64,000 nucleotides of DNA from Herbaspirillum hiltneri N3 (lineage in GTDB: Bacteria; Pseudomonadota; Gammaproteobacteria; Burkholderiales; Burkholderiaceae_D): NCBI RefSeq assembly GCF_001267925.1, contig NZ_CP011409.1, positions 1,426,001-1,490,000 of the forward strand. Direction: 5' to 3'. Shown in pieces: positions 1-64,000 of this stretch. Within the stretch, counting starts at the first letter, position 1, and every line of letters starts with the position of its first letter. The notes under the pieces are model-generated. The model was given only the letters and a program-made list of their open reading frames with translations, searched no databases and was not told the origin of the DNA. The position numbers and the translations under genes are program-made.

Positions 1-162
1 ATGGCTGCAGTCGAAGAAATGTCGGCCCCGCCGGGGCAGTAGGAATGAAGGCGATGCCGCCTGTCGACGGCGACGTCGTGAAGTGAAGGAAGCAACCGTA
101 GCAACCGTAGCAACCGTAGCAACCGTAGCAACCGTAGCAGACGTCAACCGGGGATCACGCAG
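1..162. other. 3' end of an upstream gene (reading frame undecided) and cheR leader
   Basis: The window opens inside or just after an upstream gene. Frame 1 is open from the first base to a TAG at 40-42, frame 2 stays open to a TGA at 162-164, and frame 3 to a TGA at 87-89. None gives a tail I recognise, so I do not assign a product. Because cheR follows, a chemoreceptor or CheW/CheA end is the natural guess. The segment holds a 9-bp tandem repeat (listed separately) and a GGGGA ribosome-binding site 8 bases before the cheR ATG. Confidence 0.4.
91..139. repeat. 9-bp tandem repeat, 5.4 copies
   Basis: The unit AGCAACCGT is repeated five times perfectly, followed by AGCA, ending 23 bases before the cheR ATG. 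The unit length is a multiple of three, so copy-number change would not shift a frame running through it (frame 2 would read Val-Ala-Thr repeats). It lies just upstream of the cheR ribosome-binding site. No function is known to me. Confidence 0.95.
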
Positions 163-993
163 ATGAATTCCAGCATCGAGTCCATGGCACTGGATGTCAG
201 CGATCAGGAAATGCTGTTGTTTCAGCAGCTTTTCAGGGAGCACATCGGGCTGTACCTGCCTTTCTCGAAGAAGGCGCTGCTGTGCAGCCGCCTTTCGCGG
301 CGTCTGGGTGAGCTGAGTTTGTGCACTCTGAAGGAATACCATTCGCTGATTTCATTGCCGCACGAAGAGGCGGAACGGCAGCGCGCGATTGACCTGATCA
401 CCACCAACGAGACTTACTTCTTCCGCGAGCAGAAGCATTTCGACGCGCTGCGCGACGAAATCCTACCGCAGATCGACCGGCGTCATCCGCTGAAGGTCTG
501 GAGCGCCGCCAGCTCGACCGGCGAGGAAGCCTATTCCATCGCCATGGTGCTGGACGATCATCGCGGCCAGCTTCCGTGGAGCATCCTCGCCTCCGATATC
601 AGCCAGCGCGTGCTGTCGTTCGGTCGCCGCGCCTTGTATCCGATGGTGCGCGGCGAGCTGATTGCGCCGGCGTATCTGTCACGTTATTGCCTGCGCGGAA
701 CCGGCGAGTACGAAGGCCATTTCCTGGTCGACCAGAAGATCCGCAAGCGCGTGAGCTTCGAGCAGCGCAACCTGCTGAGCCTGCCGGCGGACATGGACGG
801 GCAGTTCGACGTCGTGTTTCTGCGCAACGTCATCATCTATTTCGATTTCCCGACCAAGGTCGACGTCCTGCGTTCCGTGGTCAACAAGCTGCGTCCCGGC
901 GGCTGGCTCATCGTCGGTCATTCCGAGTCGCTGCATGGCATGCCGCTGGAATTGCAGATGCACGCGCCGTCCATCTATCGGCGGCTGCCATGA
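163..993 (+). CDS. cheR: CheR, chemotaxis protein glutamate O-methyltransferase
   Basis: Transfers methyl groups from S-adenosylmethionine to glutamates on chemoreceptors, setting adaptation state. The 276-aa length is usual for CheR. The N-terminal helical domain is followed by the SAM-binding domain, with the motif WSAASSTGEEAYS around residues 108-120 and the FLRNVIIYF segment near residue 223. The start is an ATG 8 bases after GGGGA. The stop overlaps the next start (ATGA, 990-993), so cheR, cheD and cheB form one translationally coupled adaptation module. Confidence 0.96.
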   Translation: MNSSIESMALDVSDQEMLLFQQLFREHIGLYLPFSKKALLCSRLSRRLGELSLCTLKEYHSLISLPHEEAERQRAIDLITTNETYFFREQKHFDALRDEILPQIDRRHPLKVWSAASSTGEEAYSIAMVLDDHRGQLPWSILASDISQRVLSFGRRALYPMVRGELIAPAYLSRYCLRGTGEYEGHFLVDQKIRKRVSFEQRNLLSLPADMDGQFDVVFLRNVIIYFDFPTKVDVLRSVVNKLRPGGWLIVGHSESLHGMPLELQMHAPSIYRRLP

Positions 994-1559
994 CGCAACG
1001 CGTCTTCGTCAATCTGGGTGAGGTGTACTTCGGCCAGGGCGATCTGCAGGTGGAGACGCTGCTCGGCTCCTGCGTGGCGATCACGCTGTGGCATCCGGCC
1101 CTGCATTTCGGCGGGCTATGCCATTTCGTCTTGCCGGAGCGTCGCCATCCGGTGAAGCCGGATGCGGACGGCGAACACGCGCATGACGCGCCCGACGGCC
1201 GTTACGGCGACGAGGCCTTGTCGCGTTTGCTGGAACAAGTGCGGCTGCACGGCACCCGCATTGGAGATTACACGGTCAAGGTATTCGGCGGCGGCAACGT
1301 GCTGGGCCTGCCGTCGACCACACTGAGGATAGGCCAGGCCAACGCCGACTTCGCGCTCGACATCCTGCGGCAGCACCACATTCCGGTGACCGCGCAGGAC
1401 GTCGCCGGCGAGGGATACCGCTACCTGCGCTTCGACCTCAACAACGGCGACGTCTGGGTCAGGCGCGGCCACGGTGTTGCGCACGCGATGGAAAAAGTAC
1501 CTGCGGGCACTATGGGCAGGCCGCGACGCATTGCAGCGATCGGCAAGGAGCGGACATGA
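990..1559 (+). CDS. cheD: CheD, chemoreceptor glutamine deamidase
   Basis: Deamidates glutamines on chemoreceptors to glutamates, creating methylation sites for CheR. The 189-aa product starts at the ATG overlapping the cheR stop; the same frame is open upstream but that extension lies inside cheR. The expected catalytic Cys is C28 in LLGSC and the His is H45 in CHFVLP; a conserved [10 protein letters not shown] segment follows. The stop overlaps the cheB start (ATGA, 1556-1559). The last ~20 residues are basic and may be lineage-specific. Confidence 0.95.
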
Positions 1560-2692
1560 CGATCAAGGTCATGATAGTCGACGACTCGTCGGTCGTGCGC
1601 CAGGTCATCCAGGATTTGCTGGAGCCCTGCCATGACATCAGCGTCATTGCGACGGCGCCGGACCCCATTTTCGCAATGGCGAAAATGCGCGCCAACTGGC
1701 CTGACGTCATCGTGCTCGATATTGAAATGCCGCGTATGGATGGCATCACCTTCCTGCGCCAGATCATGGCGATACGGCCGACGCCGGTGGTGATCTGTTC
1801 GTCGCTGGCTGAGCACAGCGCGACCGTGACGATGGAAGCGCTGGCGGCCGGCGCGGTCGGCATCATCACCAAGCCGCAGCTGGGCATACGCGATTTCCTA
1901 CAGGACAGTTCGGACGCTCTGATCACTGCAATACGCGCCGCTGCGCAGGCCCGCCTGCGACGTGCGCCGATGGCGCCGAATGCGTCGGCAAGCGCCGGCT
2001 TCGGCAATGAGTCTGAGCGCAACGCACGTCACGATTCCGTCGCCGCGGGCATCGCCGATGGCAGCCGGTTCACTGCGGACGTAGTGCTGGACCCGCCCGG
2101 CTACCTCGATGGGCTGATTCCGGCCACGCAGAGAATCATTGCCATCGGCGCCTCGACCGGCGGTCCGCAAGCACTGGAAAAAGTGTTGCGTGATCTTGAC
2201 ACGGAATGCCCCGGCATCGTCATCGTGCAGCACATGCCGGAGAAATTCACGCTCAGTTTCGCCAAACGCCTCAACGCCATTTCCGGCATCGAGGTCAAGG
2301 AAGCCGAACACCACGACCTGGTGTTGCCAGGACGCGCACTTGTTGCGCCGGGCGGGGTGCATATGATGGTCAAACGAGATGGCGTGCAGTACTATGTAGA
2401 AGTGGTCAACGGCCCCCTCGTCAGCCGTCACAAGCCCTCGGTGGACGTGCTGTTCCGCTCCGTCGCCAAAGCCGCCGGCAAGAATGCAGTCGGCATCATC
2501 ATGACCGGAATGGGCGACGACGGCGCGCGCGGCATGAAGGAATTGCACGACGCCGGCGCGTCAACATATGCACAGGATGAAAGCAGTTGCGTGGTCTTCG
2601 GCATGCCCAAAGAGGCAGTGTTGCAAGGCGGCGTGAGCGATGTGATTTCTCTCGAGAACATGTCTTCCGTGATCAACCAATATGGTTACTAA
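1556..2692 (+). CDS. cheB: CheB, chemotaxis response regulator protein-glutamate methylesterase
   Basis: Phosphorylation-activated esterase that removes receptor methyl groups, opposing CheR. The N-terminal receiver domain (residues 1-~125) has the acidic pair D9/D10 and phospho-acceptor D55 in [12 protein letters not shown] ~60-residue linker leads to the C-terminal esterase domain with IGASTGGPQ (nucleophile S200), IVQHMP and MTGMGDDGA. At 378 aa it is a little longer than the E. coli protein because of the linker. It overlaps cheD by 4 bases and is followed by a REC-EAL gene overlapping its end. Confidence 0.96.
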
Positions 2693-3929
2693 CATGACGC
2701 CCTTTGCCATTGAGACCTTGCTGATTGTCGACGACAGTCCCTTGCAACGTTTGCACACCGTCGGCCTGATGCGCGACCTCGGGGTGGAAATGATCTACGA
2801 GGCCGGCGACGGGCAGGAGGCGCTCGATCTGCTGGCGCTGCTGAAGCTGCCGCCGAGCCTGGTGATCGTCGATCTGGAAATGCCCGGCATGGACGGCGTC
2901 GAGTTCATCCAGCATCTGCAGGAAAGAAAACTGAATTTCCCCATCATCGTCGCTTCCAGCCGCGAGACCTCCTTGCTGGCCTCGGTGGAAACCATGATCG
3001 AGGCGCTCGGCATGCACGTGCTGGGGGCGTTGCAAAAGCCGCTCAACCAGGAAAAAATCATGGGCGCGCTGAAGTCGTTCAACAGCAATCCCGCCTTCCC
3101 GGCGAAGGACGATGCACTGCCTGCCGTCTGCGAAACCGAGTTGCCGGCGGCGATCCGCAATGGTGAAATCATCGCCTTCTACCAACCGAAGGTGGATATC
3201 CGCACCGGCATGCTCAAGGGCGTCGAAGCGCTGGCGCGCTGGATGCATCCGACCAACGGCATGGTGCCGCCCGACCGCTTCATTCCGCTGGCCGAACAGT
3301 GCGGCCTGATCCACGAGCTGACCTTGTCGATGCTGACGCAGGCGATGGCGCAGGCAGCGCTGTGGAATGAGCGCGGGCTGCCGCTGAAGGTGGCCGTGAA
3401 TCTGTCACCACTGTCGCTCGACATTCCCGGTTTCGTGCAGAAGATCGTCGACCTGCTGGCGCAGCATGCCTTGCAGGCGGATCAGATGGTGCTGGAAATT
3501 ACCGAAGGTTCGGTGGTGGCCAATCTCGGTACCGCGCTCGGCACGCTGGCGCGATTGCGCCTGAAGGGCTTTGGTTTGTCGATCGATGACTACGGTACCG
3601 GCTTCTCGTCGATGCAGCAGCTGGCGCGCATTCCGTTCACCGAACTCAAGATTGACCGTTCGTTTGTACACGGTGCGCATGCGCGCCAGAATTTGCGCGT
3701 GATCCTGCAGTCGGCACTGGACATGGCCAAACGGCTGGAGCTGGTGACCGTGGCGGAAGGCATCGAGACGATCGAGGACTGGCGTTTGCTGCAGGAGTCG
3801 GGATGCACGATAGGGCAGGGATATCTGATCGCCAGGCCGATGCCGGCCAACGATCTGCCGGTATGGCTCAAGGGCCATCATCGCCGCCTCGGGGAACTGC
3901 GTCCTGCCGCAGGCGCCGCCGAGACCTGA
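2682..3929 (+). CDS. REC-EAL response regulator, probable c-di-GMP phosphodiesterase (RocR-like)
   Basis: A 415-aa two-domain protein. The receiver domain (about residues 10-140) has the acidic pair D17/D18 and phospho-acceptor D64 in [10 protein letters not shown]. The EAL domain (about 155-400) keeps the residues expected of an active enzyme: VEALARW, the AVNLSP Asn, the LEITEG Glu, [15 protein letters not shown] and AEGIET. REC-EAL of this size resembles RocR of Pseudomonas (architecture match only). The ATG used overlaps cheB by 11 bases; a second ATG at 2694 just after the cheB stop is equally possible. Coupling to cheB suggests a link between chemotaxis signalling and c-di-GMP. Confidence 0.9.
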
Positions 3930-3983
3930 GAACCAGTCCCGGGCCTTTCGCTGCAGACCGCGAACAGGTTCTGAACGCCTGGA

Positions 3984-4496
3984 TCAGGCCAGCAGTTCGA
4001 TCGGCTGGCCCTGCACTTGCACCAGGAAGTCATGGGCAACGCCGACGCCGGGAATCGCGATGTCCGGCGCAATCTCCAACAAGGGAATCAACACGAACGC
4101 GCGTTGCGCCATGCGCGGATGCGGCAGCGTCAGCACGTCGTCGGCAAGTTGCAGGTCGCCGTACAGCAGGATGTCAAGATCGAGGGTGCGCGGCGCATTG
4201 CGGTACGGCCGTTCGCGTCCATGTGCCAGTTCGATGGCTCGCAAGGCCGCGAGCAATGCATGCGGCGTGAGCGAGGTGTCGAGCTGCGCGACGGCATTGA
4301 CGTAATCGTCGCCACCGGCGTCCACCGGGGCCGTGCGGTACAGCCGGGATTGTTTGCCGAGCGAGGTGCCGGGCAACAGCGCCAGGCGCCGCAACGCATC
4401 TTCGACCGTGGCGCGGGCGTCGCCCAGGTTGCCGCCGATGCCGATGAAGGCGCGCGCAGCCGCTGCTGTTGCTGTTGTTGTTGCTGCAGGGGTCAC
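3984..4496 (-). CDS. folK: FolK, 2-amino-4-hydroxy-6-hydroxymethyldihydropteridine pyrophosphokinase
   Basis: Transfers pyrophosphate from ATP to hydroxymethyl-dihydropterin in folate synthesis. The 170-aa protein shows the HPPK pattern: IGGNLGDA, SRLYRTAPV, YVNAVAQL, the ERPYRNAPRTLDLDILLYG signature, and LPHPRMAQRAFVLIPLLEI. It begins with GTG at 4494-4496, overlapping the pcnB TGA. The first ~14 residues are an Ala/Thr stretch encoded by a GCA/ACA-type triplet run, not part of the usual fold, so the true start may vary or this is a repeat-derived extension. Last gene of the five-gene minus operon. Confidence 0.94.
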   Translation of the reverse strand: MTPAATTTATAAAARAFIGIGGNLGDARATVEDALRRLALLPGTSLGKQSRLYRTAPVDAGGDDYVNAVAQLDTSLTPHALLAALRAIELAHGRERPYRNAPRTLDLDILLYGDLQLADDVLTLPHPRMAQRAFVLIPLLEIAPDIAIPGVGVAHDFLVQVQGQPIELLA

Positions 4497-5920
4497 GCGT
4501 CGCCGTCGGAGGACGACTTGCCGCCGCCTTCGCCGCCCTCGCCACCGCCGCTCTTGCTGCGGTTGCGGCCGCCGCGGCGCTTGCGTTTGCGGGCTGCCGG
4601 CGCGGGACCTGCGCCGGGGCCTGCGGAAGCTGCACCGGCAGCGCCGCCTGCAGCCGGCTTGCGCGCCAGCAGCGCTTCGCGGCCGGAACTATCGGCTTCC
4701 ATGAAGGCGGTCCACCAGTCGCCCAGTTCGGCATCGATTTCACCGGAGGCGCAACGCAGCAGCAGGAAGTCGTAACCGGCGCGCAGGCGCAGGTGTTCCA
4801 GCAATTTATAGGGAGCCTTGCCGGTGCGGCGCTCGAAACGCGGCTGCATGGCCCAGATGTCGCGCATGTCGGACGCGATCTTGCGTTGCAGGGCGAGCTT
4901 TTCGGTCTGTGCATTGAGCACATCGTCGGCGGCCAGGTGCAGCGCCGGGATCGGATATTCGCCGGCGGCCTGGTAGGCGCGCCATTTTTCCAGCACCTGG
5001 TGCCACAGCATCGAGGCGAACAGGAAGCCCGGCGAGACCGGCTTGCCCTGTTTGATGCGGGCATCGGTATTGGCCAGCGCCAGCGTGACGAATTTTTCGC
5101 CGAGCGGTTGTTCCAGCACGACGTCGAGCAGGGGCAACAGGCCGTGGTGCAAGCCTTCCTTGCGAAGCTGTTGCAGGCAGGCCAGCGCGTGGCCGCTCAT
5201 GAGCAGCTTGAGCATTTCATCGAACACACGCGCCGCCGGCACGTTGTTGATGAGCGGCGCCATGACCGGGATCGGCGCGCTGGTGGCGGCATCGATGCTG
5301 AACTTGAGCTTGGCGGCGAAGCGCACCACGCGCAGCATGCGCACCGGGTCTTCGCGATAGCGCGCTTCCGGCGCGCCGATGATGCGCAAGGTCTTGGCGC
5401 GGATGTCGGCGATGCCGCCGTGGTAATCGAGCACCGTTTGCGTCGCCGGATCGTAATACATGGCGTTGATGGTGAAGTCGCGGCGCACCGCGTCTTCATG
5501 CTGTTCGCCGAAGGTGTTGTCGCGCAGCACGCGACCGTGTTCATCCTTGGGCGCGGCGTCGGCCGAGCTGCCGCGGAAGGTGGTGACTTCGATCAGCTCC
5601 TGGCCGAACATCACGTGCACGATCTGGAAGCGGCGGCCGATGATGAAGGCGCGCCGGAACAATTGTTTGATCTCTTCGGGCGTGGCGTTGGTGGCGACGT
5701 CGAAGTCCTTGGGCTTGACCGACAGCAGCAGGTCGCGCACCGCGCCGCCGACGATGAAGGCCTTGAAGCCGGCCTCCTGCAAGGTCTGGGTGACGCGGAT
5801 CGCGTTCGGCGACACCAGTTGCAGATCGATGCCGTGCTGCTTCTGGCTCAGTACGGTGGGCTCGGTGGTGTCGAGCTCTTTTTTCTTGCCCAGGAAGGAG
5901 CGGATGAATTTTTTGATCAT
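4493..5920 (-). CDS. pcnB: PcnB, poly(A) polymerase I
   Basis: Adds 3' poly(A) tails to RNA, which in bacteria promotes decay. I start it at ATG 5918-5920 (MIKKFIRSFLG...), giving 475 aa; upstream codons in this frame lie inside the HAD gene. The nucleotidyltransferase core has IVGGAVRD (58-63 region) and KDFDVAT with D72 and D74, then RRFQIVHV, EDPVRMLRVVRFAAKL and the RNA-binding helices. The C-terminal ~55 residues are Ala/Pro/Gly rich ending in a basic KRKRRGGRNRSKSGGG tail, likely RNA-binding and disordered. It overlaps the HAD stop (ATGA) and the folK start. Confidence 0.95.
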   Translation of the reverse strand: MIKKFIRSFLGKKKELDTTEPTVLSQKQHGIDLQLVSPNAIRVTQTLQEAGFKAFIVGGAVRDLLLSVKPKDFDVATNATPEEIKQLFRRAFIIGRRFQIVHVMFGQELIEVTTFRGSSADAAPKDEHGRVLRDNTFGEQHEDAVRRDFTINAMYYDPATQTVLDYHGGIADIRAKTLRIIGAPEARYREDPVRMLRVVRFAAKLKFSIDAATSAPIPVMAPLINNVPAARVFDEMLKLLMSGHALACLQQLRKEGLHHGLLPLLDVVLEQPLGEKFVTLALANTDARIKQGKPVSPGFLFASMLWHQVLEKWRAYQAAGEYPIPALHLAADDVLNAQTEKLALQRKIASDMRDIWAMQPRFERRTGKAPYKLLEHLRLRAGYDFLLLRCASGEIDAELGDWWTAFMEADSSGREALLARKPAAGGAAGAASAGPGAGPAPAARKRKRRGGRNRSKSGGGEGGEGGGKSSSDGDA

Positions 5921-6597
5921 TGCGCGTGGGCGTCGAAGAGATTCAGGATGGGCCAGCCTTGGGCAATCGCATGCGCCCTGAGCTTGTCGTTCGGGTTGGT
6001 GGCGACCGGGTGGGTGACGGCGGCCAGCAGCGGGATGTCGTTTTGCGAATCGCTGTAGAAATGGCTTTGCGGGAAATCGGCGATGCTCTTGCCTTGTTCC
6101 TGCAGCCAGGCCTGGGTGTGCACGATCTTGCCCGGGCCGAAGGTCGGTGTTCCCGCCAAGCGGCCGGTGACGTTGCCTTCCGCATCGAACTCCGGCAGCG
6201 CGGCGATCAGATGATGCACCTTGAACAGCTTGGCGATCGGCTCGGTGACGAAGCTGTTGGTGGCGGTGATGATAGCGACCAGGTCGCCGGCATCGAGGTG
6301 TTTTTGCACCAGCGCGAGGGCGGCGGGCACCATGGATGGTTTGATGACTTCGTCCATGAACTGCGCATGCCAGGCATCCAGCTGCGCACGCGGGAATTTC
6401 GACAGCGTGCCGAAGGCGAACTCGAGGTACTTCACCGGATCCAGCGTGCCGGCCTGGTAATGCGCGAACCATTCGTCGTTGGCTTTGCGGAAGGCGGTGG
6501 CGTCGATGGCGCCGGTGCGCGCGAGGAACTCGCCCCACTCATGGTCGGAGTCGATCGGGATCAGCGTATGGTCGAGGTCAAATAAAGCGAGATTCAT
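5917..6597 (-). CDS. HAD superfamily IB phosphatase (SerB/HisN-like)
   Basis: A 226-aa haloacid dehalogenase hydrolase. Motif I is LFDLDHTLI with the nucleophile D7 and D9; motif II is the IITATNSF segment; a late GDS-type motif appears as FYSDSQNDIPLL. The subfamily IB pattern fits small-molecule phosphomonoesterases such as phosphoserine or histidinol-phosphate phosphatase; the substrate cannot be read from sequence. It overlaps hda upstream and pcnB downstream by 4 bases each. This hda-HAD-pcnB order is common in Burkholderiales (family knowledge). Confidence 0.9.
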   Translation of the reverse strand: MNLALFDLDHTLIPIDSDHEWGEFLARTGAIDATAFRKANDEWFAHYQAGTLDPVKYLEFAFGTLSKFPRAQLDAWHAQFMDEVIKPSMVPAALALVQKHLDAGDLVAIITATNSFVTEPIAKLFKVHHLIAALPEFDAEGNVTGRLAGTPTFGPGKIVHTQAWLQEQGKSIADFPQSHFYSDSQNDIPLLAAVTHPVATNPNDKLRAHAIAQGWPILNLFDAHAQ

Positions 6598-7301
6598 GGC
6601 GTTTCGTTTTCAGCTTCCTGTTGAAGAAGGTCGCGTAGCAGCGGCAGGGTAATGGGACGCTTGGTTTCGAGCGAATAGCGATCGAGCGCGTCGAGCATGC
6701 GCGACAGCGAAGGCATGTCGCGCCGGTAATGCGTGAGCAGGTAAGACAGGATCGCGACCGACACTGCCATGCCGCGCGCCTGTGCCGATTGTGTCAGCGC
6801 GGCGATCTTTTCGTCATCGGTCAGGCCGTGCAGCTGGTAAATCAGGCCCCAGCCGAGGCGCGTGCGCAAGTCTTCGCGCACCTGCAACTGCGCCGGCGGC
6901 TGCGCGCCTGCGCTGACCAGATAACCGCCCCGTTCGCGGATCTGGTTGAACAGGGCGAAGGCGGCGATCTGTGATGCCGGCGGCAATTGCTCGCAGTCGT
7001 CCAGCAGATAACATTGAATGGATGGGTCGTAATCGAAAGCGCTGTCATCGGCATCGGCGGGGATCAGGCGCGAGCCGATTGCGCCTTCCTGCGCGCCTGC
7101 ATGCGCCAGCGAGTGCAGCAGATGCGTTTTGCCCGCGCCGGTTTCGCCCCAGAGATAGATGAAGCGGTCGTTCAGGGTCGGTTGCGCGTGCGCCGCGGCG
7201 ATGTCTTGCAGGCGTTGCAGCAATTCTGCATTCTGGCCTGTCACAAACGTGTCGAAAGTCGGCGGCTGCTGCGCGCTCAAATCCAGCAGAAGTTGTCTCA
7301 T
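6594..7301 (-). CDS. hda: Hda, DnaA regulatory inactivator
   Basis: AAA+ DnaA homologue that, with the sliding clamp, stimulates hydrolysis of DnaA-ATP and prevents re-initiation. The protein is 235 aa, without the DnaA DNA-binding domain, as expected. The N-terminus MRQLLLDLSAQQ resembles the clamp-binding peptide; Walker A is GETGAGKTH (52-60); Walker B is around YLLDDCEQL. It overlaps the permease stop at its start and the HAD gene at its end, so it is translationally coupled both sides. Confidence 0.93.
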   Translation of the reverse strand: MRQLLLDLSAQQPPTFDTFVTGQNAELLQRLQDIAAAHAQPTLNDRFIYLWGETGAGKTHLLHSLAHAGAQEGAIGSRLIPADADDSAFDYDPSIQCYLLDDCEQLPPASQIAAFALFNQIRERGGYLVSAGAQPPAQLQVREDLRTRLGWGLIYQLHGLTDDEKIAALTQSAQARGMAVSVAILSYLLTHYRRDMPSLSRMLDALDRYSLETKRPITLPLLRDLLQQEAENETP

Positions 7302-8386
7302 GTCTCGCTATTGTAGAAACTGCTGCTCAGGTAATGCTGGCGCAGGTGGCGTACCACCACGGACATGATCGCCGAGGCGGGCAGGGCCAGCAGCACGCCG
7401 ACAAAACCGAACAACTGACCGAACGCCAGCAGCGCGAAGATCACCATCAGCGGATGCAGGCCGATGCGTTCGCCCACCAGTTGCGGCGTCAGGATGAAGC
7501 TTTCCAGCACCTGGCCGATGCCGTAGATGATGGCCACGGCGACCAGGCCGTACAGTCCGGTGAACTGCAGCACGGCGGCGATCAGCGCCAACACCAGGCC
7601 GAGGCCGAAGCCGACGTACGGAATGAACACCAGCAGGCCGGTCAGGATGCCGACCGGCAAGGCAATGTCGAAGCCGGCGATGGCCAGCGCAACTGAATAA
7701 TAGGTCGCCAGGATCAACATGACCAGCAACTGGCCGCGCAGGTATTGCGCCAGCAGGTCGTCGACTTCTTCGGTCATGGCACTGATCTTGCCGACCCAGC
7801 GGCGCGGAATCATGCCGCGCAGGCGCTTGATGAAAGGATGCCAGTCTTGCAACAGATAAAACAACACCATCGGAATGAACAGCAGGTTGGCGGCCCAGGT
7901 CAGCAGGGCGGTGCCGCCGATTTTGGCCGAGGCCAGCACCGAGGCCCAGATTTCATCGCCGCTGGTGGCCAGCTGCTGGGTCAGGATGCGCTTGATGCCG
8001 GTGATGTCGAGGCGCACGTGGATGCCGAACTCGCTCAGGCGCGGCGCCACCTTGGCGTTGAGTTTGTCGAGGAAATTGGGAATCTGCTGTTGCAGCAGCG
8101 GAATTTCCTTCACCAGCACCGGCACGACGATCAGGATCAGCGCCAGTCCGGCCAGCACCAGCAGCAGGATGACGATCAGCACCGCCATCACGCGCGGCAG
8201 CAAAAACGGCCCGATGCGGCGGCGCGCCAGCCAGTCGACGCCCGGATTGAGGGCGTAAGCCAGGATGGCGGCGGTGACGAACGGGGTCAGCATCGGCCCC
8301 AGCAAGATCAGGAGGCCTACCAACAAGAGCCCTAAGGTGAGCCACAACAAGCTTTGTTTTTGCTCATCCGTTAAAGAAAAAGGCAT
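7298..8386 (-). CDS. AI-2E family transporter (PerM/YdiK-like permease)
   Basis: A 362-aa integral membrane protein with about eight hydrophobic segments: two at the N-terminus (from ~residue 12), a long amphipathic region (~90-200) and a C-terminal cluster with the IPYVGFGLGLVLALIAAVLQF stretch. This is the PF01594 pattern, whose members export autoinducer-2, act as Na+/H+ antiporters or remain unassigned, so the substrate is open. It is first of the minus operon, and its 5' end faces purM. Its stop overlaps hda. Confidence 0.88.
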   Translation of the reverse strand: MPFSLTDEQKQSLLWLTLGLLLVGLLILLGPMLTPFVTAAILAYALNPGVDWLARRRIGPFLLPRVMAVLIVILLLVLAGLALILIVVPVLVKEIPLLQQQIPNFLDKLNAKVAPRLSEFGIHVRLDITGIKRILTQQLATSGDEIWASVLASAKIGGTALLTWAANLLFIPMVLFYLLQDWHPFIKRLRGMIPRRWVGKISAMTEEVDDLLAQYLRGQLLVMLILATYYSVALAIAGFDIALPVGILTGLLVFIPYVGFGLGLVLALIAAVLQFTGLYGLVAVAIIYGIGQVLESFILTPQLVGERIGLHPLMVIFALLAFGQLFGFVGVLLALPASAIMSVVVRHLRQHYLSSSFYNSET

Positions 8387-8500
8387 GGAAATAGGGCTTT
8401 AGATGAATCGGTTTGTTAAAATCACGGTTTACTTCAGGTTTCAGCGGCCTTGTTGCCGCAGATACTCCTCTATTTTACCGCCTCCAGTGCCAATATCATC

Positions 8501-9544
8501 ATGACTTCATCATCCAATGTTTCCCTTTCCTACCGCGACGCGGGCGTCGACATCGATGCGGGCGACGCTTTAGTCGAGGCTATCAAGCCGTTTGCCAAGC
8601 GTACGACCCGTGAAGGCGTGCTGGGCGGGATCGGCGGTTTCGGCGCGTTGTTTGAAATCAGCAAGAAATTCAAGGAACCGGTGCTGGTGTCCGGCACCGA
8701 CGGCGTCGGCACCAAGCTGAAACTGGCTTTCCACCTGAACCGGCATGACACCGTCGGCATCGACTTGGTCGCAATGAGCGTCAACGACATCCTGGTGCAG
8801 GGCGCCGAGCCGCTGTTCTTCCTCGATTACTTCGCCTGCGGCAAGCTCGACGTGGCCAGCGCCACCGATGTCATCAAGGGCATTGCCAAGGGCTGCGAGC
8901 AAGCCGGCTGCGCGCTGATCGGCGGCGAAACCGCTGAAATGCCGAGCATGTATCCCGACGGCGAATACGACCTGGCCGGCTTCGCCGTCGGTGCGGTGGA
9001 GAAGTCCAAACTGATCGACGGCACCAAGATCGTTCCGGGCGACGTCGTGCTGGGCCTGGCCTCGTCGGGCGCGCACTCCAACGGCTATTCGCTGGTGCGC
9101 AAGATCCTGGACGTCGCCAAGCCTGACCTGAACGCCGATTTCCACGGCCGCAAGCTGGCCGATGTGCTGCTGGAGCCGACCCGTATCTACGTCAAGCCTT
9201 TGCTGGCGCTGATGGAAGCGATGGAAGTCAAGGGCATGGTTCACATCACCGGTGGCGGCCTGGTCGAGAACATCCCGCGCGTCCTGCAAGACAACCTGAC
9301 TGCCGTGCTGGACGGCAAGTCATGGGCCATGCCGCCGCTGTTCACCTGGCTGCAGCAGCATGGCGGCGTGGCCGACGCCGAAATGCACCGCGTCTTCAAC
9401 TGCGGCATCGGCATGACCGTGATCGTCTCCAAGGAAAACGCTGCTGCTGCCGAAGCGCAGCTGAAGGCGGCCGGCGAGACCGTGTTCCGCATCGGTGAAA
9501 TCCGAGCCCGCGCTGAAGGCGAAGCACAGACGATTGTTGTATAA
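8501..9544 (+). CDS. purM: PurM, phosphoribosylformylglycinamidine cyclo-ligase (AIR synthetase)
   Basis: Closes the imidazole ring in purine synthesis (FGAM + ATP to AIR). I use ATG 8501 ([17 protein letters not shown]), giving 347 aa, the normal length; the frame is open back to 8450 but those residues do not belong to the family. Visible family segments are [65 protein letters not shown] and [19 protein letters not shown] box at 8417-8422 may be its -10, without a clear -35. A bidirectional terminator follows. Confidence 0.96.
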
Positions 9545-9581
9545 ATACCATCGGCATTCCTGTCCGGCAACGCCGGACAAT

Positions 9582-9615
9582 AAAAAACGGCTGCAAGCAA
9601 TTGCAGCCGTTTTTT
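9582..9615. terminator. Bidirectional intrinsic terminator between purM and anbu
   Basis: A perfect 15-bp inverted repeat: six A then CGGCTGCAA, loop GCAA, TTGCAGCCG then six T. The A and T tracts let it work on both strands, closing the convergent purM and anbu transcripts. Confidence 0.95.
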
Positions 9616-9638
9616 ATTTGGGCGATCCGAAAGACCGA

Positions 9639-10523
9639 TCAGTTCGGTTGCCGCGCCACATCCGCCTCGTTGTCCCCGGCCAGCGTCTGGCGGGTAACCG
9701 GTTGCGCATCGCGCGCCACCGCTTCCGGCGGCTGCACGCGCACAGGCTGGCTGTGGTCGACTGACGACGACAACACATTGAGCGTCGCTTCAGGAGCGGC
9801 ATCCCAGACCGGATCGTCGATGGCTTCAAACACGCGCTTGAGTTGCGCGCCCCAGCTGCGGCGAATCATCTGGAAATACTGGTTGTGCTCATCGATGGTG
9901 ACGAAGCGCGTCACCGCCAGGTCATTGGCGGTGTAGACCATCAGGTCCAGAGGCAGGCCGACCGAGATGTTCGACTTCAGCGTCGAATCCATCGAAATCA
10001 GCGCGCACTTGGCAGCCTCGTCCAGCGAAGTCTGCGGCGTGACGACGCGATCGATGATCGGTTTGCCGTACTTGGCTTCGCCGATCTGGAAATAGGTATT
10101 TTCGTCGTGCGACTCGATGAAGTTGCCTGCCGAGTACATCTGGAACAGGCGGCAACGCTCGCCCTTGATCTGGCCGCCGAAAATGATGCTTACATTGAAG
10201 TCGATGCCGAACTTGGCCAGTTCTTCCGCGTCGCGCTGATGCACTGTACGAATGGCGTCGCCGAGAATCTGCGCGGCTTCGTACATCGAGGTCGCGGTCC
10301 AGATGGTGCGGCCTTCGGCATTGGTCTTCTCGGACACGATCTGCCGGATCGATTGCGAAATGGAAAGATTGCCTGCCGTCATCATCACCATGACGCGTTC
10401 GCCCGGGTTCTCGTAGACATTCATCTTGCGGAATGTGCCGATGTGATCGACGCCCGCATTGGTCCTCGAGTCGGATAAAAAGACCAGGCCTTCGTTCAGG
10501 CGCATGGCAACGCAATAAGTCAT
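9639..10523 (-). CDS. Anbu, proteasome-like (HslV-related) peptidase
   Basis: A 294-aa Ntn-hydrolase of the Anbu family (betaproteobacterial proteasome homologue). It starts MTYCVAM, so removal of Met exposes the nucleophile Thr2; D18 is in LSDSRTNAG and K33 in FRKMN, matching the proteasome Thr/Asp/Lys triad without a propeptide. The MVMMTAGNLSISQSIRQ segment is the usual core. The last ~55 residues, including the PVRVQPPEAVARD segment, are an extra tail. Family knowledge: Anbu sits with alpha-E, ATP-grasp and transglutaminase genes; substrate unknown. It is third after the ATP-grasp and alpha-E genes, separated from alpha-E by 155 bases with a strong hairpin. Confidence 0.93.
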   Translation of the reverse strand: MTYCVAMRLNEGLVFLSDSRTNAGVDHIGTFRKMNVYENPGERVMVMMTAGNLSISQSIRQIVSEKTNAEGRTIWTATSMYEAAQILGDAIRTVHQRDAEELAKFGIDFNVSIIFGGQIKGERCRLFQMYSAGNFIESHDENTYFQIGEAKYGKPIIDRVVTPQTSLDEAAKCALISMDSTLKSNISVGLPLDLMVYTANDLAVTRFVTIDEHNQYFQMIRRSWGAQLKRVFEAIDDPVWDAAPEATLNVLSSSVDHSQPVRVQPPEAVARDAQPVTRQTLAGDNEADVARQPN

Positions 10524-10562
10524 GATGTGAGCTAAAAATGTAAAAGCCGGATTTTACAGGAA

Positions 10563-10591
10563 GCCCCGCCGGCACCGGGTGCGGGCGGGGC
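10563..10591. other. Strong GC-rich hairpin between alpha-E and anbu genes
   Basis: GCCCCGCC and GGCGGGGC pair over 8 bp, with an inner GCAC/GTGC stem and CGG loop. A second smaller inverted repeat (GTAAAA and TTTTAC) lies at 540-557 of the same kilobase, nearer anbu. There is no clear U-tract after the large stem on the minus strand. It may be an attenuator or a transcript-stability element giving anbu an expression level different from the genes before it. Confidence 0.7.
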
Positions 10592-10678
10592 CCAAATGTC
10601 GTGGACCTGACACATTATCGGCAAATTCCAGACAATTCTTAACCGTCAGACTGGCAGATCGATAATTTTTTTTACAAT

Positions 10679-11671
10679 TTATGCTGCCAAAGGCACAAGA
10701 AAATCCTTGCTGATGCGATTGCCGAGCTCAAAGATGCGTTCCAGAAACACCGTCAGATAATCGTGCAGGCCGGCATCGAATACTTCCTCAATGCGGCTGA
10801 ACTTGAGATCGGCGTCCAGCTTACCGGCAAAGCGCTCCGTATCGGCCGAGACATCGTTGCGGACGTGTTTCAGGTTACTCAGCACATGATCCATGCAGGC
10901 CGCCAGCGAGCGCGGCATGTCGGCGCGCAGGATCAGCAATTCAGCAACGCGTTCGGGCGTGATGACGTCGCGATAGACCTTGCGGTAAATCTCGAAGCCC
11001 GACACCGACCGCAGGATCGCGGCCCAGTAATAAAAATCGATCTGGCTGTCCTGGGCCTTGGCGTTCGCGCTCAGCAGGCTTTGCTGCTGGCTTTGGCCGG
11101 GCTTGACGGTTTCCTTGGCGCCGTGGAACTTGACGTCGATGATGCGCGCGGTGTTGTCGGCGCGTTCGAGGAAGGTGCCGAGGCGGATGAAATGGAAGGC
11201 TTCATCCTTGAGCATGGTGCCGATGGTGACGCCGCGCGACAGATGCGAGCGGTGCTTGACCCATTCGAAGAAATCGCTCGGGTTCTGCTCCAGCGCATTG
11301 GTCTGCAGGTAACCCTGCATCTTGATCCAGGTGGCGTTCTGGATTTCCCAGGCTTCGGTGGTCAGCGCGCCGCGCACTGCGCGGGCGTTCTCGCGCGCCT
11401 GCTTGAGGCAAGAGGCGATCGACGACGAATTGCTGGGGTCGCGCACCATGAAGTCGATGACATCCTTTTGCGTCAGCGCATCGTACTTCTGGTTATAGCC
11501 ATACTGCAGCTCGGAAATGCCGAGCAGGGCGCGCCAGCCTTGTTCGGCGTCGTCGGTGGATTGCGGCAGCAGGGCGGTCTGCACATGCACATCGAGCATG
11601 CGGGCGGTATTTTCGGCGCGTTCGGTATAGCGCGCCATCCAGAACAGGTGGTCAGCGGTGCGGCTCAACAT
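10679..11671 (-). CDS. Alpha-E domain protein (DUF403)
   Basis: A 330-aa all-helical protein of the alpha-E family. It opens MLSRTADHLFWMARYTERAEN, the family's signature segment, and continues with a charged helical pattern (ARENARAVRGALTTEAWE; FIRLGTFLERADNTARI). Family knowledge: alpha-E proteins always travel with circularly permuted ATP-grasp genes and probably act with them; no biochemical activity is established. It begins 3 bases after the ATP-grasp stop. A homologous domain is fused to the ATP-grasp at 19574-22132. Confidence 0.92.
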   Translation of the reverse strand: MLSRTADHLFWMARYTERAENTARMLDVHVQTALLPQSTDDAEQGWRALLGISELQYGYNQKYDALTQKDVIDFMVRDPSNSSSIASCLKQARENARAVRGALTTEAWEIQNATWIKMQGYLQTNALEQNPSDFFEWVKHRSHLSRGVTIGTMLKDEAFHFIRLGTFLERADNTARIIDVKFHGAKETVKPGQSQQQSLLSANAKAQDSQIDFYYWAAILRSVSGFEIYRKVYRDVITPERVAELLILRADMPRSLAACMDHVLSNLKHVRNDVSADTERFAGKLDADLKFSRIEEVFDAGLHDYLTVFLERIFELGNRISKDFLVPLAA

Positions 11672-11674
11672 GAT

Positions 11675-13090
11675 TTATTTCTCCAGAATCCAGGTGTCCT
11701 TGGTGCCGCCGCCTTGCGACGAATTCACCACCAGCGAGCCTTCCTTGAGCGCCACGCGCGTGAGGCCGCCCTTGACCATCGACACGGTCTTGCCGGACAA
11801 CACGAAGGGACGCAAGTCGAGATGGCGCGGCGCGATGCCGGCATCCACATAGGTCGGGCAGACGGACAGCGCCAGCGTCGGCTGTGCGATATAGCCGTCG
11901 GGTTTGGCGATCACGCGCTGGCGGAAATCCTCGATCTCCTGTTTGGTCGACGCCGGGCCGACCAGCATGCCGTAGCCGCCGGCGCCGTGGACTTCCTTGA
12001 CCACCAGCTTGTCGAGATTGGCCAGCGTGTAGGAGAGATCATCCTTCTTGCGGCACTGGTAGGTCGGGACGTTGTTGAGGATGGGTTCTTCGGACAGGTA
12101 GAACTTGATCATGTCCGGCACATAGGGATAGATCGACTTGTCGTCGGCGACGCCGGTGCCGATGGCGTTGGTCAGCGTGACCTTGCCGGCGCGATAGGCC
12201 GACAGCAGGCCCGGCACACCCAGCGAGGAATCGGCGCGGAACGCCAGCGGATCGAGATAGTCGTCGTCGATGCGGCGATAGATCACATCGACGCGTTTCG
12301 GTCCGCGCGTGGTGCGCATGTAGACGGTGTTGTCCTTGACGAACAAGTCCTGTCCTTCGACCAGCTCGACGCCCATTTGCTGCGCCAGGAAAGCGTGTTC
12401 GAAATACGCGGAGTTGTACATGCCCGGCGTCATCACGACGACGGTAGGATCGACCACGCCGACGGGCGCGACCGAACGCAGGTTGTCGAGCAGCATGTCG
12501 GGATAGTGATCGACCGGCGCGATCTTGTTGCGCGTGAACAGCTCGGGGAACAGCCGCATCATCATCTTGCGGTTTTCCAGCATGTAGGACACGCCGGACG
12601 GTACGCGCAGGTTATCTTCGAGCACATAGAACTCGCCCTCGCCGGCGCGCACGATGTCGACGCCGGCGATATGGGCGTAGATGTCGGAGGCGACGTCGAC
12701 GTCCTGCATCTCGGGACGGTATTGCGCGTTCTTCAGAATCTGCTCGGCCGGAATGACGCCGGCCTTGATGATTTTCTGGCTGTGGTAAATGTCGTGGATG
12801 AACATGTTGAGCGCTTTGACGCGCTGCACCAGTCCCGCTTCCAGCTTGGCCCACTCGGCGGCATGAATGATGCGCGGAATGATGTCGAAGGGGATCAGCC
12901 GCTCCGTGCCTGCATCGTTGCCGTAGACCGCGAAGGTGATGCCGACGCGGCGGAAAATCAGGTCGGACTCTGCGCGTTTCCGGACGATGGTCTCAGCGGT
13001 TTGGGAAGACAGCCACGCCGCGAATTCATCGTAGTGCTTACGAACTGAAACGGCGCCATCGGAGTACATCTCGTCGAAAAAATTTGCCAT
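11675..13090 (-). CDS. Circularly permuted ATP-grasp protein (DUF404/DUF407)
   Basis: A 471-aa member of the circularly permuted ATP-grasp family, predicted to ligate an amine or amino acid to a carboxylate using ATP. Visible segments are RIIHAAEWAKLEAGLVQRVKAL, the LEDNLRVPSGVSYMLENR block (about residues 158-175), YRRIDDDYLDPLAFR, the TNAIGTGVADDKSI block and GGLTRVAL near the end. The same blocks appear in the first half of the 852-aa fusion in the plus-strand cluster, so the two are paralogues. It is the promoter-proximal gene of the minus unit ATP-grasp, alpha-E, Anbu. Confidence 0.92.
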   Translation of the reverse strand: MANFFDEMYSDGAVSVRKHYDEFAAWLSSQTAETIVRKRAESDLIFRRVGITFAVYGNDAGTERLIPFDIIPRIIHAAEWAKLEAGLVQRVKALNMFIHDIYHSQKIIKAGVIPAEQILKNAQYRPEMQDVDVASDIYAHIAGVDIVRAGEGEFYVLEDNLRVPSGVSYMLENRKMMMRLFPELFTRNKIAPVDHYPDMLLDNLRSVAPVGVVDPTVVVMTPGMYNSAYFEHAFLAQQMGVELVEGQDLFVKDNTVYMRTTRGPKRVDVIYRRIDDDYLDPLAFRADSSLGVPGLLSAYRAGKVTLTNAIGTGVADDKSIYPYVPDMIKFYLSEEPILNNVPTYQCRKKDDLSYTLANLDKLVVKEVHGAGGYGMLVGPASTKQEIEDFRQRVIAKPDGYIAQPTLALSVCPTYVDAGIAPRHLDLRPFVLSGKTVSMVKGGLTRVALKEGSLVVNSSQGGGTKDTWILEK

Positions 13091-13339
13091 AAATTTGCTT
13101 CGTTTTCTGGTGCTGATGCGGGGGGATTTTTAGCTTGAGACTAAGCGGATATTATTTGTTCATTGGTAGTTGCCGACATCCTCATCGCTGGTGGGGGTAG
13201 GCACAGACTATCACGCCATTTCCGCTTTTGGACAGCGAAAATTGCACGGCGTCCCGCGCCCGATTCACGCCGGCGATGGCGGATCCGGTTTGATGTCCGG
13301 CTTGATGAGGCGGCTTGAAAATGATTTGCTCCTTCTGTT

Positions 13340-13780
13340 TCAGACCCACGGCGTCGGCGCAGGAACGGCCGCCGGTGCGGGCATGTCGATGGTGGTGAAA
13401 TCGGCCGGGCTGACGATTTCAAGATACTCCATGTCCGGTGAATAATCGAACAGGAAATGCACGATGCCCGGTCGCTGGTGCACGCAATCGCCGGTCTTCA
13501 CCAGCGTTACCTGGTCCTCGTACATGAAGCGCGCCCAGCCCTTGAGCATGATGACGATATGAAAATTCGCCTCATGCCGGTGCCAGCCGGTGCCGGCCTC
13601 CGGCGCCATGTTGGCCTTGACCAGTTGGGCCACGACCTGGCCGCCGGTGGCCGCGGCGATGCCGAGGTCGCGGTACAGGAAGAAGTCGCGCAGGCCGCCG
13701 GATTCATACGGAGTATCACCCTCGCTGACATGAGAGAACACGTTCAGGTCGGTCGGTTTCGTTGCGGCTATCGTATTCAT
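13340..13780 (-). CDS. Cupin domain protein
   Basis: A 146-aa protein with one cupin barrel. The metal-binding motif 1 is visible as GWHRHEANFHIVIMLKGWARF (His and Glu ligands) and motif 2 as the HQRPGIVHFLFDYSPD segment. It starts at ATG 13778-13780 after AGAAAGGA; a longer in-frame start lies upstream without a better ribosome site. Cupins of this kind bind small molecules or act as dioxygenases or isomerases; no substrate can be deduced. It is oriented like the ATP-grasp unit but separated from it by 249 bases. Confidence 0.85.
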   Translation of the reverse strand: MNTIAATKPTDLNVFSHVSEGDTPYESGGLRDFFLYRDLGIAAATGGQVVAQLVKANMAPEAGTGWHRHEANFHIVIMLKGWARFMYEDQVTLVKTGDCVHQRPGIVHFLFDYSPDMEYLEIVSPADFTTIDMPAPAAVPAPTPWV

Positions 13781-13854
13781 GACACTGATCCTTTCTGCGG
13801 CGGGCCGCATGCGATTGGCTGATGAAATACCCGTGCGTTGAAATTCCTGTGCGT

Positions 13855-13875
13855 CTGCTGCTGCTGCTGCTGCTG
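13855..13875. repeat. CTG trinucleotide repeat, 7 copies
   Basis: Seven perfect CTG units in the short gap between the GST stop and the cupin start, in non-coding DNA. Such runs are prone to slippage. On the minus strand it reads CAG and lies in the leader of the cupin gene. Confidence 0.9.
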
Positions 13876-13891
13876 CCTCTATCGTTTCCTC

Positions 13892-14545
13892 CTAGAACTC
13901 GACATCCAGTTCGTCAATATCTTCCGGCTCCTTCTGCGCGGCGGCGATCCATTCCTTCATCTCCGGCATCGCCATGATGCGCTTGCTGTAGGCGGCGCAA
14001 ATCGGTTCCAGCTTGACGTCGTAGGTGATGAAGCGCGTGATCACCGGCGCATACATGGCGTCGGCCATGGTGCGCTCGCCGAACAGATACGGGCCGCCGT
14101 AGGTAGCCAGGCATTCCTTCCAGATGGTGGTGATGCGCTGGATGTCGGCTTGCGCGCGCGACCAGATTTTGAAATTGGGGAAGTGCGCTTTCAGGTTCAT
14201 CGGCAGCGCCGAACGCAGCGCACTGAAGCCGGAGTGCATCTCGCCGCAGATCGCGCGGCAATGCGCGCGCGCCGCCTGGTCGGCCGGCAGCAGCTTGGCG
14301 GCCGGACGGACTTCGTTGAGGTATTCGGCGATCGCCAGCGTGTCCCAGACAAAGATATCGCCATGCTTGAGGCTGGGCACCAGGATCGAGGAGGACAGCA
14401 GCAGGATTTCGGCGCGCGCGTCGGGATCGTCCGGCGGCACGATATCTTCCTGAAACGGCAACCCGGCAAATTTGGCGAGCAGCCAGCCACGCATTGACCA
14501 GGAAGAGTAGTTCTTGCTGGTGATGCGCAAAGTCGTTTTAGGCAT
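13892..14545 (-). CDS. Glutathione S-transferase family protein
   Basis: A 217-aa cytosolic GST. The thioredoxin-like N-terminal domain begins TLRITSKNYSSWSMRGW, where the Ser in SSWS is the likely glutathione-activating residue, followed by the LVPSLKHGD cis-Pro region and the DTLAIAEYL segment. A helical C-terminal domain follows from about residue 85, with LFGERTMADAMYAPV near residue 150. AAGGAC lies 6 bases before the ATG. Substrate unknown. Confidence 0.9.
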   Translation of the reverse strand: MPKTTLRITSKNYSSWSMRGWLLAKFAGLPFQEDIVPPDDPDARAEILLLSSSILVPSLKHGDIFVWDTLAIAEYLNEVRPAAKLLPADQAARAHCRAICGEMHSGFSALRSALPMNLKAHFPNFKIWSRAQADIQRITTIWKECLATYGGPYLFGERTMADAMYAPVITRFITYDVKLEPICAAYSKRIMAMPEMKEWIAAAQKEPEDIDELDVEF

Positions 14546-14799
14546 GTCAGTCCTTTATGTGTGTGTACTTCTGACTTTGGCGCGTCAATTGTTGACGCGC
14601 GGTTTGTATGGACGCGTCCGTACTTCCCGAACCGCATCAGCGGCGCATTGATGGTGCTCATGTGTTGCCTGTCCGTTACTTGCAAAGGGCGTGCCAGCAA
14701 TGCTCCGGATGCGGCGCCGGGTTCATACGCGCCCGAAGGTCAATGGCATGCATATTGCATCGAGGGAGGGACTGGTGAAACCGAGGGAGTGGGTTGTAT

Positions 14800-16026
14800 A
14801 TGACAAATATTTACCAGGCATACCAGCAATACGCCGACGCCACTGATCCGCTGCGTGCCTCGGCCCGGGCGGCGGTCCCGTTCCTGGGGCACACTTGGCC
14901 GGGTGTGCCGTCCAGCTCCGTGCTGCGCAAAATGGCCGCGGCCTATGAAGTTTTTGCACGCACCCAATTGACGCATGTGCGTCCTCCTTTCGACATCGAC
15001 AGCGTCCAGGACAGCGGGCGCACCGTTGCGGTGCGTGAAGAGGTGATCGACCGCACGCCGTTTTGCACCTTGTTGCGTTTCCGCAAGGAAACGGCGGCCG
15101 AGCAACCTGCGGTGCTGCTGGTGGCGCCGATGTCGGGCCACTTTGCAACGCTGCTGCGCGGCACCGTCAAAACGCTGCTGCGCGACCACGATGTCTATAT
15201 CACCGACTGGCACAATGCGCGCGACATTGCGCTGGAGCACGGCCGCTTCGGCCTGGACGAATACGTCGGTCACCTGATTCGTTTCCTGCAAGTCATCGGT
15301 CCCGGCGCGCATCTCGTCGCGGTGTGCCAACCCACCGTGGCGGCCCTCACTGCCGCCGCCGTGATGGCCGAGGGCGACGACCCGGCCCAGCCGCGCACCA
15401 TGACGCTGATGGCCGGCCCGCTCGATACGCGCGTCAATCCGACCACCGTCAACGATCTTGCCAAGAGCAAGCCGATCGAATGGTTCGAGAAGCATCTGGT
15501 CAGCACGGTCCCGGCGCGCCATCCCGGCGGCGGCCGCAAGGTCTATCCGGGTTTCATGCAACTGGCGGCGTTCATGAACATGAACCTCAATCGCCATGTC
15601 GATGCCTTCCGCAACCTGTACACCTATCTGATCGAAGGCGAGCACGACAAGGCCGAAGCGATCAAGGTGTTCTACGAAGAATACTTCGCCATGTCGGACC
15701 TGCCGGCGGAGTTTTACCTGGAAACGGTGCGGGTGGTGTTCCAGGAGCACGCCTTGCCGCTGGGCCTGCTGCAATTCCAGGGGCGTCCGGTCAATCTGAA
15801 AGCGATCCGGCGCACCGCCCTGTTCACCGTGGAGGGCGAGAAGGATGACATCTGCGCCGTCGGCCAGACCGTCGCTGCACAGGATATGTGCAGCAGCATC
15901 CGCCCCTACATGCGCCTGCACCATGTGCAGACGGCGGTGGGCCACTATGGCGTCTTCAACGGGCGCCGGTGGGAAAATGAAATCTATCCACGCCTGAGGG
16001 ATTTCATTAATATGCACCACAGGTGA
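14800..16026 (+). CDS. phaZ: Intracellular polyhydroxybutyrate depolymerase PhaZ
   Basis: Hydrolyses stored PHB granules inside the cell. The 408-aa protein has the intracellular depolymerase fold, with the lipase-box equivalent VAVCQPTV carrying a Cys nucleophile (C176) rather than Ser, as in the Ralstonia i-PHB depolymerases. The FTVEGEKDDICAVGQT block supplies the Asp and QTAVGHYGVFNG the His. I start at ATG 14800, about ten bases after GGGAG; a TTG two codons upstream is less likely. It sits between the two ATP-grasp loci. No phasin or synthase gene is adjacent. Confidence 0.93.
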   Translation: MTNIYQAYQQYADATDPLRASARAAVPFLGHTWPGVPSSSVLRKMAAAYEVFARTQLTHVRPPFDIDSVQDSGRTVAVREEVIDRTPFCTLLRFRKETAAEQPAVLLVAPMSGHFATLLRGTVKTLLRDHDVYITDWHNARDIALEHGRFGLDEYVGHLIRFLQVIGPGAHLVAVCQPTVAALTAAAVMAEGDDPAQPRTMTLMAGPLDTRVNPTTVNDLAKSKPIEWFEKHLVSTVPARHPGGGRKVYPGFMQLAAFMNMNLNRHVDAFRNLYTYLIEGEHDKAEAIKVFYEEYFAMSDLPAEFYLETVRVVFQEHALPLGLLQFQGRPVNLKAIRRTALFTVEGEKDDICAVGQTVAAQDMCSSIRPYMRLHHVQTAVGHYGVFNGRRWENEIYPRLRDFINMHHR

Positions 16027-16122
16027 ACGTTTCCCGGCCTGGTGCAACCCGACCAACAATAGTCCGTCACAGCAGTCCATCAGCAGTCCATCGGCTCAAC
16101 TTGTTTGTTGTAAAGGATCTTC

Positions 16123-19100
16123 ATGTCAATTTATGTGGCGCTGAACCATGTCACGTCTTACCGTTATGACCGTGCTATCAATCTGGGTCCCCAAATCGTA
16201 CGCCTGCGTCCGGCCCCGCATTGCCGTACGCGGATATTGAGCTATTCGCTGCGCATTCTTCCCGAGCCGCATTTCATCAACTGGCAGCAGGATCCGCAAG
16301 CCAACTACATGGCGCGGCTGGTGTTTCCCGAGAAGACCGAAGAATTCCGCATCGAAGTCGATCTGGTGGCCGAAATGTCGGTCATCAATCCCTTCGATTT
16401 CTTTCTTGAGCCGTATGCCGAGCAGATCCCGTTCGAGTACGCCAAGGAGCTGCAAAACGAGTTGTCGCCGTATCGCAAGACCTTGCCGCTGACGCCGCGC
16501 TTCCAGAAATTCCTCGACGGCATCTCGCGCGAGAAAATGAACAGCGCCGACTTTCTGGTCGCGCTGAACCAGAAGCTGGCCGACGCCGTCGCCTATACCA
16601 TCCGCATGGAGCCGGGCGTGCAGACGCCGGAAGAGACGCTCGAAATCGGTTCCGGTTCCTGCCGCGATTCGTCCTGGTTGCTGGTGCAGCTGCTGCGCCA
16701 CCTCGGCCTGGCTGCGCGTTTCGTGTCCGGTTACCTGATCCAGCTCACCGCCGACCAGAAATCGCTCGACGGCCCATCCGGACCGGAAGCCGATTTCACC
16801 GACCTGCACGCCTGGTGCGAAGTCTATCTGCCGGGCGCCGGCTGGGTCGGCCTCGATCCGACCTCGGGCCTGTTCGCCGGCGAAGGCCATATCCCGCTGT
16901 CCTGCACGCCCGAGCCGTCTTCGGCGGCGCCGGTCAGCGGCATGGTCGATCCGTGCGAAGTGGAGTTCGGACATTCGATGAGCGTGTCGCGTTTTTGGGA
17001 AGCGCCGCGCGTCACCAAGCCGTACACCGAAGCGCAATGGAGCGAGATCGAAGAACTCGGTCACGCCATCGACGATGACCTCGACGCACTTGACGTGCGC
17101 CTGACCATGGGCGGCGAACCGACCTTCGTATCGCTCGATCATCCCGACGAGCCTGAGTGGAGCACCGCCGCACTGGGCGCCACCAAGAAGCCGCTGGCGG
17201 CCGACCTGTACCACCGCATGCGCGAAAAATACGCCGTGCAAGGCCTGCCGCATTTCGGCCAGGGCAAGTGGTATCCGGGGGAACAGTTGCCGCGCTGGGC
17301 GCTCAACTGCTACTGGCGTCGCGACGGCCAGCCGATCTGGCACAACCGCGATCTGATCGGCGACGAAGCCACGCCGAACGTCAAGGACGACGACATCCCG
17401 GAACGCTTCCTCAAGGGCGTGGCTGCGCGCCTGTCGCTCGACGGCAAGCACATCTTCCCGGCCTATGAAGACGTGTTCTACTACATGTGGCGCGAGCGCC
17501 GCCTGCCGGGCAACGTCGACCCGTTCGATTCCAAACTCGACGACAAGCAGGAGCGTGCGCGCCTCATGCGGGTCTTTTCGCAAGGTCTCGACAAGGTCGC
17601 CGGCCACGTGCTGCCGGTGGCGCGCCGTCCCGACGATCTCGGCTGGCAAAGCGGCGACTGGTTCCTGCGCAGCGAGCGTTGCTACCTGTATCCCGGCGAT
17701 TCACCGCTCGGTTATCGCCTGCCGCTCGATTCGCAGCCTTGGGTCAAGTCGACCGACTATCCCTACGTGCATGCGGCCGACCCGACGCAGCAGTTCGCTC
17801 CGCTGTCGCCGGCGACCGATGTCCGCCTCAAGTTCGTCCAGCGTCCTGCGTTCAGCGGCGCGACCTCGGTGGCGTTCCAGCAGGATCGCTACGGCACGCG
17901 TCGCGGCAGCCCGGTTACCGGCAACGGCAAGGGTATGCCTGCGGCAACAGGCGGCGCCCCGGTGCTGTTCCAATCGGCGGACTGGATCACGCGCACCGCG
18001 TTGTGTGCGGAAGTGCGCAATGGCGTGCTGTACCTGTTCATGCCGCCGCTGGCGCAGCTTGAGAATTATCTCGAGCTGGTCGCCGCCATCGAAGCCACCG
18101 CCGAAGAACTCGGCCAGCCGGTCCTGATGGAAGGCTACGAGCCGCCCAACGATCCGCGCGTGCGCAAGTTCAGCGTCACGCCCGATCCCGGCGTGATCGA
18201 AGTCAACATCCAGCCGGCCTACAACTGGAGCGAGCTGGTCGACCAGACCACGCATTTGTATGAAGCCGGCCGCGAGTCGCGCCTGACCACCGAGAAGTTC
18301 ATGCTCGACGGCCATCATTCCGGCACCGGCGGCGGCAACCATATGGTGATGGGCGGCGCCACGACCGCCGATTCGCCGTTCCTGCGCCGGCCCGATCTGC
18401 TGCGCAGCCTGATCAGCTACTGGCATAACCATCCGTCGCTGTCCTATCTGTTCTCGGGCATGTTCATCGGTCCGACCTCGCAGGCGCCGCGCATCGATGA
18501 AGCCCGCAACGATTCCACGGTGGAAATCGAACTGGCCTTCGCCGAGATGGAAAAGCAGCTCGAAAAAGGCGGCTGCGCGCCGTGGCTGGTCGATCGTCTG
18601 CTGCGCAACCTGCTGATCGACGTTACCGGCAATACGCACCGCGCCGAGTTCTGCATCGACAAGCTGTATTCGCCCGACAGCGCCACCGGCCGCCTCGGCC
18701 TGCTGGAGCTGCGCGCCTTCGAAATGCCGCCGCACGCCCGCATGAGCCTGACCCAGCAGTTGCTGCTGCGTGCGCTGGTGGCGCGGTTCTGGAAGACGCC
18801 CTACAAGCCGCAACGCCTGGTGCGCTGGGGTACCGAGTTGCATGATCGTTTCCTGTTGCCGCATTTCATCTGGCAGGATTTCAACGACATCATGGACGAC
18901 ATGCAGGAAGCCGGCTATCCGATGCAGGCCGAATGGTTCGCGCCGCATTTCGAATTCCGCTTCCCCAAGATCGGCGACTTTGCCGTCAAGGGCATGGAGC
19001 TGGAATTGCGCACCGCGCTGGAACCGTGGCACGTGCTGGGCGAAGAGGGCAGCTCGACCGGCACGGCGCGCTACGTCGATTCATCGGTGGAGCGGCTGGA

Positions 19101-19500
19101 GGTCAAGGTCCGCGGCATGGCCAAGGACCGTTACGTGCTGACGTGCAACGGCGTCGCGGTGCCGCTGCAACCGACCGGCGTGGTCGGCGAGTTCGTCACC
19201 GGCGTGCGCTACCGGGCCTGGCAGCCGCCGTCGGCGCTGCATCCGACCATCGGCATCGATTCGCCGCTGACCTTCGATCTGGTCGATACCTGGAACGGCC
19301 GCAGCCTGGGCGGATGCCAGTATCACGTGGTGCATCCGGGCGGACGCAGCTACGAGACCTTCCCGGTCAACGCCTTCGAAGCCGAGAGCCGCCGGCTGGC
19401 GCGTTATTTCCGTCTCAACCACACGCCGGGAAAGATGGACGTGAGCGCTGCGCGACCATCAATCGAGTTCCCATTTACGTTAGACTTGCGACATTACTAA
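16123..19500 (+). CDS. Large transglutaminase-like / DUF2126 protein
   Basis: A 1125-aa protein. The N-terminus (MSIYVALNHVTSYRYDRAI) is the bacterial transglutaminase N-domain. The transglutaminase-like core follows with catalytic C180 in GSCRDSSW, H229 in DLHAWCEVYL and D245 in LDPTSGL. From about residue 320 to the end it is the large DUF2126 region, including LTMGGEPTFVS and HHSGTGGGNHMVMGG. Family knowledge: transglutaminase-fold proteins of this set are probably peptidases or amide-bond-exchanging enzymes paired with ATP-grasp ligases. It starts the plus-strand unit; the ATP-grasp/alpha-E fusion follows 73 bases later. Confidence 0.92.
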   Translation: MSIYVALNHVTSYRYDRAINLGPQIVRLRPAPHCRTRILSYSLRILPEPHFINWQQDPQANYMARLVFPEKTEEFRIEVDLVAEMSVINPFDFFLEPYAEQIPFEYAKELQNELSPYRKTLPLTPRFQKFLDGISREKMNSADFLVALNQKLADAVAYTIRMEPGVQTPEETLEIGSGSCRDSSWLLVQLLRHLGLAARFVSGYLIQLTADQKSLDGPSGPEADFTDLHAWCEVYLPGAGWVGLDPTSGLFAGEGHIPLSCTPEPSSAAPVSGMVDPCEVEFGHSMSVSRFWEAPRVTKPYTEAQWSEIEELGHAIDDDLDALDVRLTMGGEPTFVSLDHPDEPEWSTAALGATKKPLAADLYHRMREKYAVQGLPHFGQGKWYPGEQLPRWALNCYWRRDGQPIWHNRDLIGDEATPNVKDDDIPERFLKGVAARLSLDGKHIFPAYEDVFYYMWRERRLPGNVDPFDSKLDDKQERARLMRVFSQGLDKVAGHVLPVARRPDDLGWQSGDWFLRSERCYLYPGDSPLGYRLPLDSQPWVKSTDYPYVHAADPTQQFAPLSPATDVRLKFVQRPAFSGATSVAFQQDRYGTRRGSPVTGNGKGMPAATGGAPVLFQSADWITRTALCAEVRNGVLYLFMPPLAQLENYLELVAAIEATAEELGQPVLMEGYEPPNDPRVRKFSVTPDPGVIEVNIQPAYNWSELVDQTTHLYEAGRESRLTTEKFMLDGHHSGTGGGNHMVMGGATTADSPFLRRPDLLRSLISYWHNHPSLSYLFSGMFIGPTSQAPRIDEARNDSTVEIELAFAEMEKQLEKGGCAPWLVDRLLRNLLIDVTGNTHRAEFCIDKLYSPDSATGRLGLLELRAFEMPPHARMSLTQQLLLRALVARFWKTPYKPQRLVRWGTELHDRFLLPHFIWQDFNDIMDDMQEAGYPMQAEWFAPHFEFRFPKIGDFAVKGMELELRTALEPWHVLGEEGSSTGTARYVDSSVERLEVKVRGMAKDRYVLTCNGVAVPLQPTGVVGEFVTGVRYRAWQPPSALHPTIGIDSPLTFDLVDTWNGRSLGGCQYHVVHPGGRSYETFPVNAFEAESRRLARYFRLNHTPGKMDVSAARPSIEFPFTLDLRHY

Positions 19501-19573
19501 CGCACGCAGTTCTGCCGTTGCCGCAGGTCATCGCCAGCCAGGATGACTGCGGCAACGGCGCCCTCGAAAATCT

Positions 19574-22132
19574 ATGTATCAGCGCCTCCTGCAAAGCTAT
19601 ACCGCCGACGCCGATCGTTACGACGAGATGCTGGCTGCCGACGGTCGCTTGCGGCCGCACTGGCGCACGCTGATCGATCAGCTGGAGAATCTCTCGCCCG
19701 AGATGATGCGCCGCCGCGCCGACGAAGTGCGCGACGCCATCGCCTCCGATGGCATGACCTACAACGTCTATGCCGATCCGCAAGGCGTCAGCCGTCCGTG
19801 GGAACTGGACCTGCTGCCGCAGATCGTCGCCGCCGACGAATGGCAGAAGCTCTCGGCCGCCGTCGCGCAACGCGCGCGCCTGCTCAATGCCGTGCTTGGC
19901 GACCTGTATGGCGAACAACACTTGCTGGCCGAAGGCCTGTTGCCGCCGGCGCTGGTGTTCGGCCAGCACGGTTATTTGTGGCCGTGCCGCGACGTCCGTC
20001 CCCCGGGTGGCGTGCACCTGCATCTGTACGCCATCGACCTGGCGCGCTCGGCCGACGGCAACTGGTGGGTGATCGCCGATCGCACGCAAGGTCCTTCGGG
20101 CAGCGGCTACGCGTTGCAGAATCGCCAGATCATGACGCGCGCCCTGCCCGAGGCGATGCGCGACATGCACGTGCAACCGCTGCTCAATTATTTCCACGCG
20201 CTGCATCAGTGCCTGACGCGGCTCGCACCGAAGAGCAGCGAGCCGCCGATGGTGGTGCTGCTGACGCCGGGGCCGTACAACGAAACCTATTCCGAACACG
20301 CCTTCCTGGCGCATACGCTGGGCTTCCCGCTGGTCGAAGGGGTCGACCTCACGGTGCGCGGCGACATGGTCTACCTGAAGACGCTGACCGGCCTGCGCCG
20401 CGTGCATGCGATCATGCGCCGCCTCGATGACGATTATTGCGACCCGCTTGAATTGCGCTCGGATTCGGCGCTCGGCATTCCGGGCCTGACGCAGGCTGCG
20501 CGCTCCGGCAACGTGCTGATCGCCAACGCGCTTGGCAGCGGCGTGCTGGAATCGACTGCGCTGCACGGCTTCTTGCCGGGGATCAGCCAACGCCTGCTCG
20601 GCGAAGAGCTGGCGCTGCCGGCGGTCGCGTCGTGGTGGTGCGGCGAAAAGCCGGCGCTGGAATACACGCTGGCGCATCTGGAAGAACTGGTGATCATGCC
20701 GGCCTTCCCGTCGATGCGCATGCAACCGGTGTTCGGCCATACGCTCAATGCCACTACGCGGCGGCGCCTGATCGAAAGCCTGCAATTGCAGCCGCATGCT
20801 TACGTCGCGCAGGAGTGGGTGCGCTTGTCGCAGGCGCCGGTGCTGTCGCGCAGCGGCGAGTACCACCTGACCAATCGCACCGTCAGCTTGCGCGTGTTCG
20901 CCGCCGCCGACGGCGAGGGCGGCTATCACGTGATGCCGGGCGGTCTCACGCGCGTGGCGCCGCGCCAGCGCCGCGACGTCGTCTCGATGCAGCAGGGCGG
21001 CACCAGCAAGGACGTCTGGGTGCTGAGCGAAAAGACCGATGCCGATGACGCCGCCGGCATCGCCACCGCCATGGCCGCGGCAGAGACCAGCGTCGCGGTC
21101 GGCCCCGGTGCGATGACCGATCCGGTATCGCGCACTTCGGAACTGATCCGCACCACCGTCGACGTGTCTTCGCATGCCGGTGAAAATTTGTTCTGGATGG
21201 GCCGCTATGCCGAGCGCACCGACAATCTTGCGCGCCTGTTGCGCACGACCTTGCAATGCACGATCGAACCGCAATCCGACAATCGCGCGATCCTGCGCAG
21301 CGTCAGCGAGATTTGTATCCGTCTCGGCATCCTGATGCCGAAATCGGAGCAGGCGCATCCCACCATCACCGCCTTGCAACAAAGCCTGCAAGCGGCGATT
21401 GCGGATCCCAGCGCCACGGTCAGCATCTCCACGCACCTGCGCCACCTGCATCATTCCGGTTACCAGGTGCGCGAGCATCTGTCGCTGGACAACTGGCACG
21501 CACTCAATCGCATGCCGCCATTGGTGCAGGAGAAGATCAACTCGCCGACCGCCATGCTGCATGTCCTCAACAACGTCATCCAGGGTTGCTCGGGCCTGGC
21601 CGGCCATGCGCTGGACGACATGACGCGCGATGAAGGCTGGCAGTTCCTGATGATCGGCCGCCACATCGAACGCATGGTGCACCTGGCGGCCTTGTTCGAC
21701 CAGTTCATGCAGCTCGAACCGGCGCGCCAGAATGCAGCGCTGACCTGGCTGCTGGAATCGTCGAGCAGCATCGTCACCTATCGCGTGCGGTACCGGCGCA
21801 CGCCGGAGTGGCTGCAGGTGCTGCACCTGCTGGTGTTCGACGTCAGCAATCCGCACAGCATCGCCTACCAGTTCCGCATGCTGCAGCACTACCTGACCGA
21901 CATCGCGCAGCAGCTCGGCATCCTCAGCATGAATATCCCGGCGCACCTGAGCGAGCAGCTGAACGGTTTTGCGTTGCCCGATTTCGCGCGCGATGCGGCG
22001 ACATCGGAAGCCGCCGGCGAGCGGCTCATCCAACTCATGCGCGAAGCGCGCAGCGCCGGCTTCTCATTGACCGATGATTTGTCGCGGCATTTCTTCACGC
22101 CGCTCAGCGCACCGGTCAGCCAAGGGGTATGA
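19574..22132 (+). CDS. Fused circularly permuted ATP-grasp / alpha-E protein
   Basis: An 852-aa fusion. Residues 1-~490 are a circularly permuted ATP-grasp: DRTQGPSGSGYALQNRQIM, RRLDDDYCDPLELRSD, ANALGSGVLEST and GGLTRVAPRQRRDVV correspond block for block to the separate ATP-grasp at 11675-13090. From about residue 533 (SHAGENLFWMGRYAERTDN) the protein is an alpha-E domain, matching the separate gene at 10679-11671. A ~40-residue Ala-rich linker joins them. The stop overlaps the next start (ATGA), coupling it to the 313-aa transglutaminase. The fusion supports direct physical partnership of the two domains. Confidence 0.93.
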   Translation: MYQRLLQSYTADADRYDEMLAADGRLRPHWRTLIDQLENLSPEMMRRRADEVRDAIASDGMTYNVYADPQGVSRPWELDLLPQIVAADEWQKLSAAVAQRARLLNAVLGDLYGEQHLLAEGLLPPALVFGQHGYLWPCRDVRPPGGVHLHLYAIDLARSADGNWWVIADRTQGPSGSGYALQNRQIMTRALPEAMRDMHVQPLLNYFHALHQCLTRLAPKSSEPPMVVLLTPGPYNETYSEHAFLAHTLGFPLVEGVDLTVRGDMVYLKTLTGLRRVHAIMRRLDDDYCDPLELRSDSALGIPGLTQAARSGNVLIANALGSGVLESTALHGFLPGISQRLLGEELALPAVASWWCGEKPALEYTLAHLEELVIMPAFPSMRMQPVFGHTLNATTRRRLIESLQLQPHAYVAQEWVRLSQAPVLSRSGEYHLTNRTVSLRVFAAADGEGGYHVMPGGLTRVAPRQRRDVVSMQQGGTSKDVWVLSEKTDADDAAGIATAMAAAETSVAVGPGAMTDPVSRTSELIRTTVDVSSHAGENLFWMGRYAERTDNLARLLRTTLQCTIEPQSDNRAILRSVSEICIRLGILMPKSEQAHPTITALQQSLQAAIADPSATVSISTHLRHLHHSGYQVREHLSLDNWHALNRMPPLVQEKINSPTAMLHVLNNVIQGCSGLAGHALDDMTRDEGWQFLMIGRHIERMVHLAALFDQFMQLEPARQNAALTWLLESSSSIVTYRVRYRRTPEWLQVLHLLVFDVSNPHSIAYQFRMLQHYLTDIAQQLGILSMNIPAHLSEQLNGFALPDFARDAATSEAAGERLIQLMREARSAGFSLTDDLSRHFFTPLSAPVSQGV

Positions 22133-23070
22133 CGATGACCGACGCCACCTATCACATCGTCCACGAGACCAACTACCAGTATGCGGCGCCGGTGCGGCTG
22201 TCGCATCAGGTGCTGCGCCTGACGCCGCGCTCGTTGCCGTGGCAGACCTGCACCTCGCATTTCATCAACATCCTGCCGGGACCGACCAATCTGATCAACC
22301 TGTACACCGACAGCTTCGGCAACGCGCTGCAGTCATTCTCGCTGGACCAGGACCACGCCAGCCTCGATGTCTACGCGGAGTCGTGGGTGGAGATATCGTC
22401 GCGCCTGTTGCCGACCGCCACGCCGGCCTGGGAGCGAGTCGCCGAGACGCTGTCGTATCACGCCGGCCGCAGCTTGTCGGCCGACAGGCTGGAAGCGTCG
22501 CGCTTCCTGTTCGAGTCTTCGCACGTCAGGATCAAGCGTGAATTCGCGCGCTATGCCGCCGAATGCTTCACGCCCGGCTTGTCCCTGCTGCAGGGTGTCG
22601 AGGCGCTGATGAAACGCATTTTCAATGAATTCACTTTCGATCCCGAGGCGACCACGGTGTCGACGCCGGTGACCGATGTGTTCGTCAGCAAGCGCGGCGT
22701 ATGCCAGGATTACGCGCACTTCATGCTGTCCTGCCTGCGCTCGCTGGGTTTGTCGGCGCGCTACGTCAGCGGCTATCTGCTGACGCAGCCGCCGCCGGGC
22801 CAGCCGCGCCTGATCGGCGCCGACGCGTCGCATGCCTGGGTATCGGTGTATTGCCCGGGGCAGGACGGCGAACCGGATTGCTGGATTGACGCCGATCCGA
22901 CCAACGGCATCTTCCCCGACACCAGCCACATCACGCTGGGATGGGGTCGCGACTTCCTCGACATCTCGCCCCTGCGCGGCGTGCTGATCGGCGGCGGCCA
23001 GCAAACCATGCAGGTGGCCGTAACGGTCATGCCGTCGCAGGAAGTGCCGGGACTGCCGTTCGCCCGTTGA
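22129..23070 (+). CDS. Transglutaminase family protein
   Basis: A 313-aa two-domain protein. The N-domain (TYHIVHETNYQYAAPVRLSHQ) is the bacterial transglutaminase N-terminal type. The catalytic domain has C192 in KRGVCQDYAHF, H235 in ASHAWVSVY and the Asp in IDADPTNG (about residue 256). The family was long annotated as cysteine protease-like. It overlaps the fusion gene by 4 bases and closes the plus-strand cluster. A second in-frame ATG lies 6 bases downstream of the one used. Confidence 0.93.
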   Translation: MTMTDATYHIVHETNYQYAAPVRLSHQVLRLTPRSLPWQTCTSHFINILPGPTNLINLYTDSFGNALQSFSLDQDHASLDVYAESWVEISSRLLPTATPAWERVAETLSYHAGRSLSADRLEASRFLFESSHVRIKREFARYAAECFTPGLSLLQGVEALMKRIFNEFTFDPEATTVSTPVTDVFVSKRGVCQDYAHFMLSCLRSLGLSARYVSGYLLTQPPPGQPRLIGADASHAWVSVYCPGQDGEPDCWIDADPTNGIFPDTSHITLGWGRDFLDISPLRGVLIGGGQQTMQVAVTVMPSQEVPGLPFAR

Positions 23071-23083
23071 CGAATTCTGATGG

Positions 23084-25126
23084 CTACGGCGTGCGAATGT
23101 GATCGATCAGCGCAATGGTCCGTTCGTCAGGCGGCGGCGTCAGCAAGCTGACGATCACCAGCGCGGCGATGCCGACCGGCACGCCGAACAGACCGGCCGA
23201 GATGGGCGCAATGTGGAACCACTGGTTCGCGGCATTGCCGCCGAAGGCCGGATGCGTGGTCATCATGTAATACACGCACATCACGAAACCGGCGACGATG
23301 CCGGCGATGGCGCCGGGCTGGTTGGCGCGCTTCCAGAAAATCCCGAACACCAGCGCCGGGAACAGCGTCGACGCCGCCAGCGAGAACGCCACCCCCACCA
23401 TGGACAGAATGTCGCCCGGTTTGAGCGACGCCGCATAGGCGGCCAGCAAGGCCACCACCAGCAGCAGCAACTTGGAAATCGTCACGCGCTTTTGCGTCGA
23501 GGCGGCCGGATCGATCACCTTGTAATACACGTCATGCGACAGGGCATTGGAAATGGTCAGCAGCAGGCCGTCGGCAGTCGACAGCGCCGCCGCCAGGCCG
23601 CCCGCCGCTACCAGTCCAGAAATGAAGTAGGGCAGGCCGGCGATCTCTGGCGTGGCCAGCACGATGATGTCGCCGTCGAGCGCAATCTCGCCCAGCTGCA
23701 CCACGCTGTCGTGGTTGAGATCGGTGATGCTGACCAGCGGATTGACCTTGTCGATGTTGGCCCAGTAGTAGACCCAGTCGGGCAGGTGCGAATAGGTGCT
23801 GCCGACCAGCGAGGTGTAGATGTCGTACTTCACCAGGATCGCCAGCGCCGGCACCGTGATGTAGATTAGCATGATGAAGAACAGCGTCCAGAACACCGAC
23901 TTGCGCGCCTCGTGCACCGAGGGCGTGGTGTAGTAGCGCATCAGGATGTGCGGCAGCGCGGCGGTGCCGACCATCAGGCAAAACACCAGCGCCAGGAAAT
24001 TGTTGCGTTTGATGTTCGCCGCGTCCTCATCCTTGCCGGGAAAGGGCTCGGTCTGCGACACCGGCGGTTGCGCGCGCGCGATGTTGTACGCCCTGGCGTC
24101 GGTCCACTTGCGTTCGGCTTCCTCCGCACTCTTGGGATAGGCCGTCAGCGCGCGGCTGGCGCTCTTGATCTCGGCCAGCGAGGCATGGCTGTTGCGCTTG
24201 ATTTCTTCGATGTGATGCTGGGCGTCGATGCGGCCTTCTTCCCATGACCGCGGCAGGTTGCGCAATTTCTTTTCGTAGTCGTCGGCGCGCGCCTGGAAGA
24301 TCGCGCTGACCTCCTTTTCCTTGGGATCGTCGGCGATGCGTTTTTCGGCTGCATTCAGTTTCGGCAGCACCGAACCATAGGCCACCTGAGGCACCGGCAC
24401 GCTGGTGTGTTTGGCTGACAGCCAGATTACCGGGATCAGATAAGCGAACAGGATGATGATGTATTGCGCCACCTGAGTCCAGGTGATCGCGCGCATGCCG
24501 CCGAGGAAGGAGCACACCAGGATGCTGGCCAGCCCGAGGAAGATGCCGATCGAGAAATCGATGCCGGTGAAGCGCGAAGTGATCAGGCCGACGCCATAGA
24601 TCTGCGCCACCACATAGGTGAACGAAATGATGATGGTGGCGATCACCGCGAGGATGCGCACCAGGTTGCCGCTGTAGCGACCCGGATAGCGCTCGGCCAG
24701 GAAGTCGGGGATGGTGTACTGGCCGAACTTGCGCAGATAGGGGGCGATCAGCAGCGCCACCAGGCAATAGCCGCCGGTCCAGCCCATGATGTAGGCCAGG
24801 CCGTCGAAGCCTTGCAGGTACAGGCCGCCGGCCAGGCTGATGAAGGTCGCCGCCGAGATCCAGTCGGCCGCCGTCGCCATGCCGTTGAACAGCGCCGGCA
24901 CGCGTCGTCCGGCGACGTAATATTCAGGCACGTCGGAGGTGCGGCTGACCACGCCGATGCCGGCGTACAGCGCGATCGTCACGAACATGAACAGATAGCC
25001 GATCCAGGCGCGCGGCATGCCTTCGTGTTCGAGCACCGCCAGCACCAGCAGGAACAGGATGAATCCGACCGTGTACCACGAGTAGTAGCGCGTCAGCCGC
25101 CAGAAAAAATTCTTGTCACTCTCCAT
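23084..25126 (-). CDS. Sodium:solute symporter, VC_2705/ActP-like subfamily
   Basis: A 680-aa membrane transporter of the SSS family. I start at ATG 25124-25126 (MESDKNFFWRLTRYYSWY), overlapping the end of the DUF4212 gene; the frame stays open upstream but without homology. There are about 13 hydrophobic segments. Residues ~252-370 are a long polar, highly charged insertion (KRIADDPKEKEVSA, EEAERKWTDARAYN) between membrane helices, seen in the large subfamily of acetate-type symporters. With DUF4212 and a two-component pair in the same unit, uptake of a small carboxylate such as acetate is the best guess; not proven. Confidence 0.9.
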   Translation of the reverse strand: MESDKNFFWRLTRYYSWYTVGFILFLLVLAVLEHEGMPRAWIGYLFMFVTIALYAGIGVVSRTSDVPEYYVAGRRVPALFNGMATAADWISAATFISLAGGLYLQGFDGLAYIMGWTGGYCLVALLIAPYLRKFGQYTIPDFLAERYPGRYSGNLVRILAVIATIIISFTYVVAQIYGVGLITSRFTGIDFSIGIFLGLASILVCSFLGGMRAITWTQVAQYIIILFAYLIPVIWLSAKHTSVPVPQVAYGSVLPKLNAAEKRIADDPKEKEVSAIFQARADDYEKKLRNLPRSWEEGRIDAQHHIEEIKRNSHASLAEIKSASRALTAYPKSAEEAERKWTDARAYNIARAQPPVSQTEPFPGKDEDAANIKRNNFLALVFCLMVGTAALPHILMRYYTTPSVHEARKSVFWTLFFIMLIYITVPALAILVKYDIYTSLVGSTYSHLPDWVYYWANIDKVNPLVSITDLNHDSVVQLGEIALDGDIIVLATPEIAGLPYFISGLVAAGGLAAALSTADGLLLTISNALSHDVYYKVIDPAASTQKRVTISKLLLLVVALLAAYAASLKPGDILSMVGVAFSLAASTLFPALVFGIFWKRANQPGAIAGIVAGFVMCVYYMMTTHPAFGGNAANQWFHIAPISAGLFGVPVGIAALVIVSLLTPPPDERTIALIDHIRTP

Positions 25127-25424
25127 GCGTGTGCTCGCCGGTTTGTTGTAGTTGCCGTTGTGCGCGTCCCATCCAGATCGTATAGACCACCACGATCGCC
25201 AGGTAGACCAGCATGATGCCCTGCGCCGCCATGTAGAACGACAGCGGCCAGCCGAACAGGTTGACGCGATCGAGCTCGCGCGCAAAGAACACGGCGCCGA
25301 AAGTGAGCACGAACCACAGGCCCAGCAGCGCCATGGTCAGGCGGCGCGTCTTGTCCCAGTAGCTAGGCGGAGAAGATGGTGCGGTTGCGGAGGAGGTCTT
25401 GTGTTCCATGTCAGCCGATGTCAT
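25116..25424 (-). CDS. DUF4212 small membrane protein, symporter partner
   Basis: A 102-aa protein with a hydrophilic N-terminus and two membrane segments (LTMALLGLWFVLTFGAVFF, and FYMAAQGIMLVYLAIVVVYT), matching the DUF4212 family, which is found almost always beside VC_2705-type symporters as a probable small subunit. Two starts are possible: ATG 25422-25424 overlapping the kinase end by 14 bases, or ATG 25407-25409 just after it. Its 3' end overlaps the symporter start. Confidence 0.85.
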   Translation of the reverse strand: MTSADMEHKTSSATAPSSPPSYWDKTRRLTMALLGLWFVLTFGAVFFARELDRVNLFGWPLSFYMAAQGIMLVYLAIVVVYTIWMGRAQRQLQQTGEHTHGE

Positions 25425-26970
25425 CCATGTAGGTCTGGCGCGGCGTCATGCGCAGCGTCACGCGGAACAGGCAGCCCGGCGTTTTCGGGTCGGTGCTGCG
25501 CGGGTTGTTGGAGATGTCGACCGTGGCCTCATGCTGCTGCGCGATTTCGCGCACGATGGCCAGGCCCAGGCCGCTGCCCGCGGTATGGGTGCCGAGGATG
25601 CGGTAGAAGCGTTCGAACACGTGACCGCGTTCGGTCGGCGGGATGCCGGGGCCGGTGTCTTCCACTTCCAGGAATGCCTGTCCGGTTTCCTCGTCCGCGC
25701 GCGCCCGCACGGTGACGCTGCCGAGCGCCGGCGTGTAATGCAGGGCGTTGTCGAGCAGGTTGCTGAGCAGCTCGCGCAGCATGATCGGATTGCCCGAAAT
25801 CATGATGGGATGTCCGGGCTGTTCGAAGCCCAGATCGATGCGTTGCGTGAACGACATCGGCACCCATTCCTGCACGACGTTGCGGGCCAGTTCCGACAAT
25901 TCGATCGGTTCGAACGGTGCGGTGGCGGGCGTCTGGTTTTCGGCGCGCGCCAGCGACAGCAATTGATTGACCAGGCGCGTGGCTGATTCGGAGCTCTTGG
26001 CCAGTTGTTCCAGCGAGCGGTGGATGTCGGTCTGGTCGGTCTGGCGAAGGGCAAGTTCGGATTGCATGCGCATGCCCGCCAGCGGCGTTTTCATCTGGTG
26101 GGCGGCGTCGGCGATGAAGCGTTTTTGCAGCGCGATGGTTTGCGACAGCCGTGCCAGCATGTCGTTGAGCGAACGCACCAGCGGCGAGATCTCTTCCGGC
26201 ACCTGGCCCGAGTCGATCGGGCTCAGGTCGTCGGGACGGCGCGCCCGGATGCGCTGCTGCAATTCCGACAGCGGCGACAAGCCGCGCGACAGCGCGAACC
26301 ACACCAGCGCCAACGCCACCGGCAGGATCACGAACTGAGGCAGGATCACGCCCTTGATGATTTCATTGGCGAGCTGGGCGCGTTTTTCAAGTGTTTCGCC
26401 GACCTGCACCGTGGCCAGGCGCGGCTCCTTCGACGACGCGGCGCGCTGTTCGGACGTGCGCCGCAGGTCGACCTGGGTATAAGCGATGCGCACGTCGTTG
26501 CCGTGCAGGATGTCATTGCGGAACTGCACGGTGCCGATGGTCTTGTCTTCTTCAAGCGGCGGTTGCGGCATGTCGCGATCGCCTTCGACGAACTCGCCGC
26601 GCGGGCCGGTAATTTGGAAATAGATGTTGTCGATGTCGTCGGCGCGCAGCAGGTCGCGCGCCGAGACCGGTAGCCGCGCCACGGTCTTGCCGTTGATTTC
26701 GGAGACTTGCTGGGCCAGCACGGTGACGCTGTCTTCGAGTGCGCGGTCGAAGGGCTGGTTGGCAATCGATTGCGCAATCAGATAGGTGATGGCGATGCTC
26801 ATCGGCCACAGCAGCAGCAGCGGCGCCAGCATCCAGTCGAGGATTTCGCCGAACAACGAGCGCTGGATGCGTTCTTCCGGCTGCGTCTCGATGACGGTGC
26901 GGCGTTTGCCCTTGGCAGGTGCAGAGGAAGCGGTTACCGGTTGCGGATCGATAGGGCGGGCGTCAGGCAT
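25411..26970 (-). CDS. Sensor histidine kinase, TctE-like
   Basis: A 519-aa membrane histidine kinase. After a polar N-terminus it has a first membrane segment (~45-70), a periplasmic domain of the TctE type (~70-205), a second segment (~210-232), a HAMP region, then the H-box ADAAHQMKTPLAG with phospho-acceptor H291, N-box LLSNLLDNALHY, and the ATP lid DTGPGIP and GSGLGLAIV. It lies between the response regulator and the DUF4212/symporter genes on one strand, so it probably senses the carboxylate the symporter takes up (inference). Confidence 0.92.
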   Translation of the reverse strand: MPDARPIDPQPVTASSAPAKGKRRTVIETQPEERIQRSLFGEILDWMLAPLLLLWPMSIAITYLIAQSIANQPFDRALEDSVTVLAQQVSEINGKTVARLPVSARDLLRADDIDNIYFQITGPRGEFVEGDRDMPQPPLEEDKTIGTVQFRNDILHGNDVRIAYTQVDLRRTSEQRAASSKEPRLATVQVGETLEKRAQLANEIIKGVILPQFVILPVALALVWFALSRGLSPLSELQQRIRARRPDDLSPIDSGQVPEEISPLVRSLNDMLARLSQTIALQKRFIADAAHQMKTPLAGMRMQSELALRQTDQTDIHRSLEQLAKSSESATRLVNQLLSLARAENQTPATAPFEPIELSELARNVVQEWVPMSFTQRIDLGFEQPGHPIMISGNPIMLRELLSNLLDNALHYTPALGSVTVRARADEETGQAFLEVEDTGPGIPPTERGHVFERFYRILGTHTAGSGLGLAIVREIAQQHEATVDISNNPRSTDPKTPGCLFRVTLRMTPRQTYMDDIG

Positions 26971-27010
26971 GGCTCAGGCCTGCGCAAGGCGAGTGGGAGA
27001 AATGGCGTGC

Positions 27011-27715
27011 TCAGGCGTTGCTGGCAACGCCGGCGCTCGCGAGGGACTCGGGCAGTTTTTCCAGGCAATAGCCGAGGCCGCGCACGGTGGCGATGCGGAT
27101 GCCGCCGACTTCGATTTTCTTGCGCAGGCGGTGGACATAGACTTCGATCGCATTATTGCTGACTTCCTCGCCCCATTCGCATAGATGATCCACCAGCTGT
27201 TCCTTGGAAACCAGCCGCCCCGTACGCTGCAATAATACTTCGAGCAGTCCCAGTTCGCGCGCGGAAAGATCAAGCATTTGTTCGCCGATGTAGGCGATGC
27301 GGCCGACCTGGTCGTAGCTGAGCGATCCGTGGCGGATGACGGTCGGGCCGCCGCCCGCGCCGCGGCGGGTCAGGGCGCGCACGCGCGCTTCCAGTTCGGA
27401 CAGGGCAAACGGCTTGGCCATGTAATCGTCGGCGCCCAGATCGAGGCCTTGCACGCGCTGCTCGACCGAATCGGCGGCGGTGAGGATCAGCACCGGCAAA
27501 CGGGAATTGCGTGCACGCAGGCGCCGCAGCACTTCCAGGCCGGACATCTTGGGCAGCCCGAGATCGAGGATCAGCAAGTCGAAATCCTGCGTCGACAGCG
27601 CAGAATCGGCTTCGACGCCGTTCTTGACGCAATCGGCGGCATAACCGGAATGGCGCAGCGAGCGCGTCAAACCGTCGGCCAGAACACTGTCATCTTCTGC
27701 AAGCAGGATACGCAT
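27011..27715 (-). CDS. OmpR/PhoB-family response regulator
   Basis: A 234-aa transcription regulator. The receiver domain has AEDD near the start, phospho-acceptor D51 in LILDLGLPKMSG, the Thr/Ala switch LILTAADS and Lys in DYMAKPFAL. The winged-helix DNA-binding domain occupies about residues 125-225 (LSARELGLLEVLLQRTGRLVSKEQL; VYVHRLRKKI). I start at ATG 27713-27715 (MRILLAEDDS) rather than upstream codons. First gene of the regulator, kinase, DUF4212, symporter unit; 40 bases separate it from the kinase. Confidence 0.93.
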   Translation of the reverse strand: MRILLAEDDSVLADGLTRSLRHSGYAADCVKNGVEADSALSTQDFDLLILDLGLPKMSGLEVLRRLRARNSRLPVLILTAADSVEQRVQGLDLGADDYMAKPFALSELEARVRALTRRGAGGGPTVIRHGSLSYDQVGRIAYIGEQMLDLSARELGLLEVLLQRTGRLVSKEQLVDHLCEWGEEVSNNAIEVYVHRLRKKIEVGGIRIATVRGLGYCLEKLPESLASAGVASNA

Positions 27716-27908
27716 GGGGTGATCCGCGCAGATCGCGGCCATTGTCTCGAGTTATATTTAGGAGTATTGCAATATTTTTCTGCATATTCTACTAAATCGA
27801 AGGCTATTGCAATGCATAATCAGGCCTGTTCTTGCGCTGGCGCAAAGTACCTTATTTTTCTGTAAGCCCTTGATAAATCAGCTTAACGCCCGCATTTGCG
27901 GCTACTGT

Positions 27909-27917
27909 TGGTATAAT
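27909..27917 (+). promoter_or_regulatory. Extended -10 promoter element
   Basis: TGGTATAAT: a perfect -10 hexamer TATAAT with an upstream TG, 28 bases before the ATG at 27945. There is no good -35, as is usual for extended -10 promoters. It would serve the small exported protein that follows and leave a short leader. Confidence 0.7.
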
Positions 27918-27944
27918 TTTCGAGTTGATTGTCTTAAAACTGCG

Positions 27945-28379
27945 ATGAAGCGTCTGTTTGCCATTTTGCTGATCTGTTTGCTGCCCGTGCAAGTCTTTGC
28001 AGGGATGCTCACGTACAAGACCGCCATCGACTCGGCGGCGCTTGAGCAGCAAGTGCAACAACAGGAGCAATTGCGCCAGGCGCTCGAGCTCGCCGCCATT
28101 GCCGGCAGTGACGCCAACGCCGATATTGCGGACGATGCCGCTCAGCAGCAGGCGCTGGCCGACGCTGCCGCTACTGCCGATGCTGCCGACGGCGACGACG
28201 ACCTGTCGTACGCCGATACCGAAGATTTTTCCAGCCATGCCGGCGTGGGCGACGAAACCGTGCTCAATCCGGCCATGGCTTTTGTTGCCGATTCGGCCAC
28301 ATTGGCGCCTGCATTGCGCAGCGACGATGCGCGCCAACCGCCTTTCCTCCCTCTCGCCGGCCGTCCGCCGCGCGTTTAA
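27945..28379 (+). CDS. Small exported acidic protein of unknown function
   Basis: A 144-aa protein I do not recognise. ATG 27945 gives a clear signal peptide (KRLFAILLICLLPVQVFA, cut probable after FAG/FA). The mature part is Ala/Gln/Asp rich: a Gln-rich helix (SAALEQQVQQQEQLRQALELA), a strongly acidic Ala-Asp stretch, and a Pro-rich tail (QPPFLPLAGRPPRV). Codon use is like its neighbours. It lies divergent from the two-component/symporter unit and before the Tim44-like gene. The extended -10 just upstream supports it as a real gene. Confidence 0.65.
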   Translation: MKRLFAILLICLLPVQVFAGMLTYKTAIDSAALEQQVQQQEQLRQALELAAIAGSDANADIADDAAQQQALADAAATADAADGDDDLSYADTEDFSSHAGVGDETVLNPAMAFVADSATLAPALRSDDARQPPFLPLAGRPPRV

Positions 28380-28578
28380 GCCCCCCTTTGCCGTTCGCGG
28401 CAAGCACCGGTTTTCGTCTCTCGTGCGGCGATAGCTGATTGCGCGCGTCTTGCGCCTGCAACCCGGCAACCCGGCAACCCGCGGCATCCGGCATGAACCG
28501 GAGCACATCAACCCAGTTTCCTTTTGTTTTACGGCCGATGCGACCGCCTTCGCATCACATTCCATCTCAGGAGATAGC

Positions 28579-29526
28579 ATGAAAAAAGTATTTGTCGCGC
28601 TGATAGTGGCTGCGATGACCCTCGCGATCGGCGTCACCAGCGTTGAGGCCAAGCGCCTCGGCGGCGGCGGTTCGATCGGCAAGCAGTCGTCGGGCGCCAG
28701 CCGCCAGGCGCAAAGCCCCATGCAGCAAAACCAGGCCGCAGCGGCCAAGCCGGCTGCGCCCGCCGCAGCCCCTGCAGCAGCGCCGAAGCCTAGCCCATGG
28801 AAGGGCATTCTCGGCGGCGCCTTGCTGGGCTTGGGCCTGGGCGCGCTGTTGTCGCACTTCGGCCTTGGCGGCGCCATGGCCAGCATGATCAGCACCATTC
28901 TGATGGTCGCCCTGCTGGCTTTCGCCGCCATGTTCATCTACCGCATGTTCCGCCGCAAGTCGGAAGCCAACGGCAACAGCAATGAGCGTCCGGCCTACGC
29001 CGCCAATCAAGGCGACTATGGCAACCAGACGCCGGCCATCGGCTCGCAACTGGACGCCGCGCAACCGAAGGCGCTGCAAGGCAATGCCTTCGGCGGTGCG
29101 ACTGCTGTCGGCGGCACCGGTGGCGCTGCGTTCGAGCCGACGTCCTACGGCATTCCTGCAGACTTCGATACGGTCGGTTTTGTGCGCAATGCCAAGACTT
29201 ACTTCATCCGTCTGCAAGCAGCCTGGGACAAGGGCGACGCCAATGACATCCGTGAATTCACGACGCCGGAAATGTTCGGTGAACTGAAGATGCAATTGAC
29301 CGAGCGCGGCGCGTCGGCCAATCACACCGACGTGGTGTCGCTGGATGCGGACATGCTGGGCGTCGAGACGGTCGGCAACGACTATCTGGCAAGCGTGAAG
29401 TTCTTCGGCTTCATCAAGGAAGACCCGAACGCCTCACCTACCCAGTTCAACGAAATCTGGAACCTGTCCAAGCCTGTCTCCGGCAACGGCGGCTGGGTAT
29501 TGGCAGGCATCCAGCAACTGTCCTGA
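28579..29526 (+). CDS. Tim44-like domain protein
   Basis: A 315-aa exported or membrane protein. A signal-like segment (KKVFVALIVAAMTLAIGVTSVEA) precedes a Gly/Ser/Gln/Ala/Pro-rich linker, a hydrophobic Gly-rich segment (GGALLGLGLGALLSHFGLGG) and a second one (ILMVALLAFAAMFIYRMF), then a C-terminal Tim44/NTF2-like domain from about residue 200 (VGFVRNAKTYFIRLQAAWDKGD). ATG 28579 has AGGAGA upstream. Bacterial Tim44-like proteins of this type are of unknown role. A clear terminator follows. Confidence 0.88.
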   Translation: MKKVFVALIVAAMTLAIGVTSVEAKRLGGGGSIGKQSSGASRQAQSPMQQNQAAAAKPAAPAAAPAAAPKPSPWKGILGGALLGLGLGALLSHFGLGGAMASMISTILMVALLAFAAMFIYRMFRRKSEANGNSNERPAYAANQGDYGNQTPAIGSQLDAAQPKALQGNAFGGATAVGGTGGAAFEPTSYGIPADFDTVGFVRNAKTYFIRLQAAWDKGDANDIREFTTPEMFGELKMQLTERGASANHTDVVSLDADMLGVETVGNDYLASVKFFGFIKEDPNASPTQFNEIWNLSKPVSGNGGWVLAGIQQLS

Positions 29527-29546
29527 TCGAAGTTTGACAGGACTGG

Positions 29547-29576
29547 AAAGCCGCTCTCCGGAGCGGCTTTTTTTTT
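29547..29576 (+). terminator. Intrinsic terminator after the Tim44-like gene
   Basis: Ten-bp stem AAAGCCGCTC / GAGCGGCTTT with TCCG tetraloop, followed directly by a T run (nine T in all). Confidence 0.95.
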
Positions 29577-29683
29577 GCCCTTCGGCGCGACGTCCTCAAC
29601 TCCTACGTCCGCTTGCGCGCTTGTCCTATGTCACCCTCGCGGCGGTCGTCGCATGATGACCCTTTAGCCCAAAGGAGAACACC

Positions 29684-30106
29684 ATGCAACGACAAGCTTC
29701 CGCCGTCTGGAACGGCAGCCTGAGAGATGGCAAGGGTGCACTGACCACCGAGAGCAAGACGCTGGATGCGACCCAGTATTCGTTTTCCACGCGCTTTGAA
29801 AACGGCGTAGGCACCAATCCCGAAGAACTGATCGCGGCCGCGCATGCGGGCTGCTTTTCAATGGACTTGTCCAGCCGCCTCGGCAAGGCTGGTCTCGGCG
29901 TCGAGCGCATCGACACCAATGCCACGCTGACGCTGGAAAAGGTGGAAGACGGTTTCTCCATCACGACCATCGTGCTGGACGTCAAGGCCAAACTGCAGAA
30001 CCCGGATCAGGCCAGGTTCGACGAAGCGGTCGATGCGGCAAAGAAGGGTTGTCCTGTGTCGAAGGTACTGAAAGCCGATATCAGCGTATGCGCCAGCCTG
30101 GTTTGA
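29684..30106 (+). CDS. OsmC family peroxiredoxin
   Basis: A 140-aa OsmC/Ohr-fold thiol peroxidase, reducing organic hydroperoxides. The two redox cysteines are C57 in AAAHAGCFSMDL and C123 in KKGCPVSKVL, the OsmC arrangement. AAAGGAG lies 7 bases before the ATG. Monocistronic between two terminators or ends; the convergent ssuA-like gene follows. Confidence 0.93.
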   Translation: MQRQASAVWNGSLRDGKGALTTESKTLDATQYSFSTRFENGVGTNPEELIAAAHAGCFSMDLSSRLGKAGLGVERIDTNATLTLEKVEDGFSITTIVLDVKAKLQNPDQARFDEAVDAAKKGCPVSKVLKADISVCASLV

Positions 30107-30163
30107 GATTGAGCGGCGAGAGCCGGCCGGCGGTTATTGCGCCGGGCCGGTCCGTAGTCGCAC

Positions 30164-31123
30164 TCAAGCCGGCTTCCAGATCGCCACATCGGTGGCGTTG
30201 ACCTTTTTCGGCAGCAAGCCCGCAGAGAAGAACGTGTCGGCGATGCGTTGCTGTTCACCGAGCGCATTCACCACGACCGCGCGCACGTCATAGCTGCGGC
30301 GGCTATTCGCGAGTTCGATGGTCGCTGCATCCAGGCCCCAGATCGGCGCCAAGAACGCGGCCGCTTCCTTCGGATTTTGCCGCACCCACAATCCCGTCTT
30401 TTTCAATTCGTAGAACACGATTGCCAGCACCTCTGGATGCGCTGCGGCAAATGGCGTCGATGCCAGGTAATAGCGCTGGTAGTCCGCGACATTGCGGCCG
30501 TCCGACAAGATGCGCACCTGCGTCTGTTTCTGCACGCCCGCGAGGAAAGGATCCCAGGTCACCCACGCGTCCACGCTGCCGCGTTCGAATGCGGCACGGC
30601 CGTCGGCCGGGGTCAGATAGGCGGCATCGATGTCGCTGAATTTCAGGCCGGCTTTTTCCAGTGTCGCGATCAACAGGTAATGCACGCCGGCCGCCTTGGT
30701 CACGGCGATTTTTTTGCGCTTGAGATCGGCCACGTTCCTGATCGGCGAATCGGCGCGCACGACGATCGCTTGCGCCGATGGCGACGGCGCTTCCTGCGCC
30801 ACGTAGGTCAGTTTTGCCCCGGCGGCCTGGGCGAACACCGGCACGGTGTCGGCCACGTCGGCGCTGAGGTCGACGCCGCCGACGTTGAGCGCCTCCAGCA
30901 GCGGCAGGCCGCTGGAGAACTCATGCCAGCTGATCTTGACATTGCGTGGCGCGAGCAATTTCTCGAGCGTGCCATTGGCCTTGAGCACGGTCAGCAGGGT
31001 GGAGGATTTTTGATAACCGATGCGCGCGGACACTGGTTTGCCAGTTTGTGCGAAGGCGGGCAGGCCCAGTGCGGCAGTGCCGGCGCTTGCTGCGCTCAGC
31101 TGGAGGAAATGGCGGCGTTGCAT
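30164..31123 (-). CDS. Aliphatic sulfonate-type ABC substrate-binding protein (SsuA-like), orphan
   Basis: A 319-aa periplasmic binding protein. The N-terminus MQRRHFLQLSAASAGTAALGLPAFA has a twin-arginine-like RRHFL motif and a hydrophobic core with an AFA cleavage site. The mature protein follows the SsuA/NrtA pattern (IGYQKSSTLLTVLKANGTLE; AVTKAAGVHYLLIATLEKAG; DAWVTWDPFLAG). I start at ATG 31121-31123. No permease or ATPase gene is adjacent in the window, so it is an orphan binding protein here; the ligand is not provable. Confidence 0.88.
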   Translation of the reverse strand: MQRRHFLQLSAASAGTAALGLPAFAQTGKPVSARIGYQKSSTLLTVLKANGTLEKLLAPRNVKISWHEFSSGLPLLEALNVGGVDLSADVADTVPVFAQAAGAKLTYVAQEAPSPSAQAIVVRADSPIRNVADLKRKKIAVTKAAGVHYLLIATLEKAGLKFSDIDAAYLTPADGRAAFERGSVDAWVTWDPFLAGVQKQTQVRILSDGRNVADYQRYYLASTPFAAAHPEVLAIVFYELKKTGLWVRQNPKEAAAFLAPIWGLDAATIELANSRRSYDVRAVVVNALGEQQRIADTFFSAGLLPKKVNATDVAIWKPA

Positions 31124-31276
31124 GATGTCCTTTTCTTGTTCGAGTCTGTCAGGCCGCCTCTTGCAAACGAGGCCGGGCTGTCCCTGTCGGGTCAACTCTA
31201 CGGACGAAGTCCGGAGAAAAGAACGATTTTTTTCGCGCTTGCTTATGTGCTCAGCGCATGCCGCACGGGTCCGGAA

Positions 31277-31882
31277 TCAGGGGATATGCAACTCGAACTG
31301 GGCGCCGCCGTCAGGATGATCGGCCAGCCGCGCCTCGCCGTTCTTGTCGCCCTTGTGGTGGGCGGCGGCGATGGCCTTGCACAGGCCCATGCCGAGGCCG
31401 GTGGAGGGTTTGACTTCGTGCGTGCCGATGCCGGGGCCGTCGTCGCGGATGCTGAAGATCACGCCGTTGCCATCTTTGCGGCAGGCCAGTTCGATACGCG
31501 AGCGGGCGAAACGGGTTGCGTTCTGTAACGCCGCTTCGAGCGCCAGGCCGACCAGGTTTTCATCGAAGAAGGCGACCAGCGGCATGCCTTCGCTGTTGAT
31601 CGTGACCTCGAGGCCGGATTGATTGATGGTCAGGTGGCGCAGCAGGCCTTCCAGGAAATCCTGCGGCGACCATGCTTCGATCTGCGCCGTCAGTCCTTGC
31701 GAGGACGCTTTGTAAAGCGTGAGGAAGCCGATCAGCTTTTCCTGCAAGGTGAGGCAGGTCAGGTGTGCATGGCCGGCGCGTTCGTCGGGAGACTCTGCGG
31801 CAAGCACGCGCAATTCACCCTCAAGCACGCCGAGCGAATTCTTGATGTCGTGAACAATGATGGCGGCCAGTTTTGCGTCCAT
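31277..31882 (-). CDS. Short cytoplasmic sensor histidine kinase
   Basis: A 201-aa kinase without membrane segments or a recognisable sensor domain. The H-box is IIVHDIKNSLG with H11 almost at the start; the N-box is ALQNATRF; the G-boxes are RDDGPGIG and GLGMGLCKAI. It starts 3 bases after the stop of the response-regulator/TPR gene, so the pair form one transcript and probably one two-component system. Input must come from a partner protein or from the TPR partner (inference). Confidence 0.87.
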   Translation of the reverse strand: MDAKLAAIIVHDIKNSLGVLEGELRVLAAESPDERAGHAHLTCLTLQEKLIGFLTLYKASSQGLTAQIEAWSPQDFLEGLLRHLTINQSGLEVTINSEGMPLVAFFDENLVGLALEAALQNATRFARSRIELACRKDGNGVIFSIRDDGPGIGTHEVKPSTGLGMGLCKAIAAAHHKGDKNGEARLADHPDGGAQFELHIP

Positions 31883-31885
31883 GGG

Positions 31886-33517
31886 TCAGCTTTTCTGCGC
31901 GGCTTTGGCGACCGCATCGCGTAGGAATTTATGCATCTTGCTGACGCGGTCGTTGCCCGGGATCAGACGGTCCAGCGTATTGAGGTAGCGGTTGACGCGC
32001 TTGACGTATTCCTGATTGATGCCGCGCTGGCTCATCCACAGCAGATGCAGCTGGGCGGCGGCCATCAGCACGCCGGTGTTTTCCGGCATGCTGTGCAATG
32101 CTTCTTCCAGTTTGGCCAGCGATTCGTCCGGCTTGGCGCTGCGCATCAGGGAGTTGGCTTCGGCGATGATGCCCATGCACTGTTTGACGGCGCCGTCGAC
32201 CAGCTCGTCGGTCATGGTTTCCTTGCCGCAATCGGCCAGCACTTTGCGCGCCAGCGCCAGCAGCGTCTTGTTTTCGTGGTCCGACTTCACGGCCTGCGAA
32301 ATCAGCTGCGCGCCTTCTTCGTCGCGACCGACCGAGAATGCCGCCTTGGCCAGCGCCAGCGTCGCCATTTCGGACGGCGAGCCTTCGGCGGCGTTGCGCG
32401 CCGCTTCGAAGGCCATCTCGGCGGAAATCATGTCGCCCAGCTGGACGTGCGCCTGCGCGGCCACGGCCGATTGTGTCGAGATGAACATCTTCGATTCGGC
32501 GTAGCGCTTGGGCGCGCTGGCCAGCAGCGCCAGCGCCGCATCGGCGTCGCCGGTGTCGATGTGCACCTGCGCCAGCGTCAGCAAGTCGCTCGGCTGCGCG
32601 GTCAGCGAGCCCTTGGTGTGCTTGAGCACCTTGTCGAACGCTTCCTTGGCCTGGTCGAGGTCGCCGACGCGATAGGCAGCGTCGCCGACCAGGCGGCTGC
32701 GGCGCGCCGACGGAATGATTTCCGACGAACGTGCGAGCGCGTCCAGCGCCTGTTGCTGATTGCCTTGGGCGTCTTCAATCTGCGCCAGCAGGTCGTAGGC
32801 TTCAATATATTGCGAATTCTGCGCCAGCACGGCTTGCACCAGCACCTTGGCGTCGGCGTATTGACCCGCCACGATATTGCAGCGCGCCATGCCGACCTTG
32901 GCCCATACCAGGTCGTCGCGCATCTCCAGCGCTTGCGCGTAGACCGCGCGCGCTTCTTCGATGCGGCGCAATTCGATCAGCAGGCTGCCCTTGGTCTTGA
33001 GGATGTCGACGATCCACTTGGGCGCCACCTTCAGCACGTTGTCGCATTCGACGACAGCGCCGGCCTGATCCTTGCGCTTGAGTTTTTCATTGATCGGCAG
33101 CAGCGCGTTTTGCTTATCGAGCAGGCGTTCGATGCGATCGGCCAGCTTGGACGCGGTCAGCGGCTTGAGCATGTAGGCGTCGGGCTGGAATTCAGCGGCG
33201 CTGGCGACCAGGTTGTAACCGCTTTCGGCCGTGACCATGATGAACATGGTTGTCGGCGGCAGCAGGTGTTGGGTGCGGAAGAACTCCAGCAACTGCTGAC
33301 CGTTGGTTTCCTTGTTCAGGTTGTAGTCGCACACGATGAGGTCGTAAGCGCTCCCTCCCTGGACGGCGCGAATCGCCTCGTCGGGAGTGCCGGCCTGGTC
33401 GACTTTGGTAATGCCGAGCTGGCCCAGATGCATGCGAATGTTTTGGCGCATGGCCGGCATGTCGTCGATGATGAGCGAACGCAGGCTGGAAATGCGGCTG
33501 AATGGAACCAAGGTCAT
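31886..33517 (-). CDS. Response regulator with TPR-type repeat domain
   Basis: A 543-aa protein. The receiver domain (residues ~13-135) has the acidic pair D18/D19 and phospho-acceptor D64 in IVCDYNLNKE. From about residue 150 to 480 it is helical with tetratricopeptide-like pattern, e.g. ARAVYAQALEMRDDLVWAKVGMA, ADAKVLVQAVLAQNSQYIEAYDLLAQIEDAQG and KEAFDKVLKHTKGSL. There is no DNA-binding or enzymatic output domain, so the output is presumably protein-protein contact. It is followed directly by the sensorless kinase. Confidence 0.87.
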   Translation of the reverse strand: MTLVPFSRISSLRSLIIDDMPAMRQNIRMHLGQLGITKVDQAGTPDEAIRAVQGGSAYDLIVCDYNLNKETNGQQLLEFFRTQHLLPPTTMFIMVTAESGYNLVASAAEFQPDAYMLKPLTASKLADRIERLLDKQNALLPINEKLKRKDQAGAVVECDNVLKVAPKWIVDILKTKGSLLIELRRIEEARAVYAQALEMRDDLVWAKVGMARCNIVAGQYADAKVLVQAVLAQNSQYIEAYDLLAQIEDAQGNQQQALDALARSSEIIPSARRSRLVGDAAYRVGDLDQAKEAFDKVLKHTKGSLTAQPSDLLTLAQVHIDTGDADAALALLASAPKRYAESKMFISTQSAVAAQAHVQLGDMISAEMAFEAARNAAEGSPSEMATLALAKAAFSVGRDEEGAQLISQAVKSDHENKTLLALARKVLADCGKETMTDELVDGAVKQCMGIIAEANSLMRSAKPDESLAKLEEALHSMPENTGVLMAAAQLHLLWMSQRGINQEYVKRVNRYLNTLDRLIPGNDRVSKMHKFLRDAVAKAAQKS

Positions 33518-33826
33518 AGGGGAAAGCAGAAAACTCGCAATGTTACTAGCTGGAAATGTATATCAAATACGTTGAATATCCGGATTAAATACGGGATATT
33601 CATTGAAATCATCTGCATTATCGCTGAAAGCTGCGCCAGTCGCCCTCCCGGAAAGTGGAGGCCGACCTTGCGCATGCATGAACCGTACCGGCATGGCCGT
33701 TATAATCGGAATCGGCGGCATACTAACAGAGTATCGAAAATTTTTCGCTTCGAAGCCGTATTCCCAGCGTTCCCGCGCGATTTCGACTTATTCTGCTCTT
33801 CCAAATTGCAACAGCAGAAAAAGAAC

Positions 33827-33855
33827 TTGCACAAACAACTGTTTTTTTATACAGT
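33827..33855 (+). promoter_or_regulatory. recA sigma-70 promoter
   Basis: TTGCAC (33827-33832) and TACAGT (33850-33855) are spaced by 17 bases, a good fit to -35/-10 boxes. The LexA box overlaps the -10, as expected for repression of recA. Confidence 0.7.
33839..33854 (+). promoter_or_regulatory. LexA (SOS) box of recA
   Basis: CTGTTTTTTTATACAG matches the CTG-N10-CAG LexA operator exactly at both ends and lies 56 bases before the recA ATG, covering part of the -10 region. Confidence 0.88.
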
Positions 33856-33909
33856 GCTGCTTAGTTGATCTCTGACTGATCCGAACGAACACTTTGTTGA
33901 AAGAACCCT

Positions 33910-35016
33910 ATGGACGATAAAAAATCCGCGAACAACTCTGAGAAGGGCAAAGCGCTGGCCGCAGCCCTTGCACAGATCGAGAAGCAATTCGGCAAAGGCT
34001 CGGTCATGCGCATGGAAGACGGCGCGGTCCTCGAGGAAATCCAGGTCGTCTCGACCGGTTCCCTCGGCCTGGACATCGCACTGGGTGTCGGCGGTCTGCC
34101 GCGCGGCCGTGTGATTGAAATCTACGGTCCGGAATCCTCGGGTAAAACCACGCTGACGCTGCAAGCTATTGCTGAAATGCAAAAAATCGGCGGCACTTGC
34201 GCCTTTATTGACGCGGAACACGCGCTGGACGTGACTTACGCACAGAAACTGGGCGTCAACCTGTCCGATCTGCTGATTTCGCAGCCCGACACCGGCGAAC
34301 AGGCGCTGGAAATTACCGATGCACTGGTGCGCTCCGGCGGCGTAGACCTGATCGTCATCGACTCGGTCGCCGCCCTGACGCCGCGCGCCGAAATCGAAGG
34401 CGACATGGGCGATTCCCTGCCAGGCCTGCAAGCACGTCTGATGTCGCAAGCATTGCGCAAGCTGACCGGCAGCATCAATCGCACCAGCACCACCGTGATT
34501 TTCATCAATCAGATCCGCATGAAGATCGGCGTCATGTTCGGTAATCCCGAAACGACCACCGGCGGCAATGCGTTGAAGTTTTACGCCTCCGTGCGCCTGG
34601 ATATCCGCCGCACCGGTTCGATCAAGTCCGGCGATGAAGTCATCGGCAGCGAAACCAAGGTCAAGGTCGTCAAGAACAAGGTTGCGCCGCCATTCCGCGA
34701 AGCCCATTTCGATATTCTTTATGGCGAAGGCACATCGCGCGAAGGTGAAATCCTCGACCTGGGCTCGGATGCCAAGATCGTGGAAAAGTCCGGCGCCTGG
34801 TACAGCTATAACGGCGAACGTATCGGCCAGGGCAAGGACAATGCACGCAATTTCCTGAAAGAACGTCCGGAACTGGCGCGCGAAATCGAAAACAAGGTAC
34901 GTGTTTCGCTGGGCGTTCCTGAATTGGGGGCCGGTAGCGCAGGGGCTCCCGCTGCTGCAACGCCGGCCCCGACCGGCAAAGGCTCTGCAAAGAACGTCGC
35001 TGCAGAAGAATCCTGA
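33910..35016 (+). CDS. recA: RecA recombinase
   Basis: ATP-dependent strand exchange and SOS co-protease. The 368-aa protein has Walker [10 protein letters not shown] (73-81), the [19 protein letters not shown] block, the [23 protein letters not shown] signature, and the [16 protein letters not shown] loop. The Ala/Pro-rich C-terminal tail is usual. It starts at ATG 33910, with AAAGAACC as a weak ribosome site. recX follows 56 bases after the stop. A LexA box controls the promoter. Confidence 0.98.
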
Positions 35017-35072
35017 TGTCGTTGTACTTCGTTCGTGTCTTGTCGGTCGCAACGATCGCGACGGTGTGACCG

Positions 35073-35540
35073 ATGCCCAGGCCGCAAATCAGCCTGAAGG
35101 CGCGAGCGCTCAAATATCTCTCTTCACGTGAGCATAGTCGTCTCGAACTTGCGCGTAAGCTAACCCCTTACGCGCAAGATGGCGACGATATCGAAGCCTT
35201 GCTCAACTGGCTCCAAGACGCCAAATTCCTTTCCCAAGAACGTTTTTCCGAATCGCTGGTGCATCGTCGCGCCGGACGTTACGGCAACAATCGCATCCTT
35301 TCCGAATTGAAAAGCCACGGTATCACCGGCGAAGCGCTGGGCGATGCCAAAGTCGGGCTGAACCAGGGTGAAAACGAACGTGCGCGCGAAGTCTTGCGGC
35401 GCAAGTTCAGCGAAGTGCCTGCCGACGCCATGGCGCGCGCCAAATGCATGCGCTTTCTGCAGCAGCGCGGATTTTCCCATCGGGCGATTCAGGCTGCGGT
35501 CAAAACTGCCTGGAGCGATGATCACGATGATGGTGATTGA
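35073..35540 (+). CDS. recX: RecX, RecA regulatory protein
   Basis: Limits RecA filament extension. The 155-aa protein shows the three-helix repeat pattern ([56 protein letters not shown]). Start ATG 35073 (MPRPQISLK). Downstream of recA in the same direction, as in most Proteobacteria. The end is Asp/His rich. Confidence 0.93.
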
Positions 35541-35958
35541 CCGATCGGTCGATTAATCGCGATTTCTCCCCTCATGTATAGCGCAGCCTGATTTTTGCGG
35601 GCGAAGCACTCTTTTCAAAATAGTCTCCATAAGCCCATCCTGCTGCCTAGGCGGGGCAAGCTGTGCTAAAATCTCCGGGTTTTTGCTGCGCCGCATTAGC
35701 GGCTGTCATGGCAATCTTTGCGATGACGACACGCAATGCGACAACGATTAATGTTGATCAAATGGCATTCTCTATGCCCAATGCACTGTCTGCACCTTCT
35801 ACTAAGCAATCCGCCCGGCTGCGTCAGCCGCGCCTCTCCTCGTTCGGGGAAAGCGCGCCAGCGCGGATTCTTGCCTCCATTCGCGCCGCGCGGTGTTGCC
35901 GCCAGCCGGATTTCAATCCAGTAAGTTTTATTTAATAGTGTCTTAAAGGGAAGCTCCC
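35541..35958. other. 418-bp region upstream of sucC
   Basis: No gene that I can support. A TAAAAT box at 35667-35672, in GTGCTAAAAT, is a candidate -10 with no convincing -35. If used it would give a leader of about 290 bases before sucC, which contains a small GGCTG-CGT-CAGCC hairpin around 35818. A 90-codon open frame across it ends just before sucC but has no family features. Confidence 0.5.
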
Positions 35959-37125
35959 ATGAAAATCCATGAGTATCAGGGCAAAGAAATCCTCCGCCAA
36001 TTCGGCGTGACCGTTCCACGCGGCATTCCATGCCAATCCGTTGAAGATGCCGTCAAGGCAGCTGAAACGCTGGGCGGTCCGGTGTGGGTCGTCAAGGCGC
36101 AAATCCACGCGGGTGGCCGCGGCAAGGGCGGCGGCGTGAAAGTCGCCAAGTCCCTCGAGCAAGTCAAGGAATACGCGAGCCAGATCCTCGGCATGCAACT
36201 GATCACGCACCAAACCGGTCCTGAAGGCCAAAAAGTGCGTCGCCTGCTGATCGAAGAAGGCGCGGACATCAAGAAGGAACTGTACGTTTCCATGGTCACC
36301 GATCGCGTCAGCCAACGCGTGGTCCTGATGGCCTCCAGCGAAGGCGGCATGGACATCGAAGAAGTTGCCGAAAGCCACCCTGAGCTGATTCATCAGATCG
36401 CCATCGATCCATCCACCGGCCTGACCGACGCCGATGCCGACAGCATCGCCACCAAGATCGGCGTTCCAGCCGCTTCCGTGGTCGACGCGCGCAAGCAACT
36501 GCAAGGCCTGTACAAGGCATATTGGGAAACCGATGCATCGCTGGCCGAAATCAACCCGCTGATCCTGACCGGCGACGGCAAGGTCATCGCACTGGACGCC
36601 AAGTTCAACTTCGACTCCAACGCACTGTTCCGCCATCCTGAAATCGTCGCTTACCGCGATCTGGACGAAGAAGATCCGGCCGAAGTCGAAGCATCCAAGT
36701 TCGACCTTGCCTATATCTCCCTGGACGGCAACATCGGCTGCCTGGTCAACGGCGCCGGTCTGGCCATGGCCACCATGGACACCATCAAGCTGTTCGGCGG
36801 CGAGCCTGCCAACTTCCTGGACGTCGGCGGCGGCGCCACCACGGAGAAGGTTACCGAAGCATTCAAGATCATGCTGAAGAACCCTGAACTGAAAGCCATC
36901 CTGGTCAACATTTTCGGCGGCATCATGCGCTGTGACGTGATCGCCGAAGGCGTGATCGCCGCGTCCAAGGCCGTTTCCCTGAAAGTGCCGCTGGTCGTGC
37001 GCATGAAGGGCACCAACGAAGAAATCGGCAAGAAGCTGTTGGCCGACTCCGGCCTGCCGATCATCTCGGCAGACAGCATGGAAGAAGCTGCGCAAAAAGT
37101 TGTTGCTGCAGCCAACGGTAAATAA
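35959..37125 (+). CDS. sucC: SucC, succinyl-CoA synthetase beta subunit
   Basis: ADP-forming beta subunit of the TCA-cycle enzyme that makes ATP from succinyl-CoA. The 388-aa length is exact for the family. The ATP-grasp N-terminus ([20 protein letters not shown]), the [13 protein letters not shown] loop, and the C-terminal [13 protein letters not shown] and [16 protein letters not shown] blocks are present. A 17-base gap separates it from sucD. Confidence 0.98.
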
Positions 37126-37142
37126 TAGGACAAGGAATAGCT

Positions 37143-38024
37143 ATGTCGATTCTGATCAATAAAGACACCAAAGTCATCACCCAAGGTATCACCGGCAAAA
37201 CCGGTCAATTCCACACCCGCATGTGCCGCGATTACGCGAACGGCAAGAACGCTTTCGTTGCAGGCGTGAACCCGAAGAAGGCCGGCGAAGATTTCGAAGG
37301 CATTCCAATTTTTGCGAATGTGTCCGAAGCCAAGAAGGCAACCGGCGCGACGGTTTCGGTGATCTACGTTCCACCTGCAGGCGCTGCCGCCGCGATCTGG
37401 GAAGCTGTTGAAGCCGACCTGGACCTGGCCATCTGTATCACTGAAGGCATCCCGGTCCGCGACATGCTGGAACTGAAAAACCGCATGGCCAAGGCCGGCA
37501 GCAAGACCTTGCTGCTGGGTCCTAACTGCCCAGGCCTGATCACACCGGACGAAATCAAGATCGGCATCATGCCGGGCCACATTCACAAAAAGGGCCGCAT
37601 CGGCGTGGTTTCCCGTTCGGGCACACTGACCTATGAAGCAGTCGGTCAGCTGACCGCGCTGGGTCTGGGCCAATCGTCCGCAGTCGGTATCGGCGGCGAC
37701 CCCATCAACGGTCTGAAGCACATCGACATCATGAAGGCCTTCAATGATGATCCTGACACCGACGCCGTCATCATGATCGGTGAAATCGGCGGTCCTGACG
37801 AAGCCAACGCTTCGTACTGGGTCAAGGACAACATGAAGAAACCAGTCATCGGCTTCATCGCCGGCGTGACTGCGCCTCCAGGCAAGCGCATGGGCCACGC
37901 CGGTGCGCTGATCTCCGGTGGTGCTGATACTGCCGAAGCGAAGCTGGCGATCATGGAAGAATGCGGCATCAAGGCAACACGCAATCCTTCGGAAATGGCG
38001 CGTCTGCTGAAGTCGGTTCTGTAA
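37143..38024 (+). CDS. sucD: SucD, succinyl-CoA synthetase alpha subunit
   Basis: CoA-binding, phospho-histidine alpha subunit. The 293-aa protein has VITQGITGKTGQFHT at the CoA site, the ITEGIPVRDM region, GPNCPGLITPDE, and the active-site His in KRMGHAGALISGG (about residue 247). It forms one transcript with sucC. Confidence 0.98.
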   Translation: MSILINKDTKVITQGITGKTGQFHTRMCRDYANGKNAFVAGVNPKKAGEDFEGIPIFANVSEAKKATGATVSVIYVPPAGAAAAIWEAVEADLDLAICITEGIPVRDMLELKNRMAKAGSKTLLLGPNCPGLITPDEIKIGIMPGHIHKKGRIGVVSRSGTLTYEAVGQLTALGLGQSSAVGIGGDPINGLKHIDIMKAFNDDPDTDAVIMIGEIGGPDEANASYWVKDNMKKPVIGFIAGVTAPPGKRMGHAGALISGGADTAEAKLAIMEECGIKATRNPSEMARLLKSVL

Positions 38025-38112
38025 TTCATTTGCCGTACTAGCAAGCAAACCGCAGGCCTGAAGCATTTGCCGGAATATCGGCAGAACTTCCCGGCCTGAG
38101 CGGTGACATACC

Positions 38113-38140
38113 AATATGGGGAGCTCCGGCTCCCCATATT
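38113..38140 (+). terminator. 12-bp perfect hairpin after sucD, possible terminator or terC leader element
   Basis: AATATGGGGAGC and GCTCCCCATATT pair perfectly around TCCG, followed by GCTTTAAT, a weak U-tract. It lies 88 bases after the sucD stop and 44 before the TerC start. It may end sucCD transcripts or act in the TerC leader. Confidence 0.6.
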
Positions 38141-38184
38141 GCTTTAATGTCCACGATGTCCACGCAATATTTGGGGAACGGTAC

Positions 38185-38910
38185 ATGGATTTTTTAATGG
38201 AATTGAACTGGCTCGCAGTGGGTCAGATCATCCTCATCGATATTTTGCTCGGTGGCGACAACGCCATCGTGATCGCGCTGGCCTGCCGCAACCTGCCGGA
38301 TAACCTGCGCTTGCGCGGCATCCTGTGGGGCACCTTCGGCGCCATCGCCATCCGCATCGTGCTGATCGCCTTCGCGGTCACCTTGCTGCAGATGCCTTTC
38401 ATCAAGCTGGTCGGCGGCGTGCTGCTGTTCTGGATCGGCACCAAGCTGCTCAGTGACGACGACGGCCACGGTGAAATCAGCGGCAGCGACAAGCTCTTGT
38501 CGGCCATCAAGACGATCGTCGTGGCCGATCTGGTGATGAGTCTGGACAATGTCATCGCCATCGCCAGCGCAGCCGAGCAGGCGGCGGGGGAGCATCAGTT
38601 ACTGCTGGTGATTTTCGGCATTCTGGTCAGCATCCCGATCATCGTCTGGGGTAGCACGCTGGTGCTCAAGCTGATGGAAAAAGTCCCGCTGATCATCACG
38701 CTGGGCGCAGCCTTGCTTGGTTACCTGGCGGGTGGAATGATCATTTCCGACGTGGCGATCAAGGGCTGGGTGCAGACTTACCTGCCGCACCATGAGTTCG
38801 TGGTGCCGGGCCTGCAACTGCATCTGAGCCTGCCGGGCCTGATCGGCGCAGTCGGCGTCGTAATCGTCGGTAGCTGGCTGGCGCGCCGGGCGACAAAGGC
38901 GGCGCAATGA
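38185..38910 (+). CDS. TerC family membrane protein (YjbE-like)
   Basis: A 241-aa protein with about seven membrane segments. TerC features are the LLGGDNAIVIALACRNLP block near residue 20 and the DLVMSLDNVIAIASAA block near residue 110, both with acidic residues in membrane helices typical of metal (manganese-type) exporters. I start at ATG 38185 (MDFLMELNWLAVG). Substrate metal is inferred from the family. Confidence 0.9.
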   Translation: MDFLMELNWLAVGQIILIDILLGGDNAIVIALACRNLPDNLRLRGILWGTFGAIAIRIVLIAFAVTLLQMPFIKLVGGVLLFWIGTKLLSDDDGHGEISGSDKLLSAIKTIVVADLVMSLDNVIAIASAAEQAAGEHQLLLVIFGILVSIPIIVWGSTLVLKLMEKVPLIITLGAALLGYLAGGMIISDVAIKGWVQTYLPHHEFVVPGLQLHLSLPGLIGAVGVVIVGSWLARRATKAAQ

Positions 38911-38916
38911 TGTCGC

Positions 38917-38951
38917 CGGGTGAGGCAGGATGATGAATCCTGTCTCGCCCG
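38917..38951 (+). terminator. Hairpin after the TerC gene
   Basis: CGGGTGAGGCAGGAT and ATCCTGTCTCGCCCG pair over 15 positions with two G-U pairs around GATGA, starting 6 bases after the stop. No good U-tract follows, so termination efficiency is uncertain. Confidence 0.55.
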
Positions 38952-38974
38952 TGCGGTTATAAAAATGTTCACAA

Positions 38975-38991
38975 ATTCGCCGTTGGCGAAT
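38975..38991. repeat. 7-bp inverted repeat upstream of the pilin gene
   Basis: ATTCGCC-GTT-GGCGAAT, perfect, 108 bases before the pilin ATG. Could be an operator or small hairpin. Confidence 0.6.
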
Positions 38992-39098
38992 ATGATCCAT
39001 GCGGGGAGTATGGCGTTGCCCGAGAGAAAACGGCGGCCATGAACAGATGGCCAGGCAACGCTCCTGAAAACTCGATTTTTTTGCAATAGGAAAACAAT

Positions 39099-39587
39099 AT
39101 GCAAGCGATGTTGGCTCGTAAAACACAAAGCGCCCAGCGCGGCTTTACCCTGATCGAACTGATGATCGTGATCGCCATTGTGGGCGTGCTCGCGATGGTG
39201 GCGATTCCGCAGTACCGGGATTACCTGATTCGTACGAAAGTGGTGGAGGGGTTGAATCTGGCGACGCCGGCGAAGATGGCGGTGTCGGAGACGATCAATG
39301 CAAAGGGCGGTACCAACTTCAAAGCTTTGGATACGGGCTATAGCCCCCCTGCAGCTACGTCGACGGTCGCCAGCATCACAATCTCAGATGCTGACAGCGC
39401 TGGTAACGGTGGTGGAGTGATTACCATCAAGTATGCCACGATCGGCGGCGAGGGCGATGGCAAAACGTTGATTTTGATTCCAGCGGTCGGCAACAGTGCC
39501 ATTGCGTGGGCTTGTCATGCCGCTGGTGCAACAACAAATCCAGGCACATTGCCTGCCAAATATGCACCCGAGAGCTGCAAGATTTAA
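39099..39587 (+). CDS. Type IV major-type pilin (PilA-like)
   Basis: A 162-aa prepilin. The class III signal is a short basic leader ending RG, cleaved before [18 protein letters not shown], with the essential Glu5 of the mature protein. The globular part ends with a pair of cysteines (AWACHAAG and PESCKI) that would close the usual D-region loop. AGGAAA lies 6-8 bases before ATG 39099. No other pilus gene is in the window. A terminator follows. Confidence 0.9.
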
Positions 39588-39602
39588 TTCGGTGTTGCCC
39601 CT

Positions 39603-39633
39603 AAAAAAAAGCGTGCCTCGGCACGCTTTTTTT
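39603..39633. terminator. Bidirectional terminator between pilin and moaC
   Basis: Seven A, then GCGTGCC, a TC loop, GGCACGC and seven T. Both tracts are present, so it can close pilin and moaC transcripts. Confidence 0.93.
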
Positions 39634-39651
39634 ACGCCCATGGCAAAGGCC

Positions 39652-40167
39652 TCAAGCCTGCGACCACGATCCCGACTTGCCGCCATGCTTCTCCTGCACG
39701 CGGATATCCGACATCACCATGCCGCGATCGATCGCCTTGGACATGTCGTAAATCGTCAGTAGCCCGACCTGCACTGCGGTCAGCGCTTCCATTTCGACGC
39801 CGGTCTTGCCGTTGGTCTCGACGCGCACGGTGCAGCTGACGCAGGATTGCGCTTCGTCGACGGCGAATTCCACCGACACATGCGTCAGCGCCAGCGGATG
39901 GCAAAGGGGGATGAGATCGCTGGTGCGCTTGGACGCCATGATGGCGGCGATGCGGGCGATGCCGAGGACGTCGCCTTTTTTTGCGGTGCCGGACCGGATC
40001 ACCGCCAAGGTCTCAGGCTTCATCGAGATGATGCCGCTGGCGACAGCGACACGATGGGTATCCTGTTTGGCGCCGACGTCGACCATGTGCGCTTGTCCGC
40101 CCTGGTCGAAATGGGTCAGGCCCTGATTGGCGTCGGCCGGTGAATTTGCGGTTTTGGAATCGGTCAT
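39652..40167 (-). CDS. moaC: MoaC, cyclic pyranopterin monophosphate synthase
   Basis: Converts the MoaA product to cPMP in molybdenum cofactor synthesis. The 171-aa protein has [19 protein letters not shown], the [12 protein letters not shown] motif, [21 protein letters not shown] and the [17 protein letters not shown] end. Monocistronic, divergent from the M48 protease. Confidence 0.97.
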
Positions 40168-40265
40168 GGCGGTGGAAAGTGAAAGTCAGTCATTACTGCG
40201 GGTATCATAGCAGGCATTGAAAGAGCCTCTCGCGCTCCACGTCACCTACAACTCAACACCAGTCT

Positions 40266-41819
40266 ATGCGTCACTCCGTATTTTCTGAACAAACACGTCG
40301 TCCACTGTTACGTCCCGCCTTGCGTGCGCTGTTCGCGGCGCTGGTGTTGACGGGCGCGATGCTGCCGCTGGCAGTTGCGCCGACCACCGGCGTCGCGCAA
40401 ACCTTGCCGACGCTGGGCGATACCGAACGCGAGGGGTTGTCGCCGCTGATGGAGCGCAAACTCGGAGAGCAGATCATGCGCGACATCCGGCGCGATCCGG
40501 ATTATCTCGACGACGGTCCGGTGCTGGAATACCTCAACAACTTCGGCTCGGGCCTGGTCTCCGTGCGTCCTGACGTGCGCGGCGAAGCCGGCTACGATTT
40601 CTTTTTCTTCGCGGTGCGCGATCCGGTGCTGAACGCCTTCGCGTTGCCGGGCGGTTTCATTGCCGTGCACTCGGGGCTGATGCTGGCGGCGCAGAGCGAG
40701 TCCGAGCTGGCCTCGGTGCTGGCGCATGAAATCGGCCACGTCGCGCAGCGCCACATCGCGCGCATGATCGGCCAGCAAAAGCAGAATTCGATGATCCAGC
40801 TGGCCTCCATCGTGCTCGGCGCTCTGGCCGGCGTGTCCAAGGTCGGCGGCGACGCCGCCATGGCGACGATGATGGGCGGCACCGGCCTGGCGATGCAGCG
40901 GCAGCTCAATTTCAGCCGCGACGCCGAGCGCGAAGCAGATCGTGTCGGCCTGCAGATCCTGCGCGACGGCGGCTTCGATACCTCGGGCATGGTAGCGTTT
41001 TTCGGTCGCCTGCAAAGCGCGTCGCGCGGCCTCGGCGATGCGGTGCCGCCTTACCTGCTGACGCACCCCTTGACCACCGAACGGATCGCCGATATCCAGG
41101 CGCGCATCCGCGATCAGCGCTACAAGCAGCGCGCCGACAATCCCGATTTCCAGCTGATCCGCGCGCGCGTGCGTCTCCTGCAAAACAATACTGCGCAAGG
41201 CATTCGCGATGCCCAGGCATATTTCGAATCGCAACTGCGCCAGAACACCAAGATGCAGATCATGGTGTCGAAGTACGGGCTGGCGTATGCGGCTTACCTG
41301 CAGCGCTCCTACGACAAGGCCGAGAGCCTGCTGCAGGAAGCGCGCGCAGCGTCGCAGCCGATGGTGCCGAGCATCCTGTTCACCAACCTCGACATCGACA
41401 TCAAACTCGCCAAAAAGCAGGGTGCGCAGGCACTCAAGGAAGCCGACGCCGCACGCAAGCAATTCCCGCTGTCGCGTGTGGTGGCGCATCAATACGCCGA
41501 TGCCCTGATCGAGGGGCAGCGCTATGATGCCGCCGTCACCTATCTGCGCGACCAGGCGCAGCTGTACCGCCAGGAAGTCGCAGTGCAGGATTTGCTCGCC
41601 AAGGCCTATGCAGCGCAGGGCAAACAAGCTCTGCAGCATATGGCGCTGGCGGAATCCTATGTGCTGCAGGGAAGTTTGCCGGCGGCGCTGGAGCAGCTCG
41701 GTATTGCACGCAAAGCGCCGGATGCGACCTTCTACGACCAAGCCATGATCGATGCGCGCGAGCGCGATCTCAAGGAGCAGTGGAAAGAAGAGATGAAGGA
41801 AACCAAGGGGCGCGGATAG
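40266..41819 (+). CDS. M48 family metalloprotease with TPR domain (BepA-like)
   Basis: A 517-aa periplasmic protease/chaperone of the BepA/YfgC type, which checks assembly of outer-membrane LptD in E. coli. There is a hydrophobic signal segment (~20-45) ending VAQ. The zinc motif is HEIGH (154-158) in VLAHEIGHVAQRH, with the downstream Glu in READRVGL. The C-terminal ~200 residues are helical TPR-like (YDKAESLLQEARAA; ALEQLGIARKAP). Assignment to BepA is by architecture. Confidence 0.9.
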   Translation: MRHSVFSEQTRRPLLRPALRALFAALVLTGAMLPLAVAPTTGVAQTLPTLGDTEREGLSPLMERKLGEQIMRDIRRDPDYLDDGPVLEYLNNFGSGLVSVRPDVRGEAGYDFFFFAVRDPVLNAFALPGGFIAVHSGLMLAAQSESELASVLAHEIGHVAQRHIARMIGQQKQNSMIQLASIVLGALAGVSKVGGDAAMATMMGGTGLAMQRQLNFSRDAEREADRVGLQILRDGGFDTSGMVAFFGRLQSASRGLGDAVPPYLLTHPLTTERIADIQARIRDQRYKQRADNPDFQLIRARVRLLQNNTAQGIRDAQAYFESQLRQNTKMQIMVSKYGLAYAAYLQRSYDKAESLLQEARAASQPMVPSILFTNLDIDIKLAKKQGAQALKEADAARKQFPLSRVVAHQYADALIEGQRYDAAVTYLRDQAQLYRQEVAVQDLLAKAYAAQGKQALQHMALAESYVLQGSLPAALEQLGIARKAPDATFYDQAMIDARERDLKEQWKEEMKETKGRG

Positions 41820-41846
41820 TCGGCGCCTCTCGTCGCATCGTCATTG

Positions 41847-42443
41847 TCAGGCCGTCGCGCGGGGTTGAGCGACAAAGCCGAACCGTTCTGCAAGTTCGGC
41901 GTTGCTGGTGCGTTGCAGGTGAAGCAAGTTGCCGCCGTGCGAGAAAACCAGTGCGGCGGCGTCGCTCCCGTCCAGCCATTCCATGATTTCATCGTCGCTC
42001 GCTGGTCGGCCCGCGACCGTCAGCGTCGCCAACACGGCGGCGGCATCGCGATCGTCCAGCGCCGCGACAACGGCATCCGACACCAGCACCAGTTGTCCCT
42101 CCCGCGTCAGCCACGCTCCTGAAATCGCTTGCAGCGTGTCGCCGGTCTGGGTGATGAATCCCGCGACCGGATCGGTGCGCACGACATGCGGCGTCAGCTC
42201 AAGATCGACATAGACGCGCTGCGGACCATTCTGGAAATACCAGCGGCCTTGCTCATCATGCGTGTAGTTGCGGTTGATGAAACCGAGCAGCGCCGGATGC
42301 GCGATCCTGTCGCCGGGAAGGTTCTGTTGCTGGGCGCGTTCATCGCGCATGCGCCAGTGTCCGCGCGCATCCAGTTTGAGCCAGCCGAAGCAGTGCGGCA
42401 CATTCGGCCACTTGGCCATCGCTTGCCTGACGACGTCGTCCAT
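41847..42443 (-). CDS. Conserved hypothetical protein
   Basis: A 198-aa cytoplasmic protein without membrane segments that I cannot place by name. It has PHCFGWLKLDARGHWRMRDE near the start and FINRNYTHDEQGRWYFQNGPQRVYV in the middle, a compact beta-rich pattern found in other Burkholderiales (family recollection, unnamed domain of unknown function). It starts 3 bases after the hydrolase stop, so it is co-transcribed with it. Confidence 0.8.
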   Translation of the reverse strand: MDDVVRQAMAKWPNVPHCFGWLKLDARGHWRMRDERAQQQNLPGDRIAHPALLGFINRNYTHDEQGRWYFQNGPQRVYVDLELTPHVVRTDPVAGFITQTGDTLQAISGAWLTREGQLVLVSDAVVAALDDRDAAAVLATLTVAGRPASDDEIMEWLDGSDAAALVFSHGGNLLHLQRTSNAELAERFGFVAQPRATA

Positions 42444-42446
42444 TGC

Positions 42447-43397
42447 CTATTCACCTTCCAGAAAATGCAGCATGCGCTGCGGCAGCCAGCCCAGTTCACC
42501 CGGTGGTGCGCCGGTGGGGAAGCCGACATGGCCACCTTCGTCAGGATATTCCAGTTTGACGCATGCGGCAGCGCTTGCGGGCAAATACTGCGGCGGCAGG
42601 AAGGGATCGTTTTTGGCATTCAGCACCAGCGTCGGCACGGTGATGTCGTGCAGGATGTGCTTGGCGCTGGCGCGATCCCAATAGTCCTCGGTGTCGCGAT
42701 AGCCGTGCAGCGGCGCCGTAACGATGTTGTCGAATGTGTACAGGTCGCGTGCCTGCAGCAGCGCATCGCGGCTGAACAGGCCGGGGAATTGATCCAGCTT
42801 GACCAGGCACTTCGGACGCATGGTGCGCAGGAATACATGCGAGTAAATCCGGTTGAAGCCGTGCGCCAGGGCCGCGCCGCCGCCGGCCAGGTCGAGCGGC
42901 GCCGACACTGCGCACGCGGCGTCGACGAATTCGGCCTGGTGCTGCGATTCGCCTAGCCAGCGCAGCAAGGCGTTGGCGCCGAGCGAGACGCCGGTGGCGT
43001 AGAACTTGCCGGCGCCGATGGCTGCGCGATGGGTGACCAGCCGACGCAAGATCCAGTCGAGCTCGCCGCTGTCGCCGGAATGATAGAAACGCGGCGCCAG
43101 GTTGATTTCACCCGAGCAGCCACGGAAATGCGGCACCACGCCGGTCCAGCCGCGCGCGGCCACTGCGGCCATCAGGGCGCGGCAATAATGGCTGTCGGAT
43201 GATCCCTCGAGGCCGTGGAACAGCACCACCAGCGGTTGTCCGGGCTGGCCGTCGACGAAATCGACATCGATGAAATCGTCGTCGGGCGTGTCCCAGCGTT
43301 CACGCCGGAAGCGCACCGACGGCTTGGCGATGAAGGTCGACGGATAGATCGTTTGGAGGTTGCCGCCGGGAAGCCAGCGAGGCGCGATGTAATGCAT
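42447..43397 (-). CDS. Alpha/beta hydrolase, YheT/UPF0017-like
   Basis: A 316-aa hydrolase. The oxyanion region is VVLFHGLEGSSDSHYCRAL; the nucleophile elbow is GVSLGANALLRWLG (Ser in GVSLG); the Asp and His are in LNAKNDPFLPP and DEGGHVGFP. These match the YheT family of putative esterases. I start at ATG 43395-43397 (MHYIAPRWLPGG). Downstream of the SnoaL-like gene, 64 bases away, and coupled to the hypothetical gene that follows. Confidence 0.9.
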   Translation of the reverse strand: MHYIAPRWLPGGNLQTIYPSTFIAKPSVRFRRERWDTPDDDFIDVDFVDGQPGQPLVVLFHGLEGSSDSHYCRALMAAVAARGWTGVVPHFRGCSGEINLAPRFYHSGDSGELDWILRRLVTHRAAIGAGKFYATGVSLGANALLRWLGESQHQAEFVDAACAVSAPLDLAGGGAALAHGFNRIYSHVFLRTMRPKCLVKLDQFPGLFSRDALLQARDLYTFDNIVTAPLHGYRDTEDYWDRASAKHILHDITVPTLVLNAKNDPFLPPQYLPASAAACVKLEYPDEGGHVGFPTGAPPGELGWLPQRMLHFLEGE

Positions 43398-43461
43398 GGA
43401 TGAAGGGCCGTGGATGCGCCGCCGCACATGAAGGATCGATGCCGGCGACGCTGGAAGGAAA

Positions 43462-43893
43462 TCAGTGCAGCATGGTTTCGGCAATCGGCTCCGATGGCGC
43501 CGGTCCCGGTGCAACCGAGGCGTGGTGCGTGACGATGCGCCAACCTTGTGTGGTCTTCATGTAGACATTGGTGGCGATGACATGCACGTCCGGCTGGCTG
43601 TTGTCGGGATGATGGATGTCTTCGATCACGTTGTGCACGGCAGTTGTGATGGTGTGCGCCGCATGCAGCTGGCGCGGCTGGATGTGCAGGCCCCCGCGCG
43701 CGAGGATTTCTTCCCAACTGTTGCGGATGGCGACGTGGCCGACCAGGCGCGCTGCGCCCGGATGGATGCAGACGATTTCTTCGTCGTCGGCCCACAGCGC
43801 CATCAGCGCTTCGAGGTCGGCGCGGGACAGCGCATCGTAGTAGGCGGCTTCGATCTCATCGGGTGAACCGTGTAACAGTTTGGCGCGCGGCAT
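43462..43893 (-). CDS. SnoaL/NTF2-like domain protein
   Basis: A 143-aa protein with the cystatin-like fold pattern of SnoaL/ketosteroid-isomerase families: IEAAYYDALSRADLEALMALWADDEEI, CIHPGAARLVGHVAIRNSWEEI, and a C-terminal WRIVTHHASVAPG. ATG 43891-43893 follows CTGGAG by 6 bases; an earlier TTG is less likely. Many such proteins have unknown substrates. Followed by the hydrolase. Confidence 0.82.
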   Translation of the reverse strand: MPRAKLLHGSPDEIEAAYYDALSRADLEALMALWADDEEIVCIHPGAARLVGHVAIRNSWEEILARGGLHIQPRQLHAAHTITTAVHNVIEDIHHPDNSQPDVHVIATNVYMKTTQGWRIVTHHASVAPGPAPSEPIAETMLH

Positions 43894-43909
43894 GTTTTCT
43901 CCAGGAGGA

Positions 43910-43949
43910 AAAAGCAAAGAGGACCAATTGTTTCCTGGTGGTCCTCTTT
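43910..43949 (-). terminator. Intrinsic terminator after the zf-CHCC gene
   Basis: On the minus strand, AAAGAGGACCA and TGGTCCTCTTT pair over 11 bp around a 12-base loop and are followed by GCTTTTT. It lies 34 bases after the zinc-finger stop and just before the SnoaL-like gene. Confidence 0.8.
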
Positions 43950-43982
43950 ATCGGTGTTGCTGGTGCGGTGGATCTTCCGATC

Positions 43983-44180
43983 TCAGTGCGCCTTGACGAC
44001 GGCGCCCGGCTTGAGCTGATATTGCGTGCCGCAATACGGACACTTGGCGGCGCCGTGGTCGTCGAGCTCCAGGAACACGCGCGGATGCGACGACCAGTGC
44101 GGCATGTTCGGGTTGGGGCAGTGCGCCGGCAGGTCTTTGCCGTCGAGTTGAACTGGCTGGGTTTGTTGAACTTGGCTCAT
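43983..44180 (-). CDS. zf-CHCC zinc-finger protein
   Basis: A 65-aa protein. Candidate zinc ligands are C21 (AHCPNPN), a His in the middle, and the CPYCGTQY pair near residue 47. This is the zf-CHCC family, related to NDUFS6 of complex I. In betaproteobacteria it sits beside ilvE (family recollection). It follows ilvE by 36 bases. Confidence 0.88.
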   Translation of the reverse strand: MSQVQQTQPVQLDGKDLPAHCPNPNMPHWSSHPRVFLELDDHGAAKCPYCGTQYQLKPGAVVKAH

Positions 44181-44216
44181 TGTGTTTCTCCGTTGCGATA
44201 TGGTGCTTAATTGAAA

Positions 44217-45137
44217 TTAAACCAGTGTCAGCCAATGCTGATATTGGGGAGCCTTGCCCGACACGACGTCGAAGAACAAGGTTTGCAGTCTTTCCGTGAT
44301 CGGACCGCGGCCGCCGTTGCCGATGGTGCGGTTGTCTAGTTCGCGGATGGGGGTGATTTCTGCGGCGGTGCCGGTGAAGAAAGCTTCGTCGCAGCAATAC
44401 ATTTCGTCGCGCGTGATGCGCTTTTCGATGACCTCGATGCCAAGGTCGCGCGCCATCGTCAGCACCGCGTCGCGCGTGATGCCGTCGAGGCAGGAGGCGA
44501 GATCGGGGGTATAGAGTTTCCCGTTCTTGATGATGAAGACGTTTTCTCCCGAGCCCTCCGAGACGTAGCCGTCGGTATCGAGCAGCAGCGCTTCATCGTA
44601 GCCGTCGGCCAGCGCTTCCTGATTGGCCAGAATCGAGTTGATGTAATAGCCGGAGGCCTTGGCGCGCACCAGCGAGACGTTGACGTGGTGGCGGCTGAAC
44701 GACGAAGTCTTGACGCGGATGCCCTTGTTGATGCCGTCTTCGCCGAGGTAGGCGCCCCACGGCCAGGCGGCGATGGCGACGTGGATCTTGTTGCCCTTGG
44801 CCGAAACGCCGAGCTTCTCCGAGCCGATCCAGATCAGGGGGCGGATGTAGCAGGATTCGAGTTGATTTTCGCGCACCACCTGGCGTTGCGCTTCGAGGAT
44901 CGTGGCCTGGTCGAACGGCACTGCCATCTGGAAAATCTTGGCCGAATTGAACAGGCGCTGCGTGTGCTCCTTCAGCCGGAAAATCGCTGTTCCCTGCGGC
45001 GTCTTGTACGCCCGCACGCCTTCGAACACGCCCATGCCATAGTGCAGCGTATGGGTCAGCACGTGGATGGTCGCATCGCGCCAGTCGATCAGTGCGCCGT
45101 CTTTCCAGATTTTTCCGTCGCGGTCGTCCATGGACAT
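44217..45137 (-). CDS. ilvE: IlvE, branched-chain amino acid aminotransferase
   Basis: PLP enzyme for the last step of Val, Leu and Ile synthesis. I start at ATG 45135-45137 (MSMDDRDGKIWKDG) after GGAGAC; 306 aa is standard. Landmarks are THTLHYGMGVFEGVRAY, RAKASGYYINSILANQEAL (with the PLP lysine earlier in the chain), DGYVSEGSGENVFI and FFTGTAAEITPI. Divergent from azlCD, which export the same amino acids. Confidence 0.96.
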   Translation of the reverse strand: MSMDDRDGKIWKDGALIDWRDATIHVLTHTLHYGMGVFEGVRAYKTPQGTAIFRLKEHTQRLFNSAKIFQMAVPFDQATILEAQRQVVRENQLESCYIRPLIWIGSEKLGVSAKGNKIHVAIAAWPWGAYLGEDGINKGIRVKTSSFSRHHVNVSLVRAKASGYYINSILANQEALADGYDEALLLDTDGYVSEGSGENVFIIKNGKLYTPDLASCLDGITRDAVLTMARDLGIEVIEKRITRDEMYCCDEAFFTGTAAEITPIRELDNRTIGNGGRGPITERLQTLFFDVVSGKAPQYQHWLTLV

Positions 45138-45283
45138 GGGAAGTCTCCGATGGGGTTCAAGTGGCAAAGACCACATTTTAACGGAACAAGCGCGTAAAAA
45201 GTTTCATCTGTAAAATGTCCGGACTGCGTAAAAATGCCGTATTGCAAGTTCATCGCGTTCAATAAAAGCGGACCAGGGCAAGA

Positions 45284-46069
45284 ATGAATAAGGAGACAGA
45301 CGCCGGGGACAGTCGACCTGACCCGGCAGTCAATGAAGCATCGGCTGCCGCCGCACTCGCGGCGCGGCGCATCGAAAAGGAAGCGTTTCAGGAAGGCTGG
45401 CGCGCGAGCGCGTCGACGATTCCGGCCGTGGCCGCCTGGGGAGTGGTCTCGGGGATGGCGATGGTCAAGTCCGGCATGACGCTCTGGCAATCGCTGGCGA
45501 TGACGCTGACGGTCTACGCCGGCTCCGCCCAGTTCGCGGTGCTGCCCTTGCTGGCGGCGCATACGCCGCTGATCGTGATTTTCCTGACGGCCATGATCGT
45601 CAACCTCCGTTTCGTCATCTTCTCCGCCGCCGTGGCGCCGCATTTCGCCCATCTGCCGTGGTACCGGCGGGTCTGGTACGGCTACTTCAACGGCGACATC
45701 TCGATGGGATTCTTCCCGCGGCGTTTCCCTGCCCACACGGTGCACCAGCCGGCCGGCAAGATCGGCTTTTTCGAGGCGATCTGCTATCCGGGCTGGTTTG
45801 CCTGGCAGATCGGCGCGATTGTCGGCATCCTGCTGGCCAGCCAGATCCCGGAAAGCTGGAACATCGGTTTCGCCGGCACGCTGGCGCTGATCGCCATCAC
45901 CATCCCGATGATCATCAACCGGGCGGCGCTGGCGGGCGTGGTGGTCTCCGGCGCGGTGGCGGTGGCGGCGATCAGCCTGCCCTACCGGCTGGGCCTGCTG
46001 CTGGCGGTCGTGATCGGCATGGCGGCAGCGATGGTGGCCGACAAATTCATCGACAAGGAAAAAGAATGA
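45284..46069 (+). CDS. azlC: AzlC family branched-chain amino acid exporter subunit
   Basis: A 261-aa integral membrane protein with AzlC features: ASTIPAVAAWGVVSGMAMVKSGM, the NLRFVIFSAAVAPHF block and a Gly-rich C-terminal helix. The family pairs with AzlD to export branched-chain amino acids and analogues. It overlaps azlD by ATGA. Confidence 0.92.
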   Translation: MNKETDAGDSRPDPAVNEASAAAALAARRIEKEAFQEGWRASASTIPAVAAWGVVSGMAMVKSGMTLWQSLAMTLTVYAGSAQFAVLPLLAAHTPLIVIFLTAMIVNLRFVIFSAAVAPHFAHLPWYRRVWYGYFNGDISMGFFPRRFPAHTVHQPAGKIGFFEAICYPGWFAWQIGAIVGILLASQIPESWNIGFAGTLALIAITIPMIINRAALAGVVVSGAVAVAAISLPYRLGLLLAVVIGMAAAMVADKFIDKEKE

Positions 46070-46389
46070 ACGCCTTCGACGTTTGGGTTTCTATAGTGTT
46101 GTTGGTCGTCTCGACGCTGGTTACGCGCAGCGGTTTTTTCCTGTTCGGCCATGCGGTCAGGTTGCCGCCCAAGCTGCAGCATGCACTGGGTTATGCGCCG
46201 GCCGCGGCGATGGCGGCAATCATCTTGCCGGACCTGGTGACGACGGGTGGCGCAATTGACATCAATTGGGCCAATCCAAAATTGCTGGCCGGCATCGGCG
46301 GCGGGGTGTTTTTCTTGATAACACGACATCTTTTGGGAACGATTGTTGCCGGAATGGCACTGTTTACGGCGCTGCGGCTGGCGCTGTAG
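46066..46389 (+). CDS. azlD: AzlD family branched-chain amino acid exporter subunit
   Basis: A 107-aa protein with about four membrane segments (MNAFDVWVSIVLLVVSTLVT at the start; GTIVAGMALFTALRLAL at the end). The ATG at 46066 overlaps the azlC stop. The frame is open far upstream but only because it is inside azlC. Confidence 0.92.
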   Translation: MNAFDVWVSIVLLVVSTLVTRSGFFLFGHAVRLPPKLQHALGYAPAAAMAAIILPDLVTTGGAIDINWANPKLLAGIGGGVFFLITRHLLGTIVAGMALFTALRLAL

Positions 46390-46548
46390 CCCTTTCCCGG
46401 AAGGCTGCGCGCGCTCGTCGGGCCTGTTGCTGCGGGAGTGCTGCATCGAATACGCCCGAATGCTGCATTCCTGTCTGAAAACCATGCTGGGAGCAGGGCG
46501 GGTAGAGTAAAATAACGCCTTTTTGCCCCACCTTAGATTCTGCGAAAA

Positions 46549-47739
46549 ATGAAATTCAACCGACTCAGCGATCTCATCTCCGCCAACCAACTGCAAGGCA
46601 AGCGCGTCTTCATCCGCGCCGATCTGAACGTGCCGCAGGACGATGCCGGCAATATTACCGAAGATACGCGCATCCGCGCTTCGGTGCCGGCAATCCGCCA
46701 GGCGCGTGACGCCGGTGCCGCAGTGATGGTGACCTCGCACCTGGGCCGTCCGGTCGAGGGCGAATTCAAGCCGGAAGACTCGCTGGCGCCGGTCGCCAAA
46801 CGCCTGTCGGAACTGCTCGGCGCAGAGGTCAAATTGGTGTCGGACTGGATCGAAGGCGTCGACGTTGCGCCCGGCCAGGTCGTGCTGCTGGAAAACTGCC
46901 GCCTCAACAAGGGCGAAAAGAAAAACAGCGACGAGCTGGCGCAAAAGATCGCCAAGCTGTGCGACATCTACGTCAACGACGCTTTCGGCACTGCACACCG
47001 TGCTGAAGCCACCACTTACGGCATCGCCAGGTTCGCGCCGGTCGCCTGCGCCGGTCCGCTGCTGGCAGCCGAACTCGATGCGCTGGGCAAGGCCCTGAAC
47101 CAGCCGGCGCGTCCGTTGGTGGCAATCGTCGCCGGCTCGAAAGTCTCCAGCAAATTGACTATCCTGAAAGCGCTGGCCGACAAGGTCGACAATCTGATCG
47201 TCGGCGGCGGCATCGCCAACACCTTCATGCTGGCCTCCGGTCTGAAGATCGGCAAGTCGCTGGTCGAAGCCGATCTGGTCGACGAAGCCAAGGCCATCAT
47301 CGACATGATGGCCAAGCGCGGCGCCTCGGTGCCGATTCCGGTGGACGTGGTGTGCGGCAAGGAGTTTTCGCCGACCGCAGCGGCGACCGTCAAGGACGCC
47401 AAGGATGTGGCCGACGATGACATGATTTTCGATATCGGTCCGAAGACCGCGGCGACCCTGGCGGCGCAGTTGGCCAAGGCCGGCACCATCGTATGGAACG
47501 GCCCGGTCGGCGTGTTCGAGTTCGACCAGTTCGGCGGCGGCACCAAGGCGCTGGCGCAGGCGATTGCAGACTCCGACGGCTTCTCGATTGCGGGCGGCGG
47601 CGACACGCTGGCGGCGATCGCCAAATACGGCATTACCGACAAGGTCGGCTACATTTCGACCGGCGGCGGCGCTTTCCTAGAGTTCCTTGAAGGCAAGACC
47701 TTGCCGGCCGTGGAAATCCTGATGCAGCGCGCCCAGTAA
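46549..47739 (+). CDS. pgk: Pgk, phosphoglycerate kinase
   Basis: Substrate-level phosphorylation in glycolysis. The 396-aa protein has [25 protein letters not shown], the [13 protein letters not shown] block, [11 protein letters not shown], and the C-terminal GGGDTLAAI and [13 protein letters not shown]. Pyruvate kinase follows after 40 bases. Confidence 0.98.
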
Positions 47740-47779
47740 AAAAACAACAGCTTTACCACCACGTCAGAGAAAGATTTTC

Positions 47780-49213
47780 ATGCAAAGAGCCACCAAGATT
47801 GTTGCCACCATCGGCCCCGCTTCCAGCGATCGAGACACGCTGACGCGCATGATCAAAGCGGGCGTCAACGTGGTGCGCCTGAATTTCTCTCACGGCAAGG
47901 CACAGGATCATATTGATCGCGCCACACTGGTACGCGAAGTGGCCGATGCCTGTGGCGTGAAGGTCGCGATCATGGCCGACCTGCAAGGTCCGAAGATCCG
48001 CGTCGGCAAGTTTGAAAACGGCAAGATCAATCTCGAAAACGGCGACAAGTTCATCCTCGACGCCGACTGCACCATGGGCAACCAGGAGCGCGTCGGTCTC
48101 GATTACAAGGCACTGCCGCGCGACCTCAAGGGCGACGACGTGCTGCTGCTCAACGACGGCCTGATCGTGCTGGTGGTCGAGCGCGTGCTGGGTAACGAGA
48201 TCCACACCGTCGTCAAGATCGGCGGCGAACTGTCCAACAACAAGGGCATCAACCGCCAGGGTGGCGGTTTGTCGGCGCCGGCGCTGACCGCCAAGGACAT
48301 GGACGACATCAGGACGGCGATGAGCTTCCAGGCCGATTACGTCGCCGTATCGTTCCCCAAGAACGCGACCGACATGGAAATGGCGCGCCAGCTCGGCAAC
48401 GTCGCCGGCGAACCGTTCGGCCACAAGCCGCTGATGATCGCCAAGATCGAACGCGCCGAGGCGATCCCGCTGCTGCAGGAAATCCTCGATGCCTCCGACG
48501 GCATCATGGTGGCGCGCGGCGACCTGGCCGTGGAAGTCGGCAACGCTGCCGTGCCCGGCCTGCAAAAGCGCATGATCAAGATGGCGCGCGCTTCCAACAA
48601 GCTGACCATCACCGCCACGCAGATGATGGAATCGATGATTGTCAACGCCGTGCCGACGCGCGCGGAAGTGTCCGACGTCGCCAACGCCGTGCTGGACGGT
48701 ACCGATGCCGTGATGACCTCGGCCGAAACCGCCTCCGGCAAGTACCCGGTGGAAACCGTGGAAGCCATGTCGGCGATCTGCCTGGCCGCGGAAAAATCCG
48801 AAGACTGCAAGCTCGACGCCGACTTCCTGAATCTGCAATTCACCCGCGTCGACCAGTCGATCGCGTATGGTGCGCTATTCACCGCGCATCACCTGCGCGT
48901 GAAAGCGATTGCCGCGCTGACCGAGTCCGGTTCCACCGCCTTGTGGATGAGCCGGCACAACATTGATGTCCCTATTTTTGCCATCACCCCCAACGTCGCG
49001 ACGCGCCAGAAGGCCGCGCTGTTCCGCAACGTGCGTACGTTTGAACTGGCGCAGTCCACCGACACCGAAGTGGTGTTGAAGGCCGTGCAGGACTTGCTGC
49101 TGGCGCAAGGCGTCGTGCAAAAGGGTGATTTGATCGTCGTGACCTGGGGCGAGCCGATTGGACAGGTCGGCGGCACCAATGCCCTGAAGATTCTCAAGGT
49201 CGGCGAGTACTGA
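47780..49213 (+). CDS. pyk: Pyruvate kinase
   Basis: A 477-aa enzyme forming pyruvate and ATP from PEP. Landmarks are VATIGPASSDRDTL, VRLNFSHGKAQDH, MADLQGPKIRVG, the MIAKIERAEAIPLLQEILD active site, ITATQMMESM and the C-terminal FAITPNVATRQKAALF domain. Between pgk and fba. Confidence 0.98.
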   Translation: MQRATKIVATIGPASSDRDTLTRMIKAGVNVVRLNFSHGKAQDHIDRATLVREVADACGVKVAIMADLQGPKIRVGKFENGKINLENGDKFILDADCTMGNQERVGLDYKALPRDLKGDDVLLLNDGLIVLVVERVLGNEIHTVVKIGGELSNNKGINRQGGGLSAPALTAKDMDDIRTAMSFQADYVAVSFPKNATDMEMARQLGNVAGEPFGHKPLMIAKIERAEAIPLLQEILDASDGIMVARGDLAVEVGNAAVPGLQKRMIKMARASNKLTITATQMMESMIVNAVPTRAEVSDVANAVLDGTDAVMTSAETASGKYPVETVEAMSAICLAAEKSEDCKLDADFLNLQFTRVDQSIAYGALFTAHHLRVKAIAALTESGSTALWMSRHNIDVPIFAITPNVATRQKAALFRNVRTFELAQSTDTEVVLKAVQDLLLAQGVVQKGDLIVVTWGEPIGQVGGTNALKILKVGEY

Positions 49214-49237
49214 TTTTTATTGTTCTGGAGTTTTATC

Positions 49238-50302
49238 ATGCCTCTCGTATCCATGCGTCAATTGCTGGACCACGCCGCCGAAAACGGCTACGGTCTGCCA
49301 GCGTTCAACGTCAACAATCTGGAGCAAGTCACTGCGATCATGCAGGCTGCCGACGAAGTTGGCGCGCCAGTCATCATGCAAGCCTCCGCAGGCGCCCGCA
49401 AGTACGCCGGTGAAGCGTTCCTGCGTCACCTGATCGAAGCCGCGGTCGAAGCCTATCCGCACATTCCCGTCGTCATGCACCAGGACCACGGCCAATCGCC
49501 GGCAGTCTGCATGGCCGCGATCAAGTCCGGCTTCACTTCGGTGATGATGGACGGCTCGCTCATGGAAGACGGCAAGTCGGTCGCCAGCTACGAATACAAC
49601 GTCGAAGTATCGCGCAAGGTGGTCGAGTTCTCGCACGCCATCGGCGTCACGGTGGAAGCGGAACTGGGCGTGCTCGGTTCGCTGGAAACCATGATGGGCG
49701 ACAAGGAGGACGGCCATGGCGCCGACGGCAAGATGACCCGTGAGCAGTTGCTGACCGACGTCGGCCAGGCCGCCGACTTCGTCAAGCAAACCCAATGCGA
49801 CGCGCTGGCCATCGCCATCGGCACTTCGCACGGCGCCTACAAGTTCTCGCGCAAGCCGACCGGCGACATCCTCGCCATCGACCGCATCAAGGAAATCCAC
49901 GCGCGCATTCCGAACACCCATCTGGTGATGCACGGTTCGTCCTCGGTTCCACAAGAACTGCTGGCTGAAATCCGCGAGTTCGGCGGCGACATGAAGGAAA
50001 CCTATGGTGTGCCGGTCGAAGAAATCCAGGAAGGCATCAAGCACGGCGTGCGCAAGATCAACATCGACACCGACATCCGTCTGGCGATGACCGGCGCGAT
50101 CCGCCGCTACCTGATGGAAAATCCGGGCAAGTTCGATCCGCGCGATTACCTCAAGCCTGCGCGCGAAGCTGCCAAGCTGGTGTGCAAGGCGCGCTACCTG
50201 TCGTTCGGCTGCGAAGGCCAGGCCGGCAAGATCAAGGCGATCCCGCTGGAAAAGATTGCCGAGAAATACAAGAAAGGCGAGCTCTCCCAGATCGTGCAAT
50301 AA
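49238..50302 (+). CDS. fba: Class II fructose-bisphosphate aldolase
   Basis: Zinc-dependent aldolase. I start at ATG 49238 ([17 protein letters not shown]), 8 bases after GGAG; 354 aa fits the class. The zinc/active-site motif [11 protein letters not shown] and [13 protein letters not shown] are present, and [17 protein letters not shown] near the end. Completes pgk-pyk-fba. Closed by a terminator. Confidence 0.97.
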
Positions 50303-50326
50303 GACGACTGGCGAGCGAACCAAGCG

Positions 50327-50358
50327 ACCGGGACTGGCATCAGCAGTCCCGGTTTTTT
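50327..50358 (+). terminator. Intrinsic terminator after fba
   Basis: ACCGGGACTG and CAGTCCCGGT pair perfectly (10 bp) around a 7-base loop and lead into six T. Confidence 0.95.
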
Positions 50359-50451
50359 GACTTTAAAGGTGGGCAGAAAAAACGGCCGTTTCGCCGTTCA
50401 GGGGTAACCCCGAATCCCTGACCTTCAACCCATGGAATGACCGGAATCAAC

Positions 50452-51348
50452 ATGACCAGCCTCTACAAAACCTCCATCACTTCACTGCCCCTGCTGGGCA
50501 ACGGCAAGGTGCGCGACAACTATGCCGTCGGCGACGACAAATTGCTGATCGTGACGACCGACCGCCTGTCGGCCTTCGACGTCATCATGAACGAACCGAT
50601 TCCGGGCAAGGGCAAAGTGTTGAATCAGATGTCCGATTTCTGGTTCGAGAAGCTGGGCGACATCGTGCCGAATCATCTGACCGGCATTGCTCCGGAAACC
50701 GTGGTTGCCGCCAATGAAGTCGAGCAAGTGCGCGGCCGCGCCGTGGTCGCCAAGCGCCTCAAGCCGATCCTGGTGGAAGCCGTGGTGCGCGGTTACATCA
50801 TCGGTTCCGGCTGGAAGGATTATCAGGACACCGGTTCGATCTGCGGCATCAAGCTGCCGGAAGGCCTGCAACAGGCCGCCAAGCTGGCCGAACCCATCTT
50901 CACGCCGGCCGCCAAGGCCGACCTAGGCGAGCACGACGAAAACATCAGCTTCGCCGACATGGAAAAACGCATCGGCAGCGAGTTGGCCAACAAGATGCGC
51001 GACATCAGCATCAAGCTGTACAAGACCGCCGCCGACTACGCGGCGACGCGCGGCATCATCATCGCCGACACCAAGTTCGAATTCGGCCTCGACGACAACG
51101 GCGTGCTGCATCTCATGGATGAAGTGCTGACTGCCGATTCGTCGCGCTTCTGGCCGGCGGACAGCTACAAGGTCGGCATCTCGCCGCCATCGTTCGACAA
51201 GCAATTCGTGCGCGACTATCTGGAAACCGTCGACGGCTGGAAGAAGACGCCGCCTGCGCCTGCGCTGCCTGCCGAGGTCATCGAAAAAACCGGCGCCAAG
51301 TACCGCGAAGCGCTGGAGCGCCTGACCGGCAATTCGCTGAAGGACTGA
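50452..51348 (+). CDS. purC: PurC, SAICAR synthetase
   Basis: Joins CAIR and aspartate in purine synthesis. I start at ATG 50452 ([13 protein letters not shown]), with GGAA 8 bases before; an ATG at 50437 adds MTGIN and is possible. Landmarks are [43 protein letters not shown] and [12 protein letters not shown]. Length 298 aa. Followed by purE after one base. Confidence 0.96.
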
Positions 51349-51349
51349 C

Positions 51350-51853
51350 ATGAGCCAGAACAACGCACAAGCGCCGGTCGTCGGCGTGGTCATGGGATCA
51401 TCCTCCGACTGGGATGTGATGCAACACGCCGTGGCGATCCTGAAGGAGTTCGGCATTCCTCATGAGGCACAGGTCGTCTCCGCGCACCGCATGCCGGATC
51501 AGATGTTCGACTACGCCGAGAAAGCCCGTGAACGCGGTCTGCGCGCCATCATCGCCGGCGCCGGCGGCGCCGCGCATCTGCCCGGCATGATCGCCGCCAA
51601 GACCATCGTGCCGGTGCTTGGCGTGCCGGTGCCGTCCAAATATTTGCGCGGCGAGGATTCATTGCTGTCCATCGTGCAGATGCCCAAGGGCATTCCGGTT
51701 GCAACCTACGCCATCGGCGAAGCGGGCGCGGCCAACGCCGCCTTGTCGGCCATCGCGATGCTGGCCACCACCGACGAGGCGCTGGCTGTAAAGCTGGAAG
51801 CTTTCCGCGTCAAGCAAACGCAAGTTGCCCTGGATATGAAGTTGCCGTTATGA
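51350..51853 (+). CDS. purE: PurE, N5-carboxyaminoimidazole ribonucleotide mutase
   Basis: Converts N5-CAIR to CAIR. The 167-aa protein has [44 protein letters not shown] and [13 protein letters not shown]. It overlaps purK by 4 bases. Confidence 0.98.
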
Positions 51854-53073
51854 GTCAGAAGCAGTCCTCGCCAGATCAAGCAGATCAAGCACATCAAGCA
51901 TCCATCCCGACCACCACGCCGGCCACCTGGCTGGGCGTGATGGGCGGCGGCCAGCTCGGCCGCATGTTCGCCCACGCCGCGCAGGCGATGGGTTTCAAGG
52001 TCGCCGTGCTGGAGCAGGAAGAAGATTGCCCGGCCGGACAAGTCGCCGATCGCCTGATCCGCACGTCTTATACCGATGCCAAGGGTTTGGAAGAACTGGC
52101 TTCACTGTGCGGCGCGGTCACGACCGAGTTTGAAAACGTCTCCGCCGACAGCCTGGCTGCGCTGGCCGCGAAAACCTATGTCGCCCCGTCGGCTGCCGGC
52201 GTTTCGATTGCGCAGGACCGTATCGCCGAGAAGCGTTTCTTCGTTGATTGCAGCGCCGGCTCCGGCGTGCAGCCTGCGCCGCATAAGATCATCGCTTCCG
52301 AGGCGGACATCGAGGCGATTTCGAGCGACTTGCTGCCGGGTATTTTGAAAACCGTGCGCATGGGTTACGACGGCAAAGGCCAGGTGCGCGTGCGCAGCAT
52401 CGCCGATGTCAAGGCCGCGTTCGCCGAGATGAAGGGCGTGACCTGCCTGCTGGAAAAAATGCTGCCGCTGGCCTATGAGGTCTCGGTGCTGGTCGCGCGT
52501 GGCGCCGATGGCGCCGCAGTGGTGTACCCGATTGCCGAGAACGTCCATCGGGACGGCATCCTGTTCACTACCACAGTGCCGTCGGATCACGTTTCCGATG
52601 CGGTTGCAAAGAAGGCGCAAGACGCTGCATTGGCGATCATCGCCAAACTCGATTACGTCGGCGTGCTGTGCATCGAATTCTTCGTCCTGACGGACGGTGC
52701 GCTGGTCGTCAATGAAATGGCGCCGCGTCCGCACAACAGCGGCCACTACACCATCGACGCCTGCATCACCAGCCAGTTCGAGCAACAGGCGCGCGCCATG
52801 GCGCGTTTGCCGTTGGGCGACGTGCGCCAGCATTCTCCTGCCGTCATGCTGAACATCCTCGGCGATATCTGGTACGAAGGCGAAAGTGAGAACATGCGCG
52901 AACCTGCCTGGGACAAGATCCTGGCGCTGCCGGGTGCGCATCTGCATTTGTACGGCAAGGCGCAGGCGCGCCGCGCACGCAAGATGGGACACATCACCTT
53001 CGTCGCGCCGACCATGGCGCAGGCGCAGGCGCAACTTGCCGCCGCATGCGCCATTCTCGGCATCGCGCTGTAG
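51850..53073 (+). CDS. purK: PurK, N5-carboxyaminoimidazole ribonucleotide synthase
   Basis: ATP-grasp enzyme that carboxylates AIR; partner of PurE. The 407-aa protein has [50 protein letters not shown] and the [15 protein letters not shown] signature. The first ~25 residues are a Gln/Asp/Ala tail and may not be present in close relatives. Overlaps purE at its start. Confidence 0.97.
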
Positions 53074-53083
53074 GGAGCTGGCG

Positions 53084-54100
53084 ATGACGACGATCGACAT
53101 GGATGCAGTGCGGCTTGCCGCGCGCAAGCTGGAGGCCGGCAAGCTGGTGGCGTTCCCTACCGAGACGGTATACGGTCTCGGCGGCGACGCCGAGAACGCT
53201 GCAGCGATTGCCGACATCTACGCGGCCAAGGGTCGTCCCGCCAATCATCCCGTCATTGTTCACGTTGCCCCTGAGGCGGACATTTCGTATTGGGCCGCAG
53301 ATGTGCCGCCGCAGGCACGCGCATTGATCGCAGCATTCTGGCCCGGTCCGTTGACGTTGATTCTCAAGCGCGCCGGACATGTTCCGGCAGCAGCTTCCGG
53401 TGGTCAGGATTCGATCGGCGTGCGCTGTCCGTCGCATCCGGTTGCGCAGGCTCTGCTGCGTGAATTCAAGGGCGGCAAGGGCGGCGTGGCCGGTCCTTCC
53501 GCCAACAAATTCGGTCATGTGAGTCCGACTACCGCGCAACACGTGCGCGAAGAATTCAGCGAAGCCGACAGCCTGCTCGATTACGTCCTGGATGGCGGCC
53601 AAAGTGAAGTCGGCATCGAATCAACCATCGTCGATCTGTCGCGTGTGGAAACACATGGCGCGGTTCTGCTGCGTCCAGGCCAGATCAGCGTGGACCAGAT
53701 TGCCGCAGTGCTGGGTGTGGCGCCGCGCGCTCCGGATGCGGCCGCGCCGCGTGCTTCGGGTACCCTCGATGCGCACTATGCGCCCCATACGCCGGTGGCC
53801 CAGGTCGCGCCGGAACAACTCGCTGCCGTACTGCCGCAACTTGCTGCAGGCGGTTATAAGGTGGCGTTGATTTATCGCACCGCCGCAATCGCGGGTCACG
53901 CCTCGGTGGCGATGCCGATGGATGCGGACCGCTACGCTCACGACTTGTATGCTGCGTTGCGGGATATGGATCATGCGGAGGCCGACGTCATCGTTGTGGA
54001 GTCCCTGCCGCAGAGCGCCGAGTGGCAGGGTATCAATGACCGGCTGCGCCGTGCCGCCTTCGATTCAACCGGAATTCTGTCGCGTTTGCTGGCGACCTGA
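53084..54100 (+). CDS. Threonylcarbamoyl-AMP synthase (Sua5/TsaC type)
   Basis: First enzyme of tRNA t6A37 synthesis. I start at ATG 53084, after TAGGGAG, giving 338 aa. The YrdC domain has VAFPTETVYGLGGDA, KGRPANHPVIVHV, FWPGPLTLIL and GPSANKFGHVSPT; the C-terminal ~120 residues are the Sua5 domain (SGTLDAHYAPHTP). The two-domain length makes it the Sua5 rather than short TsaC type. It follows purK directly. The 277-base gap after it shows no gene. Confidence 0.95.
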   Translation: MTTIDMDAVRLAARKLEAGKLVAFPTETVYGLGGDAENAAAIADIYAAKGRPANHPVIVHVAPEADISYWAADVPPQARALIAAFWPGPLTLILKRAGHVPAAASGGQDSIGVRCPSHPVAQALLREFKGGKGGVAGPSANKFGHVSPTTAQHVREEFSEADSLLDYVLDGGQSEVGIESTIVDLSRVETHGAVLLRPGQISVDQIAAVLGVAPRAPDAAAPRASGTLDAHYAPHTPVAQVAPEQLAAVLPQLAAGGYKVALIYRTAAIAGHASVAMPMDADRYAHDLYAALRDMDHAEADVIVVESLPQSAEWQGINDRLRRAAFDSTGILSRLLAT

Positions 54101-54377
54101 CGTTCTTTTTCTCTCTTCTTCTGCACTGATTTTGGCCGGGAAATTATTTCCAGTTGCCAAAAAAATACACGTCTATACAAAGCGAATTAAAGCTGGCATA
54201 GTATCGCAAAAGAATAGCACGCACGTTCTTTTTGTCAGAAGAGTGTAAGGCGGGAGTCAATCCTTCCCAAGGTGCATTCAACAAGAACAGGCGACGAACA
54301 ACGTTGCCGACACTTCCGAACCATAGCCGGAACAATTTATAAAACAGGGCGCAGCCCTTCACATTTGGAGACGACAC

Positions 54378-55124
54378 ATGAAGCAACAATTTTCCCTTTT
54401 GCCCAAAATCGCTGCGCTGTCCATTGCTGCCGCTTTTGCTGCGCCGGCCATGGCGCAAACCGCCGGCAGCAATATCGTCAATCTCGGCTGGTTTCATTTC
54501 ACACCTCAAGACTCCAGTGAAGGCCTGACCAAGTCCAATGGCCCAGGCGCCGGATTTTTCCCCAATAGCCATTCTTCGGTCGGCAATGCAGATACCGTCG
54601 GTATCGCATTTACTCACTTCTTCACCGACAACGTTGCGCTGACTGCCGATTTGGGCCTGCCGCCAAAATTCAAGCTGACCGGTCAAGGTGATTTGGCTGG
54701 ACTCGGTGAATTGGGAACTGCGAAGCAATGGAGCCCTGCAATTGTCGCCAAGTATTTCTTCGGCGACGGGACCAGCAAGTTCCGTCCGTTCGTCGGCGCT
54801 GGTTTGACTTATGTCTGGTACTCGGACGTCAAACTGTCGAGCGCTTTCCAGAATCGTGCAGCACTGAATACAGGCGCCGCAGGTGGCAACGCGAGCGCGT
54901 CCCTGAGCTCGTCGTGGGCGCCGGTGCTGAACGTGGGTGCGACTTATAACTTCAATGACCGCTGGTCGGCGAGTCTGTCGGTTTCCTATATTCCTCTGAA
55001 GACCGATGCTGACATCACGGGCAATCCAGGTGGCGCCGCAGCTGCGCTGGGACCGCAACGTTACAAGACAAGCATCACGCTCGATCCTATCGTCAGCTTC
55101 CTGTCTGTTGGCTACAAGTTCTAA
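54378..55124 (+). CDS. OmpW family outer membrane protein
   Basis: A 248-aa beta-barrel. The signal peptide runs to AMAQT (SIAAAFAAPAMA). OmpW features are NLGWFHFTPQDSS, the GIAFTHFFTDNVALTADLGLPP strand pair, the RPFVGAGLTYVWYSD segment and the final aromatic SVGYKF. OmpW proteins form small hydrophobic channels. GGAGACGACAC leads to the ATG. Closed by a terminator. Confidence 0.93.
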   Translation: MKQQFSLLPKIAALSIAAAFAAPAMAQTAGSNIVNLGWFHFTPQDSSEGLTKSNGPGAGFFPNSHSSVGNADTVGIAFTHFFTDNVALTADLGLPPKFKLTGQGDLAGLGELGTAKQWSPAIVAKYFFGDGTSKFRPFVGAGLTYVWYSDVKLSSAFQNRAALNTGAAGGNASASLSSSWAPVLNVGATYNFNDRWSASLSVSYIPLKTDADITGNPGGAAAALGPQRYKTSITLDPIVSFLSVGYKF

Positions 55125-55135
55125 GTTTTTCCTCT

Positions 55136-55173
55136 TCAAAAACAAAAAGCGCCCCCGGGCGCTTTTTGTTTTT
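55136..55173 (+). terminator. Intrinsic terminator after ompW-like gene
   Basis: AACAAAAAGCGCCC, a CC loop, GGGCGCTTTTTGTT, flanked by A and T runs. It can also work for the convergent flavin reductase gene. Confidence 0.93.
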
Positions 55174-55197
55174 GATTCTGCTGCTACGAGGCGTAGT

Positions 55198-55707
55198 CTA
55201 TTGCGTATCCACGCAAATGAAGCGTCCATCATGAAAAATCAATGGGGCCTGTGGCGTCACTTCACAGTGCTCAACCTCGCCAACAAAAATCACATGATCG
55301 CCTTCCGGATAGCGGCTGCGGTTATGACATTCGAACCATGCGGAGACGCCTTTGAGCACGGGTTGGCCGGTACGCGACAACGTGTATTCGACGCCGTTAA
55401 AACGATCAGTGGACTTGCGCGAGAACTGTTCCGCCAGCGCCACTTGTCCGGCGCCAAGGATATTGATCACGTAATGCGAGTTGCCGGAAAAAACCGGCAT
55501 GCTGCTGGCTTGTTCGGAAAGGCTCCACAGCACCAGCGGCGGCGACAGCGACACCGAATTGAACGAGCTCGCGGTCAGTCCGAGCAAAGTGCCGTCGTCC
55601 AGGCGCGTGGTGATGACGGTGACGCCGGTCGCGAACTGGGACAATGCCCTGCGGAAATGGGTTGCGTCGAAAGCGCGCGTGGTGGCGCGCGGGGAGCGAG
55701 AATGCAT
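55198..55707 (-). CDS. Flavin reductase family protein
   Basis: A 169-aa FMN-binding split-barrel protein. HFRRALSQFATGVTVITTRLDDG, LGLTASSFNSVSLSPPLV and GDHVIFVGEVEHCEV are the flavin-reductase pattern of HpaC-type partners of two-component monooxygenases. No monooxygenase is adjacent. The start ATG is 55705-55707; closer internal starts are possible. Confidence 0.9.
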   Translation of the reverse strand: MHSRSPRATTRAFDATHFRRALSQFATGVTVITTRLDDGTLLGLTASSFNSVSLSPPLVLWSLSEQASSMPVFSGNSHYVINILGAGQVALAEQFSRKSTDRFNGVEYTLSRTGQPVLKGVSAWFECHNRSRYPEGDHVIFVGEVEHCEVTPQAPLIFHDGRFICVDTQ

Positions 55708-56009
55708 CTAAGACCTGTGGAAACGGTTCTGACAAGTAGGACATTATGCCTAAAAAACCCGAGGACGTAACCCGATCCACTGTTCCGGCAAGCCTGCGGT
55801 TCTTTTGCCGGTAATTTTCACGTACGTTAAATAATTGATTATTGATTTAGTTTTCAACGTGAAAAATACACTGGCCGATGTCTCCCGCCAATGCGCATTT
55901 CTTCCGATGCTAGGTTTTTGTTTGTCAGCAATGGTATAAACATAGCTATGCGGACATGCACTGTAACGCTTGTCGCAAGACCTATTCGAATCAATGAGCG
56001 GGAGCGATC
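55708..56009. other. 302-bp intergenic region with an inverted repeat
   Basis: No gene seen. It carries an AT-rich stretch and a 9-bp inverted repeat, TTTTCACGT (55815-55823) and ACGTGAAAA (55857-55865), separated by 33 bases. It contains the divergent starts of the flavin reductase and msrA. Confidence 0.6.
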
Positions 56010-56549
56010 GTGAGTACTTCAACTGAAACAGCAATTCTCGGCGGCGGGTGTTTTTGGTGTCTGGAGGCGGTGTACCAGCAACTCAAGGGCGTGCAGCACG
56101 TGGAGTCCGGTTATACAGGCGGTCACGTGCAGAACCCGACCTACGAACAAGTCTGCAATGGCGACACCGGTCATGCAGAAGTGGTGAAGCTGAGCTTCGA
56201 TCCGGCGCTGATCAGTTTTCGGGAAATTCTGGAAGTTTTCTTCACCATCCACGACCCTACCACGCTCAATCGCCAGGGCAACGACGTCGGCACGCAGTAT
56301 CGCTCGGTGATTTACTACGATTCGCCTGCGCAGCGTGATACGGCCAAGCACATCATCGCTGAGATGGCGTTGGTATGGGATGCGCCGCTCGTGACGGAAT
56401 TGAGTCCGGTCGAAACGTACTACAAGGCCGAGGACTACCATCAGAATTATTTTCAGCAGCATCCGTTCCAGGGATACTGCGCATTCGTAGTGGCGCCGAA
56501 GCTGGCTAAATTCCGTGAAGTGTTTGCCGCCAAGAGCAAGCAGGAGTAG
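56010..56549 (+). CDS. msrA: MsrA, peptide-methionine (S)-S-oxide reductase
   Basis: Repairs oxidised methionine. Starts with GTG 56010 after GGGAG. The catalytic motif GCFWC (residues 13-17) is present, with C14 as nucleophile, then ESGYTGGHVQNPTYEQVC and YRSVIYYDSPAQ. 179 aa. Confidence 0.97.
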   Translation: MSTSTETAILGGGCFWCLEAVYQQLKGVQHVESGYTGGHVQNPTYEQVCNGDTGHAEVVKLSFDPALISFREILEVFFTIHDPTTLNRQGNDVGTQYRSVIYYDSPAQRDTAKHIIAEMALVWDAPLVTELSPVETYYKAEDYHQNYFQQHPFQGYCAFVVAPKLAKFREVFAAKSKQE

Positions 56550-56585
56550 GCGAGAAAAAGCAGGGAAAAAGTATAGAACAGCAAA

Positions 56586-56617
56586 GAAAAACAGCCGGCC
56601 ATGCGCCGGCTGTTTTC
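56586..56617. terminator. Bidirectional terminator between msrA and cfa
   Basis: GAAAACAGCCGGC and GCCGGCTGTTTTC around CATGC; A and T runs on both sides close both convergent genes. Confidence 0.9.
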
Positions 56618-56638
56618 ATGAGGACGAGGATCGTCTGG

Positions 56639-57850
56639 TTACTGCTGCGCGTCGTAGATATAGCGTCGCGACTGCGGCAACGCCACGGCAGGTCGATTCG
56701 CTTTGCCGCAGACGACCTGGTACAGGGAAATCCAGTCCTTGTCGAAACCATGCGCGCTGCCCGCAAGATAAACGCGCCAGATGCGATAGCGTTTTTCATC
56801 AGTCAGCTTTTTGATTTCCTCGGCCCGGGTTTCAAAATTGTCGGCCCAGATAGCACAGGTCCTGGCGTAGTGGCGGCGCAGGTTTTCAACGTCGAAGACC
56901 TCCAGGCCGCCTTGTTGCATTGTCTTCAGCACAAGGCTGACATGCGGCAATTCGCCGGCCGGGAAGACGTACTTGTCGACGAATTCTCCGCCGCCATAGG
57001 GCGATTCGCCATTTTCAATATCGGTGCTCGTGATCCCGTGGTTCATTACCAGGCCATCATCGGCGAGCAGCGAGTTGATATGCGCAAAGTACATCGGCAA
57101 GTTCTTCAGGCCGACGTGTTCGAACATGCCGACACTGGTGATCCGGTCGAAGGTGCCGGTGACATCGCGATAATCCTGCAGCCGGATTTCAATGCGGTCG
57201 CTCAGACCGGCTTTTTCAACGCGCTCCCTGGCCAGTGCATACTGGTTCTCGGACAAGGTGACGCCCACGCATTGCGCGCCGAATTTCTGCGCCGCGCGCA
57301 GCACCAGCGCGCCCCAGCCGCAGCCGATGTCGAGCAGCTTGTCCCCCGGACGCACTTTGATCTTGGTCAGGATATGGTCGATCTTCTTGATCTGCGCGGT
57401 GGCGAGGTCTTCGTCGCCGTTCTCGAAGTAGGCGCAGGAGTACACCATGTTCTCGTCCAGGAAGAGTTTGTAAAACTCATTGGAGACGTCATAGTGGTAG
57501 CGGATCGCCTCGGCGTCTTTTTCCTTGCTGTGGCGAACGGTGCGGACGATGCGCGACAGCTTTCCTTCAGCCTTCAGGGTTTTGGCTGCGAGCAGATTGG
57601 CGACATTGATGATGCTGGTGACGGGGCCGTCAACGTCAATCTTGCCTTCGACGTAGGCTTCTCCCAGATTGGAGAGCGAGGGGCGGAGCAGGTAGGGCAG
57701 CGCCGAGACGTGCGGCACCCGCAAGGTGACTTGCGGCGCGTTATCGCTGAAATCGAATCGGCTGCCGTTCCATAACTCGAGGCGCAACGGCAGTGCGGTT
57801 GCGTGTCGTACGTCGTCCACCCATGCTGCTAGCTTCTTTTCCCAGAACAC
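56639..57850 (-). CDS. cfa: Cyclopropane-fatty-acyl-phospholipid synthase family protein
   Basis: A 403-aa SAM-dependent enzyme acting on membrane lipids. The N-terminal domain leads to the methyltransferase core with LLDIGCGWGALVL, IRYHYDVSNEFYKLFLD, TLSENQYALAR and SVGMFEHVG. CFA homologues vary in product, so the exact lipid modification is inferred. Monocistronic; 71 bases from pdxH's end. Confidence 0.93.
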   Translation of the reverse strand: MFWEKKLAAWVDDVRHATALPLRLELWNGSRFDFSDNAPQVTLRVPHVSALPYLLRPSLSNLGEAYVEGKIDVDGPVTSIINVANLLAAKTLKAEGKLSRIVRTVRHSKEKDAEAIRYHYDVSNEFYKLFLDENMVYSCAYFENGDEDLATAQIKKIDHILTKIKVRPGDKLLDIGCGWGALVLRAAQKFGAQCVGVTLSENQYALARERVEKAGLSDRIEIRLQDYRDVTGTFDRITSVGMFEHVGLKNLPMYFAHINSLLADDGLVMNHGITSTDIENGESPYGGGEFVDKYVFPAGELPHVSLVLKTMQQGGLEVFDVENLRRHYARTCAIWADNFETRAEEIKKLTDEKRYRIWRVYLAGSAHGFDKDWISLYQVVCGKANRPAVALPQSRRYIYDAQQ

Positions 57851-57921
57851 GATGTTTCCCTCCGTGCGAGTAATGATGCTGTAGCGCGGCCCTTTCCTAT
57901 GGCGTCATCAACAAAGACGGG

Positions 57922-58557
57922 CTAGGGCTGCAGGCGCTGCCGGCTCCATGCCCCGTCTGCACCGCGCGTATAGACAATGCGGTCATGCAGGCGCGATGGC
58001 CGGCCTTGCCAGAATTCGATTTTTTCCGGTATTACGCGGTAGCCGCCCCAGTGCGCCGGGCGGACCGGATGCGCACCGTATTTTTGTTCCGCCGCAGTGA
58101 ATTGCATTTCCAGTGTTTCGCGTTTGTCGACGGGGGAGCTTTGCTCGGAAGCGATGGCGCCCAGTTGGCTGCGCAGCGGACGGCTGAAGAAATAGGCGTC
58201 GCTTTCGGCGGCAGTGACCTGCTCTATCCTTCCTTCGATGCGAACCTGGCGTTCTAGTTCTACCCAATGGAACAATAAGGCGACATGAGGATGCTCTTCA
58301 ATGTCGCGTCCCTTGCGGCTGTGATAGTTGGTGAACCAGGTGAAACCGCCTGCGTCGACCTGTTTGAGCAGCACGATACGCGATGAAGGGCGGCCGTCGG
58401 CGCCGACGGTGGCCACGCTCATGGCGTTGGGTTCCGGGATTTCCGCTTTCAAGGCTTCATCGAACCATGTTGAAAATTGAACAATGGGATCGGCGTCGAC
58501 GTTGTTTTCCGACAAGCTGGCGCGGCTGTAATCCTTGCGAAGATCTGCTATCGACAT
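57922..58557 (-). CDS. pdxH: PdxH, pyridoxamine 5'-phosphate oxidase
   Basis: Makes pyridoxal 5'-phosphate. The 211-aa FMN protein has [52 protein letters not shown] and the C-terminal [20 protein letters not shown] signature. Confidence 0.97.
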
Positions 58558-58721
58558 TCTTGCTTCTTCCTAAATGAGTACCGCGGGGACTGCGCTAGAG
58601 TAGCGCGTTTTCAAAAAACTTGCACAGGAGCAGCAACTTCCACCCGCCGCGCAGGGCAGGCGGGCGGCGCTTTCCAAGCCACGTCATTATGTGCGGGAAC
58701 ATCGGCGTCACCCATGACATA

Positions 58722-58762
58722 AAACAAAAAAAGGCCGATGCGCATGACACGCATCGGCCTTT
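58722..58762 (-). terminator. Intrinsic terminator after the first YceI gene
   Basis: AAAGGCCGATGCG and CGCATCGGCCTTT pair over 13 bp. On the minus strand a long T run follows, closing the cytochrome b561/YceI unit. Confidence 0.92.
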
Positions 58763-58779
58763 CCGCAAGGAAAGAAGGA

Positions 58780-59349
58780 TTAGTTGGACTTGATCGCTTC
58801 CACCTGGATAGCCAGCTTGATTTCCGGTGAGAACGGCGGCACGGCGTAGTTGATGCCGAAGTCGGTACGGTTGAAAGTGCCCGATGCATCGGCGCCGCAG
58901 ACTTCACGCTTGAGCATAGGATGCTGGATGCAAGTGAACTTGTTGATTTTCAGCTGCACCGGCTTGGTCACGCCATGCAAGGTCAGCTCGCCGTCGACTG
59001 CAACGGGCTTGTCGCCTTCGAACTTGATCGACGTGCCCTTGTAAGTGGCGGTCGGGAATTTCTGCACGTCGAACACGTCGGCGCTTTTGACGTGATCGTT
59101 GAGCTTGGCGTGGCCGAAGTCGACCGACGAGGCATCAATGGTGATGTCCAGCGAGCCGGTCTTGGCTGCACGGTCCAGCGTTACGGTGCCGGAAGTCTTG
59201 GTGAACTTGCCGCGCCACACGGAAATGCCCATGTGATCGGCTTCAAAGCTCGGATAGGTGTGGTTGGGGTCGATGGTGTAGGTGTCGGCGGCAAAGGCCG
59301 TGACCGATGTCGCGGCCAGCAGGGAAATCAGGGCGAATTTCAGTTTCAT
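58780..59349 (-). CDS. YceI family periplasmic protein
   Basis: A 189-aa lipocalin-like protein with a signal peptide ending AFAA ([18 protein letters not shown]). YceI pattern: [22 protein letters not shown], the [18 protein letters not shown] repeat-like strands and [17 protein letters not shown]. Proteins of the family bind isoprenoids or are induced by base. Last of the minus unit with a second YceI gene and cytochrome b561. Confidence 0.92.
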
Positions 59350-59416
59350 GGTGCATCCTTTTCAATGAGCAGTTGAGTGTTGAAACACAGTTGTTATGAG
59401 TAAATTTCAGGGCGTC

Positions 59417-60004
59417 TCAGGGCGTGGTGACGACGTGGAACTTGATTGTCACTTCGTCGGCAACCATGCCGGTGTCTTTCCATTCGCTTTCGCCGATGTT
59501 GAACGTCAGGCGCTTGATCGGCAAGGCGCCGTCAAAAGTCTGGCCGCCGCCTTCTTTCTTGACCGTCAGCGGGAAATGTACGTCCGCAGTCTTGCCCTTG
59601 ATGGTCAGCTTGCCGGTGACGTCATACTTGGTACCTGCCGGTGCACCAGCAGTCGGCTTGATCGCGCTGGCGACGAAGGTGGCCTTGGGGAATTGCGCGG
59701 CGTTGAACCATTCCTTCTTCAGCACTTCCTTGTTGTACTCGGCTTCGCCCAGGTCGAAACTGGCGATGTCGATGTCTACGCTGGCTTTGGCGGCCTCGGG
59801 TTTGGCGCTGTCGAAATCGATCTGCGCGACGAATTTCTTGAATTTGGCATCGACCGGCACGTTCAGTTGCTTGAAGACGGCGCCGACAGTGCTCTTGGCA
59901 GTGTCGACTTTGAGCGGAGCGGCAACTGCAGCCGTGGAGGCAACCAGGCCGAGGACGGCGATGCCGCCGAGCATGGCATGGGCCAATGTAGTACGCAGGG
60001 TCAT
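59417..60004 (-). CDS. YceI family periplasmic protein, second copy
   Basis: A 195-aa protein starting ATG 60002-60004, after AGGAAA. Signal peptide to VAA. The mature part is KVDTAKSTVGAVFKQLNVPVDAKF with TSVDFG-like strands, DLGEAEYNKEVLKKEWFNAAQFP and LTIKGKTADVHFPL. It is clearly diverged from the neighbouring copy, so not a recent duplication. 22 bases after cytochrome b561. Confidence 0.9.
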   Translation of the reverse strand: MTLRTTLAHAMLGGIAVLGLVASTAAVAAPLKVDTAKSTVGAVFKQLNVPVDAKFKKFVAQIDFDSAKPEAAKASVDIDIASFDLGEAEYNKEVLKKEWFNAAQFPKATFVASAIKPTAGAPAGTKYDVTGKLTIKGKTADVHFPLTVKKEGGGQTFDGALPIKRLTFNIGESEWKDTGMVADEVTIKFHVVTTP

Positions 60005-60026
60005 GAGATTTCCTTGGGAAAGAGGA

Positions 60027-60551
60027 TCAGGGCAGGATACGTCTGAGCACACCGTCGCGATCGATGAACTGATGCTTCAGGGCGGCCAGCACATGCAGGC
60101 AGACAGCGGCTAGCAAAGTCATGTTCAGCCAGTAATGAACCAGCTTGAGCAAAGGTTTGAGTTCGGGATTCGGATCGATGATTACCGGCAGCGGCAGCAC
60201 GCCGAGATAGACCACGGGAATACCGGCGGCAAGGCTGTACAGGTAGCCGGAAACCGGAATCGCAAAAATCAGGATGTACAGCAGGAAATGCAGTGCGTGG
60301 GCGGCGCTTTGCTGCCAGCGGGGCATTTCTGCCGGATATACCGGCGCCGCATGGGTCAGGCGCCAGAGCAAGCGCAGGCAGGCCAGGCCGAGCACCGTGA
60401 CGCCCAGCCATTTATGCCAGGAGAAGTACTTGAGTTTGGTCGGCGTCAGGCCTGGAATATTGGTCATGGTCAGGCCGAGCGCGAACGCGGCGATGATCAG
60501 CAGAGCAATGAGCCAGTGCAACAGGATGGCGGGTTTTGTGTAGCGTTCCAT
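60027..60551 (-). CDS. Cytochrome b561
   Basis: A 174-aa four-helix membrane protein. Heme-ligand His are in ILLHWLIALL, FSWHKWLGV, HALHFLLYI and VHYWLNMTLLAAVCLHVLAAL. I start at ATG 60549-60551 (MERYTKPAIL); the frame also has a 24-residue upstream extension (MQSRRYK...) which I think is not family sequence. It probably passes electrons near the periplasmic YceI proteins (inference). Confidence 0.9.
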   Translation of the reverse strand: MERYTKPAILLHWLIALLIIAAFALGLTMTNIPGLTPTKLKYFSWHKWLGVTVLGLACLRLLWRLTHAAPVYPAEMPRWQQSAAHALHFLLYILIFAIPVSGYLYSLAAGIPVVYLGVLPLPVIIDPNPELKPLLKLVHYWLNMTLLAAVCLHVLAALKHQFIDRDGVLRRILP

Positions 60552-60770
60552 GGCGATTGCTGGTGGAGTATCAGGTTGGACGGCAGCGTCTGCTGGATCC
60601 TGCTTGTACCGGCGCGACTGCATGCGGAGTCTGATCTTCCGCAGTTGCGCCGTGTCGGCAGACTAACTGCGCAGAATAAGGTGTTTTCATCGGCGGCAAT
60701 AGATAGGCAGATTTGATTTCAGTCATCCATTGGTGTTGTGAATGAAGGCCATTGCCGCGCGGTTTGAGTG

Positions 60771-60799
60771 GATCGGACGGTTTTGGTTTCCGTCCGATC
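60771..60799. terminator. Hairpin after purB, no U-tract
   Basis: GATCGGACGG and CCGTCCGATC pair over 10 bp around a 9-base loop, just beyond the purB stop. No T run follows on the minus strand, so it may be a stability element rather than a terminator. Confidence 0.55.
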
Positions 60800-60809
60800 T
60801 CTTCTTCCA

Positions 60810-62390
<1,581 letters not shown>

Positions 62391-62407
62391 TTATTACAAG
62401 AAATGCT

Positions 62408-63013
62408 ATGAAACTGATCGCCTCGCTGGTAAGCCCCTACGCTCGTAAAGTCCGCATTGTCATGGCGGAAAAAAAGATCGATTTCGAATTGGTGCTGGAA
62501 GACGTATGGAGTGAGACCACCACGATCCAGCAATTCAATCCCCTCGGCAAAGTGCCGTGCCTGATGATGGATGATGGCGGCGCCATGTTCGACTCGCGCG
62601 TGATTTCCGAATACCTCGACATTCTGACTCCGGTGGGCAAGCTGATGCCGACCAGCGGTCGCGAGCGTGCCGAAGTCAAATGCTGGGAAGCGCTGGCCGA
62701 TGGCTTGCTCGAAGCGGCGATCCTGGTTCGTCTCGAAAAGAAGCGTCCGACGCGCCAGCAAAGTCCCGAATGGATCAAGCGGCAGTGGAGCAAAGTCGAG
62801 GCGGGATTGAAAGCGATGTCGGTCGGCCTGGGCGAAAAGAGCTATTGCGTCGGCAACCACTACACTCTGGCGGATGTCGCCGTGGGTTGCGCGTTGGGTT
62901 GGCTGGAATTCCGATTCCCTGAAACCAAGTGGCAAGACAACTATCCGGAGTTACTGCGTCTGTACGAGAAGCTGTCCGAACGCCAGTCCTTCAAGGACAC
63001 GTTCCCGCAATAG
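62408..63013 (+). CDS. Glutathione S-transferase (YibF-like)
   Basis: A 201-aa GST: SPYARKVRIVMAEKKIDFEL gives the N-terminal thioredoxin-like domain with a Ser start, FNPLGKVPCLMM the cis-Pro, DSRVISEYLD the glutathione-binding site; the C-terminal half has NHYTLADVAVGCALGWLEF. Substrate unknown. Confidence 0.92.
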   Translation: MKLIASLVSPYARKVRIVMAEKKIDFELVLEDVWSETTTIQQFNPLGKVPCLMMDDGGAMFDSRVISEYLDILTPVGKLMPTSGRERAEVKCWEALADGLLEAAILVRLEKKRPTRQQSPEWIKRQWSKVEAGLKAMSVGLGEKSYCVGNHYTLADVAVGCALGWLEFRFPETKWQDNYPELLRLYEKLSERQSFKDTFPQ

Positions 63014-63061
63014 AAACGGCACGCCGCCGCACATGACTGTGCGACAGGGCGGCTCTCCCCC

Positions 63062-63099
63062 GAAAAAAAAGCGCGACCGGCACGGCTCGCGCTTTTTTT
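63062..63099. terminator. Bidirectional terminator between GST and bacterioferritin genes
   Basis: Eight A then GCGCGA, an imperfect loop, TCGCGC and seven T. Closes the convergent pair. Confidence 0.85.
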
Positions 63100-63147
63100 A
63101 TGTCGCCGCTTCGCAGCCTCTTCGAAGAGGCTGTTTTTGCAGTCAGC

Positions 63148-63621
63148 TTACTCTGCGATGATTTGCGTTTGCAGATAGTTCTGGATGCCGATTTTGTCGA
63201 TGATATCGAGCTGCGTTTCGAGCCAGTCGATGTGTTCTTCGGTGTCGTCGAGGATCATCTGGAACAGTTCGCGCGAGACATAGTCGCCATGCTGTTCGCA
63301 CGTGGCGATGCCTTCCTTGACGGTCTTGTGCGCGGCTTTTTCCAGGTTCAGGTCGCATTGCAGCATCTCGGAGGTATTTTCGCCGATCATCAGCTTGTGC
63401 AGCGCTTGCAGATTGGGCAAACCGTCCAGCATCAGAATGCGGTCGATCAGTTTGTCGGCGTGTTTCATTTCACCGATGGACTCGGCGTATTCTTTTTTCG
63501 CAATCTTTTCAAAGCCCCAGTGCTTGTACATGCGGGCGTGCAAAAAATACTGGTTGATCGCTGTCAGTTCGTTGGTGAGCTGTGCATTGAGCAGCTTGAT
63601 GACCGCTGGATCGCCTTTCAT
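63148..63621 (-). CDS. bfr: Bfr, bacterioferritin
   Basis: Heme-containing iron storage protein. 157 aa from ATG 63619-63621 (MKGDPAVIKLL), with AGAGGT just upstream. Ferroxidase ligands E18, E51, H54 and E127/H130 region (TEEHIDWLE) are present, and the heme-ligand M52 is in GEMKHAD, so it is a heme-binding type rather than an Ftn. Residue Y25 is retained. A TATACT box at 63741-63746 on the minus strand is a possible -10. Confidence 0.95.
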   Translation of the reverse strand: MKGDPAVIKLLNAQLTNELTAINQYFLHARMYKHWGFEKIAKKEYAESIGEMKHADKLIDRILMLDGLPNLQALHKLMIGENTSEMLQCDLNLEKAAHKTVKEGIATCEQHGDYVSRELFQMILDDTEEHIDWLETQLDIIDKIGIQNYLQTQIIAE

Positions 63622-63803
63622 AGGTACCTCTGAGAATAGGGTGGGAAGAAGATCGGCCGGCGGTGCGGACAAGCAATCCGACGAACGTGAAACCGAGCCG
63701 CGTGAGCGGACGCATCATAGCGCAGCGGGTCGCGAACTTCAGTATAAATTAGCGCGAATCATTCTTACTTTATTTCTGGCGTGCAATGAGATGTGTTCCA
63801 GCG

Positions 63804-63842
63804 ATAAAAAATAAAGCCCCCGCCGATGAGGCCGGGGGCTTT
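63804..63842 (-). terminator. Intrinsic terminator after exbD
   Basis: AAAGCCCCCG and CGGGGGCTTT pair around a 10-base loop; on the minus strand the sequence continues ATTTTTTATCG. Confidence 0.9.
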
Positions 63843-63865
63843 GCCGGCGGTGAAACAGCCGGGAC

Positions 63866-64000
63866 TTATTTCGCTTGCGGGTCGGTAACGAAACCGATCT
63901 TGGACAGACCGCCCGACTGGGCTGCCGCCATGACTTGCGCGACCTTTTCATATTGCGTCGTACGTGCTGCGCGCAGGTGCAATTCGGGCTGCGGCTGCTT
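63866..64000 (-). CDS. ExbD/TolR family biopolymer transport protein, C-terminal part
   Basis: The last 44 codons of a minus-strand gene leaving the window; the 5' part is beyond base 64000. The tail ELHLRAARTTQYEKVAQVMAA and GGLSKIGFVTDPQ is typical of ExbD, the periplasmic end of the proton-driven TonB energising complex. It stops with TAA at 63866-63868. Confidence 0.9.
   Translation of the reverse strand, partial: KQPQPELHLRAARTTQYEKVAQVMAAAQSGGLSKIGFVTDPQAK

Follow-up and report, generated by a model that had tools for sequence, protein, structure and literature searches.

Gene neighborhoods that combine an ATP-grasp protein, a GS-like ligase, an alpha-E protein, and an Ntn-peptidase were predicted by Iyer in 2009 to function in peptide synthesis or tagging (as cited in PMC5666114, PMC6376114, and PMC3597751). 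In Yersinia bercovieri and others, the genes form a four-gene Anbu operon in the order ATP-grasp, alpha-E, transglutaminase, and Anbu (PMC6376114). In the published tests described for this family, no Anbu peptidase activity was seen on three standard proteasome substrates and no stable complex formed among the operon proteins; the authors of PMC5666114 favor protein degradation as the role of Anbu and consider peptide synthesis less likely. The family is widespread, with alpha-E detected in 129 of 239 genomes from the phylum. The original set reportedly also included the DUF2126 GS-like ligase.

Published expression data tie homologues of these genes to nitrogen. In B. cenocepacia, I35_5080-83 are common targets of NtrC and sigma54, and their transcripts show log2 changes of -8.2, -9.4, -9.4, and -6.0 in an ntrC mutant (PMC5491218). 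In P. putida, PP_2686-2688 are induced 11-15 fold in the wild type under nitrogen limitation, a response that the authors assign to NtrB/NtrC, and PP_2685, encoding Anbu, changes only 1.12 fold; in the rpoN mutant PP_2686-2688 are up 14-20 fold and the urt genes (urtA-D) are likewise up (PMC7801951). The induction seen in the rpoN mutant speaks against sigma54 dependence in P. putida. With nitrate relative to ammonium, PP_2685 is up by log2 4.4 and PP_2688 by log2 4.0; the promoters of both belong to a set of four that were tried as nitrogen sensors (PMC8050072). In marine metagenomes, these domains associate with urea-metabolism domains (PMC3597751). Nitrogen induction of the homologues is well supported; data from one species also support sigma54 dependence, which a data set from another species contradicts.

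The window analyzed here is a 64,000-nucleotide stretch of Herbaspirillum hiltneri N3 (bases 1426001-1490000 of its single 4.97 Mb contig), in which a sequence-only reading had proposed an undescribed system. That proposal is rejected, since the families and their context belong to the Iyer 2009 prediction and partial experiments exist. The window shares with the predicted system the circularly permuted ATP-grasp, alpha-E, transglutaminase, and Anbu; it differs in that the two gene sets are joined into a single divergent unit that carries sigma54 boxes, its ATP-grasp/alpha-E fusion lacks the ATP-grasp catalytic motifs, and the Anbu-operon transglutaminase is missing. Likewise, the order ATP-grasp, alpha-E, Anbu and the Anbu triad Thr1/Asp17/Lys32(33) are common to the window and the Y. 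bercovieri operon as described in PMC6376114, whereas the window has no transglutaminase between alpha-E and Anbu and has a DUF2126 arm adjoining. With B. cenocepacia I35_5080-83, the window shares DUF404/407, DUF403, transglutaminase, and large transglutaminase genes, although neither Anbu nor a PHA depolymerase is among the four genes named in the account of that cluster (PMC5491218). New here are the divergent sigma54 box pair between the arms, the apparent pseudo-ligase fusion, the likely transglutaminase replacement, and the module logic of the family, in which both DUF2126 and Anbu need a core and are independent given that core.

Gene Content and Layout of the Locus

All five families of the ATP-grasp/alpha-E/transglutaminase/Anbu system are found in the window, distributed over two arms. 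The minus arm, in transcription order, comprises a glutathione S-transferase (GST)-like gene (14545-13892; PF13409, 6.5e-11), a cupin-domain gene that is a promoter-proximal passenger of the Anbu arm (13810-13340; PF07883, 2.3e-8), a standalone circularly permuted (CP) ATP-grasp ligase (13090-11675; PF14403, 7.3e-169), alpha-E (11671-10679; PF04168, 5.4e-99), and Anbu, the ancestral beta subunit and an Ntn hydrolase (10523-9639; PF00227, 2.6e-5). The ATP-grasp and alpha-E genes adjoin with 3 bases between them, an arrangement that marks membership in the amide-ligation systems. The plus arm begins with a PHA (PHB) depolymerase homologue, PhaZ (14800-16026; PF06850, 3.1e-89), followed by a transglutaminase domain (about residues 1-275) fused to DUF2126 (residues 276-1125; 16123-19500; PF09899, E 0), the ATP-grasp/alpha-E fusion (19574-22132), and a stand-alone transglutaminase (22129-23070; PF01841, 9.6e-19). 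Core Pfam matches lie far over their cut-offs with the exception of Anbu (24.4 bits against 22.4), the identity of which is settled because PDB Anbu structures match at 1.2e-88 (5loy).

These profile and structure matches bear out the gene assignments that had been made for both strands from the letters alone. The Anbu residues Thr2, D18, and K33 are likewise intact, as they are in all 14 of the Anbu proteins aligned. Other parts of that reading need correction. The two loci had been described as facing; the arms in fact diverge, back to back, from a gap at 14546-14799, with the cupin and GST-like genes on the minus strand and the PHA depolymerase gene on the plus strand lying between the core loci, and the measured span is 13.4 kb rather than 14 kb. 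The claim that every core gene is present holds by family, but the dedicated Anbu-operon transglutaminase was not found and the fusion is devoid of ATP-grasp catalytic signatures.

Both the window and 32 of 33 genus relatives have the two arms next to each other; the sole exception, G028, is a fragmentary contig whose genome is 63% complete. The GST-like and PHA depolymerase genes each occur in 31 of 35 loci and the cupin gene in 29 of 35; all three are absent from three genus members (L047, L051, and L068), which leaves ATP-grasp and DUF2126 as the immediate neighbors of the sigma54 boxes. The gene arrangement of the window recurs, together with a box pair, in Collimonas silvisoli (L127). Within the genus, the two loci have the look of a single genetic unit, because the arms lie side by side, the divergent box pair is conserved, and DUF2126 was never found without alpha-E in 239 genomes. 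As a side observation, the promoter-proximal GST, cupin, and PHA depolymerase genes are shared by most genus loci, Collimonas, and G229, a family relative from another genus.

A Conserved Pair of Divergent Sigma54 Boxes

The gap between the arms contains two sigma54 -24/-12 boxes. One, TGGCACGCCCTTTGCA (14681-14696, minus strand), points to the minus arm, matches the consensus exactly, and is the single exact match to TGGCACN5TTGCW in the window; the other, TGGCATGCATATTGCA (14744-14759, plus strand), points to the plus arm and has one mismatch. Among the 34 loci with a complete gap (the window, 32 genus relatives, and G229; the 35th locus, L216, has an incomplete gap and was left out), the minus box is exact in all 34, and the plus box has at most one mismatch in 31 and at most two in all 34. 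When 25 of these gaps were aligned, no 18-column stretch was better conserved than the two boxes, in which 14 and 13 columns reach at least 90% identity, the plus box ranking second; third is the start of the PHA depolymerase gene, with 8 such columns. Genome-wide, there are 15 exact matches to the pattern versus one to its reverse. When proteins downstream of nine of the 14 other exact sites were profile-scanned, ntrC and the allantoinase PuuE scored over the cut-off; a NarK-family transporter fell just below it and an HpxO-like protein well below it, SsuA-family and methylisocitrate-lyase-like proteins were also below it, and the remaining three of the nine (L078, L086, and L073) gave no profile match.

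Boxes also precede ATP-grasp genes more widely. In a set gathered with an ATP-grasp alignment (the best 80 of 593 confirmed loci, several being close Pseudomonas relatives), boxes with at most one mismatch were counted in the 250 bases ahead of the ATP-grasp start and up to 30 bases inside the gene. One occurs in sense orientation in 45 of 80 loci and in antisense in 3, with 1.0 expected, leaving 35 loci of these best 80 without a box. A second set, which may have species in common with the first, gave 15 sense and 0 antisense boxes before ATP-grasp in 35 loci, with about 0.4 expected (35 of 38 loci, two with only the fusion type and one without a gene start having been left out). For DUF2126 genes outside the family, boxes were at background, with 1 of 11 in sense versus 1 of 11 in antisense.

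A clear NtrC site was not found among 25 loci. NtrC-type palindromes occur in 10 of them, seven at an offset that falls within the PhaZ coding region and the other three in the three loci that lack PhaZ. Furthermore, the window boxes precede the GST and PhaZ genes, so that expression of the ligases needs read-through. A weak terminator-like hairpin (13259-13244, minus strand) lies between cupin and ATP-grasp and is a possible attenuator; hairpin matches overall were below chance. While NtrC dependence was measured in B. cenocepacia (PMC5491218), in the window it is read from the promoter boxes, and we infer on that basis that this genus uses sigma54 and NtrC. The conservation of the boxes fits the published NtrC-dependent induction in B. 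cenocepacia.

An Apparent Pseudo-ATP-Grasp and a Putative Second Ligase

The standalone ATP-grasp of the window aligns over residues 5-470 with PDB 3n6x, a “putative glutathionylspermidine synthase” (3.4e-233), and has LEDN and GAGGYGM intact. In ATP-grasp enzymes and glutathionylspermidine synthetase, the Gly-rich loop is the phosphate-binding element, and the Glu and Asn serve as metal ligands. LEDN and GGYG are kept in 61 of 61 standalone proteins (60 GGYGM and one GGYGI; the row L118 is a fragment), and 3n6x likewise has LEDN and GGYGM. By contrast, the fusion is a distant paralogue (6.5e-87), and its ATP-grasp half (19574-21043; PF14403, 3.3e-153) has lost both motifs, reading IADR and PSMRMQP at the LEDN and Gly-rich loop positions. 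Neither LEDN nor GGYG occurs anywhere in 51 fusions, 25 from the window's genus and 26 from elsewhere in the phylum, which are a part of those existing. The domain is not decaying, because its dN/dS of 0.02-0.10 in six within-genus comparisons is in the range of other genes. Judged by these residues, the fusion looks like a conserved pseudo-ATP-grasp, such that one apparent ligase of the system would be catalytically dead. An unlikely alternative reading is that the fusion is alive with changed chemistry in a remodelled nucleotide site, as its strong purifying selection might suggest; the Lys of the LVVK strand persists in 12 of the 51 fusions and a single fusion, L095, retains GGxG, but the loop sequence differs widely among fusions and LEDN is absent from all 51.

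The alpha-E protein is confidently modeled as all-helical (pLDDT 88, pTM 0.87), and no significant match to a solved structure was found for it. Its two halves align with one another (hhalign probability 98.8, E 1.4e-16), and there is one ER motif per half, ERAEN starting at residue 17 and ERADN starting at residue 169; E169-R170 is kept in 27 of 27 aligned rows, six of which are fusions. The alpha-E half of the window fusion (21161-22132; PF04168, 1.4e-63) keeps the ER motifs and still aligns with the standalone protein and the other alpha-E rows, 26 in all, among which the fusion slice L060 starts too late to include the first motif. Both copies (10679-11671 and 21161-22132) have the form of an internal duplication with one ER motif per half. 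Finally, DUF2126 has the glutamine synthetase (GS)/gamma-glutamyl ligase fold, and numerous acidic, His, and Arg residues in it do not vary across the 18 rows aligned; it is likely the putative second ligase.

A Missing Transglutaminase and Its Likely Substitute

Transglutaminase genes lie between alpha-E and Anbu in many Burkholderiales, and also in Erwinia, Serratia, and Paraburkholderia loci. A dedicated transglutaminase of this kind was not found in the genome of the window or in the 33 genus relatives searched, and full-strength matches (at least 186 bits) occur in 5 of 61 genomes. G229 and Collimonas retain the gene within the same arrangement, so its loss in Herbaspirillum is the simplest reading. 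The plus arm of the window, meanwhile, has two domains of transglutaminase fold; the Cys-His-Asp triad is intact in the stand-alone protein and does not vary among the 13 domains aligned, which represent three gene types. Among 64 loci with enough flanking sequence (16 of the best 80 of 593 confirmed were dropped for short flanks), the dedicated gene is present in 3 of 17 DUF2126-linked loci versus 37 of 47 unlinked loci (p 1.5e-5, without correction for phylogeny). A substitution is likely, because DUF2126 carries its own transglutaminase domain, and this pattern is the best evidence that the two arms share a function.

Core and Optional Modules

In the 239 genomes, DUF2126 was found in 70 and Anbu in 82, Anbu having been scored with an alignment from this order at E <= 1e-20, so that remote Anbu types were possibly missed. 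Alpha-E accompanies DUF2126 in 70 of 70 positives and Anbu in 81 of 82; the sole Anbu-positive genome without an alpha-E match is G154. All of these tallies include related genomes, and the p-values carry no correction for phylogeny. The expectation that the two loci would be correlated across genomes was half borne out. Over all 239 genomes, Anbu and DUF2126 are associated (odds ratio 4.4, p 1e-6), whereas within the 129 alpha-E genomes (41 with both, 29 with DUF2126 only, 40 with Anbu only, and 19 with neither) they are independent (odds ratio 0.67, p 0.36); the overall correlation arises only because both need the alpha-E core. It thus looks like ATP-grasp/alpha-E form the core, and DUF2126 and Anbu are independent add-ons. 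Genomes with at least two alpha-E copies have DUF2126 in 63 of 71 cases, as opposed to 7 of 58 with one copy, a pattern that would follow from the fusion being part of the DUF2126 arm.

With 29 of 70 DUF2126 genomes giving no Anbu match, Anbu was rejected as an obligate DUF2126 partner. It had also been suggested that Anbu processes the product of the system; its independence from DUF2126 given alpha-E means that it is no obligate processor of the DUF2126-arm product.

Proposed Mechanism and Competing Explanations

The results support reading the locus as one co-regulated amide-ligation unit, probably related to nitrogen stress. In its fullest form, our proposal is a divergon that nitrogen stress would induce, with two arms that act jointly and with membership in the published ATP-grasp/alpha-E/transglutaminase/Anbu amide-ligation family, and we judge this full form to have an even chance of being correct. 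Specifically, the back-to-back sigma54 promoters would switch on both arms when nitrogen is limiting, the activator most likely being NtrC. In the minus arm, the standalone ATP-grasp may activate a carboxylate as an acyl phosphate and join it to an amine, a chemistry suggested by its family, with alpha-E as its presumed usual partner and Anbu as an optional hydrolase of the product. For the plus arm, the proposed working ligase is the GS-fold DUF2126 protein with its own papain-like transglutaminase domain; the fusion would be no third ligase but a dead, conserved paralogue, possibly a scaffold or substrate presenter, and the last transglutaminase may trim or transfer the amide. The Herbaspirillum plus arm appears to provide the transglutaminase lost from the minus arm. 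A likely role would be to make and remake a gamma-glutamyl or peptide amide, such that nitrogen is moved or recycled in starvation.

Several observations count against the divergon, including the induction of PP_2686-2688 in the P. putida rpoN mutant and the flat response of PP_2685 in the wild type (PMC7801951), the lack of a clear NtrC site among the 25 loci, the position of the ligases behind GST/PhaZ, and the hairpin between cupin and ATP-grasp. To these can be added the background level of sigma54 boxes before DUF2126 outside the family, the boxless ATP-grasp loci, and the independence of Anbu and DUF2126 given the core. The published tests reporting neither a complex of operon proteins nor Anbu activity count against it too, as does the preference of the PMC5666114 authors for degradation over peptide synthesis.

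A somewhat doubtful but serious possibility is that the Anbu and DUF2126 operons are two separate systems with different products, now neighbors that share a regulator as both respond to nitrogen. The lack of correlation between Anbu and DUF2126 given alpha-E favors such a history, as do two loci (L047 and L068) from which Anbu is absent, within the scope of the locus, although both ligase arms are kept, and genomes such as G276, in which alpha-E and Anbu lie near 4.73 Mb and the fusion and DUF2126 near 2.44 Mb. Nevertheless, in L059, L062, L064, and L065 of the same order, ATP-grasp, alpha-E, DUF2126, and Anbu join in single runs without a fusion, and in the 64 flanked loci the minus arm is mostly without its own transglutaminase where DUF2126 is linked. 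The sequence-only reading had instead envisaged one system in which the plus arm synthesises an amide-linked peptide and the minus arm, with Anbu, degrades it. A single co-regulated unit is supported, given the adjacency of the arms and the box pair; the division of labor in that reading is very improbable, as the intact ATP-grasp sits in the Anbu arm and the fusion of the supposed synthetic arm belongs to a class with catalytic motifs in 0 of 51 members. The intact catalytic residues of Anbu and its near-constant company with alpha-E fit that division, but its independence from DUF2126 given the core and the published lack of activity on the three substrates tell against it.

It is improbable, in our estimation, that the Anbu operon is instead a nitrogen-starvation protein-turnover device in which the ligases only tag proteins or supply ammonia, along the lines of the Anbu structure papers, where proposals of this kind have been published. 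Anbu is proteasome-like by its PDB match, its inhibitor binding and ring architecture have been argued to suit degradation (PMC5666114), and the homologues are nitrogen-induced (PMC7801951, PMC8050072); yet the core exists without an Anbu match in 48 of 129 alpha-E genomes, and the Anbu operon as described in PMC5666114 has no AAA+ partner. More speculative still, and distinctly improbable, is a nitrogen-starvation protein-tagging cycle of Gram-negatives, in which ATP-grasp/alpha-E and DUF2126 would attach a small gamma-linked tag, the dead fusion would be the receptor uniting both ligases, and the transglutaminases and optional Anbu would remove the tag or degrade its carrier. If true, such a cycle would parallel pupylation, with a pseudo-ligase at its center.

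For the divergon, the results indicate when to look, namely under nitrogen limitation and at both arms jointly. They further mark the fusion as the protein that should carry no ligase activity, DUF2126 as the likely second ligase, and Anbu as a module that can be removed, so that a vague prediction of “peptide-tagging” yields a small number of definite tests.

Additional Observations

Because PHA usually accumulates under nitrogen stress, it is odd to find a gene for its depolymerase in what is likely a nitrogen-stress transcript. In one member of the Nitrosomonadales (L181), two Anbu matches flank ATP-grasp/alpha-E, with DUF2126 adjoining. Finally, the 13.9 kb region has five sigma-70-like matches, a total near chance (4.1 expected), and all of them lie in or at the edge of the 155-base gap between Anbu and alpha-E (10524-10678). 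Anbu may thus be served by a separate promoter, as in P. putida, where that of PP_2685 was assayed on its own (PMC8050072).
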